Shown here: positions 1-50,698 of the stretch, one piece after another
Position numbering within the stretch: position 1 is the first letter of the stretch
Layout: the number at the start of each line of letters is the position of its first letter
Origin: Actinomycetes bacterium
GTDB taxonomy: Bacteria; Actinomycetota; Acidimicrobiia; Acidimicrobiales; RAAP-2
Direction of reading: 5' to 3'
NCBI GenBank assembly: GCA_021806045.1
Contig: JAJZDI010000002.1
Coordinates: forward strand, 233,233 to 283,930
DNA: 50,698 bases
Translations under genes and position numbers: made by a program
Notes under the pieces: model-generated
Database searches by the model: none
What the model was told of the DNA's origin: nothing
The model's input: the letters and a program-made list of their open reading frames with translations, nothing else

Positions 1-392
1 GCTCGACCGGTGCACTGCGCCTGAACAAGCCCGTAGTGGGGATGGCCACCACCGCCGACGGCAGGGGCTACTGGCTGGTGGCGTCCGACGGGGGGATCTT
101 CTCGTTCGGCGATGCCGTCTTCCACGGTTCGACCGGCGCGCTCACGCTGAACAAGCCCGTGGTGGGCATGGCCACCACCGCCGACGGCAGGGGCTACTGG
201 CTGGTGGCGTCCGACGGGGGGATCTTCTCGTTCGGCGATGCCGTCTTCCACGGCTCCACCGGTGCGCTCACGCTGAACAAGCCGATCGTCGGCATGGCCA
301 CCACCCCCGACGGCGGCGGCTACTGGCTGGTGGCGTCCGATGGCGGCATCTTCACCTTTGGCAACGCCTCCTACCGCGGCTCGACCGGCTGA
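1..392 (+). CDS. Partial [10 protein letters not shown]-repeat surface protein (C-terminal end)
   Basis: Only the C-terminus is present. The frame is open from base 3 and ends at TGA 390-392; the start lies outside the window. The protein is about three copies of a 42-residue repeat with core [17 protein letters not shown] followed by a glycine/serine turn and LNKP(V/I)VGMA. The DNA of neighbouring units is nearly identical with a 126-bp period (the stretch from about 42 recurs at about 168). Such repeats are common in extracellular proteins of Acidimicrobiia; their function is not established, and a beta-rich carbohydrate-binding or adhesive role is only a guess. The next gene ends in the same repeat type, so the two are probably paralogues. 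Confidence 0.85.
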
Positions 393-402
393 CCGCGCCA
401 CC

Positions 403-438
403 GGACGCGCCGGACGCTCCGGGCGCTCCGGGCGCTCC
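403..438. repeat. 9-bp tandem repeat, four units
   Basis: Four consecutive 9-mers, GGACGCGCC, GGACGCTCC, GGGCGCTCC and GGGCGCTCC, lie 10 bp after the stop of the preceding gene. They have no coding role. A similar 9-bp array lies downstream of the acyltransferase gene near 13034. Confidence 0.7.
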
Positions 439-472
439 GAGCGGGTCTCCGGCATCTGCCCCGGCTCTGGTC

Positions 473-485
473 TAAGTTCTAGAAC
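473..485 (+). promoter_or_regulatory. Probable -10 box TAAGTT with overlapping palindrome
   Basis: TAAGTT at 473-478 fits the actinobacterial TANNNT -10 consensus and would start transcription about 50 nt before the ATG at 534. The perfect palindrome GTTCTAGAAC (476-485) overlaps the expected start site. No clear -35 was seen. Confidence 0.4.
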
Positions 486-496
486 GCGTACCCGAC

Positions 497-512
497 GCGG
501 TCGATCGACCGC
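497..512. promoter_or_regulatory. 16-bp perfect palindrome in the leader of the repeat protein gene
   Basis: GCGGTCGATCGACCGC is a perfect inverted repeat 21 bp before the ATG at 534 and just downstream of the inferred transcription start. It could be an operator or an RNA stem just upstream of the ribosome binding site (GGAG at about 524-527). Confidence 0.45.
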
Positions 513-533
513 CGTCCGCGAACGGAGCGATGC

Positions 534-3500
534 ATGAACGTCCGCCCCACTGGTATGGCACGCCGTAGGTTCCACCGGCACGTCGCAGTGGTCGCCACCG
601 CGATCATCCCGGTGCTGGGAGCGTTCGCCGGCAGCCTGACGATCGGGGACCAGCCGGCCGTGGCGGCAACCGGTTCCCCAACCGGCTTCACCGTCTCACC
701 GCAGCCCCCCTCCCCCCTGGTCGAGCGCTACAACTCGTTGGCCAGCGTGTCGTGCCCTGCCGCCGGCTCGTGCGTGGCCGTAGGTGGAGCGAACAACGGC
801 ACCTCCGGCCAGCCGGTGATCCTCGACGGTGCCGGAACGTCGTGGTCTGCGGTACCGGTACCGGTGCCGGCCGGCACGGGTGGGGGCAACCTCACGGGCG
901 TGTCCTGTCCCGCGGTCGGTTCGTGCGTGGCCGTGGGCGGAACGGGCACAGAAGGTCTGATCGAGATGCAGTCCGGCGATGTGTGGCACGCCACCGTGGT
1001 GCCGGCCCCCGGCAGCACCTACCTGCACCTGACGTCGGTGTCGTGCCCGACCGTAGGATCGTGCGTGGCCGTCGGTTCCGCCTCGAGCGGCGGCACCGAG
1101 GTGACCGTGGCCGGGACCTTCGCCGGTGGTCGGTGGACGCCGGCGCCGACGCCCGACCCCGGGACCACGGGCAACTTTCTCGACGGCGTGTCGTGTACCA
1201 CAGTCGGTTCGTGCGTGGCCGTGGGCTCCAGCTCCTCGAGCGCGGGGGAAACGACGCTGATCGAGACACTGTCGGGAGGCACCTGGTCGGTGACCGCCAG
1301 CCCCGACCCGGGATCGGGCGCCAACTACCTCTTCGGTGTGTCGTGCCCGTCGGCGGGATCGTGCGTCGCCGTCGGCCAGCAGACAGGCAGCTCGGTCGGC
1401 CAGACCCTGATCGAAACGCTGGCCGGTGGCACCTGGACCGTGACCGCCAGCCCGGACACGGCATCGGGGACCAACGCCCTGCAGGCCGTCAGTTGCCTGT
1501 CCGCCACCTCCTGCACCGCCGTGGGCTACGGCGCGTCCGGGTCACAGACCATCCCCGAAGTGCAGCGCCTGACCGGCGGCACCTGGACGATCGACGCCGT
1601 TCCGAACACCAGTAGCGGATCGTCCTCCCTCTCCGGTGTGTCGTGCCCGGCAGCAGCGTGTACGACCGTCGGCTATGCCTACTCGGGAACCAATGACCAG
1701 AACCTGGTGCTCGCCCAGTCCGGCACCGGCTGGTCGGTGGTACCCGCGCCGAACCTACGGGCGTCGCTCGCCGAGCAGGCCGGGATCTCCTGCGCGTCGA
1801 CGACCTGGTGCATGACCGTGGGCATCGAAGGTGTCACCGGCTCGCAGAACGTGCACCCGACGGCCACGCTCTTCGCCGGCGGTCGGTGGACGGCCCTACC
1901 TGTCCCCATCCCGACCGGTGCGGTCAACGGTGGCGACCTGATCGGCGTCTCCTGTACGTCGGACACGTCGTGCATCGCGGTGGGAACATGGGACGCCAGT
2001 TCGGGCAGCCAAACGTTGGCGGAGCAGTGGGACGGCAGCTCGTGGTCGATCATGACCACACCGTCGCCGGGATCGAGCTACAACGATCTGTCCGCGGTCT
2101 CCTGCCCGTCCGCAGGCACGTGCGTGGCCGTGGGCGACCTGACGGGCACCTCGAGCAACCAGGTACTCGTCGAGGCGCTCTCCTCGGGCACCTGGTCGGT
2201 GGTGTCGGCGCCTGGCTTCCCTGCCGCCAGCGGCAACTACCTCACGGGAGTCTCGTGCCCGGTGTCGACGGCGGCCTGCACGGCGGTCGGCAACTACTAC
2301 GACTCGACCGGCAACATCAAGGCCCTGGTGCTCCAGTCGTCCGGCGGCGTCTGGTCGGTGGCCACCGTGCCCGAACCCGGCACCTCCGACAGCCTCCGTT
2401 CCGTCTCCTGCCCGGCTGCCGGTGCGTGCGTGGCCGTGGGCTACCAGGCCAACACGGGTAGCCCGTCCTCGTTGGTCGAGACGCTCTCCGGAGGCACCTG
2501 GACGGCGAGCGCCGGACCCGCCACCCAGGGGAACCTGCTCGGCATCTCGTGCGTGTCCGCCACATCGTGCACGGTGGTCGGCATGGGGATCACTGTCGGT
2601 GCCAGGCTGGCGCAGGCCGCATCGTTGTCGGGGGGAACGTGGTCGGTCGTGCCCAGCCAGAGCATCGGCTACGCCGCCAACGAGCTCCTGAGCGTCTCGT
2701 GCCTTGCTCCGACGACCTGCGGCGCCGTCGGTGGCGCCTACGACACGTCACCGACGGTCGGCGTCGCGAACCTGATCGAGGGAGAGGGGATGGGGTTCCC
2801 GTCGGGCACCGGGTACTGGCTGGCCGGAGGGGACGGGGGGACGTTCGCCTTCGGTGCCGCCGGCTACCACGGGTCGATGGGCGCAACGCCGCTCAACAAG
2901 CCGGTGGTGGGCATGGCGGCCGCCCCGGACGGCAACGGATACTGGCTGGTCGCCTCGGACGGCGGCGTCTTCTCGTTCGGCGACGCCGCCTACCACGGGT
3001 CGATGGGCGCAACGCCGCTCAACAAGCCGGTGGTGGGTATGGCGGCCACCTCCGACGGCGGCGGCTACTGGCTGGTCGCCTCGGACGGCGGCGTCTTCGC
3101 CTTCGGGGACGCCGGCTACCACGGGTCGATGGGCGGCAAGCCGCTCAACAAGCCGATCGTCGGTATGGCGACCACTCCCGACGGTGGCGGCTACTGGCTG
3201 GTCGCCTCGGACGGCGGTGTCTTCGCCTTCGGCGACGCCGGCTACCACGGGTCGATGGGCGGCAAGCCGCTCAACAAGCCGATCGTCGGTATGGCGGCCA
3301 CCCCCGACGGTGGTGGCTACTGGCTGGTCGCCTCGGACGGCGGCGTCTTCGCCTTCGGCGACGCCGGCTACCACGGGTCGATGGGCGGCAAGCCGCTCAA
3401 CGCACCGATCGTCGGTATGACATCCACGCCCGCTGGTGGCGGCTACTGGCTGGTGGCAGCCGACGGGGGCGTCTTCTCGCTCGGCGACGCCAGCTTCTTC

Positions 3501-3740
3501 GGGTCGACCGGCAACCACCGCCTCAATCGGCCGGTGGTGGCCATGGCGGCCGTGCCCACGGTCGTCGTCACCAGCACGCCAGTCATGCCGGCCGTCCGGC
3601 GCCCCGGGATCGACGTCCCGCCCGGGTCCCCGGCGGCCACCATCCCGTCCGTGCATCTGCCTGCCGCGATCGGCGGCGGCGTCCCGGGCCGGCCAGGCGG
3701 GGCCGGCGGCATCTTCCCGAACTGGACCGGCCTGGGCTGA
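534..3740 (+). CDS. Large secreted protein: 14 Cys-paired repeats plus six [10 protein letters not shown] repeats
   Basis: This 1068-residue protein begins with a basic N-terminus and a hydrophobic stretch ending in an AVAA-like cleavage site near residue 45, so it is probably exported. Residues about 70-740 hold 14 repeats of about 45-50 residues, each starting (V/I)SCPxxGSCVAVG with two cysteines 6-8 residues apart and a later GGTWS strand. Residues about 755-1010 hold six 42-residue [17 protein letters not shown] repeats, and a Pro/Gly-rich tail follows. Fourteen similar units would suit two seven-bladed beta-propellers stapled by disulfides, but that is inference. No catalytic motif or sortase signal was seen. 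The ATG at 534 has GGAG upstream. It follows a gene ending in the same GYWL repeats, suggesting tandem duplication of a surface-protein gene. Confidence 0.85.
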   Translation: MNVRPTGMARRRFHRHVAVVATAIIPVLGAFAGSLTIGDQPAVAATGSPTGFTVSPQPPSPLVERYNSLASVSCPAAGSCVAVGGANNGTSGQPVILDGAGTSWSAVPVPVPAGTGGGNLTGVSCPAVGSCVAVGGTGTEGLIEMQSGDVWHATVVPAPGSTYLHLTSVSCPTVGSCVAVGSASSGGTEVTVAGTFAGGRWTPAPTPDPGTTGNFLDGVSCTTVGSCVAVGSSSSSAGETTLIETLSGGTWSVTASPDPGSGANYLFGVSCPSAGSCVAVGQQTGSSVGQTLIETLAGGTWTVTASPDTASGTNALQAVSCLSATSCTAVGYGASGSQTIPEVQRLTGGTWTIDAVPNTSSGSSSLSGVSCPAAACTTVGYAYSGTNDQNLVLAQSGTGWSVVPAPNLRASLAEQAGISCASTTWCMTVGIEGVTGSQNVHPTATLFAGGRWTALPVPIPTGAVNGGDLIGVSCTSDTSCIAVGTWDASSGSQTLAEQWDGSSWSIMTTPSPGSSYNDLSAVSCPSAGTCVAVGDLTGTSSNQVLVEALSSGTWSVVSAPGFPAASGNYLTGVSCPVSTAACTAVGNYYDSTGNIKALVLQSSGGVWSVATVPEPGTSDSLRSVSCPAAGACVAVGYQANTGSPSSLVETLSGGTWTASAGPATQGNLLGISCVSATSCTVVGMGITVGARLAQAASLSGGTWSVVPSQSIGYAANELLSVSCLAPTTCGAVGGAYDTSPTVGVANLIEGEGMGFPSGTGYWLAGGDGGTFAFGAAGYHGSMGATPLNKPVVGMAAAPDGNGYWLVASDGGVFSFGDAAYHGSMGATPLNKPVVGMAATSDGGGYWLVASDGGVFAFGDAGYHGSMGGKPLNKPIVGMATTPDGGGYWLVASDGGVFAFGDAGYHGSMGGKPLNKPIVGMAATPDGGGYWLVASDGGVFAFGDAGYHGSMGGKPLNAPIVGMTSTPAGGGYWLVAADGGVFSLGDASFFGSTGNHRLNRPVVAMAAVPTVVVTSTPVMPAVRRPGIDVPPGSPAATIPSVHLPAAIGGGVPGRPGGAGGIFPNWTGLG
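2808..3556 (+). repeat. Six tandem 126-bp coding repeats
   Basis: These are the DNA units of the [10 protein letters not shown] domain. Units three to five are almost identical to one another, which implies recent duplication or gene conversion; the outer units have diverged. The same 126-bp period occurs in the partial gene at 1-392. Confidence 0.85.
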
Positions 3741-3753
3741 CCGGCCTGGGCTG
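3726..3753 (+). repeat. 14-bp direct repeat spanning the stop codon
   Basis: ACCGGCCTGGGCTG occurs twice head to tail (3726-3739 and 3740-3753). The stop of the upstream gene (3738-3740) straddles the junction, so the duplication also copied the stop context. Confidence 0.75.
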
Positions 3754-3770
3754 ACCGGGCGACCCGCCCC

Positions 3771-5177
3771 TCAGCCCACCGGCGCCACCTCGTCGAACCC
3801 CAGGGCCGCCTCCAGGGCGGCCGCCGTCCGGATGACCACCAGGTCGCCGTGTTGGGGGCCGATGAGCTGGAGGCCGACAGGGATGCCCGCCGCCGTCCTC
3901 CCCACGCAGACGGTGGCGGCCGGCGACCGGGTCATGTTGAAGGGGTAGGTGAACTTCACCCAGTTGATGTCCTCCACGCCATTGATCATCGCCGCGCCCG
4001 CCAGTTCCCGAGGCGGGGCAGCTGCTGCCGTCGTCGGCGTGACCAGCAGGCGGACCTCCCGGAACAGGTCGACCAGCCGGAGGTTCAGGCGGTGGCACGC
4101 GTCGAGCGAGCCCATCAACTCCAGTGCGGTCGTGGATGTGGCTGCGTCGACGAAGAGGGCCAGCACCGGATCGACCTTCGACCACTCCGGCCCGTCACGG
4201 AACGGGGCCAGGTTCCGCAGGTTGCCCATGTTGACGAAGGTCATCCAGTCGCTGACCGGATCGGCGTCGAACACCTGGTCCACCTGGACGACGTCCGCCC
4301 CCAGGCCGCCCAGGACCTCGACCCCCCGGCGGCACAGCTCGAGGACCTCCGAGTCCACCTCCGCGTACCCGAGGGTGGGCGACCACGCCACCCGGAGCGG
4401 CGGTGCCGGGTCCTCCAGAGCGGCCGACCATGACGCCTCCGCTTTGGGGAGCGACCGCAGATCGGTCGGGTCGGGGCCCACCGCCACCTCGAGGGCGGCC
4501 ACCGTGTCCGCCAGCCGCAGCGCCATCGGCCCCTTGGTCGAGAAGTCCCCCCAGTCCGGCGGCAGGCTCCCGCCCGAGGGGACCCGTCCCAGTGACGGCT
4601 TGATCCCGGTGAACCCGCAGCAGGCGGCCGGGATCCGGATCGAGCCCCCACCATCCGAGCCGGTGGCCAGCGGCACCATGCCGGCGGCCAGCGCCACCGC
4701 GCTGCCCCCCGAGGAACCTCCCGGCGTGTGGTCCAGGTTCCACGGGTTGCGGGTGAGGCCGAAGTGGGGGTTGTCGGTGTCCGGCTTGTAGCCCAGCTCG
4801 GGGGTGTTGGTCTTCCCCACCACCACGCACCCGGCGGCCCGCAAGCGTGCGACCAGGATCGAGTCCTCCGCCGCCGGCGGGCCGCCGGCGAAGAGGGCCG
4901 AGCCCCGACTGGTCACGAAGCCGGCCGCGTCCTCCAGGTCCTTCACGGCCAGCGGGATGCCGGCGAGGGGGCCGGGGTCGTGCCCGGCCGCCACCGCCTG
5001 GTCCACCGCGGCGGCCTCCTCGAGGGCACGCTCGCCGTCCACGGCCACGAACGCGTGCAGGGTCGGGTCGAGCGCCTCGATGCGCTCCAGCGCATGGCCC
5101 ACCAGCTCCCGTGCCGCCAGCTCGCCACGGCGCACCCGCCCGGCCAGATCCGTCACCGACTCACGACGCAGGTCCAT
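3771..5177 (-). CDS. Amidase (amidase-signature family)
   Basis: This 468-residue protein hydrolyses an amide, probably in the cytoplasm; the substrate is unknown. The amidase signature is complete: Lys79 in PLAVKD, Ser154 in GGSSGGS and Ser178 in GSDGGGSIR, with the spacing of the known Lys-cisSer-Ser triad (75 and 24 residues). The frame extends 99 residues further upstream, but that part is low-complexity and runs into the divergent gene. The ATG at 5177 is preceded by TACGGT and 6 nt, a leaderless-type start. Family members include aryl-acylamidases and GatA-like enzymes; no gatB or gatC is adjacent, so tRNA amidation is unlikely. Confidence 0.85.
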   Translation of the reverse strand: MDLRRESVTDLAGRVRRGELAARELVGHALERIEALDPTLHAFVAVDGERALEEAAAVDQAVAAGHDPGPLAGIPLAVKDLEDAAGFVTSRGSALFAGGPPAAEDSILVARLRAAGCVVVGKTNTPELGYKPDTDNPHFGLTRNPWNLDHTPGGSSGGSAVALAAGMVPLATGSDGGGSIRIPAACCGFTGIKPSLGRVPSGGSLPPDWGDFSTKGPMALRLADTVAALEVAVGPDPTDLRSLPKAEASWSAALEDPAPPLRVAWSPTLGYAEVDSEVLELCRRGVEVLGGLGADVVQVDQVFDADPVSDWMTFVNMGNLRNLAPFRDGPEWSKVDPVLALFVDAATSTTALELMGSLDACHRLNLRLVDLFREVRLLVTPTTAAAAPPRELAGAAMINGVEDINWVKFTYPFNMTRSPAATVCVGRTAAGIPVGLQLIGPQHGDLVVIRTAAALEAALGFDEVAPVG

Positions 5178-5183
5178 GCGGCG

Positions 5184-5189
5184 ACCGTA
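5184..5189 (-). promoter_or_regulatory. -10 box TACGGT for the amidase gene (leaderless)
   Basis: On the minus strand TACGGT is followed by 6 nt and then the ATG at 5177, so the transcript should begin at or near the start codon. Confidence 0.5.
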
Positions 5190-5216
5190 CCGGCGGGGGG
5201 TCCCAGGCACAACCGG

Positions 5217-5222
5217 TACCCT
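5217..5222 (+). promoter_or_regulatory. -10 box TACCCT for the small membrane protein (leaderless)
   Basis: TACCCT is followed by 7 nt and the GTG at 5230. The two divergent -10 boxes are about 30 bp apart. Confidence 0.5.
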
Positions 5223-5229
5223 TCCTGGG

Positions 5230-5952
5230 GTGAGCGACGACGAGGAGTTGGAGGTACCGGAGCCCGCCGGCGGGGCCGGTCCCGAGCGCGGCTGGCGGAA
5301 GTGGGCGGACCGCCTGGCGGGCGCGCCGGCGGCGCCGGCCAAGCGGACCCCTCCGGCCAGGGCCCGCGCCGGTGGCGCCCCGGCCACCCGGTGGCAGGTC
5401 GACCGCCTGGAGGCGAACGAGCGCCGGTGGGCGTTCGCCGCCGCCGCCGTCGCCGTCATCTTCGGGGTCACCATCTACGTGTCGGAGACCCGCGACAAGC
5501 ACTTCCACCTGGTGAAGGGCCAACTCACCCCCCAGACCATGCTGGTCGTCGGGCTGGTGCTGGGCGCGTTGCTGGTCGCCACCACGCTGCTCGGCCGCCG
5601 GGGCCCGGTGGCGTTCGTGGCCCTGTTCGCCGGGATCGCCTTCTTCTCCTACGGCTTCCTCGGCCTCCTCTTCTGGGTGCTCGGCATCTGGCTCCTCTAC
5701 CGGGGCTACAAGGCGCAGAAGGCGGCAGCGGCAGCGGCACGCGCCTCGGGCCAACCGCCGCCGGCCAGCGCCCTCGGCGCCCGCCGTTCCGGGCGGGCCA
5801 CACGTGGTGGGGGCACAGCCGACACCACGGCGGCACCGTCCGGGCCGCGCCGGCCACCGTCGGCCAACAAGCGCTACACGCCCAAGCTGCCCCCGCCGGG
5901 CGCACCCCGCCCCTCCAGGCGGGAGCGCCGCAGGGCGGCCGGCGGTTCCTGA
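5230..5952 (+). CDS. Small membrane protein, unknown function
   Basis: This 240-residue protein is not recognised. Residues 1-60 are Pro/Ala-rich and charged. Three or four hydrophobic segments follow, one after ERRWAFAAAAVAVIFG and further ones around TMLVVGLVLGALLVATTLL, VAFVALFAGIAFFSYGFL and LLFWVLGIWLLY. The C-terminal 80 residues are basic and Pro/Arg-rich, probably cytoplasmic. The GTG at 5230 was chosen because a leaderless-type -10 box lies 7 nt upstream; the open frame upstream of it overlaps the amidase. It is divergent from the amidase, with 52 bp between them. Confidence 0.7.
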   Translation: MSDDEELEVPEPAGGAGPERGWRKWADRLAGAPAAPAKRTPPARARAGGAPATRWQVDRLEANERRWAFAAAAVAVIFGVTIYVSETRDKHFHLVKGQLTPQTMLVVGLVLGALLVATTLLGRRGPVAFVALFAGIAFFSYGFLGLLFWVLGIWLLYRGYKAQKAAAAAARASGQPPPASALGARRSGRATRGGGTADTTAAPSGPRRPPSANKRYTPKLPPPGAPRPSRRERRRAAGGS

Positions 5953-5956
5953 CCGG

Positions 5957-5978
5957 CCGGCGCCCGCCGCGGGGCCGG
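5957..5978. terminator. GC-rich hairpin between convergent genes
   Basis: CCGGC, a bulged G, CCCG, a CCG loop, CGGG and GCCGG form a 9-bp stem in the 31-bp gap between two convergent genes. There is no U-tract, so it would be a structural or Rho-assisted terminator. Confidence 0.35.
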
Positions 5979-5983
5979 TGCCC

Positions 5984-6652
5984 TCAGGCGCCCACCAGCA
6001 GGGCGGAACGCAACAGGTCCAGCAGTTCGGCTCGCCGGCGTACGAGCGAGCGGACGGAGGGCTCCTCGCCCACGGCGCGGAGCACGTCCTCCTCGGTCAC
6101 CATGCCGATCACCGTCGAGTAGATGGCGACGAGCAGCAGCCGGGGCGAGTGGAGCCGCATGCGCCCGGCGTCCATCTCGGCCTGGAGGAACTGGCTGGCC
6201 CGGTCGACGAGGGGCTCCATGGCGCCGGTCAGCCGGGTGGCGGCCGGCGGGCCCAACCGGCCGATCTCGCGGACCAGGCCCAACAGCTCCGGACGCCGTG
6301 CCGCCAGGCGGAACACGGCCCGCACCACCGCCTCGACCCGCTGCCACCCCTGACCCGCCCGGGCCAGGGCCGCCTCGAGGGCGTCGGTGAGGTCGGCCGC
6401 CACCCGGTCGATCACCGCGTCGAGGAGGGCGTCCTTCGACGGGTACCAGTAGAGGATGGTCTGCTTGCGCACCTCGAGACCGGCGGCGAGGGCGTCGAGC
6501 GAGGTCGCCTCGTAGCCCCGCTCGGCGAACGACCCCAGGGCGGCGTCGAGGATGCGGGCGGCCGTGTCACCGCCGGCCCGCCCCCGCCGGCTGGCCGGGA
6601 CCGGTGCCGAGTCCGTCCCGGGCACCGCGGGTTCGGGGGTCGACGTGCTCAC
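5984..6652 (-). CDS. TetR-family transcriptional regulator
   Basis: This 222-residue protein has a TetR N-terminal helix-turn-helix at about residues 30-80 (ARILDAALGSFAERGYEATSLDALA, then VRKQTILYWYPSKDALL) and a helical ligand-binding C-terminal region. It probably represses the divergent lipid operon and itself: a perfect 12-bp palindrome fills half of the 23-bp gap between the two start codons. The start is a GTG at 6652, preceded on the minus strand by TACCAT and exactly 7 nt, a leaderless arrangement. The first 28 residues are Pro/Ala-rich and could be dispensable. An acyl-CoA or other lipid effector is plausible from context only. Confidence 0.85.
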   Translation of the reverse strand: MSTSTPEPAVPGTDSAPVPASRRGRAGGDTAARILDAALGSFAERGYEATSLDALAAGLEVRKQTILYWYPSKDALLDAVIDRVAADLTDALEAALARAGQGWQRVEAVVRAVFRLAARRPELLGLVREIGRLGPPAATRLTGAMEPLVDRASQFLQAEMDAGRMRLHSPRLLLVAIYSTVIGMVTEEDVLRAVGEEPSVRSLVRRRAELLDLLRSALLVGA

Positions 6653-6653
6653 T

Positions 6654-6665
6654 TACCATATGGTA
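6654..6665. promoter_or_regulatory. Palindrome TACCATATGGTA: candidate TetR operator over divergent -10 boxes
   Basis: This perfect 12-bp inverted repeat contains a TANNNT -10 box on each strand (TACCAT 6654-6659 on plus, 6665-6660 on minus). The minus copy sits 7 nt before the regulator's GTG; the plus copy sits 16 nt before the reductase GTG at 6676. A repressor bound here would block both promoters at once. Confidence 0.65.
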
Positions 6666-6675
6666 GACAACCACC

Positions 6676-9108
6676 GTGGTCGACGTCCGCGATGCGCTGA
6701 GCGGGAAGCGGTTCTTCGTCACCGGGGCCACCGGGTTCCTGGGGACGGCACTGGTCGAGCGCCTGCTGCGCTCGATCCCCGGCTCCGAGATCGTCCTCCT
6801 GGTGCGACCCGGCCGGCGTGCCACGCCCGCCCAGCGGGTCGCCCGCGAGATCGTGAAGAACGACTGCTTCGACCGGCTGCGCTCCGAGCTGGGCGACCGG
6901 TTCGACAGCGAGATCGCCGCCCGGGTCACCGCGGTGGCCGGCGACGTCGGCACCGAAGGGCTCGGGCTGGACGACGACGGGCTGCGCCTGCTGTCCACCT
7001 GCGACATCGTCGTCCACAGCGCCGCCACCGTCAGCTTCGACGCCCCCCTCGACAGCGCCGTCGAGGTGAACATGCTGGGGCCGTCCCGGGTGGCGGCCAC
7101 CGTGCTCGAGGCGCGGGCCCTGGCCGCCGCCGAGGGGAGGGCGGGGCCGAGCCACGTCATCCCCGTGTCGACCGCGTACGTGGCCGGGACCCACCAGGGC
7201 GAGGCGGCCGAGGAGCTCCTTGACGGCAACCGCTTCAGCGTGGCCGTCGACTGGCGCGGCGAGGTGAAAGCCGCCCGCCGGCTGCGCGACGACCTGGAGG
7301 CGGCGTCACGGACACCCGAGCGCCTCACCGCCTTCACCCGGTCGGCGCGCGACGAGCTGGGAGGGGCCGGGCTCCACCTGCTGGCCGAACGGGCCGAGCG
7401 GCTGCGCGAGGACTGGGTGAAGCACGAGCTGGTCGAGGCGGGCAAGGCCCGCGCCCAGGCACTTGGCTGGCCCGACGCCTACGCCTACACCAAGGCCCTG
7501 GGCGAGCGGGCCCTCACCTCCCGCTACGGCGCCGAGCTGCCCATCACCATCGTCCGGCCCTCCATCATCGAGTCGGCCCTGGCCGAGCCCCATCCGGGGT
7601 GGATCCGCGGCTTCCGGATGGCGGAGCCCATCATCGTCTCCTACGCCCGTGGCCTGCTGCGCGAGTTCCCCGGGGTGCCCGAGGGCGTGATCGACGTCAT
7701 CCCCGTCGACCTGGTGGTGGCGGCCATCGTGGCGGTGGCGGCACGGGGACCGGTGGGGACGTCCCCGTCGGTCGTGCAGGTCGCCTCCGGGGTCGCCAAC
7801 CCCCTCCGCTATGGCCGCCTGGTCGAGCTGGTCCAGGGGTGGTTCACCGACCACCCTCTCTACGACGCCGACGGCCAGCCCATCGTGGTGCCCGAGTGGT
7901 CCTTCCCGGGCCGGGGCCGGGTCCAGCGCCAGCTCCAGCGGGCCGAGCGGTGGATGGGCACGGCCGAGCGGCTGGTCGGCTCGCTGCCGGTGCGTGGGAA
8001 GCGGGCGGCGTGGATGGCCGGGCTGGAGGAACGCCACGCCCTCGTCCAGCGGGCCCTCGGCTACGTGGAGCTCTACGGCGCCTACACCGAGACCGAAGCC
8101 CGCTACCGGGTCGACCGGCTGCTCGCCCTGTGGGACGAGCTGAGCGAGGACGACCGGGCGGACTTCTGCTTCGACCCGGGAGCCATCGACTGGGACCGCT
8201 ACGTCCACGACGTCCACCTGCCCTCCGTGGTCACCCACGCCCGGGTGCGCACCTCGCCCGGGCGCTCCACCCAGACGCCCCGGGCCGAACGGACCCGGGC
8301 CGCCGTGCTCTCGGCCGACCGCCACCTGGCCGCCTTCGACCTGGAGAACACCCTCATCTCCTCCAACGTGGTCGATTCCTACGCGTGGCTGGCGTCCCGC
8401 CACCTCCCGGCCCGCAGCAGGGCCGCCTTCGTGGCCGACCTCCTCCGCCAGGCCCCCGGGCTGCTGGCCCTCGACCGCCGGGACCGCGGCGACTTCCTCC
8501 GTTCCTTCTACCGGCGCTACGAGGGTGCCCCCACCGACCGCCTCGACGACGACGGCTGGGAGCTCTTCCACCACCTCCTCCTGGCCAAGTCGTACCCGCG
8601 GGCCATCGCCCGGGTCCGCCGCCACCGGGCCCTCGGGCATCGCACCGTGCTCATCACCGGGGCGCTGGACGTGGTGGTCGAGCCCTTGCGGCCCCTGTTC
8701 GACGACATCGTCTGCGCCAAGCTGGGCCGCAGCGACGGGACCTTCACCGGCCACCTCGACGAGCTCCCCCCCATCGGCGAGGCCCGAGCCCTGCTGCTGG
8801 CCGAGTACGCCGAGGCCGAGGGGCTCCGCCTGGAGGAGTCGGTCGCCTACGCCGACTCGGCCAGCGACCTGCCCATGCTGGAGGCCGTCGGCTTCCCGGT
8901 GGCCGTCAACCCCGAGGCCAAGCTGGCCGCCATCGCACGCCGCCGCGGCTGGCTGGTCGAGGAGTGGGCGCCGGCCGCCGGGGGCGCCCGCCCCGTGCTG
9001 CCCCTCGGGCCCCTCGATGCCCCCGGGGCACGGCGGCGGTCCGGGACCACGCCCTCCTCACCTGCCGCCCGGGCCGGGGCGCGGCGCCGCCTGGAGGCCG
9101 GGCGGTGA
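6676..9108 (+). CDS. Fatty acyl-CoA reductase / HAD-IB hydrolase fusion
   Basis: This 810-residue fusion starts with a male-sterility-type NAD(P)-binding reductase: GATGFLG at residues 17-23, PVSTAYVAG near 160 and the YxxxK pair in YAYTKALGE near 270. A FAR C-terminal-like part follows (about 360-520). Residues about 550-780 are an HAD-IB domain with AFDLENTL (motif I), LITGALD (II), AKLG (III) and YADSASDLPML (IV). The usual second Asp of motif I (DxDxT) is Glu here. The reductase part should turn acyl-CoA into fatty aldehyde or alcohol; the HAD part suggests a phosphatase. It is the first gene of an operon whose members each overlap by 4 bp. The GTG at 6676 lacks a Shine-Dalgarno sequence. 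Confidence 0.85.
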   Translation: MVDVRDALSGKRFFVTGATGFLGTALVERLLRSIPGSEIVLLVRPGRRATPAQRVAREIVKNDCFDRLRSELGDRFDSEIAARVTAVAGDVGTEGLGLDDDGLRLLSTCDIVVHSAATVSFDAPLDSAVEVNMLGPSRVAATVLEARALAAAEGRAGPSHVIPVSTAYVAGTHQGEAAEELLDGNRFSVAVDWRGEVKAARRLRDDLEAASRTPERLTAFTRSARDELGGAGLHLLAERAERLREDWVKHELVEAGKARAQALGWPDAYAYTKALGERALTSRYGAELPITIVRPSIIESALAEPHPGWIRGFRMAEPIIVSYARGLLREFPGVPEGVIDVIPVDLVVAAIVAVAARGPVGTSPSVVQVASGVANPLRYGRLVELVQGWFTDHPLYDADGQPIVVPEWSFPGRGRVQRQLQRAERWMGTAERLVGSLPVRGKRAAWMAGLEERHALVQRALGYVELYGAYTETEARYRVDRLLALWDELSEDDRADFCFDPGAIDWDRYVHDVHLPSVVTHARVRTSPGRSTQTPRAERTRAAVLSADRHLAAFDLENTLISSNVVDSYAWLASRHLPARSRAAFVADLLRQAPGLLALDRRDRGDFLRSFYRRYEGAPTDRLDDDGWELFHHLLLAKSYPRAIARVRRHRALGHRTVLITGALDVVVEPLRPLFDDIVCAKLGRSDGTFTGHLDELPPIGEARALLLAEYAEAEGLRLEESVAYADSASDLPMLEAVGFPVAVNPEAKLAAIARRRGWLVEEWAPAAGGARPVLPLGPLDAPGARRRSGTTPSSPAARAGARRRLEAGR

Positions 9109-10349
9109 AGGCCCTCGTCTACGAGCGCAACGTGGCCCGATTCGCCGCCTCCCGGGTGGTGTCCGCCTTCGGGTCCGGCAGGGGCGCCACGGTGGGGCCC
9201 CTCCGCCTGGTGGACGTCGACCCGCCCGACCGGCCGGCCGGCGAGGGCTGGACGCGCCTCGTCCCCACCCTGTCGGGGATCTGCGGCTCGGACCTGGCCA
9301 CCGTGGACGGGCGCAGCTCCCGCTACTTCGAGGACCTGGTCAGCTTCCCGTTCGTCCCCGGCCACGAGGTCGTGGGCGTCCTCGACGCCGACGCCACCGA
9401 CCGGTCGGGCGCACCGCTGGCCGCCGGCACGCGCGTCGTCATCGAGCCCGTGCTCGGATGCGCCCCCCGGGCCATCGAGCCGCCCTGCCCGGCGTGCGCC
9501 ACCGGCCACACGGGGGCGTGCCCCCACCTGACCGACGGTCGTCTGGCCCCCGGGCTCCAGACCGGCTACTGCACCGACACCGGCGGCGGCTGGTCGGCGG
9601 CCGGGTTGTGGGCCCACGCCTCCCAGCTCCACGCCGTGCCCGACGGTCTGTCCGACGAGGCGGCCGTGATGGTGGAGCCGACGGCGTGCGCGGTCCACGC
9701 CGTGCGCACCGCCGGCATCGCGCCGGGTGACGTCGTCGCCGTGGTCGGCGCCGGCACCATCGGGCTCACCGTGGTCGCCGCCCTCGGCCGGGTGCTGGCC
9801 CCCGCCGGGCCCGGCGCCGTGATCGTCGGTGCCCGCTATCCCCATCAGCGCGACCTGGCCGAGCGCCTGGGGGCCACCGCCGCCGTCGAGCCGGGCCAGC
9901 TGCCCCGGACCGTGCGCCGCGCCACCCGGTCCCTCGCCGTGGCCGGCTCGGTGACCGGCGGTGCCGACGTGGTCATCGACTGCGCGGGGACCTCCGAGTC
10001 CCTGGCCGCGTCGCTCGCCCTGGCCCGCACGGGCGGGCGGGTGGCCCTGGTGGGCATGCCCGGGCGCGTCCAGGTCGACCTGGCCCCCCTGTGGCACCGT
10101 GAGCTGACCCTGGCCGGCGCCTACGCCTACGGGCACGAGGCGCCCCTGGCCGGCGATCCCCCCGACGGCCGGCGCACCTTCGACCTGGCCCTCGACCTGG
10201 TGGCCTCGGCCGGCCTGGGCGAGCTGGTGTCGGCCACCTACCCGCTGGAGCGCTACGAGGAGGCCCTGGCCCACGCCGGCGCGGCCGGACGGCGCGGCGC
10301 GGTGAAGATCGCCTTCGAACCCCGCTACCGGAAAGGACGTGCCCGATGA
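9105..10349 (+). CDS. Zinc-dependent medium-chain alcohol dehydrogenase
   Basis: This 414-residue protein belongs to the MDR superfamily. The GroES-like part carries the catalytic zinc motif (GICGSD, then GHE in VPGHEVVG) and the structural-zinc cysteines (CPAC with flanking Cys). The Rossmann domain contains VVGAGTIGLTVVAALG near residue 215. It probably interconverts an alcohol and an aldehyde with NAD(P)H, plausibly the product of the upstream reductase. GTG 9105 overlaps the previous stop in GTGA, so translation is probably coupled. The N-terminal 50 residues are longer than usual before the zinc site. Confidence 0.85.
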   Translation: MKALVYERNVARFAASRVVSAFGSGRGATVGPLRLVDVDPPDRPAGEGWTRLVPTLSGICGSDLATVDGRSSRYFEDLVSFPFVPGHEVVGVLDADATDRSGAPLAAGTRVVIEPVLGCAPRAIEPPCPACATGHTGACPHLTDGRLAPGLQTGYCTDTGGGWSAAGLWAHASQLHAVPDGLSDEAAVMVEPTACAVHAVRTAGIAPGDVVAVVGAGTIGLTVVAALGRVLAPAGPGAVIVGARYPHQRDLAERLGATAAVEPGQLPRTVRRATRSLAVAGSVTGGADVVIDCAGTSESLAASLALARTGGRVALVGMPGRVQVDLAPLWHRELTLAGAYAYGHEAPLAGDPPDGRRTFDLALDLVASAGLGELVSATYPLERYEEALAHAGAAGRRGAVKIAFEPRYRKGRAR

Positions 10350-11935
10350 GCCCCCGACCAGGGTTCGTGCTCGACGTCGACCGTTCCACCCCCCCGACCC
10401 TCTTCTGGCACGGGGAGGGCTTCCGCCTCGAGCGGCTACCGGTCGGCAGCCGGGTCGTCTACGCGCCCGAGCCGCTCGACCCGCTGGCCGACCCCCGGTC
10501 CGCCATCCGCCACGCCCTCACCCACCCGCTGGGCGACAGCGAGCCGTTGCCCGCCCTCCTCCGGCCGGGCATCCGCCTCACCATCGCCTTCGACGACGTC
10601 TCCCTGCCCCTGCCCCCCATGGCCCGGCCCGACGCCCGCCAACTGGTCATGGAGGAGGTCCTCGACCTGGCCGCCGCGGCCGGGGTGGACGACGTCGTGC
10701 TCATCGCCGCCCTCGCCCTCCACCGGCGCATGACCGAGGCGGAGCTCCGCCACGCGCTTGGCGACCGGATCTACGACGCCTTCGCCCCGGCCGGCCTCCT
10801 CCTCCAGCACGACGCCGAGGACCCCGACGCCCTCGTCCACCTGGGCACGACCGACCACGGGGAGGACGTCGAGATCAACCGGCGGGCGGCCGAGAGCGAC
10901 CTCCTCGTCTACGTGAACATCAACCTGGTGGCCATGGACGGGGGCCACAAGAGCGTCGCCACCGGACTGGCCAGCTACCGGAGCCTGCGCCACCACCACA
11001 ACCCGGCCACCATGCGGGCCAGCCGCTCGTTCATGGACCAGCACCACTCCGAGCTGCACACGTCCAACTGGCGGATGGGCCGGCTGATCGCCGCCTCGGG
11101 GGTCAAGGTCTTCCAGATCGAGACCACCCTCAACACCGACACCTTCCCCGACGCCTTCGGCTTCCTCCAGAAGCGGGAATGGGAGTGGAACGTACGGGAC
11201 CGGGCCGGCTTCGTCGCCGCGTCGAAGGCGCTGGAGCGCACGCCACCCCGGCTGGCCAGGCGGATCTTCCACTCGGTGCGGGCGCCCCACCGCCTGACCT
11301 CCGTGCAGGCCGGCGAGGTCGAGGCCGTCCACGCGGAGACGACGGCCAACGTCCACCGCCAGCAGCTGGTGGCGGTGGAGGGCCAGACCGACATCCTCAC
11401 CATGGGGCTGCCCTACATCAGCCCCTACAACGTCAACTCGATCCTCAACCCGATCCTGGTGGCCTGCCTCGGGCTCGGCTACTTCTTCAACCTCTACCGC
11501 GGCCGCCCCCTGGTGCGCGAGGGCGGGGTGCTGATCATGAGCCACCCGACCCGGCCCGAGTTCGACCCCGTGCACCACCCGAGCTACATCGACTTCTTCG
11601 AAGAGGTCCTGACCGAGACGACCGACCCGGTGGCCATCGCCGAGCGGTTCGAGACGTCCTTCGCCACCGACCCGTGGTACGTGCACCTCTACCGCACCGG
11701 CTACGCCTACCACGGCGTCCACCCGTTCTACATGTGGTACTGGTGCGCCCACGCCCTCGAGCACCTCGGTGCCGTCATCATCGTGGGCGGCGACCCGGCC
11801 ACCGTGCGGCGGATGGGCTTCCGCCCGGCCTCCACCCTGGCCGACGCGCTGGAGATCGCATCGGACGTGGTGGGCCCCTCGCCCAGCCTGACCCACCTCC
11901 ACACGCCGCCGATCATGCTGGCCGACGTCACGTGA
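10346..11935 (+). CDS. LarA-like (DUF2088) nickel-pincer racemase/epimerase homologue
   Basis: This 529-residue protein resembles LarA, the lactate racemase whose nickel-pincer cofactor is tethered to a lysine. IAFDDVSLPLPP fits the N-terminal DDxTRPxP-like motif, ALHRRMT matches the GTHRxMT His motif, and DGGHKS matches the GGxKS segment holding the cofactor lysine. It is about 100 residues longer than typical LarA. Family members racemise or epimerise 2-hydroxyacids; the substrate here is unknown. The cofactor genes larB, larC and larE are not in this window. ATG 10346 overlaps the upstream stop in ATGA. The setting in a fatty acyl reductase operon is unusual. Confidence 0.75.
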   Translation: MSPRPGFVLDVDRSTPPTLFWHGEGFRLERLPVGSRVVYAPEPLDPLADPRSAIRHALTHPLGDSEPLPALLRPGIRLTIAFDDVSLPLPPMARPDARQLVMEEVLDLAAAAGVDDVVLIAALALHRRMTEAELRHALGDRIYDAFAPAGLLLQHDAEDPDALVHLGTTDHGEDVEINRRAAESDLLVYVNINLVAMDGGHKSVATGLASYRSLRHHHNPATMRASRSFMDQHHSELHTSNWRMGRLIAASGVKVFQIETTLNTDTFPDAFGFLQKREWEWNVRDRAGFVAASKALERTPPRLARRIFHSVRAPHRLTSVQAGEVEAVHAETTANVHRQQLVAVEGQTDILTMGLPYISPYNVNSILNPILVACLGLGYFFNLYRGRPLVREGGVLIMSHPTRPEFDPVHHPSYIDFFEEVLTETTDPVAIAERFETSFATDPWYVHLYRTGYAYHGVHPFYMWYWCAHALEHLGAVIIVGGDPATVRRMGFRPASTLADALEIASDVVGPSPSLTHLHTPPIMLADVT

Positions 11936-12942
11936 CCGGTCCGTCGCCCACCGGGAGCTGGGCCGGCCGGCTGCGCAGTGCGGCGGGCGCCGCCACCGAC
12001 GCCGGGCTCGGGTCCCGCCGCCGGCGCGCCCGGCTCCGGGCCCGGCTCACCAGCCCCCGCTTCCCCCTCGGCGCGCCGACGTGGCCCGGCTCGCTGGATC
12101 GACCCGCTCCCGACCGCGGGCTCGGCACCGACTACGACACGGCCTGGTCCCGGCGCTACCCGGTGCGCCTGGCCCGTGCCGTCCTCCTCGACAACGTCAC
12201 GCGCCCGCTGGCCCGCCTGGTGGCCGACCCCGTGCTGCGGGGCGAGGAGAACCTCGTCGACCTGGAAGCGCCGGTCATCTTCGTGGCCAACCATTCCAGC
12301 CATGTCGACACGCCGTTGCTGCTGTCGTGCCTGCCCGTGCGGTTCCGCCACCACACGGTGGTGGCGGCGGCGGCCGACTATTTCTTCGACCGGAAGTGGA
12401 AGGCGGCGCTGTGGTCCTTCACCCTCGCCACCATCCCCATCGAGCGGGCACGCGTCAACCGCCGCTCGGCCGCCCTGGCCGCCGACCTGGTGGCCGATGG
12501 CTGGAGCCTGGTGATCTTCCCCGAGGGAGGCCGCTCCCCTGACGGGTGGGGCCAGCCGTTCCGAGGCGGTGCCGCCTACCTGGCCGAGCGCACCGGTCGC
12601 CCGGTCGTCCCCGTCCACATCGACGGGACCCGTCACGTGCTGCCCAAGTCGGGTGCACCGGGCCGCTCCGGGCTCCATCGGTCGCAGGTCACCGTGACCT
12701 TCGGTTCCCGCCTCTCCCCCGACGAGGGCGAGGACGCCCGGCGGTTCTCCACCCGGGTGGAGATGGCGGTGGCCGCCCTGGCCGACGAGCGGTCCACCGA
12801 CTGGTGGACGGCGAAGCGGCGGGCGGCGACGGGAGCCACGCCGTCGATGGCCGGTCCCGAAGTGGCGCCGTGGCGCCGGGCGTGGGCCCTGCCGGCCGCA
12901 CCCCGGCCCGCCCACGACGACGAATGGCCACTGGCCGACTGA
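11932..12942 (+). CDS. PlsC-type lysophospholipid acyltransferase
   Basis: This 336-residue protein has the PlsC motifs NHSSHVD (HX4D) near residue 122 and FPEGGRSPDG near 197, so it should transfer an acyl chain to a lysophospholipid or similar acceptor at the membrane. The first 60 residues are basic and Ala/Pro-rich, and the C-terminal 70 residues are low complexity. GTG 11932 overlaps the stop of the LarA-like gene in GTGA. It is the last gene of the operon and could join the product of the reductase/dehydrogenase steps to a glycerolipid. Confidence 0.85.
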   Translation: MTGPSPTGSWAGRLRSAAGAATDAGLGSRRRRARLRARLTSPRFPLGAPTWPGSLDRPAPDRGLGTDYDTAWSRRYPVRLARAVLLDNVTRPLARLVADPVLRGEENLVDLEAPVIFVANHSSHVDTPLLLSCLPVRFRHHTVVAAAADYFFDRKWKAALWSFTLATIPIERARVNRRSAALAADLVADGWSLVIFPEGGRSPDGWGQPFRGGAAYLAERTGRPVVPVHIDGTRHVLPKSGAPGRSGLHRSQVTVTFGSRLSPDEGEDARRFSTRVEMAVAALADERSTDWWTAKRRAATGATPSMAGPEVAPWRRAWALPAAPRPAHDDEWPLAD

Positions 12943-12978
12943 GCCGGCAGCCGCTCGCCCGGGACCGCCGACGTCGCT

Positions 12979-13014
12979 GGCAGAGCCAGCAGAGCCGGCA
13001 GAGTCGGCGTCGCT
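12979..13014. repeat. Imperfect 9-bp tandem repeat
   Basis: Units GGCAGAGCC, AGCAGAGCC, GGCAGAGTC and GGCGTCGCT follow the acyltransferase stop, 19 bp before a second 9-bp array. Confidence 0.6.
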
Positions 13015-13033
13015 GACCGGAGCCCCGGTGCCC

Positions 13034-13105
13034 CCTGGCACGCCTGGCACGCCTGGCACGCCTGGCACGCCTGGCACGCCTGGCACGCCTGGCACGCCTG
13101 GCACC
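13034..13105. repeat. Eight-copy 9-bp tandem repeat CCTGGCACG
   Basis: Seven perfect CCTGGCACG units plus a final CCTGGCACC fill the gap between the acyltransferase and the MMPL gene. Read on the minus strand it would encode Gly-Val-Pro repeats, but no real gene uses that frame. Copy number is likely to vary between strains. Confidence 0.9.
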
Positions 13106-13150
13106 GCGTGAGCGTTCCCCACCCCCGGATCGACCACCGGGAGCCGTCCC

Positions 13151-13156
13151 TAGGAT
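13151..13156 (+). promoter_or_regulatory. -10 box TAGGAT for the MMPL gene (leaderless)
   Basis: TAGGAT is followed by 7 nt and the GTG at 13164. The ATG at 13155 overlaps this box, so it is unlikely to be the start. Confidence 0.55.
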
Positions 13157-13163
13157 GTCGCCC

Positions 13164-15278
13164 GTGATCAGCTTCCTGACGGGCAGACGGACGAAGTGGC
13201 TGGTGCTCCTGTTCTGGGTGGTGGTGGGGGGGATCGCCGGCAGCACGGCGGCCAAGCTCCCCGGCATCGAGAAGAACGACCCCGCCGCGTTCCTGCCGGC
13301 GAGCGCCCAGTCGACCAAGGTGCAGGCGCTCCTGCCGCGCTTCGCCGGGGCCCGCGACCAGTTGGCCACCGTCGTCTACCACCGTGCCGGCGGGCTCGGG
13401 GCCGGCGACCGGGCGATCATCGCCGCCGACCGGCAACGGGTGGACGCGTCGCCCACACGGGCCGTCGCCCAGCAGCCGGCCCTGGCCACGGTGACCTCCA
13501 AGGACGGGACCACGGCCTACTTCTCCGTGCCGATGTCTTCCTCGGCCGACATCAACCAGCTCACCACCGCCGTCGACCACCTCCGGTCCATCGTGGGCGA
13601 AGGGACGGGCGGCCTGGACGTGAAGGTGACCGGTCAGGCCGCCTCCCTGGTCGACTCGGTGAAGGTGTTCAAGGGGATCGACGGGACCCTCCTGCTGGCC
13701 GCCGGCCTCCTGGTGGCCGTCCTCCTCCTCCTCATCTACCGCAGCCCCTTCCTGTGGCTGCTCCCCCTGGTGGCGGTGGGGTTCGCCTACCAGGCGGCCC
13801 AGGGCGCCGTGTACGCGTCCGCCCTCCACGGCCTCGTCGTGAACGGCCAGAGTGCCGGGATCCTGACCGTCCTCGTCTTCGGGGTCGGCACCGACTACGC
13901 GCTGCTCATCGTGGCCCGCTACCGGGAGGAGCTCCGGCGCCACCAGGACCATCACGAGGCCATGGCCGCCGCGTTGCGGCGATCAGGCCCGGCCATCGTC
14001 GCCTCGGGGAGCACGGTGACGTTGAGCCTGCTCTGCCTGCTGGCGTCGTCGCTCAACTCGGACAAGGGGCTGGGCCCCGTGTGCGCCATCGGCGTGGTGG
14101 TGGCGGTGGTGGCCATGCTGAGCGTGCTCCCCGCCCTCCTGCTGGCGTTGGGTCGCCGCGTCTTCTGGCCCTTCGTCCCCCGCTACTCCGCCGCCGAGGC
14201 GGCCGGCACCGCTGCTCCCGCGTCACGCCTGTGGGCCGCACTGGGCCGGCTGGTGGCCCGCCGGGACCGCACCGTCTGGATCGGCACGGCCGCCGTCCTC
14301 GCCGTGTGCTCGCTCGGCCTGCTCCACCTCGACACCAACCTCACCAACGCCCAGAGCTTCACCAGCTCGGTCGACTCGGTCGAAGGGCAGGCCATCCTGT
14401 CGCAGAGCTTCCCGTCGGGGATCACCGCCCCGCTCTTCGTGGTGGTGCCGGTAGCCGATGCCCGACAGGCGGCGGCCGCCGCCGCACGCACGCCGGGCAT
14501 CGCCCAGGTCCTGCCCGCACAGACCAGCGGCAACCTCGCCCTCGTCCCCGCAATCGCCAACGCGGCGGACTCCACGCCCCGGGCGGACGCCACGGTGGTG
14601 GCGCTGCGCCACACTCTCACCTCGTCGGTCGACCCCACCGCGCTGGTGGGCGGGGCCAGCGCCATCGACTACGACGTCCGCCAGGCCACCGTGCGCGACG
14701 AGAAGGTGGTCATCCCCATGGTGCTGGCCGTCGTCCTCGTGATCCTGGCCCTGTTGCTCCGGGCCCTCCTCGGCCCGGTGCTGCTCGTCCTGACCGTGAT
14801 CCTTTCCTACCTCGCGTCCCTCGGCGTCGCCGCGGTGGCCAACACCTCGCTGTTCGGCTTCGCCGCCACCAGCCCGTCCATCCCCCTGTTCGGGTTCATC
14901 TTCCTCGTCGCCCTGGGGTGCGACTACAACATCTTCCTCATGGCCCGCATCCGCGAGGAGGCGCAACGCACCGGCACCCGGTCCGGCGTGCTGCGGGGCC
15001 TGGAGGCGACCGGTGGGGTGATCACGTCCGCCGGCCTCATCCTGGCCGGGACGTTCGCCGTCCTCGGGCTCCTCCCCCTCGTCGTCCTGGCCGAGATCGG
15101 CTTCATCGTCGCCTTCGGCGTGCTCCTCGACACGTTCGTGGTGCGGACCCTGCTCGTCCCCGCGCTGGCCCATGACGTGAGCCGCGCCTGGTGGTGGCCC
15201 GGGTCGCTGTGGCGCCGGCCGGACGCCGGGGAAGCGGCCGGCCCGGCGCCCGCCGCCAGCACCGCCGGACCGGCCTGA
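13164..15278 (+). CDS. MMPL-family (RND superfamily) membrane transporter
   Basis: This protein of about 704 residues has the MMPL/RND layout: one N-terminal transmembrane helix (WLVLLFWVVVGGIAG), an extracytoplasmic domain, a helix bundle with FGVGTDYALLIVARYREE, then a second half repeating the pattern with LGCDYNIFLMARIREE. The two GxGxDY/GCDY segments carry the conserved Asp-Tyr pairs tied to proton coupling in MmpL proteins. Actinobacterial homologues export lipids or drugs. It lies downstream of the lipid operon, but a 9-bp repeat array and its own -10 box separate them. GTG 13164 was preferred to ATG 13155. Confidence 0.85.
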   Translation: MISFLTGRRTKWLVLLFWVVVGGIAGSTAAKLPGIEKNDPAAFLPASAQSTKVQALLPRFAGARDQLATVVYHRAGGLGAGDRAIIAADRQRVDASPTRAVAQQPALATVTSKDGTTAYFSVPMSSSADINQLTTAVDHLRSIVGEGTGGLDVKVTGQAASLVDSVKVFKGIDGTLLLAAGLLVAVLLLLIYRSPFLWLLPLVAVGFAYQAAQGAVYASALHGLVVNGQSAGILTVLVFGVGTDYALLIVARYREELRRHQDHHEAMAAALRRSGPAIVASGSTVTLSLLCLLASSLNSDKGLGPVCAIGVVVAVVAMLSVLPALLLALGRRVFWPFVPRYSAAEAAGTAAPASRLWAALGRLVARRDRTVWIGTAAVLAVCSLGLLHLDTNLTNAQSFTSSVDSVEGQAILSQSFPSGITAPLFVVVPVADARQAAAAAARTPGIAQVLPAQTSGNLALVPAIANAADSTPRADATVVALRHTLTSSVDPTALVGGASAIDYDVRQATVRDEKVVIPMVLAVVLVILALLLRALLGPVLLVLTVILSYLASLGVAAVANTSLFGFAATSPSIPLFGFIFLVALGCDYNIFLMARIREEAQRTGTRSGVLRGLEATGGVITSAGLILAGTFAVLGLLPLVVLAEIGFIVAFGVLLDTFVVRTLLVPALAHDVSRAWWWPGSLWRRPDAGEAAGPAPAASTAGPA

Positions 15279-15352
15279 CCGGCAGGACCCGACAGGCAGG
15301 ACAGAGCGGCCACGACAGGGCCACCACGACCCGGAGCGGGCCGGCCCTCCCG

Positions 15353-16108
15353 TCAGCGGCGGCCGGCCCGGGAAAGGCGCTCGGCCCGCAGCGCCTCCTC
15401 CTCCCGGTCGTCGAGCGGCTCGAGGGCCACGTCCCCTCCCAACGCCCACCCGAGCAGCAGATCGGCGAGGGCTGGGTTGCGGGCCAGCACCGGCCCGTGC
15501 AGGTAGGTACCGACGACGTGCCCCGACCAGGCACCCTCGGTGGCCGCTCCACCGTCGGGGCCATCGCCGTTGCCGATCCCGTGGCGCACCCGTGCCAGGG
15601 GCGAAGCGCCGGCGCCCACCGCCGTGCGCCCGGCGTGGTTCTCGAACCCGGTGAGCACGGGGAGGCCGGCCCGGCCTGCGGGGCTCGGGCTGGACGGCAG
15701 GGGATCGGCCACCACCTCACCCACCGCCCTGCGTCCCCGGCCCTTCACGGTCGTCACGTCGAGTAGCCCCAACCCGTCCACCGCACGGCCCGACGCGTCG
15801 GGGAAGGCCCGGCCGGTCAGCTGATAGCCGGCACACACGGCCAGCACGGCGGCGCCGTCGGCCACGGCGGCCGCCAGGGTGCCGTCCGCCACCAGGTTCC
15901 GGGCCGCTCGCACCTGCGGACCGTCCTCGCCGCCGCCGATGCAGTACAGGTCGCCACGTGGCAGCGGGCGGTCGGAGGAGGCCTGGACGAGGGTGGCGTC
16001 GATGCCCCGCCACGCCGCCCGCCTGGCCAGGATGGCGCCGTTGCCGCCGTCGCCGTAGGTGCCCAGGAGGTCGGGGTAGACCACCACGATGTCCAACCGG
16101 GCCGTCAC
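15353..16108 (-). CDS. gatD: Lipid II isoglutaminyl synthase, glutaminase subunit GatD
   Basis: This 251-residue class I glutamine amidotransferase of the CobB/CobQ-like type has nucleophile Cys92 in LAVCAGYQLTG and His204 in GTYLHGP. It supplies ammonia from glutamine to MurT, which amidates the D-glutamate of lipid II to D-isoglutamine. GTG 16108 overlaps the murT stop by 4 bp, matching the obligate MurT-GatD pairing. It is convergent with the MMPL gene. Confidence 0.9.
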   Translation of the reverse strand: MTARLDIVVVYPDLLGTYGDGGNGAILARRAAWRGIDATLVQASSDRPLPRGDLYCIGGGEDGPQVRAARNLVADGTLAAAVADGAAVLAVCAGYQLTGRAFPDASGRAVDGLGLLDVTTVKGRGRRAVGEVVADPLPSSPSPAGRAGLPVLTGFENHAGRTAVGAGASPLARVRHGIGNGDGPDGGAATEGAWSGHVVGTYLHGPVLARNPALADLLLGWALGGDVALEPLDDREEEALRAERLSRAGRR

Positions 16109-17397
16109 CTCCCCTCCCGCAGGTCCCTGAAGGCCGTGTAGTTGGCGATCACGTCCACGCTGCCCCCGCCCTGGCCGGCCCGCCGGAGGGCGGACGCCGG
16201 ATCGGTGTCGGTGACATGGTCGACCTCCGCGTACCGCAGGCGGACGGCGAGGTCCCGGCACCGATCCCCGGTCGCCACCACCTGCCGGCCGGCGAGCCGC
16301 TCGTAGGGGACGTCCCACAGCCAACTGGGATCGTGCCCGTCGGCGGTGCGGGCGTTGACCGCCAGCACCAGGGGGGGCGACGGGCGCCCGGACCGGGCCT
16401 CCTCGTCGAGGAGATCGAGGATGGCCGTCCACCCGGCCGGGTTCTTGGCCAGCATGAGCCGGGCGTCCACCCCGCCCCGGCGGACGACGCCGAAGCGCCC
16501 GGCCACCTCGCCGACGGTGGCGATCCGCTCCAGGGCCTCGGTCAGGGTCGGGGCGGCGATCCCGCCGGCAGGCGCGCTCGCCGCCGCCGCCACCGCCGCC
16601 ATGAGCGCGTTCGCCCGATTGAAGCGACCGGGCAGGGCGACGCGCATCGCCACCACCTCACCCCCGTCCAGGCGCACCCCGTCGTCGGCCAGCTCGGCGG
16701 TGGTCGGGGGCCGGGCCAGATCGCAGGAGTCGCACGCCCACCCCGGCCCACCGGAGTCCGTCCGCACCCTGCCGCCACACGCCGGGCACCCGACCGCGTC
16801 CGCACCCCACACCAACCCGGCGCCCACCCAGCGAACGGACGTGGCAGCCCGAGCCGCGTAGGTGACGAGCGGGTCATCAGCGTTGGCCACGACGACGGTC
16901 TCCGGTCCCCGGCCGGCGAGCGCTTCGCGCCAGGCGTCGGCCACCATGCGCACCTCGGCCACCCGGTCGAGCTGGTCGCGCGACAGGTTGAGGAGGACGA
17001 CCACGTCGGGGACGGTGTCGGCGACGAGACGGGCCAAGTAGCCCTCATCCACCTCGAGCACGGCCCGGGACGCGCCGGGCGATGCGACCAGCGCGGCGAC
17101 ATGGCCAGCCGGCATGTTGGCGCCGGTGGTGTTGGTCGCCACCGTCGTCGGCGATCCCGCCGGCGTCAGCGCCCGGACGAGCAGGCTGGTGGTCGTGGTC
17201 TTGCCGTTGGTGCCCGACACGATGGCCACCCGCCGCCCGGTGGCCAACCTGGCCAGGAGGCTGGGGTCGATGGCCAGCCCGGCCCGCCCGCCGGCCACCG
17301 TGCCGCTCCCCTGGCCCAACCGGCGCGACGCCCCGTTGGCGACGCGCACGGCGCCCACCGCGAGGCGCGATCGCCACCCCAGGCCGGCGGCGGTCAC
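16105..17397 (-). CDS. murT: Lipid II isoglutaminyl synthase, Mur-ligase subunit MurT
   Basis: This 430-residue Mur-ligase-like protein has the ATP P-loop GTNGKTTTT (residues 62-70) and a central Mur domain interrupted by a four-cysteine zinc ribbon (Cys204, 207, 222 and 225 in CPAC and CDSC), a hallmark of MurT. The C-terminal DUF1727-type domain is at about 310-425. It activates the glutamate carboxylate of lipid II for amidation by ammonia from GatD. GTG 17397 overlaps the upstream stop in GTGA. The open frame extends 77 residues further upstream, but that part lies inside the previous gene. Confidence 0.9.
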   Translation of the reverse strand: MTAAGLGWRSRLAVGAVRVANGASRRLGQGSGTVAGGRAGLAIDPSLLARLATGRRVAIVSGTNGKTTTTSLLVRALTPAGSPTTVATNTTGANMPAGHVAALVASPGASRAVLEVDEGYLARLVADTVPDVVVLLNLSRDQLDRVAEVRMVADAWREALAGRGPETVVVANADDPLVTYAARAATSVRWVGAGLVWGADAVGCPACGGRVRTDSGGPGWACDSCDLARPPTTAELADDGVRLDGGEVVAMRVALPGRFNRANALMAAVAAAASAPAGGIAAPTLTEALERIATVGEVAGRFGVVRRGGVDARLMLAKNPAGWTAILDLLDEEARSGRPSPPLVLAVNARTADGHDPSWLWDVPYERLAGRQVVATGDRCRDLAVRLRYAEVDHVTDTDPASALRRAGQGGGSVDVIANYTAFRDLREGR

Positions 17398-18773
17398 GCC
17401 GGCGGTTGCGTCCGGGCCAGCTCGTCGGCCGTCGGCTCGTGGGCCTGGCGCGCCTCGGGCGGCAGCAGGTCGACGATCCGTTCCATGAGCGCCGCCGTCT
17501 CCGCCACCGCGTCGTCGCCGGCCACCTCGACGGGCCGGCCCACCCGAACCCGCACCAGCGGCGGATGGGTCACCCCCGTGACATCGGGGAACCGTGACGA
17601 GCGCGGCCAGACCTGCTCCGTTCCCCACAATCCGATGGGGACCACCGGCGCGCCGGTGCTCCGGGCCAGGCGGGCGGCGCCGGTCCGGCCCACCAGCACC
17701 GGGTCGAAGAAGGCCTCGCCCCGCGGGATCGTCCCCTGGGGGAGGACGATTACGACCTCGCCGGCCCGCAGGGCCGACTCCGCCTCGGCCATCGAGCGGC
17801 CGGGGTCGTTCTCCCGGTCGACGGGGATGCCACCGAGGGCCGAGGCCAGGGCGCCGATCACGGGCGCATCGAACAGCTCCCGCTTACCCAGGAACCGGAC
17901 GGGGCGGCGCAACCTGGCCGCCACCAGCCCGACGGCGGCCACGTCGAAGTAGCTGCGGTGGTTGGCCACGATCACCACCGGACCCGAGGAGGGGACGTTC
18001 TCCACGCCGGCGACGTCGAAGCGGGCGTAGGGGAACGCCTCGGGCCGGAAGAACACCCGGGCCAGGTGGTACGGCTCCCAGCCGAGGATCGACGGCACGC
18101 CCGGCGGGCGGTCCCAGTACTCGAGGGTCCACCGGCGCACCACGGCCACCGCGGCCAGGCGGGCGTCGGCATTCAGGGGATGGGGGTGGCCCACCGCGGT
18201 GAGGAGCGGGAGGTCGTAGATGCTGTCGGAGTAGGCGTGGGAGGCACCGAGGTCGACGCCGTGCTGGTCGGCCCAGGCGGCCACCGCCGCCCGCTTGCCC
18301 GGCCCCCAGGCGAACCGGCCCTCGATCCGGCCCGTGTAGCGCCCGTCGCGGACCTGGTAACGGGTGGCGACCACGTCGTCGAACCCCATCGCCTCGGCCA
18401 GGGGGCGGACCAGGTCCTCGGGCGAGGTGGTGGCCAGCACCAGGGCGCGCCCCTCCTTGCGGTGGGTGGCGAGCACCTCGGGGGCGAACGGCTGGACCAG
18501 CGGGAGGAGCCCGTCGACCGCCCGCTTGCCGGCGGCGCGGGTGGCGGCGGCGTCGCTGCCCCGCATGGCCGCGGCGGTGGCACGGGCCACGCCCATGAAG
18601 AGCGCCGTCTCACCGAAGCGCTCGTAGAGCCCGTAGAGGGCACCCTCGCCCGGCAGGTGCCGGCCGGGAGCGACGACACCCTCGTCCTCCAGGGCACGGT
18701 GGAGCACCGGTCCGCTGGCCGATCGCAGCAGGGTCCGGTCCAGGTCGACGAAGACGGCCTCGCCAGCACGCAT
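17394..18773 (-). CDS. HAD-IB phosphatase / PlsC acyltransferase fusion
   Basis: This 459-residue protein has an N-terminal HAD-IB phosphatase with FVDLDRTLL (both Asp present), LATTSPED and YSDSIYDLPLL. A C-terminal PlsC domain follows, with NHRSYFD (HX4D) near residue 274 and a PQGTIPRG motif in place of the usual FPEGTRS. The layout resembles the mycobacterial bifunctional protein Rv2483c, annotated as phosphoserine-phosphatase-like plus 1-acylglycerol-3-phosphate acyltransferase. It probably works in phospholipid synthesis at the membrane. The ATG at 18773 is preceded by TACCGT and 6 nt (leaderless). It heads an operon with murT and gatD. Confidence 0.88.
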   Translation of the reverse strand: MRAGEAVFVDLDRTLLRSASGPVLHRALEDEGVVAPGRHLPGEGALYGLYERFGETALFMGVARATAAAMRGSDAAATRAAGKRAVDGLLPLVQPFAPEVLATHRKEGRALVLATTSPEDLVRPLAEAMGFDDVVATRYQVRDGRYTGRIEGRFAWGPGKRAAVAAWADQHGVDLGASHAYSDSIYDLPLLTAVGHPHPLNADARLAAVAVVRRWTLEYWDRPPGVPSILGWEPYHLARVFFRPEAFPYARFDVAGVENVPSSGPVVIVANHRSYFDVAAVGLVAARLRRPVRFLGKRELFDAPVIGALASALGGIPVDRENDPGRSMAEAESALRAGEVVIVLPQGTIPRGEAFFDPVLVGRTGAARLARSTGAPVVPIGLWGTEQVWPRSSRFPDVTGVTHPPLVRVRVGRPVEVAGDDAVAETAALMERIVDLLPPEARQAHEPTADELARTQPPA

Positions 18774-18779
18774 GCGCCC

Positions 18780-18785
18780 ACGGTA
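18780..18785 (-). promoter_or_regulatory. -10 box TACCGT for HAD-PlsC/murT/gatD (leaderless)
   Basis: On the minus strand TACCGT is followed by 6 nt and the ATG at 18773. Confidence 0.5.
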
Positions 18786-18876
18786 CAGGCACGAGCACCA
18801 CCCGGCGTGCGCTTCGGCGGAGCCGGGTCGAGCCGCCGGTCGGTCCCGCCCCGGCCCCGAACCTCCCCCGGACGCG

Positions 18877-18914
18877 GTGAAGGGACCGCCGGGGGGGGTG
18901 GGCGGTCCCTTCAC
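18877..18914. other. Perfect 14-bp stem with G-rich 10-nt loop
   Basis: GTGAAGGGACCGCC (18877-18890) and GGCGGTCCCTTCAC (18901-18914) are exact complements around the loop GGGGGGGGTG. It lies between two divergent genes that both appear to be transcribed leaderless, so it is in neither 5' leader. It could be an insulating two-way terminator, an operator or a cruciform. No U-tract follows on either strand. Confidence 0.75.
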
Positions 18915-19018
18915 ACTGACACGACAGGAAACGGAGGGGGGGTTCCTGATCCCTGTGGTCTGGGACCCATTATGCGGGATGCCCTGTCATCGGTCAAACA
19001 GTTTTTTTTGATATGTGC

Positions 19019-19024
19019 TATCGT
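19019..19024 (+). promoter_or_regulatory. -10 box TATCGT in an AT-rich patch before the LysR gene
   Basis: TATCGT is followed by 8 nt and the ATG at 19033. The preceding 40 bp (a T8 run at 19002-19009 and ATATG motifs) are unusually AT-rich for this window. The arms CTATCG (19018-19023) and CGATGG (19031-19036) form an imperfect inverted repeat that might serve autoregulation. Confidence 0.4.
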
Positions 19025-19032
19025 TATATGCG

Positions 19033-19956
19033 ATGGAGCTGCGCCACCTCCACGCCCTCGTGGCCATCACGGACCATGGGACCTTCTCGGCCGCCGCCGA
19101 CCACCTGGGGACCGTGCAGTCCAACGTGTCGGCCCACGTGGCCCGGCTCGAGCGGGAGCTGGGCGCACCCCTCATCGACCGGGCGACCGGGCGCCTGACC
19201 GAGGAGGGCGAGGTGGTGGTGGCCAGGGGGCGGCGGATCCTGGCCGAGCTCGACGCCATGGTCGCCGACGTGGCCGCCTGCCGCGACGAGGTGACGGGCA
19301 CCGTGCGGGTGGGGATGATCGGAACCACGGCCCGGTGGCTGGTTCCCGAGCTGCTCGCCGTGGTGGGGCGCCGCCACCCCAACCTCCGCCTGGTGGTGGT
19401 GGAGGGGACGACCACCGGCCTGGAGCCGCAGCTGGCCAGTGGCCAGCTCGACCTGGCCGTCCTCAACCTTCCCCTGCCCAGCAGGGACCTGGTGGCCACC
19501 CAGCTCTTCACCGAGGACCTGGTCCTGGTGGTGCCGGTCGACCATCCGCTCACCGCCCGGCCCCTCCCCCTCCCCCTCACCATCCTCGGCGAGCTGCCGC
19601 TCCTGGTGCCCCTGCCCGGCACCGCCTTCCGGGACGAGCTGGACGCGGCCATCCTCCCGGCCGGGATCGTCCTGTCCCCCACCGCCGAGATCGACGGGCT
19701 CCGGCTCATCGCGTCGTTGACCTTCGAGGGGTACGGCCCCGCCGTCCTTCCCGCCACCGCCATCCCGGCAAGCATGAGGGAGCGCTTCCGCGCACTGGCC
19801 GTCGAGGGCCTGCCACCGAGGCGCGTCGGGGTGGCCCAGCGGAGCCGAGGCCTCCCCTCCGCCCCCACCCGCGCGCTCATCGAGCTGCTCCAGTCCGTGG
19901 TGCGTGAGGCCGGGGACCTCCCCCACGGCCTGCACCCCGCCACCGACGGGCGCTGA
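19033..19956 (+). CDS. LysR-family transcriptional regulator
   Basis: This 307-residue protein has the LysR winged HTH at residues 1-60 (MELRHLHALVAITDHGTFSA, then AADHLGTVQSNVSAHVARLE) and a periplasmic-binding-protein-like effector domain from about residue 90. The ATG at 19033 was chosen because MELRHL is the canonical LysR beginning and a -10 box lies 8 nt upstream; an in-frame start 18 bp earlier would sit on the promoter. The regulated target is unclear; the divergent HAD-PlsC operon and the downstream lipoprotein gene are the nearest candidates. Confidence 0.9.
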   Translation: MELRHLHALVAITDHGTFSAAADHLGTVQSNVSAHVARLERELGAPLIDRATGRLTEEGEVVVARGRRILAELDAMVADVAACRDEVTGTVRVGMIGTTARWLVPELLAVVGRRHPNLRLVVVEGTTTGLEPQLASGQLDLAVLNLPLPSRDLVATQLFTEDLVLVVPVDHPLTARPLPLPLTILGELPLLVPLPGTAFRDELDAAILPAGIVLSPTAEIDGLRLIASLTFEGYGPAVLPATAIPASMRERFRALAVEGLPPRRVGVAQRSRGLPSAPTRALIELLQSVVREAGDLPHGLHPATDGR

Positions 19957-20013
19957 GGACAGCCGGGCGCTTCGGCGGCGACCGAGGTCCTGTCCGGGCA
20001 ACCGGGCCGGCAC

Positions 20014-20019
20014 TAGCCT
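20014..20019 (+). promoter_or_regulatory. -10 box TAGCCT for the lipoprotein hydrolase (leaderless)
   Basis: TAGCCT is followed by 8 nt and the ATG at 20028. Confidence 0.5.
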
Positions 20020-20027
20020 GCCATCCC

Positions 20028-21278
20028 ATGAGCCCGCTCGATAGGCCTCCTGCCCGATCTGCCCGATCCACCTGGCGTTCCGGCCACCGCCGGCGTGCCG
20101 CGCTCGCCGTCGCACTGGCGGTGGCCGCGCTGGGCGCGGCGTGCTCGTCGGGCGGACCGGCGTCGACGGCACCGGCCGGGTCCGGGGTGCGCTCGACCGG
20201 CAACATCGACACCCAATTCTCCATCCCCGGTCCCTATGCGGCGGGGACGGCCCGCTATGTCATGCCCGACGGCGACCCCATCCAGGTGTGGTACCCGGTG
20301 GACCGGTCGGCGACGGTCGGCAAGCACACCTACACCTACCAGTTACGGAGCTGGGTGCCCGCCTCGCTCGCGCAGAACCCGGCGCTGGCCAGCCTGCCCG
20401 ACTCCGTCCCCACCACCGCGTACCAGAACCTCCCGGCAGCCACTGACGCGGGTCCGAGCGGCGACCCCAGCCACCGGTTCCCCGTCGTGCTCTTCAGCCA
20501 CGGGTTCGGCTCCTACCCGGAGCAGTCGTCCTTCCTCACCGACCACCTGGCCACCTGGGGCTTCGTCGTGGCCGCTCCCGATCACCGGTCACGTGACCTG
20601 GCCGCCGTGCTGACCAACACCGTCTCCGTACACGCGGGGCCGCCCTCCACCACCGCCCCCGACGTCCAGGACCTGCGGACGACGCTCGCCTTCCTCCGCA
20701 CCATGGACGCAGAGGGCGGGTCGCTCCTGTTCCACCGGCTCGACTTCAGCCGCATCGGCGTGGTCGGGCACTCCGCCGGGGGCGGGGCCGCCATCTCGCT
20801 GGCCGGCGACGCCGACATCCGCACCTACGTCGCCCTCGCCCCCGCACCCGGGGTGCCACCCACCACGTCGAAGCCGGGGCTGGTCATGGTGGGCTCGTCC
20901 GACACCATCGTGCCGCCCGGCTCGGTGCGGACCACGTTCGACTCCCTCCCGTCGCCCAAGCGCGAGATCATCATCGACAAGGGGGGCCACAACGTGTTCG
21001 ACGACATCTGCGAGATCCACACCGGGTCGACACGCCTGGTCGACATCCTCCAGAAGCTCCCCCACGGAGGGAGCGGCATCGGGGCCTTCACGACGCTCGC
21101 CACCGACGGCTGCTTCCCGCCGGACGTGAGCCCGCCGCTGGCATGGCCGCTCATCGACCAGGCCACCACCGCCCAGCTCCGCTACGGGCTCGGCATCGAC
21201 ACCGGACCCGTCGGGCTGGGCAGCGGCCTCGACCATGCGTTCCACGGGGTCACGGCGTCAGTCACCGCCGACGGCTGA
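20028..21278 (+). CDS. Lipoprotein alpha/beta hydrolase (PAF-acetylhydrolase-like)
   Basis: This 416-residue protein has a basic N-terminus, a hydrophobic segment and a lipobox LGAACSS with lipidated Cys39, so it should be anchored outside the membrane. The hydrolase fold shows FSHGFGSYPEQ (oxyanion region), the nucleophile elbow GHSAGG with Ser249 and a late GGHNVF holding the probable catalytic His. This layout resembles platelet-activating-factor acetylhydrolase-like and polyester-hydrolase-like enzymes. The substrate is unknown. It is convergent with the GNAT gene. Confidence 0.82.
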   Translation: MSPLDRPPARSARSTWRSGHRRRAALAVALAVAALGAACSSGGPASTAPAGSGVRSTGNIDTQFSIPGPYAAGTARYVMPDGDPIQVWYPVDRSATVGKHTYTYQLRSWVPASLAQNPALASLPDSVPTTAYQNLPAATDAGPSGDPSHRFPVVLFSHGFGSYPEQSSFLTDHLATWGFVVAAPDHRSRDLAAVLTNTVSVHAGPPSTTAPDVQDLRTTLAFLRTMDAEGGSLLFHRLDFSRIGVVGHSAGGGAAISLAGDADIRTYVALAPAPGVPPTTSKPGLVMVGSSDTIVPPGSVRTTFDSLPSPKREIIIDKGGHNVFDDICEIHTGSTRLVDILQKLPHGGSGIGAFTTLATDGCFPPDVSPPLAWPLIDQATTAQLRYGLGIDTGPVGLGSGLDHAFHGVTASVTADG

Positions 21279-21283
21279 CGATC

Positions 21284-21302
21284 ACCCGGCGCCGAGCCGG
21301 GT
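21284..21302. terminator. 7-bp GC hairpin between convergent genes
   Basis: ACCCGGC, loop GCCGA and GCCGGGT fill the 23-bp gap between the lipoprotein and GNAT stops. There is no U-tract, so it is at best a two-way structural terminator. Confidence 0.4.
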
Positions 21303-21913
21303 CAGCGGGCCTCCCGCCACATGCACCACAGGGTGGGGCCACCGCCCTTGGGACGCAACTCCTCGACCACCTCGAAGCCGAAACGGGCGTAGAGCGGGAC
21401 GTTGCGCTCCTTGGACGACTCGAGATAGGCGGGAAGTCCCTCCGCGTCGATGCGCTCGACCCCGTCGGCCAGCAGTGCAGAGCCCACGCCCGTGCCCTGC
21501 CGGTCGGGGTCCACGCCCAGATTGGCCAGGTACCAGTGGGGCTGGCGGGGGTGGTGGGCGTCGATGGTCAGGAGGAACCCGATGGCCGCCGGCGCATGGG
21601 GACCGAGCAGGTGGACCGCCGTCGGCAACAGCTCCAGCAGCTCACGGACCGGGTGGCGGGGCCGGTCGGGCGGGCCCCACACCGCCACCCCGGCACCGTC
21701 CGCCGCCGTGTAGACGTGGCCGTGCGGCAGGTACTGCAGCCCGACCTCGCGGGTGAAGAACGACCGCAGCCCCCGGCGGCGGCGGCCGGGCGACGGGAAC
21801 ATGAACTGCGACACGGGGTCGTCGTCGAAGGCCCGCACCAGCGTGGACACCGCGGCGGGCAGTCCAGCTCGGTCAAGGCGGCGGACCTCGTGGCCAGGCG
21901 GTCGGGCGGACAC
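21302..21913 (-). CDS. GNAT-family N-acetyltransferase
   Basis: This 203-residue GNAT protein has WYLANLGVDPDRQGTGVGSALL as the acetyl-CoA pyrophosphate-binding segment (near residue 138) and VPLYARFGFEVVEE near the C-terminus. It transfers an acetyl group to an unknown amine. The GTG at 21913 is preceded by TAGCAT and exactly 7 nt. Confidence 0.88.
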   Translation of the reverse strand: MSARPPGHEVRRLDRAGLPAAVSTLVRAFDDDPVSQFMFPSPGRRRRGLRSFFTREVGLQYLPHGHVYTAADGAGVAVWGPPDRPRHPVRELLELLPTAVHLLGPHAPAAIGFLLTIDAHHPRQPHWYLANLGVDPDRQGTGVGSALLADGVERIDAEGLPAYLESSKERNVPLYARFGFEVVEELRPKGGGPTLWCMWREAR

Positions 21914-21920
21914 CAGGCGG

Positions 21921-21926
21921 ATGCTA
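21921..21926 (-). promoter_or_regulatory. -10 box TAGCAT for the GNAT gene (leaderless)
   Basis: On the minus strand TAGCAT is followed by 7 nt and the GTG at 21913. Confidence 0.5.
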
Positions 21927-21964
21927 GCGGGGGCCGGCTCCGCGGGCCGGGATGCGGCCGGCCG

Positions 21965-22582
21965 TCAGTTCACCGACGGGTCGGCCGGGTAGGAGGCAAC
22001 CATGGCCCACGTGCCCCCCTGGCGGCGCAGCACCCGCGCCCACATCGACCCCGGGTCGCCGTCCAGGGCGTCACCCGGTTCGGCCGGCACCACGTACCAC
22101 GAACCGGTGGAGATCTCGTCCTCCAGTTGCCCGGCGTCCCATCCGGCGTACCCGGCGAAGACCCGCACGGCCTCGATAGCGGGAACGGGCGGGACCGACA
22201 GGTCGAACGTGCCCACCGGGCCGTCGCCGTCGACCACCAGGCGCCATCCGAGCGGCTCGTCACCGCCGCCAGGATCCACCGGGACGGTCAGGCGCCCCAG
22301 GGCGACGAGGGCGTTGGAGGCCACCGGCCCGCCGCGGAAGATCTCGGTCGGGGCGGCGGCCAGCGACCGCCACGCCGGGAGGATCTCGCCCACGTCCACC
22401 CCGCCGGGGGAATCGATGACCACGCCCAGCGCGCCGTGGTCGCCGTGGTCGAGCACCAGGGTCACCGTGCGCTCGAAGTTCGGGTCCACCAGCCGGGGGG
22501 TGGCCACCAGCAGGTAGCCGGTGAGGCCGTCGGGTGCCGGGCCGCCGCAGTAGGGATCGAACGCTCCGTAGGACGCGAGCAT
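21965..22582 (-). CDS. YqgE/AlgH family protein
   Basis: This 205-residue protein matches the YqgE/AlgH (DUF179) family: GYLLVATPRLVDPNFERTVTLVLDH at the start, GALGVVID, then FRGGPV and the Gly-Tyr-Ala-Gly-Trp segment (FAGYAGWDAGQLEDE). The family is widespread and its biochemical role is poorly defined. The ATG at 22582 was chosen; a GTG at 22609 would add nine residues. It is divergent from the small CxxC protein. Confidence 0.88.
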   Translation of the reverse strand: MLASYGAFDPYCGGPAPDGLTGYLLVATPRLVDPNFERTVTLVLDHGDHGALGVVIDSPGGVDVGEILPAWRSLAAAPTEIFRGGPVASNALVALGRLTVPVDPGGGDEPLGWRLVVDGDGPVGTFDLSVPPVPAIEAVRVFAGYAGWDAGQLEDEISTGSWYVVPAEPGDALDGDPGSMWARVLRRQGGTWAMVASYPADPSVN

Positions 22583-22661
22583 CCCCGCATCATGGCGCAC
22601 CGCGTCCACCGGGCGGTGGGACGGTCCGGGCGCGGCGGGGAGACTGGCTTTCGGAGCCGAT

Positions 22662-22907
22662 GTGCGTGAATCTGGATGCGTGGCATCGCGAAACCAGCGA
22701 CGGGGAACGGGCAGCCGGCGGAACGATCCGCCGGCCGAGCGGCGCCTCGGTCACTGGCGGGCCGACGGCGCCCCCAAGGCCCGATACGCCACCTCGTCGG
22801 CCGCCGAGCGGGCGTCGCTGTGGGCCCGCCTCGAGCACGGGAGCGACCTCCACCCGTACCAATGCGAGTTCTGCGGCGGGTGGCACCTGGGGAGCAGGCC
22901 GGACTGA
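22662..22907 (+). CDS. Small CEFCGGWH-motif protein, unknown function
   Basis: This 81-residue basic protein ends in HPYQCEFCGGWHLGS, a single CxxC plus His motif that could bind a metal, perhaps as a dimer. Small actinobacterial proteins with a similar C-terminal motif occur; none is known to me with a defined role. The GTG at 22662 has GGAG 5 nt upstream. It lies between the divergent YqgE gene and the convergent mscL gene. Confidence 0.6.
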   Translation: MRESGCVASRNQRRGTGSRRNDPPAERRLGHWRADGAPKARYATSSAAERASLWARLEHGSDLHPYQCEFCGGWHLGSRPD

Positions 22908-22938
22908 GACAGCCGGCCTGTCGGCGCGGCACGCCGCG
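22908..22938. terminator. Two tandem hairpins between convergent genes
   Basis: GACAG-CCGGC-CTGTC (22908-22922) and CGCGGC-AC-GCCGCG (22925-22938) follow the small gene's stop directly, in the gap before the convergent mscL. There is no U-tract. Confidence 0.4.
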
Positions 22939-22967
22939 TCCCAGCGCCCCGGGCTCACTGATCGCCG

Positions 22968-23411
22968 CTACTCGGTGGAAGGCACCGAGGGGGTGAGGGG
23001 CCCGGTGCAGTGGGCGCAGCGGGTGGCGGCCGGGGGCACCTCGGACAGGCACGCCGGGCACTGGACCAGCGGCGTCTCCGCCGCCGGGCCCCGTCCCATG
23101 CGGCGCATCAGGTGGTTGACCGGCGTGACCACGAGGAAGAACACGACAGCCGCCACCACCAGGAAGGTGATCAGGCTGTTCACGAAGTCGCCGTAGGCGA
23201 ACTTCGAGCCGTGGAATTCGAAGGTGTAGGTCTGGAACTGCTTGCCCGCACCCCCGACGAGGGCGGCGATCAGCGGGGTGATGAAGTCCTTCACCAGCGC
23301 GGTGACCACCGCGGTGAAGGCGGCGCCGACGGCGACGGCGACGGCCAGGTCGACGATGTTGCCCCGCATGAGGAAGTCGCGGAACTCCTTGATGATGCCG
23401 GGGGTCTTCAT
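22968..23411 (-). CDS. mscL: Large-conductance mechanosensitive channel MscL with C-terminal zinc ribbon
   Basis: This 147-residue MscL has the N-terminal amphipathic helix (IIKEFRDFLMRGN), TM1 (VDLAVAVAVGAAFTAVVTALV), a periplasmic loop (AGKQFQTYTFEFHGSKFAYG) and TM2 (FVNSLITFLVVAAVVFFLVV). It opens under membrane tension to release solutes in hypo-osmotic shock. The usual C-terminal helical bundle is followed or replaced by CPACLSEVPPAATRCAHC, a CxxC-CxxC zinc ribbon, which is unusual. ATG 23411 has a strong AGGAGG 4 nt upstream, the best ribosome binding site in the window. Confidence 0.92.
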   Translation of the reverse strand: MKTPGIIKEFRDFLMRGNIVDLAVAVAVGAAFTAVVTALVKDFITPLIAALVGGAGKQFQTYTFEFHGSKFAYGDFVNSLITFLVVAAVVFFLVVTPVNHLMRRMGRGPAAETPLVQCPACLSEVPPAATRCAHCTGPLTPSVPSTE

Positions 23412-23460
23412 GTCGCCTCCTCGTGGTGCCGGATGATGCCGCCGGGAGCGGCCCCGCTCC

Positions 23461-23466
23461 AGCGTA
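23461..23466 (-). promoter_or_regulatory. Probable -10 box TACGCT for mscL
   Basis: On the minus strand TACGCT would start a leader of about 42 nt ending in the AGGAGG site of mscL, one of the few leadered genes here. Confidence 0.4.
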
Positions 23467-23514
23467 GGAGAGCAGGCCCCCCGGTGCTCGGGATGGCCGG
23501 CGGGGGCCGGCGGC

Positions 23515-24000
23515 TCAGCGCCTGGCCGGCGCGTGGAGCGTGACCCGCCACCGGCCGGTGGTCGGCACCGTGCACAGCGCTCCCGCCGCGGTCACCAACC
23601 AGCGGAGCACGTCGCCGTCCGGGGTGCCCTCGGGCAGGCGGACGACCAGACCGCGCCGGGGATGGTCCTGGACGACCCGCCACCCGTCGGGGATGCCGGG
23701 GCCGGACTCCCGCAGGCGCAGCGCGGCCCGCCGCCCGCTCCCGTGCTGGATCCCCGCTTCCCCCGGCTGGGGTGCACCCCCCCGCCCGGCGTGGGCGGGG
23801 ACGTAGGTGGCGAGCGGGACGGCCGGACCGAGGGCGCCGAAGACGGCGAAGGGTCCGGGCGGGGGCGGCCGGTCCTCGTCGGCCACCACCGGCGAGCAGT
23901 TGACCCAGCCGCCGTCGCCTGCCACCCGGGCCAGGGCGCCGACGGCCCGGTCCAGGTCGTCCAGCCCGACGTCGAGCTCCTCGACCGGGGCGCGCCTCAC
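23515..24000 (-). CDS. Hypothetical protein, downstream of nitroreductase
   Basis: This 161-residue protein is not recognised. It has no obvious membrane segment or signal peptide. The centre is Gly/Pro-rich (DEDRPPPPGPFAVFGALGP) and the C-terminal half is probably mixed alpha/beta. The GTG at 24000 lies 1 bp after the nitroreductase stop, so the two are surely co-transcribed. Codon use matches the neighbours. Confidence 0.55.
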   Translation of the reverse strand: MRRAPVEELDVGLDDLDRAVGALARVAGDGGWVNCSPVVADEDRPPPPGPFAVFGALGPAVPLATYVPAHAGRGGAPQPGEAGIQHGSGRRAALRLRESGPGIPDGWRVVQDHPRRGLVVRLPEGTPDGDVLRWLVTAAGALCTVPTTGRWRVTLHAPARR

Positions 24001-24001
24001 G

Positions 24002-24697
24002 TCACGCCGGCGGGGTGAAGGCGGGGCCGTCGTAGCGGTCGACCGAGGCGAACGCCGCCACCGGGTCACGGCGGAGACGGGTGGGCCGGTGGACGGGGTG
24101 GCCCAGGGCGATGACCCCGGCCATCACCACGCCGTCGGGCAGGCCGAGGACGGACCGCAGGTCGGGCTCACCCCGCACGGCCATGGTGGTGATGACGCCC
24201 CCCAGACCCTCGCCGTGGGCGGCGAGCAGGATGCTCCAGGCGAACGGGTAGACGGACGCCCCACCGACCAGCGGCAGGCGGTCGAGGTCACGGTCGACGG
24301 TGGCCAGGCGGTCCAGGTCGGCCAGCAGGACGAGGAGGGCGGGCACCTCGTCCAGGTGCTCGGGGAACCCGCCGGGGCCGGCGGCGGCCTGGGCCGCCAG
24401 CGCGGCCGCACCGGCCACCGCCTCTGCCTCCGCCGCGCGGTCGTTCAGCGACCCCCACGGGGTGAGGCCGGCCGCGCCCTGGGCCAGGTACTCGTACCAG
24501 CCCGACAGGTACGCGTCGCGCAGGGCCCGACGCACCTCCGGGTCGCGCACCACGATCACCCGCCACGCCTGGCGGTTGCCCCCGTTCGGAGCGAACCGTG
24601 CCGCATCGAGGATGCGTCCGAGGGTGGCGTCGTCCACCGGCTCGCCGGTGAACTCCCGGACCGCCCCCGTGGTCCGCAACGCGGCGGTGAGCTCCAT
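24002..24697 (-). CDS. Nitroreductase-family flavoprotein
   Basis: This 231-residue protein has nitroreductase features: N-terminal TTGAVREFTGEPVDDATLGRILDAARFAPNGGNRQAW (FMN-binding Arg and the PNGGNxQ loop) and a C-terminal GLGGVITTM, then VMAGVIALGHP. It probably reduces nitro, quinone or similar compounds with NAD(P)H and FMN. The upstream peroxiredoxin gene is 18 bp away, which suggests a redox-related operon running from the LLM oxidoreductase through NhaA and peroxiredoxin. Confidence 0.87.
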   Translation of the reverse strand: MELTAALRTTGAVREFTGEPVDDATLGRILDAARFAPNGGNRQAWRVIVVRDPEVRRALRDAYLSGWYEYLAQGAAGLTPWGSLNDRAAEAEAVAGAAALAAQAAAGPGGFPEHLDEVPALLVLLADLDRLATVDRDLDRLPLVGGASVYPFAWSILLAAHGEGLGGVITTMAVRGEPDLRSVLGLPDGVVMAGVIALGHPVHRPTRLRRDPVAAFASVDRYDGPAFTPPA

Positions 24698-24715
24698 CGT
24701 CGCAGCCGCCGGTGA

Positions 24716-25198
24716 TCAGAGCTCGGCCAGCACCGAGTCCGCTGCGCTCACCGTCAACCCGGGTCCGGGCTCGACGAAGATGGCCGACACCACGCCGTCC
24801 TCCACGATGGCGGCGTAGCGCTGGGAGCGGATGCCGAGGCCGAAGCCGGTCCCGTCCATCTCCAGGCCGGCCGCCTTGGCGAACTCGCCGTTCCCGTCGG
24901 CCAGCATGAGGACCTTGTCCCCCACGTCGTGGGCCTGGCCCCAGGCGCCCATGACGAACGGGTCGTTGACTGAGATGCAGGCGATGGTGTCGACGCCCTT
25001 GGCCCGCAGCTCCTCGTTGCGCAGGAGGAAGCTGGGGAGGTGGTAGTCGGAGCAGGTCGGCGTGAACGCGCCGGGCACGGCGAACAGCACCACCTTGCCC
25101 GTGCCCAGCACCTCACCGGTGCGCACGGGCGTGGGGCCCTCTGGTCCCATGGTCATCACCTGCACGTCGGGGATCCGGTCTCCGGCGGCGATCGTCAT
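24716..25198 (-). CDS. Peroxiredoxin (Prx5/redoxin family)
   Basis: This 160-residue peroxiredoxin has the peroxidatic Cys49 in VPGAFTPTCSDYHLPSF, typical of the Prx5 group, plus FVMGAWG and a conserved Arg in GIRSQRYA. It reduces hydrogen peroxide and organic hydroperoxides; only one cysteine is evident, so it is probably 1-Cys, recycled by glutathione-like or mycothiol-like thiols. ATG 25198 overlaps the nhaA stop in ATGA. Confidence 0.9.
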   Translation of the reverse strand: MTIAAGDRIPDVQVMTMGPEGPTPVRTGEVLGTGKVVLFAVPGAFTPTCSDYHLPSFLLRNEELRAKGVDTIACISVNDPFVMGAWGQAHDVGDKVLMLADGNGEFAKAAGLEMDGTGFGLGIRSQRYAAIVEDGVVSAIFVEPGPGLTVSAADSVLAEL

Positions 25199-26433
25199 GT
25201 CTCCTCCTCGGGGTCGTCGGGCTCAGCATATGGCGAGGCGGCGGACTCCCGACGGGGCACCGCCCCCGCCCGCTCCCGCCGGTGCACGGCGGCCAGCAGC
25301 CCCGCCCCCAGGACGAAGGCCACCGCCGACCCGGCCACCAGCCCGAGCTCGGCCGCCCCCACCAGCGCCGGACGGTCGGAGTAGACGGCCGTGGCCACCA
25401 GCACCGGCACGGTGAAGCCGATGCCGGCCACCGCCGCCCCCCCGACCAGGTGGCGCCACCGGACCCCGGGCGGCAGCCGGGCGCCGCCGATCCGTACGGC
25501 CAGCACCGACGCGCCGGTGATGCCGGCCACCTTCCCCACTACCCGGGCGGTGGCCACCCCGGCGAAGACTCCGGTGGCGCCGACCGGCGCCAGGGCACGG
25601 ACCGACAGGGTGAGCCCGGCGTTGGCCAGTCCGAAGACGGGCAGGACCACCAGGGTCGAGATCGGTACGGCCACCCGCTCCACCCGGGCAGCGGCGGCTG
25701 GCGGGACGAGGAGCCCGGCCGCCACCCCGGCCAGCGCCGGCTCCACCCCGCCCACGGCAAGCAGGTACCAGAGGGGCACCGCCCCCACCAGGGCGGGCCA
25801 CGCTCGCTCCCCCTGCCACCGGGCCCGGACGAGGCCCATGACGGCGACGACCACGGCCGCCCCGGCCAGGGCCACCGGCCGGAGGTCCGAGGCGCCGGTG
25901 ACGGCCAGGACGGCGATCGACCCCAGGTCGTCGGCCACGGCCAGGGCCAGCAGCCAGGCCCGCACGCCCGGCGGGACCCGGCGGCCCAGCACGGCCAGGG
26001 CGGCCAGGGCCACGGCCACGTCGGTGGCGAGGGGGATCCCCCACCCCCGCACCCCCGGGGCGCTGGTGTTCCATGCCAGATAGACGAGGGCCGCTCCCAC
26101 CATGCCCCCGGCGGCGCCGACCACCGGCAGTGCCGCCGACCGCCGGTCGGCCAGCACCCCCTCACGCCGCTCCCGGCCCAGCTCGAGACCGATCACCAGG
26201 AAGAACACCGCCATCAGACCGCCGTTCACCAGGTCCCGGGCCGAGCCCAGCTGGTGCCCCGTGCCGGGAAGGACCGAGATCCCCCGCTCCCACACGGTGG
26301 CGTAGCTGCCCCGGCCGGGGACGTTGGCCCACACCAGGCCGGCCAGGCCGCCGGCGGCCAGCAGGGCGCCGCCCACCACTTCGTCGGTGACGAACCGCCG
26401 GGCGGCGCGCTGGCGGTCGTCGGGACCGGTCAC
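25195..26433 (-). CDS. nhaA: Na+/H+ antiporter NhaA
   Basis: This 412-residue, roughly 12-helix membrane protein has the NhaA ion site: PLATDVAVALAAL (counterpart of Asp133) and ALAVADDLGSIAVLAV (the Asp163-Asp164 pair of E. coli NhaA). It expels Na+ in exchange for protons under sodium or alkaline stress. The N-terminal segment FVTDEVVGGALLAAGGLAGLVWANVPG is also typical. GTG 26433 overlaps the stop of the LLM gene by 4 bp. Confidence 0.92.
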   Translation of the reverse strand: MTGPDDRQRAARRFVTDEVVGGALLAAGGLAGLVWANVPGRGSYATVWERGISVLPGTGHQLGSARDLVNGGLMAVFFLVIGLELGRERREGVLADRRSAALPVVGAAGGMVGAALVYLAWNTSAPGVRGWGIPLATDVAVALAALAVLGRRVPPGVRAWLLALAVADDLGSIAVLAVTGASDLRPVALAGAAVVVAVMGLVRARWQGERAWPALVGAVPLWYLLAVGGVEPALAGVAAGLLVPPAAAARVERVAVPISTLVVLPVFGLANAGLTLSVRALAPVGATGVFAGVATARVVGKVAGITGASVLAVRIGGARLPPGVRWRHLVGGAAVAGIGFTVPVLVATAVYSDRPALVGAAELGLVAGSAVAFVLGAGLLAAVHRRERAGAVPRRESAASPYAEPDDPEEET

Positions 26434-27374
26434 GCCGGGGCGCGCCCCGGGGCGATCACGGCGTTGGTGAAGGCGGACACCGACGCCAGTTGGGCGTCGA
26501 GGTCGCCGCCCGGGAGGGTCACCACACACCACGTCACCCCGGCCGCGGCCAGCCGGACAACCTGGCCGGCGACCGCGTCGAGGTCCACGGCGTCGATGCG
26601 ATCGGGTCCCGACGGGTCGAGGGCAAGCGCGGTGGGCACGGTCACGACGTCGAGCGGGCTGGTCCGGCCCGCCTCCGTGGCCGCCTGGCCGAGCTGGGCG
26701 ATCCGCCGGGCGAGCTCGTCGATTCCGGCGATGGCGGCCGTGCGGGTGGCGCCGGCGACGCCGGGCGAGGCCATGAAGGGGGCCCAGCCGTCACCCAGCT
26801 CGACGGCCCGCCTGGCCGCCCGGAGGCTGTTGCCCCCGATCCACAGGGGTGGGTGCGGCTCCTGGAGCGGGACGGGAAGGGCCTGGTTGCCCCGGGCCGC
26901 CCACCCGTCGCCCTCGAGGTCGACGGGCCGGCCGGTCCACGCCGCCCGCATGGCGGCGATCGAACGGTCGAGCCGCCCGTTCCGGCCGGCGAAGGGGACC
27001 CCGAGCGCCTCGAACTCCCCCTCGAGGTAGCCGGCCCCCACGCCGAGGATCACCCGCCCGCCGCTCACCACGTCGAGCGACGCCACCGACTTGGCCGCCA
27101 GGAACGGGTTTCGGTACGGGAGGACGAACAGGTTGGTGTGGAGCCGGGCGTGCCTGGTGGCGGCGGCCGCGCATGCCAGGGCCACCAGCGGATCGAGGGC
27201 GTGGTGCCCACCGTGGCGCACCCACGCAGCCGGGGGGAACGGGTGCTCGGTGACCGAGACGGCGTCGAAGCCGGCGGCCTCGGCCGCCGCGGCCAGTTGG
27301 CCGATGGCGGCCGCGCTCAGCAGCTCCCCCGGTGGGTCCACCCGGTGGGTCGGCAGGGCGAAGGAGAACTTCAC
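26430..27374 (-). CDS. LLM-class (luciferase-like, F420-type) oxidoreductase
   Basis: This 314-residue TIM-barrel protein matches the bacterial-luciferase-like family: MKFSFALPTHR start, GFDAVSVTEHPF, LDVVSGGRVILGVGAGYLEGEFEALGV and PPLWIGGNS. In Actinobacteria such proteins mostly use F420; the cofactor and substrate here are inferred. The start is a GTG at 27374 without a clear Shine-Dalgarno or -10 box, so it may be co-transcribed with the small zinc-ribbon gene 68 bp upstream. Confidence 0.87.
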   Translation of the reverse strand: MKFSFALPTHRVDPPGELLSAAAIGQLAAAAEAAGFDAVSVTEHPFPPAAWVRHGGHHALDPLVALACAAAATRHARLHTNLFVLPYRNPFLAAKSVASLDVVSGGRVILGVGAGYLEGEFEALGVPFAGRNGRLDRSIAAMRAAWTGRPVDLEGDGWAARGNQALPVPLQEPHPPLWIGGNSLRAARRAVELGDGWAPFMASPGVAGATRTAAIAGIDELARRIAQLGQAATEAGRTSPLDVVTVPTALALDPSGPDRIDAVDLDAVAGQVVRLAAAGVTWCVVTLPGGDLDAQLASVSAFTNAVIAPGRAPA

Positions 27375-27442
27375 GTCCGTCCGGCCGTGCGGACCTGGCG
27401 CGCCGGGGGGCCGCTCAGCCGCCGACGCACCCCGTCACCGCT

Positions 27443-27592
27443 TCAGCCGTCCTCGCCGCCGTCGACGTCGACCCCCACCACCCGCTGGCACCGGGAGCAC
27501 CAGGCGGCGGCATCGCCCGACGCCGGGTGGACGAGCGCGCCGCACGACGAGCAGCGGTGGATCACCGGTGACTGGGTGGACGGGCTGGTCAT
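27443..27592 (-). CDS. 49-residue zinc-ribbon protein
   Basis: This short reading frame encodes MTSPSTQSPVIHRCSSCGAL, then about 12 residues, then WCSRCQRVVGVDVD. The CxxC-x14-CxxC pattern is a compact zinc ribbon. An in-frame ATG at 27607 would add five residues. No Shine-Dalgarno or -10 box was found. Its position 68 bp upstream of the LLM oxidoreductase suggests co-transcription. Function unknown; zinc ribbons of this size often mediate protein or nucleic-acid contacts. Confidence 0.55.
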   Translation of the reverse strand: MTSPSTQSPVIHRCSSCGALVHPASGDAAAWCSRCQRVVGVDVDGGEDG

Positions 27593-27613
27593 GGTGCCGA
27601 TGATCATGGCACA

Positions 27614-27677
27614 TCGCATCCCGGATGCGACAGAGCGTCACGTTCCCGCCACATGGCGGGGCGGAGCACACGTGTGC
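27614..27677. promoter_or_regulatory. Cluster of three inverted repeats
   Basis: TCGCATCC-C-GGATGCGA (27614-27630), CCCGCC-ACAT-GGCGGG (27645-27660) and the perfect palindrome GCACACGTGTGC (27666-27677) lie in the 236-bp gap between the small zinc-ribbon gene and the GlcD gene, about 100 bp before that gene's -10 box. They are candidate operator sites; the regulator is unknown. Confidence 0.5.
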
Positions 27678-27777
27678 CCGGCCGCGTTCAGTCAGCGTTC
27701 CCGGCCCAGCCTCGGGCGGCATCACCGCGCCAGCTTCGGGCGGCTGCTCCGGCTGGGCCGGACGGCCCGACCGGCGG

Positions 27778-27783
27778 TAGGGT
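27778..27783 (+). promoter_or_regulatory. Probable -10 box TAGGGT for the GlcD/ThDP operon
   Basis: TAGGGT lies about 46 nt before the ATG at 27829, which has a purine-rich GGGGGTGG just upstream. A leadered transcript is expected. Confidence 0.35.
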
Positions 27784-27828
27784 GCAGCCGTCGGCGCTCC
27801 GCCGGCTGGTGATGCGAGCGGGGGTGGA

Positions 27829-29226
27829 ATGGGAGACGTCATCGAGCAGCTTGCCCGGATCGTGGGCGAGGACGACGTGCTCGTCGGCGACCGCATCGAC
27901 GCCGATGCCGATCACGACGAGGCGCTGACCGTCACCCCCGTCCGCCCCCTGGCCGTGGTCCGGCCGGGCACCACCGACGAGGTGGCCGCCATCGTCGCCC
28001 TGGCCCGAGCGACGGGCACGCCCCTCACCGCCCGGGGGTCGGCCACCGGGCTGGCCGGCGGGTGCGTGCCGGCCGAGGGCGGGATCGTCGTCTCCTTCGC
28101 CCGGATGAACCGGATCCTGGAGATCGACACGGCCAACTACGTGGCCGTGGTGGAGCCGGGGGTGACCCTCCGGGAGCTGGAGGAGGCCCTGACCCCCCTC
28201 GGGCTCGTCTACCCCGTCTACCCGGGCGAGCTCTCGGCCAGCCTGGGGGGGAACGTCGCCACCAACGCCGGGGGCATGCGGGCGGTGAAGTACGGCGTCA
28301 CCCGCCACCAGGTCCTGGGCGTGACCGCCGTGCTCGGCACCGGCGAGGTGATCACTGCCGGCGGCAAGTTCGTGAAGTCGACCAGCGGCTATGACCTCAC
28401 CCAGCTCATCGTGGGCTCGGAGGGGACCCTGGCCATCGTCACCCGGGCCGTCCTCAAGCTCTGGCCCCGGCCGCCGATCGCCACCACCGTGCTCGTGCCG
28501 TTCCGCACCCTGGAGGAGGTCTCCTCCGCCGTCCCCCCCATCGTGGCCAGCGGGATCGCGCCCCGGGTGGTGGAGTACATCGACTTCATGTCGATGGCGG
28601 GGATCACCTCCAACGCCCAGATGGACCTGGGTATCGAGGAGTCGGTGCGCGAGGCGGCCATGGCCTACCTGGTGGTCGTCATCGAGGGGTTCCACCCCGA
28701 CCGGGTCGACGAGGACGTGGCCGGCCTGGCCGAGCTGGTCTCCGGGCTCGGTGCCCTCGACGTCTACGTCCTGCCCGAACAGGCGGGCGCCCGGCTGATC
28801 GAGGCCAGGGAGCACGCCTTCTGGGCGGCCAAGGCGGCCGGAGCCCACGACATCGTCGACGTCGTCGTCCCCCGGGCCTCCATCCCCGAGTACCTGGAGC
28901 GGGTGGGCGAGCTGGCCGCAGCCGAGTCGTCCCTGGTGGTGGGGTGCGGGCACGCCGGCGACGGCAACGTCCACCTGTCGGTGTTCCAGCCCGATCCCGA
29001 CACCCGGCGCCGGTTGGTGCACGCCATCGTGGCCGCCGGTGTGGCCATGGGCGGTGCCGTCTCGGGTGAGCACGGCATCGGTACGGAGAAGAAGCACTCA
29101 CTGGCAGAACTGGAGGACCCGGTGAAGCTCGACCTCATGCGGCGCATCAAGAGCGCCTTCGACCCGGACGGCATCCTCAACCCGGGCAAGGTCTTCGACC
29201 CCGCGCCGGCCGGGAGCGCACGGTGA
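27829..29226 (+). CDS. FAD-linked 2-hydroxyacid oxidase/dehydrogenase (GlcD-like)
   Basis: This 465-residue flavoprotein has the FAD-binding type 4 domain (VRPGTTDEVAAIVALA, GSATGLAGG, ELSASLGGNVATNAGG, then YDLTQLIVGSEGTL) and a GlcD-like C-terminus with CGHAGDGNVH and SGEHGIG. Family members oxidise glycolate, D-lactate or other 2-hydroxyacids to 2-oxoacids. It overlaps the following ThDP enzyme by 4 bp, suggesting that the 2-oxoacid is passed on. No glcE/glcF or FeS partner is adjacent. Confidence 0.88.
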   Translation: MGDVIEQLARIVGEDDVLVGDRIDADADHDEALTVTPVRPLAVVRPGTTDEVAAIVALARATGTPLTARGSATGLAGGCVPAEGGIVVSFARMNRILEIDTANYVAVVEPGVTLRELEEALTPLGLVYPVYPGELSASLGGNVATNAGGMRAVKYGVTRHQVLGVTAVLGTGEVITAGGKFVKSTSGYDLTQLIVGSEGTLAIVTRAVLKLWPRPPIATTVLVPFRTLEEVSSAVPPIVASGIAPRVVEYIDFMSMAGITSNAQMDLGIEESVREAAMAYLVVVIEGFHPDRVDEDVAGLAELVSGLGALDVYVLPEQAGARLIEAREHAFWAAKAAGAHDIVDVVVPRASIPEYLERVGELAAAESSLVVGCGHAGDGNVHLSVFQPDPDTRRRLVHAIVAAGVAMGGAVSGEHGIGTEKKHSLAELEDPVKLDLMRRIKSAFDPDGILNPGKVFDPAPAGSAR

Positions 29227-30785
29227 ACGGCGCCGGGGCCCTCATCCGCACGCTGGTGGCGGCCGGCGTGGACACCTGCTTCACCAATCCGGGCACCTCG
29301 GAGATGCACTTCGTGGCCGCCCTCGACGGGGTGCCGGGCATGCGTGGCGTCCTCGCCCTCTTCGAGGGGGTGGCCACCGGGGCGGCCGACGGCTACGGGC
29401 GGATGGCCGGCCGGCCGGCGGCCACGCTCCTCCATCTGGGACCGGGGCTGGGCAACGGCCTGGCCAACCTGCACAACGCCCGCCGGGCATGGACCCCGGT
29501 GGTCAACATCGTCGGCGACCACGCCACTTACCACACGAAGTACGACGCCCAGTTGCAGTCGGACATCGAGACGGTGGCCCGCAACGTGTCCGCCTTCGTG
29601 CGAACGTCGGCGTCCACCGCCGCCCTGGCCGGCGACGCGGTCGACGCGGTGCGGGCCGCCCTCGGCCCTCCCGGGCAGGTGGCCACCCTCATCCTGCCGG
29701 CCGACGTCTCGTGGACCGAGGGGGGCACCCCCGTGGAGCTCTCCGGTCCCCTCACCGCCACCACCGGCACCGCGCCCGACGCCGACGTGGTCGACGCCGC
29801 GGCCAAGGCGCTCCGCTCGGGCGAGCCGGCCGCCCTCCTGATCGGGGGGCGGGCGTGCCGCACCCCGCTCCTCGACCAGCTGTCCGCGCTGGCCGAGGCC
29901 ACCGGGGCCAAGCTGCTGTGCGAGACGTTCCCGGCCCGCCTGGAGCGGGGCCAGGGCCGCCCCGAGGTCGAGCGCATCGCCTACCTGGCCGAGTTCGCCG
30001 CCATGCAGCTCGACGGCGTCCGCCACCTGGTGCTGGTGGACGCCAAGTCGCCGGTCACCTTCTTCGCCTACCCGAACAAGGCGTCCGACCTCGTCCCCGA
30101 CGGGTGCACCGTCCACCCGCTGGCCACTGCCGCCTCCGACGTGGCCGGCGCGGTGGCCGCCCTGACCGACGCCCTCGGTGCCACCGGCACCCGGCCCCGC
30201 CACACGGCGGCGGAGCGCCCGGGACTGCCCGAGGGCGCTCTCGACGCGGCCAAGGTGTGCCAGGCCATCGGCGCTCTGCTCCCCGAGGGGGCCATCGTCT
30301 CCGACGAGGGCAACACCGCCGGCGTGTTCGCAGCGGGAGCGACCGCCGGTGCCCCGCCCCACGACTGGCTCACCCTCACCGGGGGGGCCATCGGCCAGGG
30401 GCTCCCGGTGGCCGTGGGGGCGGCGGTCGCCTGCCCCGACCGGCGGGTCCTCGCCCTCGAGGCCGACGGCAGCTCGCTCTACACCATCCAGTCGCTGTGG
30501 ACGATGGCCCGTGAGGGCCTCGACGTCACCACCGTCCTCCTCAACAACGGCTCCTACGCCGTCCTCAACATGGAGCTCCAGCGGGTGGGGGCGGACGCCG
30601 GCGGGCCGAAGGCCCGGGCCATGCTCGACCTCCACCACCCGGACCTCGACTTCGTCTCGGTGGCCCGGGGCCTCGGGGTGCAGGCCGAGCGGGCGACGAC
30701 TGCCGAGGCGTTCAACGACGCGCTGGGGCGGGCACTGGCCACACCGGGACCGAGCGTCATCGAGGCGATGGTCGCCCCCCTCTGA
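29223..30785 (+). CDS. Thiamine-diphosphate enzyme (acetolactate synthase/benzoylformate decarboxylase-like)
   Basis: This 520-residue protein has the three ThDP domains: the N-terminal Pyr domain with catalytic Glu in LFEGVATGAADGYGR, a central domain, and the C-terminal PP domain with EADGSSLYTIQSLWT and a later NNGSY as the metal/diphosphate motif. The start TNPGTSEMHFV is typical of the MdlC/Xsc/ALS group. It should decarboxylate a 2-oxoacid, possibly with carboligation. GTG 29223 overlaps the GlcD gene in GTGA, so the pair probably runs 2-hydroxyacid to 2-oxoacid to aldehyde or acyloin. Convergent with the thioesterase gene. Confidence 0.85.
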   Translation: MNGAGALIRTLVAAGVDTCFTNPGTSEMHFVAALDGVPGMRGVLALFEGVATGAADGYGRMAGRPAATLLHLGPGLGNGLANLHNARRAWTPVVNIVGDHATYHTKYDAQLQSDIETVARNVSAFVRTSASTAALAGDAVDAVRAALGPPGQVATLILPADVSWTEGGTPVELSGPLTATTGTAPDADVVDAAAKALRSGEPAALLIGGRACRTPLLDQLSALAEATGAKLLCETFPARLERGQGRPEVERIAYLAEFAAMQLDGVRHLVLVDAKSPVTFFAYPNKASDLVPDGCTVHPLATAASDVAGAVAALTDALGATGTRPRHTAAERPGLPEGALDAAKVCQAIGALLPEGAIVSDEGNTAGVFAAGATAGAPPHDWLTLTGGAIGQGLPVAVGAAVACPDRRVLALEADGSSLYTIQSLWTMAREGLDVTTVLLNNGSYAVLNMELQRVGADAGGPKARAMLDLHHPDLDFVSVARGLGVQAERATTAEAFNDALGRALATPGPSVIEAMVAPL

Positions 30786-30826
30786 CCCCTCGGTGAGGAT
30801 CAGGCTGGGTGTGCCGGACCTACGCC

Positions 30827-31255
30827 TCAGCCGGGTCCGGAGCGGAGCAGGCCGGCCAGGGACGGGGGCATGCGCGCGGCACGGCCCTGAGCGTCCACGC
30901 AGCCGTGACGGCTGCACGCCGTAGCCCGGGGCTCGCCGGCCACAGTGAGGAGGTAGTCGATGCTGAAGGTGGCCCGGCGCAGGGCGGCCGGCCGCAGGGC
31001 CACGTCCACCACCTCGTCGAACCGAACGGCCCGGACGTAGCTGACTTCGACGTGGAGGACGGCGATGTCGATCCCGCCTCCACGCATCGCCGCGTACGGG
31101 TTCCCGAGGGACCGGAGCCAGGCCACACGTGCCTCCTCCAGGTAGAGCAGGTACGAGGCATGGTGGACCACCCCCATGGCGTCGGTCTCGGCGAACCGGG
31201 TGCGGACCGGGTGGGTGAAGGCGTACGCGGTGGGGTCCCGGGGCGGTTGGGTCAC
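30827..31255 (-). CDS. Acyl-CoA thioesterase (YbgC/4-hydroxybenzoyl-CoA thioesterase-like hotdog)
   Basis: This hotdog-fold protein of about 142 residues has the motif RFAETDAMGVVHHASYLLYLEEAR, in which the Asp near residue 24 is the catalytic residue of the 4HBT class. It should hydrolyse a small or medium acyl-CoA. The GTG at 31255 was chosen because TACCAT lies exactly 7 nt upstream; the ATG at 31264 overlaps that -10 box. It is divergent from the MFS transporter, with 57 bp between starts. Confidence 0.88.
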   Translation of the reverse strand: MTQPPRDPTAYAFTHPVRTRFAETDAMGVVHHASYLLYLEEARVAWLRSLGNPYAAMRGGGIDIAVLHVEVSYVRAVRFDEVVDVALRPAALRRATFSIDYLLTVAGEPRATACSRHGCVDAQGRAARMPPSLAGLLRSGPG

Positions 31256-31262
31256 GCCGGGC

Positions 31263-31268
31263 ATGGTA
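31263..31268 (-). promoter_or_regulatory. -10 box TACCAT for the thioesterase (leaderless)
   Basis: On the minus strand TACCAT is followed by 7 nt and the GTG at 31255. Confidence 0.5.
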
Positions 31269-31300
31269 GGCCGGTCACCGGCGGGCGCCGCACCCGGCGG

Positions 31301-31306
31301 TAGTGT
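31301..31306 (+). promoter_or_regulatory. -10 box TAGTGT for the MFS gene (leaderless)
   Basis: TAGTGT is followed by 6 nt and the GTG at 31313. Confidence 0.5.
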
Positions 31307-31312
31307 CCGTCC

Positions 31313-32653
31313 GTGACGGGACCGGCCGCCAGCGGGCACGACCAGCACGACGGCCACGCCATCGTCGGCGGCGAGCCCCGCTCCGGCAGCCACGTGGTGG
31401 CCGGCTTGGCCGTGGTCGTCTTCCTCCAGTGGCTGGGGGCCAGTGCCGTCATCCCCATGCTCCCCGTCTACGTGCGCAGGGAAGGTGGCAGCGTGGCCGT
31501 GGCCGGGGTGGTGATGGCGTCGTTCTTCGTGGCCGGGGTGGTCACCCAGTACCCGGCCGGGCGGCTGGCCGACCGGATCGGGCGCCGTGGCGTGCTGGTC
31601 GGCGGCCTCGCCGTCTACGTGGTGGCCAGCGCCGCCTTCGCCCTCCCCTCCGGCCCGGGCGTCGCCGTCGTCCTCCGTGGCCTCCAGGGCGTGGGGGCGG
31701 GAGCGGCCGAGGTGGCCTCGCTGGCCCTGGTGGCCGCGGTGGTGGCCGAGACGCACCGGGGACGGGCGTTCGGCACCATCTACGCCGGCGCCACCGCCGG
31801 CATGGCCGTGGGTCCCCTGGTGGGCTCCGTCCTCGGTGCCGCCCACATGGCGGCCATCTTCATCGGGACGGCGGCCGCCTCGCTGGTGGGGATCGCCGTC
31901 GCCCTCCGCCTGCACGTTCCCGACCAGCGACAGCCAGGAGCGTCGCCACCGGCACCGGCCGGCCATGGCGTGCCGCCCGCGGTGGCCTCACCGTCCCGCG
32001 CCGGGCGGGCACGCCGGGCCGCCCTCGTCGGCTGCCTGTGCGCGGCCGGTGTGTTCGGCCTCACCAGCGGCATGTACGACACGTGCTGGACCCTGCTCCT
32101 CGACACCCGCCACGCGGCGGGGTGGCAGGTTGGCCTGTCGTGGACCCTCTTCGCCGTGCCGTTCGCCGTCGTGACACGGCCGGCCGGTGCCCTGGCCGAC
32201 CGCCGCGACCGGCGCCCCCTCGCCCTCGGGGGCCTGGCCATCGCCGTCGCCCTGTGCGCCGCCTACCCCTTCATCCCCACGGTGGCCGTGCTGGTCGGCC
32301 TGGGCGCGCTGGAGGCGACGGGCGTGGCCTCGGCCATGCCGGCCGTGCAGTCGCTCCTCACCCACGGCGTCGACCCCCACGTGAGTGGCCGGACCCAGGG
32401 CCTCTACGCCACCACCCAGACGGCGTCGACCGCGGTGGCGGCCGCTGCCGGCGGCGTGCTGTTCTCCATCGCCAGGTGGGCGCCGTTCGTGACCGTCGCC
32501 GCCGCCTGTGCCCTCCTGATCGTCGCCGCCGGCCTGGCCTGGCGTCGCGCCGAGGGGCGGGCGAGCGGGACCGTGCCCGCCGGCCCGGCCCGCCCTGAGG
32601 GGCCCGCCGCTCCGCCTGCTTCGCCCACTCCCCCGGTGGTGCCGGCACACTGA
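31313..32653 (+). CDS. Major facilitator superfamily transporter
   Basis: This 446-residue protein has about 12 hydrophobic segments in two halves. The loop between helices 2 and 3 is the MFS signature (YPAGRLADRIGRRGVLVGG), with a weaker copy in the second half (RPAGALADRRDRRPLALGG). A Pro-rich loop of about 45 residues separates the halves. It resembles proton-driven drug or metabolite exporters. The first 25 residues are His/Gly-rich. The C-terminus is Pro/Ala-rich. Confidence 0.88.
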   Translation: MTGPAASGHDQHDGHAIVGGEPRSGSHVVAGLAVVVFLQWLGASAVIPMLPVYVRREGGSVAVAGVVMASFFVAGVVTQYPAGRLADRIGRRGVLVGGLAVYVVASAAFALPSGPGVAVVLRGLQGVGAGAAEVASLALVAAVVAETHRGRAFGTIYAGATAGMAVGPLVGSVLGAAHMAAIFIGTAAASLVGIAVALRLHVPDQRQPGASPPAPAGHGVPPAVASPSRAGRARRAALVGCLCAAGVFGLTSGMYDTCWTLLLDTRHAAGWQVGLSWTLFAVPFAVVTRPAGALADRRDRRPLALGGLAIAVALCAAYPFIPTVAVLVGLGALEATGVASAMPAVQSLLTHGVDPHVSGRTQGLYATTQTASTAVAAAAGGVLFSIARWAPFVTVAAACALLIVAAGLAWRRAEGRASGTVPAGPARPEGPAAPPASPTPPVVPAH

Positions 32654-32666
32654 GGGCGTCACGCCC
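32654..32666. terminator. Short hairpin after the MFS stop
   Basis: GGGCG-TCA-CGCCC begins at the base after the TGA, in the 58-bp convergent gap. Short stem and no U-tract, so weak. Confidence 0.3.
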
Positions 32667-32711
32667 CGGCGCCGGCTCCTCCTGCCCGCGCCCCGCACCG
32701 GTGGGGCCGGC

Positions 32712-34505
32712 TCACCACGAGACCGTCTCCGGCGCGGCGTCGTCGAAGTGGCGGCTCCCCACCGTCCACTGCTCGGTGGGGACCCGGGCGGAGGGCATCA
32801 CGGTCATCGATCCGTGCCGGCCGGGGACGGTGAAGGTGACCACGGTGTCGTCGGACGATCCGGCCAGCACGTGGACCTGCGAGACCACCACCCAGGTGGG
32901 ACCTTCAGCACCCACGGTGACCAGCGGGCCGCCCGAGACGAGCGTCGGCGGGCGGGCCCGCCCCGGCACGTTGACCGCCACCAGGCCCACGTACTCCCCG
33001 GCAACCGCGTCGACACCCGGGTAGGGCCCGGCGATGTACTGCGACTGCCCCGGAGGCGTGCTGTTGGCCAGGTGGACATGGAGTGTGACCTCCGTGTCGG
33101 CGCCGGCCGGTCGGGTGGTGACGGTGACCGAGGTGGACAGGTAGGGATCCAGCTTGTTGCCCCCCCGGTTGAGCACGGTGACGGCCACCGTCTTGGCGGT
33201 GATGGCGCCGGCGACCCCCGCCCCCGTCCACGCCGCCTCCGCCGTCGGGTCGGCCGACCACATCAGGAGGTGCCGCCCTTCGGTGGCAGAGGCCATGGCC
33301 TTGGCCAGGGTGGTCAGGTCGGTGGACTGTCCCTCCAACTGGTGGAGCACGGCCGAGGCCAGGGCACCCAGCCGGTCCCGGCGGCCAGTGTCGCCGGTGG
33401 CCGAGTCGGACAGCCCCGCGTACTGGTCGTGGAGCAGGTACTGCTCGACCGTGGATGCGTCGACGGTCACGCCAGCGGCGGTGACGGGGCCGGTGGCCTG
33501 GAGGAGCTGCTTCAGTCCGACCACGTCGAGGGAGAGGACGCCGTCGACGGTCTGGCCCGTGTCGGCCTTCCACATGGCGGCAGCCATGGACGCCGTCACG
33601 TCGAACTGGGGGGTGACGCCCAGGTTGCGCCAGTCTCGCCCGGGCTGGAGCCAGCCCCAGTTGCGGGCCAGCTCGGCAGGCACGGGGACGGCGCCGGCGG
33701 GGAGCGTGAGACTCCCGGCCGGCTGCATGGGACCGAGGTGGATGGTGCCGTCCGAAGTAGTGGCCGTACCCACTTCGAGGAAGGCGCCCGAGCCGGCCCG
33801 CATCTCGGCGTTGTTGGACGCCAGCACCAGGTAGGTGCGGGGACCCTTGAGGATGGCGGCAGTGGCCGACGACACCGCGGCGGCATGGGCCAGGCGGCTC
33901 TCGGCGTCGGTGAGCTGGCTGACGAACTCGTTGTGCTTGGAGGCGAGCACGGACACCAGCCCGGCCGACGGGCCCACGTCGATGGCGTCGAGACGGGCGG
34001 CGGCCGCACCCGACAGCGATGCCAGCTGCCGCAGTGCGGCCACCCGCTCGGGCCCGGCCCCGTGCGGGGACTGGAGGACGGCGTGGGCCCCGGACACGAA
34101 GGACGACCCCGTCGACGCCACGGTGGCGGCCGCCGAGGAGAGGTCACGCACCGCCGCGTACTGGCGACCCACCACGGGGACGACCTCGAGCGGGACCATC
34201 CATGGCTGGGACAGCTCGCGGTGGGCGGCGGCGAACTGGGCATGGGCCGCGTCGAGGGACCGCTGGGTGCCGGGCGCGCTGACCTGGTCCGGGTTGAGGT
34301 TCGAGCGCAGCTGTTGGAGCTGGTCCAGCCCGCTCTTGTCGTGGCTGTAGGCGGCGAGGGCGGTGGCGGCCACGGCCACCAACCACAGGACGATCAGCGC
34401 GCCGAGGGCGAGGAGGATGCGCCGGCGACGGTGCCGGCGACGCCGGTGAGGGGCGTCCTCGGGAGCGGGTTCGGCTGTCGGATCGTCGTCTGGCACGGTG
34501 GTCAT
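32712..34505 (-). CDS. DUF4012 membrane-anchored extracytoplasmic protein
   Basis: This protein of about 597 residues has a cytoplasmic acidic then Arg/His-rich start (HRRRRHRRRR), one transmembrane helix at about 30-52 (ILLALGALIVLWLVAVAATALAAY), then a long extracellular region with a coiled/helical part (about 65-220) and a DUF4012 core starting at LVLASNNAEMRAGSGAFLEVG. DUF4012 proteins are commonly found among surface-polysaccharide genes; their activity is unknown. ATG 34505 was chosen, with TACGGT about 50 nt upstream; the frame stays open to a TTG at 34631. It is divergent from the sortase gene. Confidence 0.8.
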   Translation of the reverse strand: MTTVPDDDPTAEPAPEDAPHRRRRHRRRRILLALGALIVLWLVAVAATALAAYSHDKSGLDQLQQLRSNLNPDQVSAPGTQRSLDAAHAQFAAAHRELSQPWMVPLEVVPVVGRQYAAVRDLSSAAATVASTGSSFVSGAHAVLQSPHGAGPERVAALRQLASLSGAAAARLDAIDVGPSAGLVSVLASKHNEFVSQLTDAESRLAHAAAVSSATAAILKGPRTYLVLASNNAEMRAGSGAFLEVGTATTSDGTIHLGPMQPAGSLTLPAGAVPVPAELARNWGWLQPGRDWRNLGVTPQFDVTASMAAAMWKADTGQTVDGVLSLDVVGLKQLLQATGPVTAAGVTVDASTVEQYLLHDQYAGLSDSATGDTGRRDRLGALASAVLHQLEGQSTDLTTLAKAMASATEGRHLLMWSADPTAEAAWTGAGVAGAITAKTVAVTVLNRGGNKLDPYLSTSVTVTTRPAGADTEVTLHVHLANSTPPGQSQYIAGPYPGVDAVAGEYVGLVAVNVPGRARPPTLVSGGPLVTVGAEGPTWVVVSQVHVLAGSSDDTVVTFTVPGRHGSMTVMPSARVPTEQWTVGSRHFDDAAPETVSW

Positions 34506-34556
34506 CGGTTCGGTCACTGCCGGGACGGCGAGATCGGCGGGCGCCGTGGCCCCCTG

Positions 34557-34562
34557 ACCGTA
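34557..34562 (-). promoter_or_regulatory. Possible -10 box TACGGT for the DUF4012 gene
   Basis: On the minus strand TACGGT would give a leader of about 44 nt before the ATG at 34505, and argues against starts further upstream. Confidence 0.3.
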
Positions 34563-34654
34563 CCCGGTCGGCTCAGCACCGGCCCGTCGGTCGGGCACCG
34601 CCGGGCAGGTCACGTCGGCCGGGACCCGCAAGCGGGGACCCGTGCCGCGCTGGT

Positions 34655-34660
34655 TAGCAT
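34655..34660 (+). promoter_or_regulatory. -10 box TAGCAT for the sortase gene (leaderless)
   Basis: TAGCAT is followed by 6 nt and the GTG at 34667. Confidence 0.5.
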
Positions 34661-34666
34661 GCCTGC

Positions 34667-35605
34667 GTGTCGTTCACGGCCGTGCGGGTAGTCATCGGGC
34701 GTGGGCTCATCGCCTTCGGCGTCCTCACCCTCCTGTTCATCCCCTACGTCCTGTGGGGCACCGGCATCGTCGCCGCCCAGCACCAGGCCGCCCTGCGCCA
34801 GCAGTTCGACGCCGCCCGCCAGCGGGCCGGTGCCACCACCCCGCCGACGACCCCACCCGCGCCCACCGGTCCCCCGCAGGTGGCGCCGGCCACACCCGGG
34901 CCGGCGGTAGGCAGTGCCGTGGGACAGCTGTCGATCCCGTCCATCGGCCTCACCACCGTCGTCGTCGAGGGAACGGGCGAGCCGCAGCTGCAGATGGGAC
35001 CCGGCCACTATCCGGGAACGCCGCTCCCCGGCCAGGCGGGTAACGCGGCCATCGCCGGCCACCGCACCACCTACCTCCATCCCTTCTACGACCTCGGCAG
35101 CCTCAAGCCGGGCGACGCCATCACGGTGGTGACCCTCCAGGGGACCTTCACCTACCGGGTCACCGGGAGCCAAGTGGTCACCCCGAACGACGTGACCCCC
35201 GTGGCGCCCACCCCCACCCCCCAGCTGACCCTCACCACGTGCACGCCGCTCTACAGCGCCTCCCACCGTCTGGTGGTCCACGCCGCGCTGGCGGCCAGCG
35301 TGCTGGCCCACCCGGCCAGTGCGGGGGCTCCCCCCACCCCCGCCACCACAGTGCCACCGGCAAGGTCACACCCGGCCACCGCCCCCTCGTCCGCCTCGGG
35401 CCTGGCCGGAGGCAGCGGGAGCTGGCTGCCCGCCCTGCTCTGGGGCCTGGTCCTCGTGGCAGTGGCCACCGCGCTCTGGGCCCTCGCCCGCCACCGGTCC
35501 CGGCGAGCCCGGCTCACCATCTACGGCGCCGGTGCTGTCATCGGGCTCGTGGTGCTGTTCTTCTTCTACGGGGCGGTCACCCCCCTCCTCCCGGCCAGCT
35601 TCTGA
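34667..35605 (+). CDS. Class E sortase
   Basis: This 312-residue transpeptidase has an N-terminal transmembrane helix, a Pro/Thr linker (about 50-80), a sortase barrel with His132 in AGHRTTY, Cys192 in LTTCTPLYS and a nearby Arg in SHRLVV, then two C-terminal hydrophobic helices. The TLxTC-like cysteine motif and high-GC actinobacterial context fit class E, which joins LAxTG-type proteins to the cell wall. No substrate with such a sorting signal was seen in this window. Two extra C-terminal helices after the catalytic domain are less usual. Confidence 0.88.
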   Translation: MSFTAVRVVIGRGLIAFGVLTLLFIPYVLWGTGIVAAQHQAALRQQFDAARQRAGATTPPTTPPAPTGPPQVAPATPGPAVGSAVGQLSIPSIGLTTVVVEGTGEPQLQMGPGHYPGTPLPGQAGNAAIAGHRTTYLHPFYDLGSLKPGDAITVVTLQGTFTYRVTGSQVVTPNDVTPVAPTPTPQLTLTTCTPLYSASHRLVVHAALAASVLAHPASAGAPPTPATTVPPARSHPATAPSSASGLAGGSGSWLPALLWGLVLVAVATALWALARHRSRRARLTIYGAGAVIGLVVLFFFYGAVTPLLPASF

Positions 35606-35615
35606 CCGGACGCAC

Positions 35616-35621
35616 TACCCT
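35616..35621 (+). promoter_or_regulatory. -10 box TACCCT for the SnoaL-like gene (leaderless)
   Basis: TACCCT is followed by 8 nt and the ATG at 35630. Confidence 0.45.
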
Positions 35622-35629
35622 TGCCGCCC

Positions 35630-36094
35630 ATGCCCGCCGACGACACGCCCACCACCGCCATGGCCGGTCCCGTGGCGTCCGGAGGAGGCGACGCAGGCAC
35701 GACCGGGGGTGCCGCAGCGGTGGTGCAGGCCGTGACCGAGGCGCTGGCGCGAGGCGATCTCCTCGCCGTCATGGCCCACGTCACCCGTGACGTCGAGTGG
35801 GCGGTGTGCGCCGCGGATCGGGCCGCCGCCCCCTGGTTCGGCGTCTACCGGGGGCGGCGGGAGCTACCGGCCATGTTCGAGGCCCTGTCGACCGTGCAGT
35901 TCGATGACTTCACCCTCCGGCGCCTGGTGTCCGACGGCGACCTGGTCTTCACCTGGCTGCACGTCGCCTTCACCGCACCCGGCGGCCGGGCGGTCGACAC
36001 GGAGGAGGTCCAGATCTGGGAGCTCGAGGGCGCCCAGGTGCGCCGGGTCCACACCCTGCTCGACACCGCCGCGGTGGCGGCCGCGTTCGCCTGA
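35630..36094 (+). CDS. SnoaL/NTF2-like protein
   Basis: This 154-residue protein has a low-complexity start of about 30 residues, then a cone-shaped NTF2-like fold suggested by AVTEALARGDLLAVMAHVTRDVEW, FGVYRGRRELPAMFEALS and the beta strands ending in VHTLLDTAAVA. Members are either polyketide-cyclase or isomerase-like enzymes or simple binding proteins; no catalytic assignment is possible. It overlaps the next gene by one base (TGATG), so it probably shares an operon with the glycosyltransferase. Confidence 0.7.
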   Translation: MPADDTPTTAMAGPVASGGGDAGTTGGAAAVVQAVTEALARGDLLAVMAHVTRDVEWAVCAADRAAAPWFGVYRGRRELPAMFEALSTVQFDDFTLRRLVSDGDLVFTWLHVAFTAPGGRAVDTEEVQIWELEGAQVRRVHTLLDTAAVAAAFA

Positions 36095-37191
36095 TGCCGG
36101 CCCAGCCGGTCGCACTGGTCCACGACTACCTGACCCAGCGGGGTGGCGCCGAACGGGTGGCGCTCACCCTGGCCGAGACCTTCCCCGGGGCACCGCTCCA
36201 CACCGCCTTCTACGACCCGGACACCACCTACCCCGAGCTGGCCCGGTGCGACGTTCGCCCCCTCTCCCTGGACCGGATCGCCGTACTGCGCGCCCACCAC
36301 CGGGTGGCCATGCCCCTCCTGGCGCCCGCCTTCTCCCGCCTCCACCTCGACGCGGCGGTGACCGTCTGCTCCTCGAGCGGGTGGGCGCACGGGGTCCGGG
36401 CCGCAGGGCGCAAGGTCGTCTACTGCCACACCCCGGCCCGCTGGCTCTACCAGACCGACCGCTACCTGCGTGGCTCCTCGCCGGCGGTCCGGGCCGCCAT
36501 GCGTGTGCTGGGGCCCCCGCTGCGACGGTGGGACCGGGCCGCGGCCGTCGGCGCACACCGCTACCTGGCCAACTCGACCGTCGTCCGCCGGCGCATCGCC
36601 GACACGTACGGCATCGACGCCGAGGTCGTCCCGCCACCCAACCGGTTCGAGGTCGACGGTCCCACCTCCTCCCTGGACGGCATCGAGCCGGGGTTCGTCC
36701 TGTGCGTGTCGCGCCTGCTCCCCTACAAGAACGTGGACGCAGTCGTCGCCGCCTTCGCCTCGCTCCCCGACCTCCGGCTGGTGGTGGTGGGAGGCGGCCC
36801 CCTGGCCGGCGCCCTGGCTGCCGGCGCGCCGGCCAACGTGCACCTGGCCGGCGACGTCGACGACGCCCGCCTCCGGTGGTGCTACCGGAACGCATCCGCG
36901 CTCGTCGCCGCGTCCTACGAGGACTTCGGCCTCACCCCGGTCGAGGCGGCCGCGGCCGGCCTGCCGGTGGCCGTGCTCCGGTGGGGCGGGTTCCTCGACA
37001 CCACCGTCGAGTGGGAGACCGGGGTCTTCTTCGACGATCCGGAACCCGGCGCCATCGCAGCCGCCGTCCGGGAGCTCGGACGGAGCTCGTGGGACCCGTC
37101 GGCGCTGGCCGGACACGCCGCCAACTACTCCCCCGCCGCCTTCGCCGCCCGACTCCGGGCCGTGGTGGCCGAAGAGGCGGCCCTGGCCTGA
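36094..37191 (+). CDS. GT4 glycosyltransferase (WbaZ-like)
   Basis: This 365-residue GT-B glycosyltransferase starts with ALVHDYLTQRGGAERVALTLAE and has the C-terminal nucleotide-sugar site CVSRLLPYKNVDAVVAAF, then SYEDFGLTPVEAAAAGLPV with the conserved E-x7-E. The YCHTPARWLYQ segment resembles WbaZ-type mannosyltransferases. It should transfer a sugar, perhaps mannose, to a lipid-linked glycan on the cytoplasmic face. It is convergent with the polyprenyl-phosphate sugar transferase gene. Confidence 0.87.
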   Translation: MPAQPVALVHDYLTQRGGAERVALTLAETFPGAPLHTAFYDPDTTYPELARCDVRPLSLDRIAVLRAHHRVAMPLLAPAFSRLHLDAAVTVCSSSGWAHGVRAAGRKVVYCHTPARWLYQTDRYLRGSSPAVRAAMRVLGPPLRRWDRAAAVGAHRYLANSTVVRRRIADTYGIDAEVVPPPNRFEVDGPTSSLDGIEPGFVLCVSRLLPYKNVDAVVAAFASLPDLRLVVVGGGPLAGALAAGAPANVHLAGDVDDARLRWCYRNASALVAASYEDFGLTPVEAAAAGLPVAVLRWGGFLDTTVEWETGVFFDDPEPGAIAAAVRELGRSSWDPSALAGHAANYSPAAFAARLRAVVAEEAALA

Positions 37192-37240
37192 TCGCAGGTG
37201 ACGTCTGCTACCGCTCGACGGGGTTGCCAGGCGCGGCCCG

Positions 37241-38737
37241 TCAGGAGGCGCCCCGACCCCCGAGCACCGTCGCCGGCGTCTTCCACAGGATGCGCATGTC
37301 CCACCAGAACGACCACGACGCCACGTAGAGGTAGTCGAGACGGCACATCTCGAGGTACGAGAGCTCGTTGCGCCCCGACACCTGCCACAGCCCGGTCATG
37401 CCCGGTCGCGCCTCGAAGCGCTTGCGGGCCCACCCGTCGATGGCCTCGGCCTCGGCCACCACGAACGGCCGGGGCCCGACCAGGGACATGTCGCCCCGCC
37501 ACACGTTGATCAGCTGGGGGAGCTCGTCGAGGCTGGTGCGGCGGAGGAAGCGGCCGATCCGGGTGACGCGGGGGTCCTCGCGCATCTTGAACAGCGGGCC
37601 GTCCACCTCGTTGCGATGGGCGAGCTCGTCGCGGACGCGCTCGGCCCCGTCCACCATGGTGCGGAACTTCAGCACGGAGAAGGGAACGCCGAAACGTCCG
37701 GAGCGCTCCTGGCGGAAGAAGACCGGGCCCGGGCTGGTGAACGCGATCAACGCGGCGGTGACGGCGAAGAACGGCGCCAGCACCAGCAGCGCCAGCGACG
37801 ACGCGGCCAGGTCGAAGGTCCGCTTGGCGAACCGGGCCCCGGCGCTGAACGACGCCGGCGCCACGTCGATGAGTGGCAGGCCGGAGACGTCCTCCACGCT
37901 GGAGCGAATGGTGAGCAGCTCGTAGTAGCGGGGCACGATCGACACGGCCACCTGGCCGGCCAGCCCCTTCAGCATGGCGATGGTGCGCTCCGGATGGGTG
38001 CGCGAAAAGCACACAACCACCCGCCCGACGCCGAGGGCCCGGCACAGCTCGGGCAGGTCGTCCAACCCGCCGAGCACCTGGTCCCCGTCGAGCGGGTTGT
38101 CGTCCACGTAGCCGAGGAACCGCACGTTGGCGTGGGCACGCATGTGGCCTGCGACGGTGCGCGCCATCACCCCGGTGCCGACGACGACGATGGGGACGGC
38201 CCCACCCCGCCGGCGCCCCGACATGGCCACCGCTGCCGTGCGCGATGCCGGGACGGCCACCAGGGCAAGCCCGCACATGGCGACGGTCTTGCCCACGGTC
38301 AGCTCGACGTTGCCGAAGGCGTGCTGGATGCCGTAGCCGATGGCGGCGGTGGCGAAGCCGCCGGCAACCAGGGCGTGGACGATGTCCTTCAGGTCGCCGA
38401 ACACGGCCGTGTCGATGCGCCGAGACGCCGACCGGTACAGGCCGTAGACGGCGAAGGCGGCCACGAACACCGGCACCACCGCCAGGTCGAACAGGAACAC
38501 CCCGCCGAGCCGGTCGGCCCGGCTGGCCGGGTTGTCCGAGACGGCCGCCACCACCAGCGGGGCGGCCAGGGCCGCCACCACCAGGGCGGCGACATCGGCT
38601 GCCACCAGGCGCCGGATGGCGCGGCGCCGGATGGCTGCCACGGGCGAGTGCTGGTCAGGACCAGTGTCGAGCGCCGGCCACTCGTCGAGATGGGGAAGCT
38701 CCACGGCCCGCCCGAGCCGTGGATCGAGAATCGTCAT
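37241..38737 (-). CDS. Polyprenyl-phosphate sugar-1-phosphate transferase (initiating EPS transferase)
   Basis: This 498-residue protein has four or five transmembrane helices in residues about 45-165, a nucleotide-binding-like middle domain (VPIVVVGTGVMARTVAGHMR, about 180-290) and a C-terminal bacterial sugar transferase domain (about 305-495) with KRTFDLAAS, KFRTM, GRFLRRTSLDELPQL and GDMSLVGPRP. It transfers a sugar phosphate from a UDP-sugar to undecaprenyl phosphate, the first step of exopolysaccharide repeat-unit assembly. ATG 38737 has a purine-rich AGGGCAGG upstream. The probable promoter gives a leader of over 100 nt. Confidence 0.92.
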   Translation of the reverse strand: MTILDPRLGRAVELPHLDEWPALDTGPDQHSPVAAIRRRAIRRLVAADVAALVVAALAAPLVVAAVSDNPASRADRLGGVFLFDLAVVPVFVAAFAVYGLYRSASRRIDTAVFGDLKDIVHALVAGGFATAAIGYGIQHAFGNVELTVGKTVAMCGLALVAVPASRTAAVAMSGRRRGGAVPIVVVGTGVMARTVAGHMRAHANVRFLGYVDDNPLDGDQVLGGLDDLPELCRALGVGRVVVCFSRTHPERTIAMLKGLAGQVAVSIVPRYYELLTIRSSVEDVSGLPLIDVAPASFSAGARFAKRTFDLAASSLALLVLAPFFAVTAALIAFTSPGPVFFRQERSGRFGVPFSVLKFRTMVDGAERVRDELAHRNEVDGPLFKMREDPRVTRIGRFLRRTSLDELPQLINVWRGDMSLVGPRPFVVAEAEAIDGWARKRFEARPGMTGLWQVSGRNELSYLEMCRLDYLYVASWSFWWDMRILWKTPATVLGGRGAS

Positions 38738-38867
38738 GAACCTGCCCTTGCCGTGGTCACCGCATAGCCCCTCGTCTCACGTCGCCGCGAGTGGCTCCCT
38801 ACCCCCCCGTACAGGTGCACTCGTTGCCCACACGCCTGACACACGATGTCGAACGTGTTGCAGGCTC

Positions 38868-38873
38868 AGTGTA
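38868..38873 (-). promoter_or_regulatory. Possible -10 box TACACT for the sugar transferase gene
   Basis: On the minus strand TACACT is the only TANNNT box in the 183-bp upstream gap. It implies a leader of about 120 nt that includes the inverted repeat ACACG-N8-CGTGT (38841-38858). Confidence 0.35.
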
Positions 38874-38886
38874 AAGGGCCAGGTCA

Positions 38887-38916
38887 CAACGGCCTATGGG
38901 CCGTTGGTTGTTTTTT
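38887..38916. terminator. Stem-loop with T-run at the end of the carrier-protein operon
   Basis: CAACGGCC-TATG-GGCCGTTG (38887-38906) is a perfect 8-bp stem followed on the plus strand by GTTGTTTTTT. It lies a few bases past the stop of the GH2 gene, which reads on the minus strand, so for that operon the hairpin comes after an A-run and lacks a good U-tract. It would terminate plus-strand antisense transcripts best, and may act in both directions. Confidence 0.6.
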
Positions 38917-38920
38917 CAGC

Positions 38921-41431
38921 TCATGTCACGATCGGTGACGAAAGACGCGCGTTCAGCGCGCGAATTCGGCCCCGGAGTGCCTCCGGCACGCCGGATGCAC
39001 CCGATCGCCACAACGGCCGGACGCCGACCACCCGGCGCCCACCGGGTGGGAGGTGGAACCACGAGTCGGCCGGCACGAACCCCGGCGCTTCGATCGCCAC
39101 CCACCGGGCCGCCCGCTGCGTCGTGATCTCCACCGTCCACGATCCGTCGCCCGCCGGCGACGCCGCCGCGGCCAGCCCCGGGTCCCCGTCCGGCAACCAC
39201 CCACCGTCGCCCAGAGCGACCACGTCCTCCACGACGGCGTGGTCCGTGCCGTCGATGAGCCGGACCACCATGGTCGGGTACGGGACGGGACCGAAGCGGT
39301 AGGTCCCGGCCAGGTCGGCGAACCGGCCGAGCAGCGACAGCGGTTCGACGGTGACCGAGCCCCGGCCCGGCAGGGAGACCGGCGTCTCCAGCACCTCGGC
39401 GGGGACGGGGTGGTCGCCGAAGAGCTCGATCCGGAGCACGCCCTCGAGCCCCTCGGGGCGGTCGCACACGACGTGGAGCCGGAGCCCGTTCACCCCCTCG
39501 TCGGACACGAGCACGGCCACCGGCGCGCACACCCGGGCCAGCGTGTAGTAGGGCGCCTTCGGCAGCCCGGTGGCATCGATCATCCCCCAGCCCGCACCGG
39601 GACGGAGGTCGCGCAGGCACACCAGGAGGGCTCCGGCGCACGGCGATCCCGGTCGCCGCCATTCGGCGACCGCTCCCGCCACCAGCTCCCCCACCGTGGC
39701 CCGACCGAGGTCGAGCGCTCGTGCTGGATCGGCGAAGCGCGCCTGGCGTGGTTCGATCCCGGTGCGGCGGGCGATGTAGTCGTCGCGGACGTCCTCCAGG
39801 TCGAAGGGGCGCCCGGTGTCGTGGTGGATGGCCGCCTTCCATGCCGGGTCGTGGCCGGCGGCGGCGGCACCGCCGAAGAACCGGTCCACCGTTGGCGGTT
39901 CAGGGGGCACGGCGAAGGCGAGGCCCTCGGAGACGAAGCGGGGCGCGGCACGCCGGGCGTCGTCGGGATGGTGGCGGTACGCGCCCACGCCGAAATAGTG
40001 TCCGATGCCCTCGTCGACGCGGAACGGTGGCTCCCCGCCGGTCGGGCTGGTGGGGACGTAGGGGACACCGGGGAGCACGTCCCCCACCACGTCGGCCAGC
40101 GTGGAGGTGACCAGGGGGATGCCGCGCTGCTCCGGTCGGAGCCCGAACATCGCCGGCTGCTCCTCGAGCTCCTGGCCGCCGCACACCACCGCCAGGGACG
40201 GGTGGCCGCCCCGGGGAGCCAGCTGCTCGGTGACCTCGGCCACCACCTCGGCCGCGAACACGTCGGTGTCGGGCGGGTCGAGGTAGCCGAGCATGCAGTC
40301 GGCCCACAGGGCGATGCCCAGCTCGTCGCACAGGTCGAACAGGTCATCGCCCGGATAGACGGTGCCGCCGGGGATCCGCAACAGGTTGAACCCGGCGTCG
40401 CGCGCCAGTTCGAGGGTGGCACGCACCTCGGCCTGCGCTGCCGCGAACCCGACCGGGTCGACCGGGAACCAGGCGGCGCCCCGGGCGAAGATCGGCACGC
40501 CGTTCCACACCAGCGTGAACCCGCCACCGGTCCGGTCGGCGGTCACCGTGCGGAACCCGACCCGGCCGAGCGACAGCTCGCTCCCGGCGATCCCGGCCGT
40601 CACGTCGACGAGCGGCTGGTCCCCGTGGGTGTGGGGCCACCAGTGGCGCACCTCCGCCAGCTCGATTCTGGCGGACGCCACCCGCCCCCCGGCCGGGACG
40701 AGGGGGGCGCGCACGCCGCCCGCCTCCACCCAGGCGTCGCCGACCATGCCATCGCCGAGGCCGTCACCTTCCACCTCGACCCGGATCCGGCCGCCGGCGC
40801 CGACGCACTCGGACCGCAGCGAGCGGACGCGCACTCCTCCACTGCCGGCGGGCACCAGGGTCACCGGGCCCCACGGGCCGACCGGAGCGGGCGTGACCGT
40901 CCACCCGGGCTGGCGTCCGAGCAGGGTGGTGCGGAACCAGCGCAGGTTCTGGTGGGTGGCCAGGCCCGTCTTCCACCGCGGCCGCGGCCGGCGCTCGGCG
41001 AGGAGCGGTACGAGGGCGCGGAAGCAGATGGTCACCTCGACCCGCCCGGCGCGCAGGTCGACGCCGGCCTCGAGGGCCCGGAACATGTTCTCCCCGTGGG
41101 CGACGTGGACCCCGTCGACGAAGACGTCGGCCACCGTGGCCAGCCCTGCCGCCACCAGGACCGCCCGGCCGGGGCCGTGGTGGTGATCGACCGCGCACCG
41201 GTACCACCAGTCGGCACCGTCGAGCACGGCCGTGGTGGGCAGGTCGCGACCGGCCGCGATCCAGGCACCGGCGACCGTCCCCGGCACGCTGGCGGGGAGC
41301 CACGACAGTCCCAGCCCGGCCAGCGCGTCGGGAGCGGCGGCCGCGCCCGGCGCGGTGGCGGCGCACTCCCAGGCCGCGCCGGCCAGCACGTCCGCCACCC
41401 CCGGGACGTCACCCGCTGGGACGTCAGGCAC
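38921..41431 (-). CDS. Glycoside hydrolase family 2 beta-mannosidase-like protein
   Basis: This 836-residue protein has the GH2 layout: an N-terminal jelly-roll (WWYRCAVD, FVDGVHVAHGENMF), immunoglobulin-like domain(s) with WWPHTHGDQPL, a TIM barrel (RGAAWFPVD, ELARDAGFNLLRIPGG) and C-terminal beta domains. The expected nucleophile is Glu502 in RFVSEGLAF. At the acid/base site, where family members have Asn-Glu, the sequence is CGGQE (Gln420-Glu421). No signal peptide is visible. GTG 41431 overlaps the DUF1839 stop by 8 bp. It is the last gene of the amino acid:carrier-protein operon, so its true role may be glycan trimming or binding. Confidence 0.82.
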   Translation of the reverse strand: MPDVPAGDVPGVADVLAGAAWECAATAPGAAAAPDALAGLGLSWLPASVPGTVAGAWIAAGRDLPTTAVLDGADWWYRCAVDHHHGPGRAVLVAAGLATVADVFVDGVHVAHGENMFRALEAGVDLRAGRVEVTICFRALVPLLAERRPRPRWKTGLATHQNLRWFRTTLLGRQPGWTVTPAPVGPWGPVTLVPAGSGGVRVRSLRSECVGAGGRIRVEVEGDGLGDGMVGDAWVEAGGVRAPLVPAGGRVASARIELAEVRHWWPHTHGDQPLVDVTAGIAGSELSLGRVGFRTVTADRTGGGFTLVWNGVPIFARGAAWFPVDPVGFAAAQAEVRATLELARDAGFNLLRIPGGTVYPGDDLFDLCDELGIALWADCMLGYLDPPDTDVFAAEVVAEVTEQLAPRGGHPSLAVVCGGQELEEQPAMFGLRPEQRGIPLVTSTLADVVGDVLPGVPYVPTSPTGGEPPFRVDEGIGHYFGVGAYRHHPDDARRAAPRFVSEGLAFAVPPEPPTVDRFFGGAAAAGHDPAWKAAIHHDTGRPFDLEDVRDDYIARRTGIEPRQARFADPARALDLGRATVGELVAGAVAEWRRPGSPCAGALLVCLRDLRPGAGWGMIDATGLPKAPYYTLARVCAPVAVLVSDEGVNGLRLHVVCDRPEGLEGVLRIELFGDHPVPAEVLETPVSLPGRGSVTVEPLSLLGRFADLAGTYRFGPVPYPTMVVRLIDGTDHAVVEDVVALGDGGWLPDGDPGLAAAASPAGDGSWTVEITTQRAARWVAIEAPGFVPADSWFHLPPGGRRVVGVRPLWRSGASGVPEALRGRIRALNARLSSPIVT

Positions 41432-42395
41432 CGAGCCGGCCCTCCAGGACCTCGATGCCCCGCGCCCACCCGGCACCCATCTGGGCCAGCGGGCCGTCCA
41501 GGTCGCCACTGCGGCCGCGGGCACGCCGGGCCAGGACGAACTGGAGCGTCTTCGCTGCCTCGGCGGCCGTCCCGAAGGCGTCGACCGCCCGATCGAGCCC
41601 GCCGACGTGGGGCCCCAGCCAGGCGGCCAGCGACGCCGCCAGCTCGGCGCCGGCGCCGAACTGACGGCACGTCCCGAAGGCGTAGCCGTGGAAGATCTCC
41701 GGACCCGAGACGGCCAGCCAGGGCAGGTCGTCGCGGATGCGCCCGGCCATGGCGGCCACCGGGTCGGCGGCCGGCCGGCGCTCCAGGTGCCCGAGGGTGC
41801 AGGTGATGACCCGGTCGACCAGGTCGTGGGGGACGCGGGCGCCGTCGACCTTCACCACTTCCACGTAGGGTGGCAGTGCCGGCGGGGCCGACCCCACCAC
41901 CGCGGCGGCATCCTCACCCTCCACCTCGAAGTAGCCGGCGTTGTGGAAGTAGCCGAGGGCGGGACCGTCCGGGTCGAAGGCGTTGGGAACGACGGTGGTC
42001 TTCGTGTGCTCGAGCCGGTAGGAGACCCCGGCGGTGTCGGGAAGGTGCCAGGCGTCGGCCTCCACCGTCAGCAGGTGGCCGAGTCCGAGGTGCTCGACGA
42101 GGTGGTCGGCGACGGGCCGCCACACGTTGAGCTCGGCCACCTCGATCCCGTAGAGGGTGCGGAGGTCCTCGATCGGGTACTTCGTGAACGTCCACTGGTC
42201 ACCCTCGAACCCGGCGCTCACGGTGAAGGCCGTCCCCGCCACCGGATCGAGGTCCAGGGAGGCGAGGACCTCGATCCACACGTCGACCGCGCAGTTCGTC
42301 TCCGTCCAGATGCGTTCGGGGCCGTGCAGCGGATGGGGCCGGTAGGTGGCGGCGTCCAGGTCGAGCAGCCGCTGCGGCCAGCTTCCCTCCCTCAC
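41424..42395 (-). CDS. DUF1839 family protein
   Basis: This 323-residue protein matches DUF1839: a start with HPLHGPERIWTETNCAVDVWIEVLASL, a middle EGDQWTFTKYPIEDLRTLYGI and a C-terminal helical part (FGTCRQFGAGAELAASLAAWL, DAFGTAAEAAKTLQFVLARR). The N-terminal half with a conserved Cys in TNCAVDVW resembles thiol-dependent transferase folds, which is only a suggestion. DUF1839 genes occur beside amino acid:carrier-protein ligases elsewhere, so it is a candidate for accepting or transferring the carrier-bound amino acid. GTG 42395 overlaps the ligase stop by 4 bp. Confidence 0.8.
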   Translation of the reverse strand: MREGSWPQRLLDLDAATYRPHPLHGPERIWTETNCAVDVWIEVLASLDLDPVAGTAFTVSAGFEGDQWTFTKYPIEDLRTLYGIEVAELNVWRPVADHLVEHLGLGHLLTVEADAWHLPDTAGVSYRLEHTKTTVVPNAFDPDGPALGYFHNAGYFEVEGEDAAAVVGSAPPALPPYVEVVKVDGARVPHDLVDRVITCTLGHLERRPAADPVAAMAGRIRDDLPWLAVSGPEIFHGYAFGTCRQFGAGAELAASLAAWLGPHVGGLDRAVDAFGTAAEAAKTLQFVLARRARGRSGDLDGPLAQMGAGWARGIEVLEGRLGA

Positions 42396-43303
42396 GGCCA
42401 CAGCGCGCTGCGCACGGCAGCCGGCCACCGGTCGGGATCCGGACCGTGCCGGGCGAGGAGGGCGAGCGTGATCCGGTCGAGCCCGAAACCGAAGCACGAG
42501 GTGTGGGCCACCTCGCCATCCGCGGTGGCGATCCCGAAGGTCAGGGCGAAGTGGTCGAGGTGGGAGTTGGCGGAGCACAGCGCCACCGGCGGGTCGTCGT
42601 CGTCGATCCGTGCCACCAGCTCGAGTTTGAGCTCCTGGGTGCGCTGGCTGGCCGCCAGCAGGCGGCCGGCTCGGCCGAAGAAGGGATCGTTGGCCGCCAC
42701 CGCCTCGACCTCGAGTCCCAGACGGCCGAGGAGGGACGCCCCCCGCTGGATCCAGTCGTCGCGGTGCCGGCGCGCCTCGTCGGGACCGTCGAGGGCCACG
42801 TAGTCGTGCTGGCGGAAGGCCTGCATGCGGAACGGGTCCTCGCTCGGCTCGTGGCGGAAGCACCAGCCGGAGACCTCGACCCGCCGCCCGCCTGCCGGCA
42901 GCGTCCCGGCGCACGTCGGGTAGAGGGGGTGGCAGACGGCAGGGCACAGCATGACGTCCGCGGGGACCAGTCCGTCGGTCCACGACTCCCCCGACTCCAC
43001 CGCGGCGAGGAGCGCTGCGTGGCTCGCCTCGTCGCCGGCGAAGGTGTGCACCGAGCCGATCAGGTCGGGGAAGGACTCCAGGTAGCCGCTGGCCTCGAAG
43101 ACGGTCCGGGGGAGCACGGGCGGGAAGCGCACCGACTCCACCGGGCGGTCGGCACCGGCCCGGAGGACCAGCCCCTCCAGGCCCTCGACGACTGACTCGA
43201 AGCCGGCCGATCGGCCGTAGACGCCCGGCGCGTCGGTGGGCACCAGGACGCGGGCGTCGACCAGCGTGGCACGCAGGCGGGCCCGAGCGGGCGAGACGGT
43301 CAC
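42392..43303 (-). CDS. Amino acid:[carrier protein] ligase (SerRS-like class II synthetase homologue)
   Basis: This 303-residue protein looks like a seryl-tRNA synthetase catalytic core without the tRNA-binding coiled coil. Motif 2 is GWCFRHEPSEDPFRMQAFRQHDY (from residue 146) and motif 3 is CFGFGLDRITLALL (270-283). Candidate zinc ligands are Cys124 (CHPLYP), Cys270 and, at the place of the usual Glu, Asp167. Known relatives in Bradyrhizobium activate glycine or alanine with ATP and load it on the phosphopantetheine of a small carrier protein rather than on tRNA. Here the carrier, a phosphopantetheinyl transferase and a dehydrogenase are in the same operon. GTG 43303 overlaps the previous stop by 4 bp. 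Confidence 0.87.
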   Translation of the reverse strand: MTVSPARARLRATLVDARVLVPTDAPGVYGRSAGFESVVEGLEGLVLRAGADRPVESVRFPPVLPRTVFEASGYLESFPDLIGSVHTFAGDEASHAALLAAVESGESWTDGLVPADVMLCPAVCHPLYPTCAGTLPAGGRRVEVSGWCFRHEPSEDPFRMQAFRQHDYVALDGPDEARRHRDDWIQRGASLLGRLGLEVEAVAANDPFFGRAGRLLAASQRTQELKLELVARIDDDDPPVALCSANSHLDHFALTFGIATADGEVAHTSCFGFGLDRITLALLARHGPDPDRWPAAVRSALWP

Positions 43304-44463
43304 TCCACCCCCCGGTGGACCAGGAGCAGCTGGGCGTTGTTCCCGAGGATGCGGTCGTTGTTCACCATGAGCGCGGCACCAAGGGCGTCGCGCAGGTGGC
43401 GGCCGAGGGCGTAGGGCCCGCCGTTGCGGTACCCGGCCATGCCGCACACCTGCATCGACCGGTGGACCACGTCCACCACGAGGGTGGACGCCGACACCTT
43501 CAGCGAGTTCATGGCGAGGGCGAAGCCGACCGACGACAGCGCCTCCGGATCGTCACGGGCATCGTCGAACCGGCGGGCACCGCTGCGCACCGAATCGGCC
43601 AGCTGCCCGAGGACGGCGAGCAGCTCGGCCACCCGCCGTGCCGCCTCGGGAGGCGTGCCCGGCGTCCGCCGTGCCGCGGCCTGGACGTAGGCCCGGGCAC
43701 GCTGGGCTGCGGCCGAGGCGATCCCCCACCACACCGCGCTCCACAGCACGTGCGCCACCGGCAGCATGGTCCGGGCCGAGATGTCCGCATAGGGATCGGG
43801 GAACACCTCATCCGCGCTCCCCGTGGCCCGCAGGACGAACCCGGGGCTGCACGTCCCGCGGAACCCCAGGGTGTCCCACTCGGTCACCTGCTCGAGCTCC
43901 AGGCCCGGCGGGCGGCACACCACCAGGACCTGGTCGTTCGGCGGGCTGTCTCCGTCCCGCCGGGCGGTGACGAGGACGGCATCGGCCTGGGCGCCGTAGG
44001 AGATGACGGGCGCCTCCTTCACCAGGTGGAACCGGTCCCCGTCGCGCTCGAGCGCGCACCGGCTGGAGCGCACGTCGCCGCCGATGCCGACCTCGGTGGT
44101 GGCCGATGCGAGGAGGAGGGGGTGCTCGACCAGGCCGGCCGTCAGGCGCTCCAGCGCGGGGGTGCGGCCATGCCGGGCCAGGCACGCCACCTGGATGTGG
44201 TGCATGGCCAGCACCATGGCGCTGGACGCGCACTGCCGCCCCAGGGCGGCCACCGACTCGGCCACCTCGATCAGGGCGGCTCCCGGGCCGCCCAGTGCGA
44301 CCGGGACCAGCGCGCCGAGGGCGCCGGACGCGGCGAGGGCAGCGAACGTCTCCTCGGGGAACCTGGCCCGGGCGTCGACGTCGTCGGCGTGCACCCCGGC
44401 CACTTGATCGGCGACCTGGGCCACCACACCGGCCAGGGTGCCGGTCGCCGGGCCGTCAGGCAC
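43300..44463 (-). CDS. Acyl-CoA-dehydrogenase-like flavoprotein (probable carrier-bound aminoacyl oxidase)
   Basis: This 387-residue protein has the acyl-CoA dehydrogenase fold: an N-terminal helical domain, a beta domain (LASATTEVGIGGDVRSS, then WDTLGFRGTCSPGF) and a C-terminal helical domain with MQVCGMAGYRNGGPYALGRHLRDALGA. It binds FAD. Its place between a carrier protein and an amino acid ligase suggests it oxidises the aminoacyl thioester on the carrier, as flavoproteins do on prolyl-carrier proteins in pyrrole synthesis; that is inference. GTG 44463 overlaps the carrier stop by 8 bp. Confidence 0.85.
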   Translation of the reverse strand: MPDGPATGTLAGVVAQVADQVAGVHADDVDARARFPEETFAALAASGALGALVPVALGGPGAALIEVAESVAALGRQCASSAMVLAMHHIQVACLARHGRTPALERLTAGLVEHPLLLASATTEVGIGGDVRSSRCALERDGDRFHLVKEAPVISYGAQADAVLVTARRDGDSPPNDQVLVVCRPPGLELEQVTEWDTLGFRGTCSPGFVLRATGSADEVFPDPYADISARTMLPVAHVLWSAVWWGIASAAAQRARAYVQAAARRTPGTPPEAARRVAELLAVLGQLADSVRSGARRFDDARDDPEALSSVGFALAMNSLKVSASTLVVDVVHRSMQVCGMAGYRNGGPYALGRHLRDALGAALMVNNDRILGNNAQLLLVHRGVE

Positions 44464-44704
44464 CGAGCAGCTCCTCCAGCGCGATGCGGATGGCGCTCAC
44501 CGAGGCGAACGTGTCCTTGCGCAGCAGGCGCTCGGGGAACTCGACGTCGAACTCGTCCTCGATGGCCAGCATCACGTTCACGCTGGCATGGGACGTCATA
44601 CCCGCCGCGTACAGGTCGGCGGTGTCGTCGAGCGCCTCCACCCCCCCGGGCATACGGGCATGGGCGGCGAGCACGGCCCGGATCCGTTCCTCCACGTCAG
44701 CCAT
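44456..44704 (-). CDS. Acyl/aminoacyl carrier protein
   Basis: This 82-residue carrier protein has the four-helix ACP pattern with the phosphopantetheine Ser38 in DLYAAGMTSHASVNVMLAIE (usual motif DSL; here TSH) and the acidic helix ending IEDEFDVEFPERLL. The ATG at 44704 (MADVEERIRAVL) was preferred to an upstream in-frame start, which lies inside the phosphopantetheinyl transferase gene. It overlaps both neighbours by 8 bp and is the likely substrate of both adjacent enzymes. Confidence 0.9.
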   Translation of the reverse strand: MADVEERIRAVLAAHARMPGGVEALDDTADLYAAGMTSHASVNVMLAIEDEFDVEFPERLLRKDTFASVSAIRIALEELLGA

Positions 44705-45251
44705 CAGGTCCCCTTCGCTCGTCGTCCGTCCACCCGCCGGTCCCCCCCTCTCCGGTAGCCGGTGGAGCATCGCACACGGCCACGATCACCGCAGCGGCAA
44801 CCCCCCCGTGGTGGGTGAGGCTGACCGCCCACGACCGGATGCCGGCGGCGGTGGCGAGCACCGCCGCCGATCCGGACACCTCCAGCTCGCATTGTCCGCT
44901 CGGCAGGCGCCGCACGGCGATGTCCGTCCACGGCGGCGCCCACCCGTCGGGCGCCAGCACCTTGACGACCGCCTCCTTGGCGGCGAAGCGGGCGGCCAGT
45001 CCCTCTGCGGCCGACGTGCCGGCTGACGGCCATCGGCTGTCCTCACGCTCGCCCTCGGTGAAGAGGCGGCGGGCGTAGCGGTCGCCGAAGGTTGCCAGCG
45101 AACCGGCCACCTCATCGATAGCGACCACGTCGACCCCGGCCCGGCACACCACACCGGAGGGCGCCTCCAGTCCCCCGACGGCGGTTGCCGCCGCATGGGC
45201 CAGCTCGGCCGCCACCTCCCCTACCAGCTCCCCTGCGCCCGTCACGGCCAC
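44697..45251 (-). CDS. AcpS-type 4'-phosphopantetheinyl transferase
   Basis: This 184-residue protein has the AcpS motifs AGVDVVAIDEV with Asp41 and FAAKEAVVKVL with Glu93, 52 residues apart as in AcpS. It attaches phosphopantetheine from CoA to a carrier-protein serine, most likely Ser38 of the carrier encoded next. A 36-residue N-terminal and a Gly/Asp-rich C-terminal extension make it longer than housekeeping AcpS (about 120-140 residues). The GTG at 45251 is preceded by TACCGT and 5 nt; a GTG at 45245 is an alternative. It is the first gene of the operon. Confidence 0.87.
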   Translation of the reverse strand: MAVTGAGELVGEVAAELAHAAATAVGGLEAPSGVVCRAGVDVVAIDEVAGSLATFGDRYARRLFTEGEREDSRWPSAGTSAAEGLAARFAAKEAVVKVLAPDGWAPPWTDIAVRRLPSGQCELEVSGSAAVLATAAGIRSWAVSLTHHGGVAAAVIVAVCDAPPATGEGGTGGWTDDERRGPDG

Positions 45252-45256
45252 ACAAG

Positions 45257-45262
45257 ACGGTA
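45257..45262 (-). promoter_or_regulatory. -10 box TACCGT heading the amino acid:carrier operon
   Basis: On the minus strand TACCGT lies 5 nt before the GTG at 45251, in the 31-bp gap after the upstream glycosyltransferase stop. It suggests the six-gene operon has its own leaderless promoter. Confidence 0.45.
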
Positions 45263-45282
45263 CCGCGACGCGACGCGCCCCC

Positions 45283-46437
45283 TCAGGCGTGACCGGCGGC
45301 GGTCCGGTAGCAGGCCCGGTACCGATCGGCGATCATCGGCCAGGCGAAGTCGGCCACGCGAGCGCGCCCGGCCTCGGCCAGCGCCCGCCGTCGCTCCGGT
45401 GACGCCAGCAGGTCGGCCAGCACTCGGCTGAATGCCCCGGTGTCGGACGGGTCGACCAGCACGCCATCGACGCCGTCGGTGACGAACTCGGGAGGGCCGC
45501 CCGCCGCCGTCGCCACCACCGGGGCGCCCGCCCGCCACGCCTCGAGGACCACGATGCCGAAGGGCTCGAGGCGGCTGGGCATCACGAACAGCTCGGCGCC
45601 CGCCATGGCCGCGGCCACCTGGTCACGGTCCAGACGGCCGGGGAAGTGCACCCGGTCGGCGACGCCCAGGCGCCCGGCCAGAGCGACCAGCCGAGCCCGC
45701 TCGGCGCCGTCGCCCGCCACGACCAGGTCGGCCGGACGCTCGGCAGGTGACAGCGCGGCGTAGGCGGCGAGGAGGAGGTCGAACCCCTTCTTCTCGACCA
45801 CGCGGCCGACCGCCAGCACGTAGGGCGCGTCCGGCGCCCCCGCCCACGCCGTGACCCCGCCGGTGGTCAGGTCGACGCCGTTGAAGACCACCGAGCCCAC
45901 ACCGCGCGCCAGCCCGAAGCGGGCCTCGGCGTCGGCCAGGGTGAAGGCGGAGCAACCGGTGACGGCGGCGGCCCGCCGGAGCGCCACCCGCAAGCCGGTG
46001 CGCAGCACGGTGGAGCGTTCGAAGATGTCGGCGTCGTCCATGACCGTCTCGCCCTGCAGGGTCACAACCAGTGGCACCCGGCGCCACGCGGCCAGCGCGG
46101 TGGCGTAGACGCCGTTGGGCCCGAAGCACTGGACGTGGAGCACGTCGGGCCGGAACTCGTCGACGGCCCGCCCCAGGGCGGCCATGGTCCGCAGCGCCCC
46201 GGGTCCCGACCGGGCGAGCGGACCCGGTCTGGCCGCCGGCAGCGGGAGGGGGAAGCGGCGCACGGTGATGCCGTCGAGGAGCTGGCGGCTCGGGGGGTCC
46301 CGGTCGTCAGGGGTCCCCGTCCACACCTCCACCTCGTCGCCCCCGTCGCGGAGGGTGAGGGCGAGGTGGCGGGTGAGCTCCTCCACGCCGCCGAGTGCCG
46401 GGAGGTACGCGCTCGGCAGGAGTGCGACCCGGGTCAC
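45283..46437 (-). CDS. GT4 glycosyltransferase
   Basis: This 384-residue GT-B enzyme opens with LLPSAYLPALGGVEELTRHLA and has VLHVQCFGPNG, LAVGRVVEKKGFDLLLAAY (sugar-nucleotide Arg/Lys) and SRLEPFGIVVLEAWRAGAPVVA with E-x7-E. The donor may be a GDP- or UDP-sugar; the acceptor is unknown. It lies 31 bp upstream of the carrier-protein operon on the same strand, so some read-through is likely. GTG 46437 has no Shine-Dalgarno sequence. Confidence 0.88.
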   Translation of the reverse strand: MTRVALLPSAYLPALGGVEELTRHLALTLRDGGDEVEVWTGTPDDRDPPSRQLLDGITVRRFPLPLPAARPGPLARSGPGALRTMAALGRAVDEFRPDVLHVQCFGPNGVYATALAAWRRVPLVVTLQGETVMDDADIFERSTVLRTGLRVALRRAAAVTGCSAFTLADAEARFGLARGVGSVVFNGVDLTTGGVTAWAGAPDAPYVLAVGRVVEKKGFDLLLAAYAALSPAERPADLVVAGDGAERARLVALAGRLGVADRVHFPGRLDRDQVAAAMAGAELFVMPSRLEPFGIVVLEAWRAGAPVVATAAGGPPEFVTDGVDGVLVDPSDTGAFSRVLADLLASPERRRALAEAGRARVADFAWPMIADRYRACYRTAAGHA

Positions 46438-46479
46438 GGCGCCACCGACCCGTCGCTCCTGTTGCCGTGCACGCCGGGA

Positions 46480-46547
46480 CGGTACCAGTACCGGGGTCGG
46501 CCCGGTTACCCGTGCGCTCCGGACCGGCAGCCGGCGCTCCGGACCGG
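46480..46547. repeat. Inverted repeat and 14-bp direct repeat upstream of the glycosyltransferase gene
   Basis: CGGTAC-CA-GTACCG (46480-46493) is a perfect 6-bp inverted repeat; GCGCTCCGGACCGG occurs twice with a 20-bp period (46514-46527 and 46534-46547). They fill the 139-bp gap after the pseudo-zincin gene and may hold its terminator or the glycosyltransferase promoter region. Confidence 0.5.
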
Positions 46548-46576
46548 TGCCCAGCCCCGGACTCCCGGGCGGCGCT

Positions 46577-47632
46577 TCAGCCGATGGTCGGGTTCAACCA
46601 GGGCTCCACCGCAGCCAGGGTGGCGCCGGTCGGCATGGGTGCGACGTTGCTCCACTGGCCGACACCGGGGGACCAGTAGGCGGAGAACGCCGCCGCGTAC
46701 CAGCCGGACAGGAAGTTCTGCTCGGCGCAGTCGCAGTTCGGTGCCCAGCTCGCCGGGTGGATGCCCAGGATGTTCTCGATCTGGCTGTGCCCTCCCTGGG
46801 GATCCACGGCCGCAGCGTCGACCTCGTGGCCGATCTCGAAGGCGGTGATACCAGCGAGCTGCTGCACCGTCTCACCGGGGTAGACGTACATGGTCGACGT
46901 GCCACCGGCCTGGCCCCACGTGAAGGACGTGTTCCCGTAGAAGCCGGGCGAGGGCGCATCCGAGATGGGGAGGAACTGGATCGAGTACCCGGGGATCCGC
47001 TGCCACGGGTAGCGCACGAGGGTGAGCGCCTCGGCTCCCAGCTGCTGGGGCGTGGCGGCCGGAGCGGCGGCCGGCGCGGGTGCGGGTGCCGCAGTCGCCG
47101 GGGCGGCGGTGGCGGCGGCGGGAGGAGCCGAAGCCGGCGGCGCCGTGGTGGGGGGGGCGGTCGTCGCTGGGGTCGTCGCCGCCGGTGCAGAGGTCGGCGG
47201 GGTCGTCGTCGGCGGGGTCGTCGTCGGGGGGGTCGTGGTCGGGGGGGTCGTGGTCGGGGGGGTCGTGGTCACCGGCGCGTGATGGACCGACGCGTGCTGC
47301 TGGGAGCCGGCGTCAGCCGCCGCCAGGGCCCGCACCGCCGCCACGTGCGGAGCGCCGCTCCCGTCGAGTCCGGCAGCACCGGCCACGCCGGCGACGGCCA
47401 GTACCGCCACCCCGATCCCCACCTGCAGAGCACGGACGGTCAGCGAGCGGCCGTAGAACGCACGCCGCAGCGCGTTGACCGGTCCGGTCCGGCGGCGGTC
47501 GGGTCCGTGGTAGCCAGGGACGGCGACGGTCGCGACGTAGGCGGCATCGTCGGCCACGGGCGCCGTCCCGACGGGAGCGGCACCACCAGTGGTGGCCTCG
47601 AGGCCTTCGGCAAGGGGGGCAGGATCTTGCAT
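46577..47632 (-). CDS. Membrane-anchored wall protein with Thr/Pro linker and degenerate zincin-like domain
   Basis: This 351-residue protein has a cytoplasmic start, one transmembrane helix near residues 70-92 (ALQVGIGVAVLAVAGVAGAAG), a Thr/Pro then Ala/Pro linker (about 115-190) of a kind that crosses the cell wall, and a C-terminal globular domain. That domain contains TAFEIGHEVDAAAVD, like an HEIGH zincin helix whose first His is Phe, and later CDCAEQNFLSGWYAAAFSAYWSPG, like the region of a third metal ligand. It may be an inactive metallopeptidase relative. ATG 47632 has GGAG about 4 nt upstream. Function unknown. Confidence 0.7.
   Translation of the reverse strand: MQDPAPLAEGLEATTGGAAPVGTAPVADDAAYVATVAVPGYHGPDRRRTGPVNALRRAFYGRSLTVRALQVGIGVAVLAVAGVAGAAGLDGSGAPHVAAVRALAAADAGSQQHASVHHAPVTTTPPTTTPPTTTPPTTTPPTTTPPTSAPAATTPATTAPPTTAPPASAPPAAATAAPATAAPAPAPAAAPAATPQQLGAEALTLVRYPWQRIPGYSIQFLPISDAPSPGFYGNTSFTWGQAGGTSTMYVYPGETVQQLAGITAFEIGHEVDAAAVDPQGGHSQIENILGIHPASWAPNCDCAEQNFLSGWYAAAFSAYWSPGVGQWSNVAPMPTGATLAAVEPWLNPTIG
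47200..47276 (-). repeat. 15-bp coding repeat (TTTPP units)
   Basis: About five near-identical 15-bp units encode the Thr-Thr-Thr-Pro-Pro linker of the wall protein. Slippage here would change linker length in frame. Confidence 0.8.
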
Positions 47633-47732
47633 CGGTCTCCGGTGCGCCCCGGGCGGGCGCTCACCTTCCCATCGGCGCATCTCGACCCAGCCTGTAGCGG
47701 GTCAACCACGGAGCGTGATGATCAGTGCGAAG

Positions 47733-47738
47733 TACGCT
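47733..47738 (+). promoter_or_regulatory. Probable -10 box TACGCT for the polysaccharide export cluster
   Basis: TACGCT lies 31 nt before the ATG at 47770 and would give a short leader. Confidence 0.35.
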
Positions 47739-47769
47739 CTGGGCACCGCGCTCCGTCATGATTTCGCCC

Positions 47770-48834
47770 ATGTCGCGCCCCCGCCCCCGCCCCCGCCGCA
47801 TCGTCCTCGCCTCGATGGCAACCACCGTGGCCATGGGCCAGCAGGGTTACGAGGCACACCTGGCAGAAGCCCTCACCCGGGTGGCCGGCACCGGCTGGGA
47901 GGTGCGGACGTGCCGGGTGCGGTCGTTGCGTTCACGGGCCCCGGGTGAGCGCCGCCTTCCCCTCCAGGCCGTCGGCTCCCTCCCCCCGCACGCGGGCCGG
48001 TGGATCGGCCGCGCCGCCTACGGGCGGGCAACGGTGGTGCACCGGCTCGACCTGCGCATCCCACCGCCGGCCGCCCCCGAGGTCCTCACCGTCCACGACC
48101 TGGCACCACTGCGCTTCGCCGACGAGGGACGCCTACCCCGCAACTGGCAGGCGTCGGTGCGGGGAGCGGCGGCCGTCGTCGTCCCGTCGGCCTTCACCGC
48201 AGCCGAGCTGGAGGAGATCACCGGCGTCAGGGCCGTCGTCATCACCCACGCCCACGATCCGGAACTGGTCGGCGCCGCACCCCTCGGCGACGACGCCCTG
48301 GCGACGCTCGGGATCAGCCGTCCCTACGTCCTCCACGCCGGGGGGGCAACCGAACGCAAGAACCTGGCCGCTCTGGCCGACGCCTGGGCGATGGTGCGGG
48401 CGGAGCGGATCGACGCCACCCTCGTCCTGTGCGGCCCGCCCGATACCCGCCGCGACGGCCACTTCGCCACCCTGCCTGGCACGGTCCGGCCCGGGCGCCT
48501 CGACCGCCCGACACTCGTCGGGCTCCTGCGCGGGGCCGGGCTGGTGGTCGTGCCCTCCACCTACGAGGGCTTCGGCCTGCCCGTCCTCGAGGCGCTCACG
48601 GCCGGCGTGCCCGTGGTCGCGTCCGACCGCGGCTCGCTCCCCGAGGTGGTGGGCGACGCCGGCCTCCTGGTCGAGCCGACGGGCCCGGGCCTGGCCGAGG
48701 GGATCCTCGCCACCCTCGCCGACCCCGAAGGGGCGGCTGCCCGGGCGGCCAGGGGCCGGGCACGGGCACGGGAGCGCTCGTGGGACGACGTGGCCGCCGA
48801 CCATCTCGACCTGTACCGGCGGGTCGCCGGGTGA
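47770..48834 (+). CDS. GT4 glycosyltransferase (mannosyltransferase-like)
   Basis: This 354-residue GT-B enzyme has a basic start, LTVHDLAPLRFADEGRLPRNW, the donor site YVLHAGGATERKNLAALADAW and VPSTYEGFGLPVLEALTAGVPVVASDRGSLPEV with E-x7-E. The VHDL...P and ASDRGSLPEVVGDA segments are typical of mannosyltransferases of O-antigen clusters. ATG 47770 was chosen; the frame extends 15 residues upstream to an ATG at 47725 that precedes the -10 box. It is followed by the ABC exporter genes. Confidence 0.87.
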   Translation: MSRPRPRPRRIVLASMATTVAMGQQGYEAHLAEALTRVAGTGWEVRTCRVRSLRSRAPGERRLPLQAVGSLPPHAGRWIGRAAYGRATVVHRLDLRIPPPAAPEVLTVHDLAPLRFADEGRLPRNWQASVRGAAAVVVPSAFTAAELEEITGVRAVVITHAHDPELVGAAPLGDDALATLGISRPYVLHAGGATERKNLAALADAWAMVRAERIDATLVLCGPPDTRRDGHFATLPGTVRPGRLDRPTLVGLLRGAGLVVVPSTYEGFGLPVLEALTAGVPVVASDRGSLPEVVGDAGLLVEPTGPGLAEGILATLADPEGAAARAARGRARARERSWDDVAADHLDLYRRVAG

Positions 48835-48890
48835 CGTCCGGGGGCGTGCGCCGGGCCGCCGCCTCCTGCCGGAGGCTCCCCGCCCACGGG

Positions 48891-48896
48891 TAGGAT
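48891..48896 (+). promoter_or_regulatory. Possible -10 box TAGGAT for the Wzt/Wzm genes
   Basis: TAGGAT lies about 68 nt before the ATG at 48964, giving a leader of about 60 nt. Confidence 0.35.
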
Positions 48897-48963
48897 GCAG
48901 CCCGCCGGGACCAGGTTCGGCGGCGCAGTGTCGCCCGCGCTGGCACTCCCGCCTAGAGCTCCG

Positions 48964-50178
48964 ATGGAATCCTCGCCAGCCGTCGCCGTCACCGGCCTGT
49001 CCAAGTCGTACCGGATCGCCCACCATGCCGACGCGCCGGTGACCGCCACCGAGGCGCTGCTGGCCCGCCTGCGCCATCCACTGACCCGCATGGAGCGTGA
49101 GACGTTCGACGCGCTGCACGACGTCACTTTCGAGATCCCGTGGGGCTCGGTGGTCGGGCTCATCGGGCGCAACGGGGCGGGCAAGTCGACCCTCCTCAAG
49201 ATCCTCACCCGCATCACCGCCCCCAGCGCAGGGCGGGTGGTCATGGGCGGGCGGGTGGGGAGCCTCCTCGAGATCGGCACCGGCTTCCACCCGGAGCTGA
49301 CCGGCCGGGAGAACGTCTACCTGAACGGGACCCTCCTCGGCATGCGGCGCACCGAGATCCGTCGCCGTTTCGACGAGATCGTCGCCTTCGCCGGGGTGGA
49401 GCGGTTCCTCGACACCCAGGTGAAGCGCTACAGCACGGGGATGTACGTCCGGCTGGCCTTCGCCGTCGCCGCCCACCTCGAGTCGGAGGTAATGGCCGTC
49501 GACGAGGTGCTGGCCGTAGGTGACGCCGACTTCCAGGCCAAGTGCCTGGAGAAGTTGCGGGAGGTGGCCCAGGGGGGGCGCACGGTCATCCTGGTCAGCC
49601 ACCAGGCCCAGACCATCGTCGACCTGTGCGACTCGGCCCTCTACCTCGAGCGGGGCCGCCTCCGGTTCCAGGGCCCGGTCGACGGCGCGCTGGAGGAGTA
49701 TCGCAACAGCTACCGTCGGATACGCGAGGCCGGCCTCGATGCGTCGAGCCGGCCCGGTAGCGGCGAGCTCCGCTTCACCTCGGTCCGCTCCCGCCGGGAC
49801 CTCTACGGTGCGGACGAGGAGAAGGTGATCGAGCTCGAGGTGTCCGCCAACCCCGAACTGGCCGGCCGCTACTGGCTGGTCGCCCACGTCCTCGACGACC
49901 TGGGCGCCGTCGTGGCCCAGTGCGACTCGCGGGTCCTCGGGTTCTGGCTGGAGCCCGACCGGCCCGCCTCGTGCCAGCTTCACCTGCGCACCCCGTGGCT
50001 GAAGCCGGGCAGCTACACGGTGGACGCCTTCGCCGTCCGGGCCAGCGACCGGATCGACGTGTGGCAGGCGGCCACCCACTTCGACGTCCTCCCCGACCCT
50101 CCCTACCCGGTGGCCACCGCGACCGAAGCCACCGACCGGGGCATGGTCTTCGCCGACTTCACCTTCGAGCGATGCTGA
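48964..50178 (+). CDS. Polysaccharide ABC transporter ATP-binding protein (Wzt/TagH-like)
   Basis: This 404-residue ATPase has Walker A GRNGAGKST (68-76), the signature YSTGMYVRLAFAVA, Walker B VMAVDEVLAVGD and an H-loop VSHQ, all typical of the Wzt/TagH subfamily. The C-terminal 150 residues are an extra beta-rich domain like the glycan-binding domain of Wzt proteins that recognise a modified chain end. It would power export of a polyprenyl-linked polysaccharide. Its stop overlaps the permease start by 7 bp. Confidence 0.92.
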   Translation: MESSPAVAVTGLSKSYRIAHHADAPVTATEALLARLRHPLTRMERETFDALHDVTFEIPWGSVVGLIGRNGAGKSTLLKILTRITAPSAGRVVMGGRVGSLLEIGTGFHPELTGRENVYLNGTLLGMRRTEIRRRFDEIVAFAGVERFLDTQVKRYSTGMYVRLAFAVAAHLESEVMAVDEVLAVGDADFQAKCLEKLREVAQGGRTVILVSHQAQTIVDLCDSALYLERGRLRFQGPVDGALEEYRNSYRRIREAGLDASSRPGSGELRFTSVRSRRDLYGADEEKVIELEVSANPELAGRYWLVAHVLDDLGAVVAQCDSRVLGFWLEPDRPASCQLHLRTPWLKPGSYTVDAFAVRASDRIDVWQAATHFDVLPDPPYPVATATEATDRGMVFADFTFERC

Positions 50179-50698
50179 CCCCAGCTGACCCCACCGATCG
50201 GGGCCATCGCCCCGACCCCGGGCCACCACCGGGCGCCAAGCCGGTCGTCATCACCCCGCCCGGCCGGTGGTCGCTGCCCCGCTTCTCCCTCCTGTGGGAG
50301 AGCCGGGAGGTCTTCCTCCGCTTCGGTGCCCGGGACCTGACCCTGCGCTACCGGCAGACAGCACTCGGCGTGATCTGGGTGGTCCTCCAGCCGCTGCTCA
50401 CCGCGGGCGTGTTCACCCTCGTGTTCGGCAAGGTGGCCAAGCTGCCGAACGGCGGGGTGCCCTACTTCCTCCTCAGCTATGCGGGCATGCTGGCGTGGAA
50501 CAGCTTCTCGGGGATCCTGTCACGGGGCAACGGCTCGCTCGTCTCCAACGCCAGCCTCGTCTCCAAGGTGTACTTCCCCCGGGTGCTGGTCCCCCTCTCG
50601 AACGCGTACGCGGTCATGGTCGACTTCGCCGTCGCCTTCGTCCTGATGGTCGTGCTCCTCCTCGCCTACGGCGTGAACCCCGGGTTCGCCATCCTGGC
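50172..50698 (+). CDS. Polysaccharide ABC transporter permease (Wzm/TagG-like), partial
   Basis: The first about 175 residues of an ABC-2 type permease; the rest lies beyond the window. A Pro-rich start is followed by FLRFGARDLTLRYRQTALGVIWVVLQPLL, the hallmark of Wzm/TagG/RfbA permeases, and several hydrophobic helices. It pairs with the preceding ATPase to export a lipid-linked polysaccharide. ATG 50172 overlaps the ATPase stop. Confidence 0.9.
   Translation, partial: MLTPADPTDRGHRPDPGPPPGAKPVVITPPGRWSLPRFSLLWESREVFLRFGARDLTLRYRQTALGVIWVVLQPLLTAGVFTLVFGKVAKLPNGGVPYFLLSYAGMLAWNSFSGILSRGNGSLVSNASLVSKVYFPRVLVPLSNAYAVMVDFAVAFVLMVVLLLAYGVNPGFAIL

Follow-up and report, generated by a model that had tools for sequence, protein, structure and literature searches.

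A six-gene operon of an acidimicrobial genome as a candidate carrier-protein pathway for linking an amino acid to an amino sugar

What amino acid:[carrier protein] ligases are for has been asked since 2010, and a 2022 review still states that the biological role of amino acid attachment to the carrier 'remains unknown' (PMC9437257). The window analysed here (a whole stretch of 50,698 nucleotides) holds such a ligase within a tight run of six genes, and the question is what the run makes of the charged carrier. We lean towards the answer that its genes make up a stand-alone pathway for aminoacyl groups on a carrier protein, acting in the manner of lincosamide synthetase and decorating an amino sugar. 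The run and its immediate surroundings, all on the minus strand, are as follows.

45283-46437, minus: GT4 glycosyltransferase gene, upstream of the PPTase gene
44697-45251, minus: phosphopantetheinyl transferase (PPTase), AcpS-type superfamily (PF01648, E 1.7e-11; TIGR00556, 63.1 bits, cut-off 45.35)
44456-44704, minus: carrier protein (NF005480, 95.3 bits, cut-off 72)
43300-44463, minus: acyl-CoA-dehydrogenase-like flavoprotein (PF02771, PF00441)
42392-43303, minus: SerRS-like amino acid:[carrier protein] ligase (NF005479, 408.7 bits, cut-off 357)
41424-42401 (alternative start 42395), minus: DUF1839 protein, papain-like (PF08893, 343.8 bits, cut-off 22.5)
38921-41431, minus: GH2 protein, beta-mannosidase/glucosaminidase-like (PF22666, E 4.4e-12)
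38887-38906, minus: 8-bp stem-loop past the GH2 stop (fold -18.2 kcal/mol)
37241-38737, minus: polyprenyl-phosphate sugar transferase, downstream of GH2 (PF02397, TIGR03025 over cut-off)

All six genes are confirmed, in the order and with the brief overlaps originally described; from PPTase to GH2 the successive overlaps are 8, 8, 4, 4 or 10, and 8 bp, the ligase/DUF1839 value depending on whether DUF1839 begins at the GTG at 42395 (4 bp) or at 42401 (10 bp). The ends of the transcript are less clear-cut than the original prediction had them. A -10 box of the operon's own was not recovered, no promoter being returned by a near-powerless sigma-70 scan of 44600-47800, which says little because shuffled sequences also gave 0.0. 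The GT4 gene ends 31 bp upstream of the PPTase gene on the same strand. Six loci from Acidimicrobiia (L025, L026, L027, L029, L031 and L033), each with a PPTase match, likewise have a GT4 gene before the run and a sugar-phosphate transferase gene behind it; transcription may therefore begin further upstream. The stem-loop proposed as the operon's end is present (z -2.26, with equal stability in 5 of 200 shuffles); as no T-run follows, it is a candidate terminator at most.

Conserved linkage of the ligase with DUF1839 and the flavoprotein, on which the original prediction had staked itself, was found: in 45 of 80 ligase loci (counted as profile matches on all reading frames) carrier protein, flavoprotein, ligase, DUF1839 and GH2 form an uninterrupted run, under 32 taxon labels from several phyla. 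Occurrence across the 80 loci is nested: every locus with GH2 also has DUF1839, and every locus with DUF1839 also has the flavoprotein; among 396 Actinomycetota genomes DUF1839 is present in three, all of them within the ten that have a ligase match. Pairwise identities correlate with those of the ligase at 0.83 (flavoprotein), 0.84 (DUF1839), 0.82 (GH2), 0.77 (the hydrolase discussed below) and 0.52 (carrier protein), figures that have no neutral control beside them and carry no weight as proof here. Some labels of metagenome-assembled genomes are doubtful, for example that of a 'Klebsiella pneumoniae' bin (L041).

In the proposed pathway the carrier protein would be primed by the PPTase, presumably on Ser41 (numbering of the 82-86 aa form), a residue that is Ser in 73/73 relatives. 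The carrier gene adjoins the ligase gene in the window, and a carrier is present in 79 of 80 ligase loci. The SerRS-like ligase would then charge a small amino acid onto it. Its likeness to Bll0957 of Bradyrhizobium is nearly full-length (278 of 300 residues aligned to PDB 3mey and 4h2w, E 4e-73 and better), and C121 and C267 are invariant in 76/76 sequences. The Cys-Glu-Cys zinc ligands of Bll0957 are C131, E176 and C279, and its A281 is known from an A281G variant. Unlike Bll0957, the window's ligase has Gly at the place of A281, and Asp at the presumed third zinc ligand, where four relatives also have Asp and 71 of 76 have Glu. The amino acid is predicted to be small: glycine or, from the pocket residue, perhaps alanine or serine.

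Oxidation of the carrier-bound aminoacyl thioester by the flavoprotein is a plausible next step. The model (pLDDT 92.5) has the acyl-CoA dehydrogenase fold (best Z 42.0), and carrier-linked dehydrogenases (TcsD, Z 41.3; ColB1, which dehydrogenates cysteine on an assembly line, Z 40.2) and monooxygenases (5z8t, Z 40.9; TdsC and DszC, 39.4-39.8; MsuC, 39.5) score so nearly alike that the fold leaves the choice between the two classes undecided, and assignment of a sub-class from it was abandoned. In an alignment whose MCAD and IVD base columns were placed by hand from known motifs, the usual base positions are occupied by V/I (73/73) and A/S/T (74/74); by this alignment the flavoprotein is without both usual dehydrogenase bases, having no catalytic Glu. 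N-oxygenation or C-N oxidation is considered more likely than classical alpha,beta-dehydrogenation.

The step that follows would fall to DUF1839, whose model (pLDDT 93.5) is folded like amide synthases that depend on a carrier protein: structure comparison gave CcbD (Z 20.2), AziU3 (18.8) and CtaG (16.5), with the next row at 7.9, and the superposition on CcbD covers the whole length (286 residues, 3.4 Å). Among the 50 best matches listed by Foldseek, AziU3 and CtaG appear and CcbD is absent; a profile search of PDB sequences returned no CcbD-type enzyme, only unrelated helical proteins. The active-site Cys is kept in 61/62 relatives and the His in 62/62, in a triad whose order, by spacing, is Cys-Thr-His; this differs from CcbD and CtaG, Cys-His-Glu being the order in the CcbD/LmbD type, and matches the published description of DUF1839 as papain-like with a permuted C(T/S)H site. 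CcbD couples an amino acid tethered to a carrier protein to an amino sugar through an amide bond (PMC12945683). DUF1839 is accordingly presumed, from its model, to be an aminoacyl-carrier:amino-sugar amide synthase, the acyl group moving onto its cysteine and then to the amino group of the sugar. The amide-synthase fold and the conserved neighbourhood together support the original proposal of an aminoacyl pathway that runs on a carrier protein and has DUF1839 pass on the acyl group.

The GH2 protein, for which no signal peptide was seen, would act in the cytoplasm on a glycoside of the same amino sugar, by trimming, release or transglycosylation. It matches beta-mannosidase 6byc (E 4e-36) and shares both catalytic carboxylates with such enzymes (acid/base E452 in 50/52 relatives, nucleophile E533 in 52/52), whereas the Asn that usually precedes the acid/base is mostly replaced, being Asn in 3/52, Ser in 42/52 and Gln in the window's own protein. 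The resulting Ser doublet is common to two exo-beta-glucosaminidase-type proteins. The Ig_GlcNase domain (PF18368) of exo-beta-glucosaminidases is absent from the Pfam matches of the operon's GH2, nor is it matched anywhere in the genome.

The pathway had also been called self-contained, a description that the wider gene content does not support. A PPTase match occurs in only 26 of 80 ligase loci, and a two-domain alpha/beta hydrolase with an invariant Cys and His (ABH), which would be part of the same system, lies within the locus in 54/80 ligase relatives; here it is encoded on another contig, inside another polysaccharide cluster. A search of 35 genomes with the ligase recovered ABH in 30. 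Three genomes (L038, L097 and G292) have the flavoprotein without DUF1839, and all carry the Cys hydrolase (three candidates were scored per listed genome, which makes the hydrolase count of that search a minimum); DUF1839 is therefore not the only way on. By sequence ABH is distantly related to exosortase-A hydrolases 2+1, its scores of 82.3 bits (TIGR03101) and 67.3 bits (TIGR03100) lying below both curated cut-offs, as do those of four relatives.

The decorated sugar most probably ends in a surface polysaccharide, and a surface glycan as acceptor, as first suggested, is moderately supported. Polysaccharide-type genes number 26/280 around the test loci and 9/321 in controls (gene totals for L015, L019, L036 and L041 are unreliable), and ABH sits in polysaccharide clusters both here and in exosortase-A loci. 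These observations count against a reading that we consider fairly unlikely, in which the same chemistry yields a diffusible small molecule, akin to a lincosamide amino-sugar amide, and the nearby glycosyltransferases are incidental; a spread over several phyla would also be unusual for an antibiotic. That reading draws strength from the best structural relatives of DUF1839, which make antibiotics, from the occurrence of the gene set on plasmids as well, and from the 4 of 17 test loci that have no polysaccharide-type gene.

Roles within the pathway could be distributed differently, with DUF1839 a hydrolase or peptidase (a thioesterase or cell-wall glycan processing enzyme, as a 2023 survey suggests) and ABH the transferase. 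The papain-like family and permuted site of DUF1839, the invariant Cys/His of ABH and its replacement of DUF1839 in the three flavoprotein genomes are consistent with this exchange; we regard it as decidedly unlikely, given that DUF1839 matches three carrier-dependent enzymes over its whole length, far above other papain-like proteins (phytochelatin synthase, Z 6.7), and that no signal peptide was seen for it. Least probable, to the point of being very hard to credit, is that the charged carrier supplies nonribosomal peptide synthesis: the ligase of one genome (G107) has proteins of 1521 and 2457 aa in its vicinity, and that of Sorangium (L094) has one of 1938 aa, but DUF1839 is missing from both genomes, and the median length is at most 827 aa in each of the 45 gene families that recur most widely next to the ligase.

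Amide formation on an amino sugar remains the preferred reading, and its basic idea is not new. A note in proof of 2010 (Biol Direct 2010;5:48, PMC2922099) described a SerRS-paralogue neighbourhood with ligase, ACP, redox enzyme, conserved uncharacterized ORF, glycosidase and liposaccharide genes, the same parts as here, and predicted the same chemistry, the 'uncharacterized ORF' (Atu2574, presumably DUF1839) attaching an amino acid to a sugar of the cell surface by way of an amino group on that sugar. That prediction drew on neither structures nor individual residues, and the Cys hydrolase, the CcbD fold and the GH2 doublet go unmentioned in it; the fold match to CcbD, AziU3 and CtaG, the base-less flavoprotein, the GH2 residue shift and the Cys hydrolase partner are added here. 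The literature found on DUF1839 (most subscription papers lay outside its scope) names no CcbD, AziU3, lincosamide, closthioamide or azinomycin. The CcbD-like fold defines an assay, of loaded carrier with DUF1839 and amino sugars, and the pathway, if true, would account for the presence of the gene set in several phyla and suggest a glycan substituent or metabolite not described so far. More tentatively, DUF1839 might be the founding member of a widely distributed family of amide synthases that join aminoacyl groups from a carrier to amino sugars, the equivalent of lincosamide synthetase beyond the realm of antibiotics. The base-less flavoprotein would then help to place an undescribed substituent, an aminoacyl amide in oxidised form, on an amino sugar, and GH2 would be the glycosidase of that sugar; with the exosortase-A ligase/ACP/hydrolase-2+1 module it would then form a general class of polysaccharide-decorating carrier-protein pathways.

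Among known systems, lincosamide synthetase (LmbC, carrier domain and LmbD or CcbD) shares with the operon a ligase, a carrier and a papain-like enzyme, which in lincosamide synthesis couples the amino acid on the carrier to an amino sugar and is predicted to do so here; unlike it, the operon has a SerRS-like ligase in place of an adenylation domain, adds a flavoprotein and a GH2 protein, and has in DUF1839 a permuted triad with no sequence-profile link. The exosortase-A module (TIGR03098, TIGR03099, ACP, TIGR03101/TIGR03100) has an AMP-forming ligase and a PLP decarboxylase where the operon has its SerRS-like ligase and flavoprotein; in common is the pairing of a carrier protein (beside the hydrolase in 9 of 18 exosortase-A stretches) with a hydrolase of two fused domains, a homologue of ABH, and ABH itself differs by its scores below both cut-offs.

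The genes of the operon were found to succeed one another with short overlaps on the minus strand, in the order originally described.

45251 to 38921, minus strand: six-gene operon encoding, in order, phosphopantetheinyl transferase, carrier protein, flavoprotein (acyl-CoA dehydrogenase fold), SerRS-like amino acid:[carrier protein] ligase, DUF1839 and GH2
46577–47680: Pro/Thr-rich protein upstream of the GT4 gene; five of the nearest Acidimicrobiia loci encode similar proteins, and no family match exceeds a cut-off
32715–35605: DUF4012 protein and sortase-domain protein, further cell-surface genes near the operon

The ligase and the carrier protein score 408.7 and 95.3 bits against curated NCBIfam cut-offs of 357 and 72, respectively. 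The predicted overlaps of 4–8 bp hold at every junction but one, which measures 4 bp or, with the alternative GTG start, 10 bp; the terminal stem-loop is present 3′ of GH2 with the T-run absent, and the proposed promoter of the operon's own was not detected, in a scan without power. The GT4 gene ends 31 bp upstream of the operon, and GT4 and sugar-phosphate transferase genes bracket the run in six Acidimicrobiia loci. The window is the last part of a contig of 283,930 bases in a 3.1 Mb genome.

A pattern scan of one genome per species returned at least 595 matches, 568 encoding ligase relatives, and profile searches in all frames around the best 80 of these 568 located the carrier protein at 79 loci, the flavoprotein at 75, DUF1839 at 61, GH2 at 57 and a two-domain cysteine alpha/beta-hydrolase (ABH) at 54. 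Neighbourhood conservation was borne out, with the run of carrier protein, flavoprotein, ligase, DUF1839 and GH2 whole (on one strand, with gaps of at most 400 nt) at 45 of the 80 loci under 32 taxon labels, including, as labelled, Acidimicrobiia, Rhodococcus, alpha-, beta- and gammaproteobacteria, Planctomycetes and Acidobacteria. Occurrence across the 80 loci is nested, GH2 being found only with DUF1839, and DUF1839 only with the flavoprotein; GH2 can nevertheless be missing, since two (L025 and L031) of the four loci carrying DUF1839 without it lie away from a contig end. Among 396 Actinomycetota genomes, ligase matches occur in ten (four above cut-off) and DUF1839 in three, all within those ten, for which we calculate a chance of ∼1 in 100,000. 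Carrier protein, dehydrogenase, ligase and DUF1839 follow one another on four annotated plasmids, and GH2 is also encoded on three of these; a fifth record is unannotated.

Where DUF1839 is absent from the ligase locus (22 genomes), it is encoded elsewhere in the 12 Rhodococcus genomes, survives as a remnant with a stop in one and is lacking in nine. A Mycobacterium MAG has ligase and carrier protein but no flavoprotein, and of DUF1839 a short remnant interrupted in frame by a stop (G413:C24:8508–8645, locus L128): the pathway decays piecemeal. Three of the genomes lacking DUF1839 (L038, L097, G292) do have the flavoprotein, and each has ABH, which may thus stand in for DUF1839. Cupriavidus metallidurans has a second DUF1839 gene (L109:17644–18696) a few kb from its first cluster on the opposite strand, and an Abditibacteriaceae locus has a 410-aa gene without NCBIfam match between DUF1839 and GH2 (L075:12155–13387).

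The AF2 model of DUF1839 (mean pLDDT 93.5) aligned by VIA-align with the lincosamide amide synthase CcbD (Z 20.2, 286 residues, 3.4 Å), AziU3 (Z 18.8) and CtaG (Z 16.5), the next match scoring 7.9. Foldseek likewise identified AziU3 (4e-8) and CtaG (6e-6), at TM-scores of about 0.6, and the 50 matches shown do not include CcbD; a sequence-profile search of the PDB with DUF1839 matched none of the three. CcbD and LmbD form an amide between carrier-tethered proline and the amino sugar thiooctose, by a ping-pong mechanism via cysteine, with His and Glu (PMC12945683). In DUF1839, Cys is conserved in 61/62 and His in 62/62 sequences; by spacing, against CtaG residue numbers read from the names of its variants, a Thr (59/62) takes the place of the CtaG His, and the DUF1839 His that of the CtaG Asp. 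This pattern matches the C(T/S)H triad of DUF1839 published in 2023 (PMC10318531). DUF1839 and CcbD are therefore alike in fold and setting but differ in triad order, for which reason DUF1839 was not classed as CcbD.

Gly occupies the place of A281 of the Bradyrhizobium ligase Bll0957 in 75 of 76 ligase family members, the window's included, and the A281G variant reportedly also activates alanine and serine, so glycine may not be the only substrate of this family. The window ligase (42392–43303) has Asp, not Glu, at a presumed zinc-ligand position, as at L025, L026, L030 and L032. Where MCAD has its catalytic base, the flavoprotein family carries Val or Ile (73/73), and at the IVD base position Ala, Ser or Thr (74/74), both positions being set by hand from motifs; the non-Glu residues speak against a classical alpha,beta-dehydrogenase. 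H238, W241 and W245 are invariant, and distant relatives include nitrososynthases and the carrier-linked dehydrogenases ColB1 and TcsD, the prolyl-carrier dehydrogenase RedW being a weak match (32 bits). GH2 retains its acid/base Glu in 50/52 sequences and its nucleophile Glu in all 52, whilst the preceding residue of the former, usually Asn, is Ser in 42, Gln in six, Asn in three and Thr in one. Two proteins with an Ig_GlcNase domain, a small set of comparators, have Ser-Asp at that place, suggesting that most GH2 family members hold an amino sugar in the −1 site; with its Gln, the window's own GH2 is a less certain case.

No N-terminal hydrophobic stretch was found in the six families (0 of 76, 73, 74, 62, 52 and 48), and the chemistry should hence be cytoplasmic. 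Polysaccharide-type genes make up 26/280 around 17 ligase loci, against 9/321 in controls, 17 stretches taken from these genomes (Fisher p 0.0008, paired Wilcoxon p 0.046), with at least one in 13 ligase and four control stretches. Support for a glycan context is moderate, as some of the 12 query proteins originate from these loci or related ones, the 17 include the window's own locus, and gene calls were of low quality at four test loci.

A 2010 note in proof lists ligase, ACP, redox enzyme, an uncharacterised ORF, glycosidase and liposaccharide genes, predicting that the ORF forms an amide to a cell-surface amino sugar and that the redox enzyme probably performs monooxygenation (PMC2922099). 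The amino-acid-to-glycan pathway of the original prediction restates this published proposal and is not new; no test of the latter was found in the literature searched. For a Bradyrhizobium diazoefficiens phaR mutant, a published table gives a 3.0-fold change both for Bll0957 and for the dehydrogenase Bll0958 (PMC10888616), a hint of joint expression. New here are the connection with CcbD, AziU3 and CtaG, the active-site residues of flavoprotein and GH2, the nesting of the partner genes and the tie to the hydrolase. We regard the operon as encoding a genuine pathway, conserved and as yet unsolved, and as a new member of the predicted system, now with a mechanism that can be tested.

The further partner, ABH, comprises two alpha/beta-hydrolase domains distantly related to TIGR03101 and TIGR03100 (below both cut-offs); a Cys, in the C-terminal nucleophile elbow, and a His are both invariant (22/22 sequences). 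Matches at E 1e-20 or better occur in 30 of 35 ligase genomes searched, the majority without a local copy and several matches being fragments, with none in five; in the window's genome its gene is on another contig (C43), with those for a Wzz-like protein and for glycosyltransferases on either side. Eighteen of 396 Actinomycetota genomes match ABH, six strongly (E below 1e-100), four of these six with the ligase and the other two in one genus. In many Rhodococcus loci ABH is followed by a family of about 490–566 aa (L083:12749–14323) unmatched in NCBIfam or Pfam. Comparison stretches around 18 of 32 Burkholderiales TIGR03098 ligases above cut-off include one with ligase, decarboxylase and fused hydrolase each above cut-off; seven have neither carrier protein nor hydrolase-2/1 homologue, two have one of them, and in nine these exosortase-A-type loci carry their own carrier protein beside a hydrolase-2/1 homologue.
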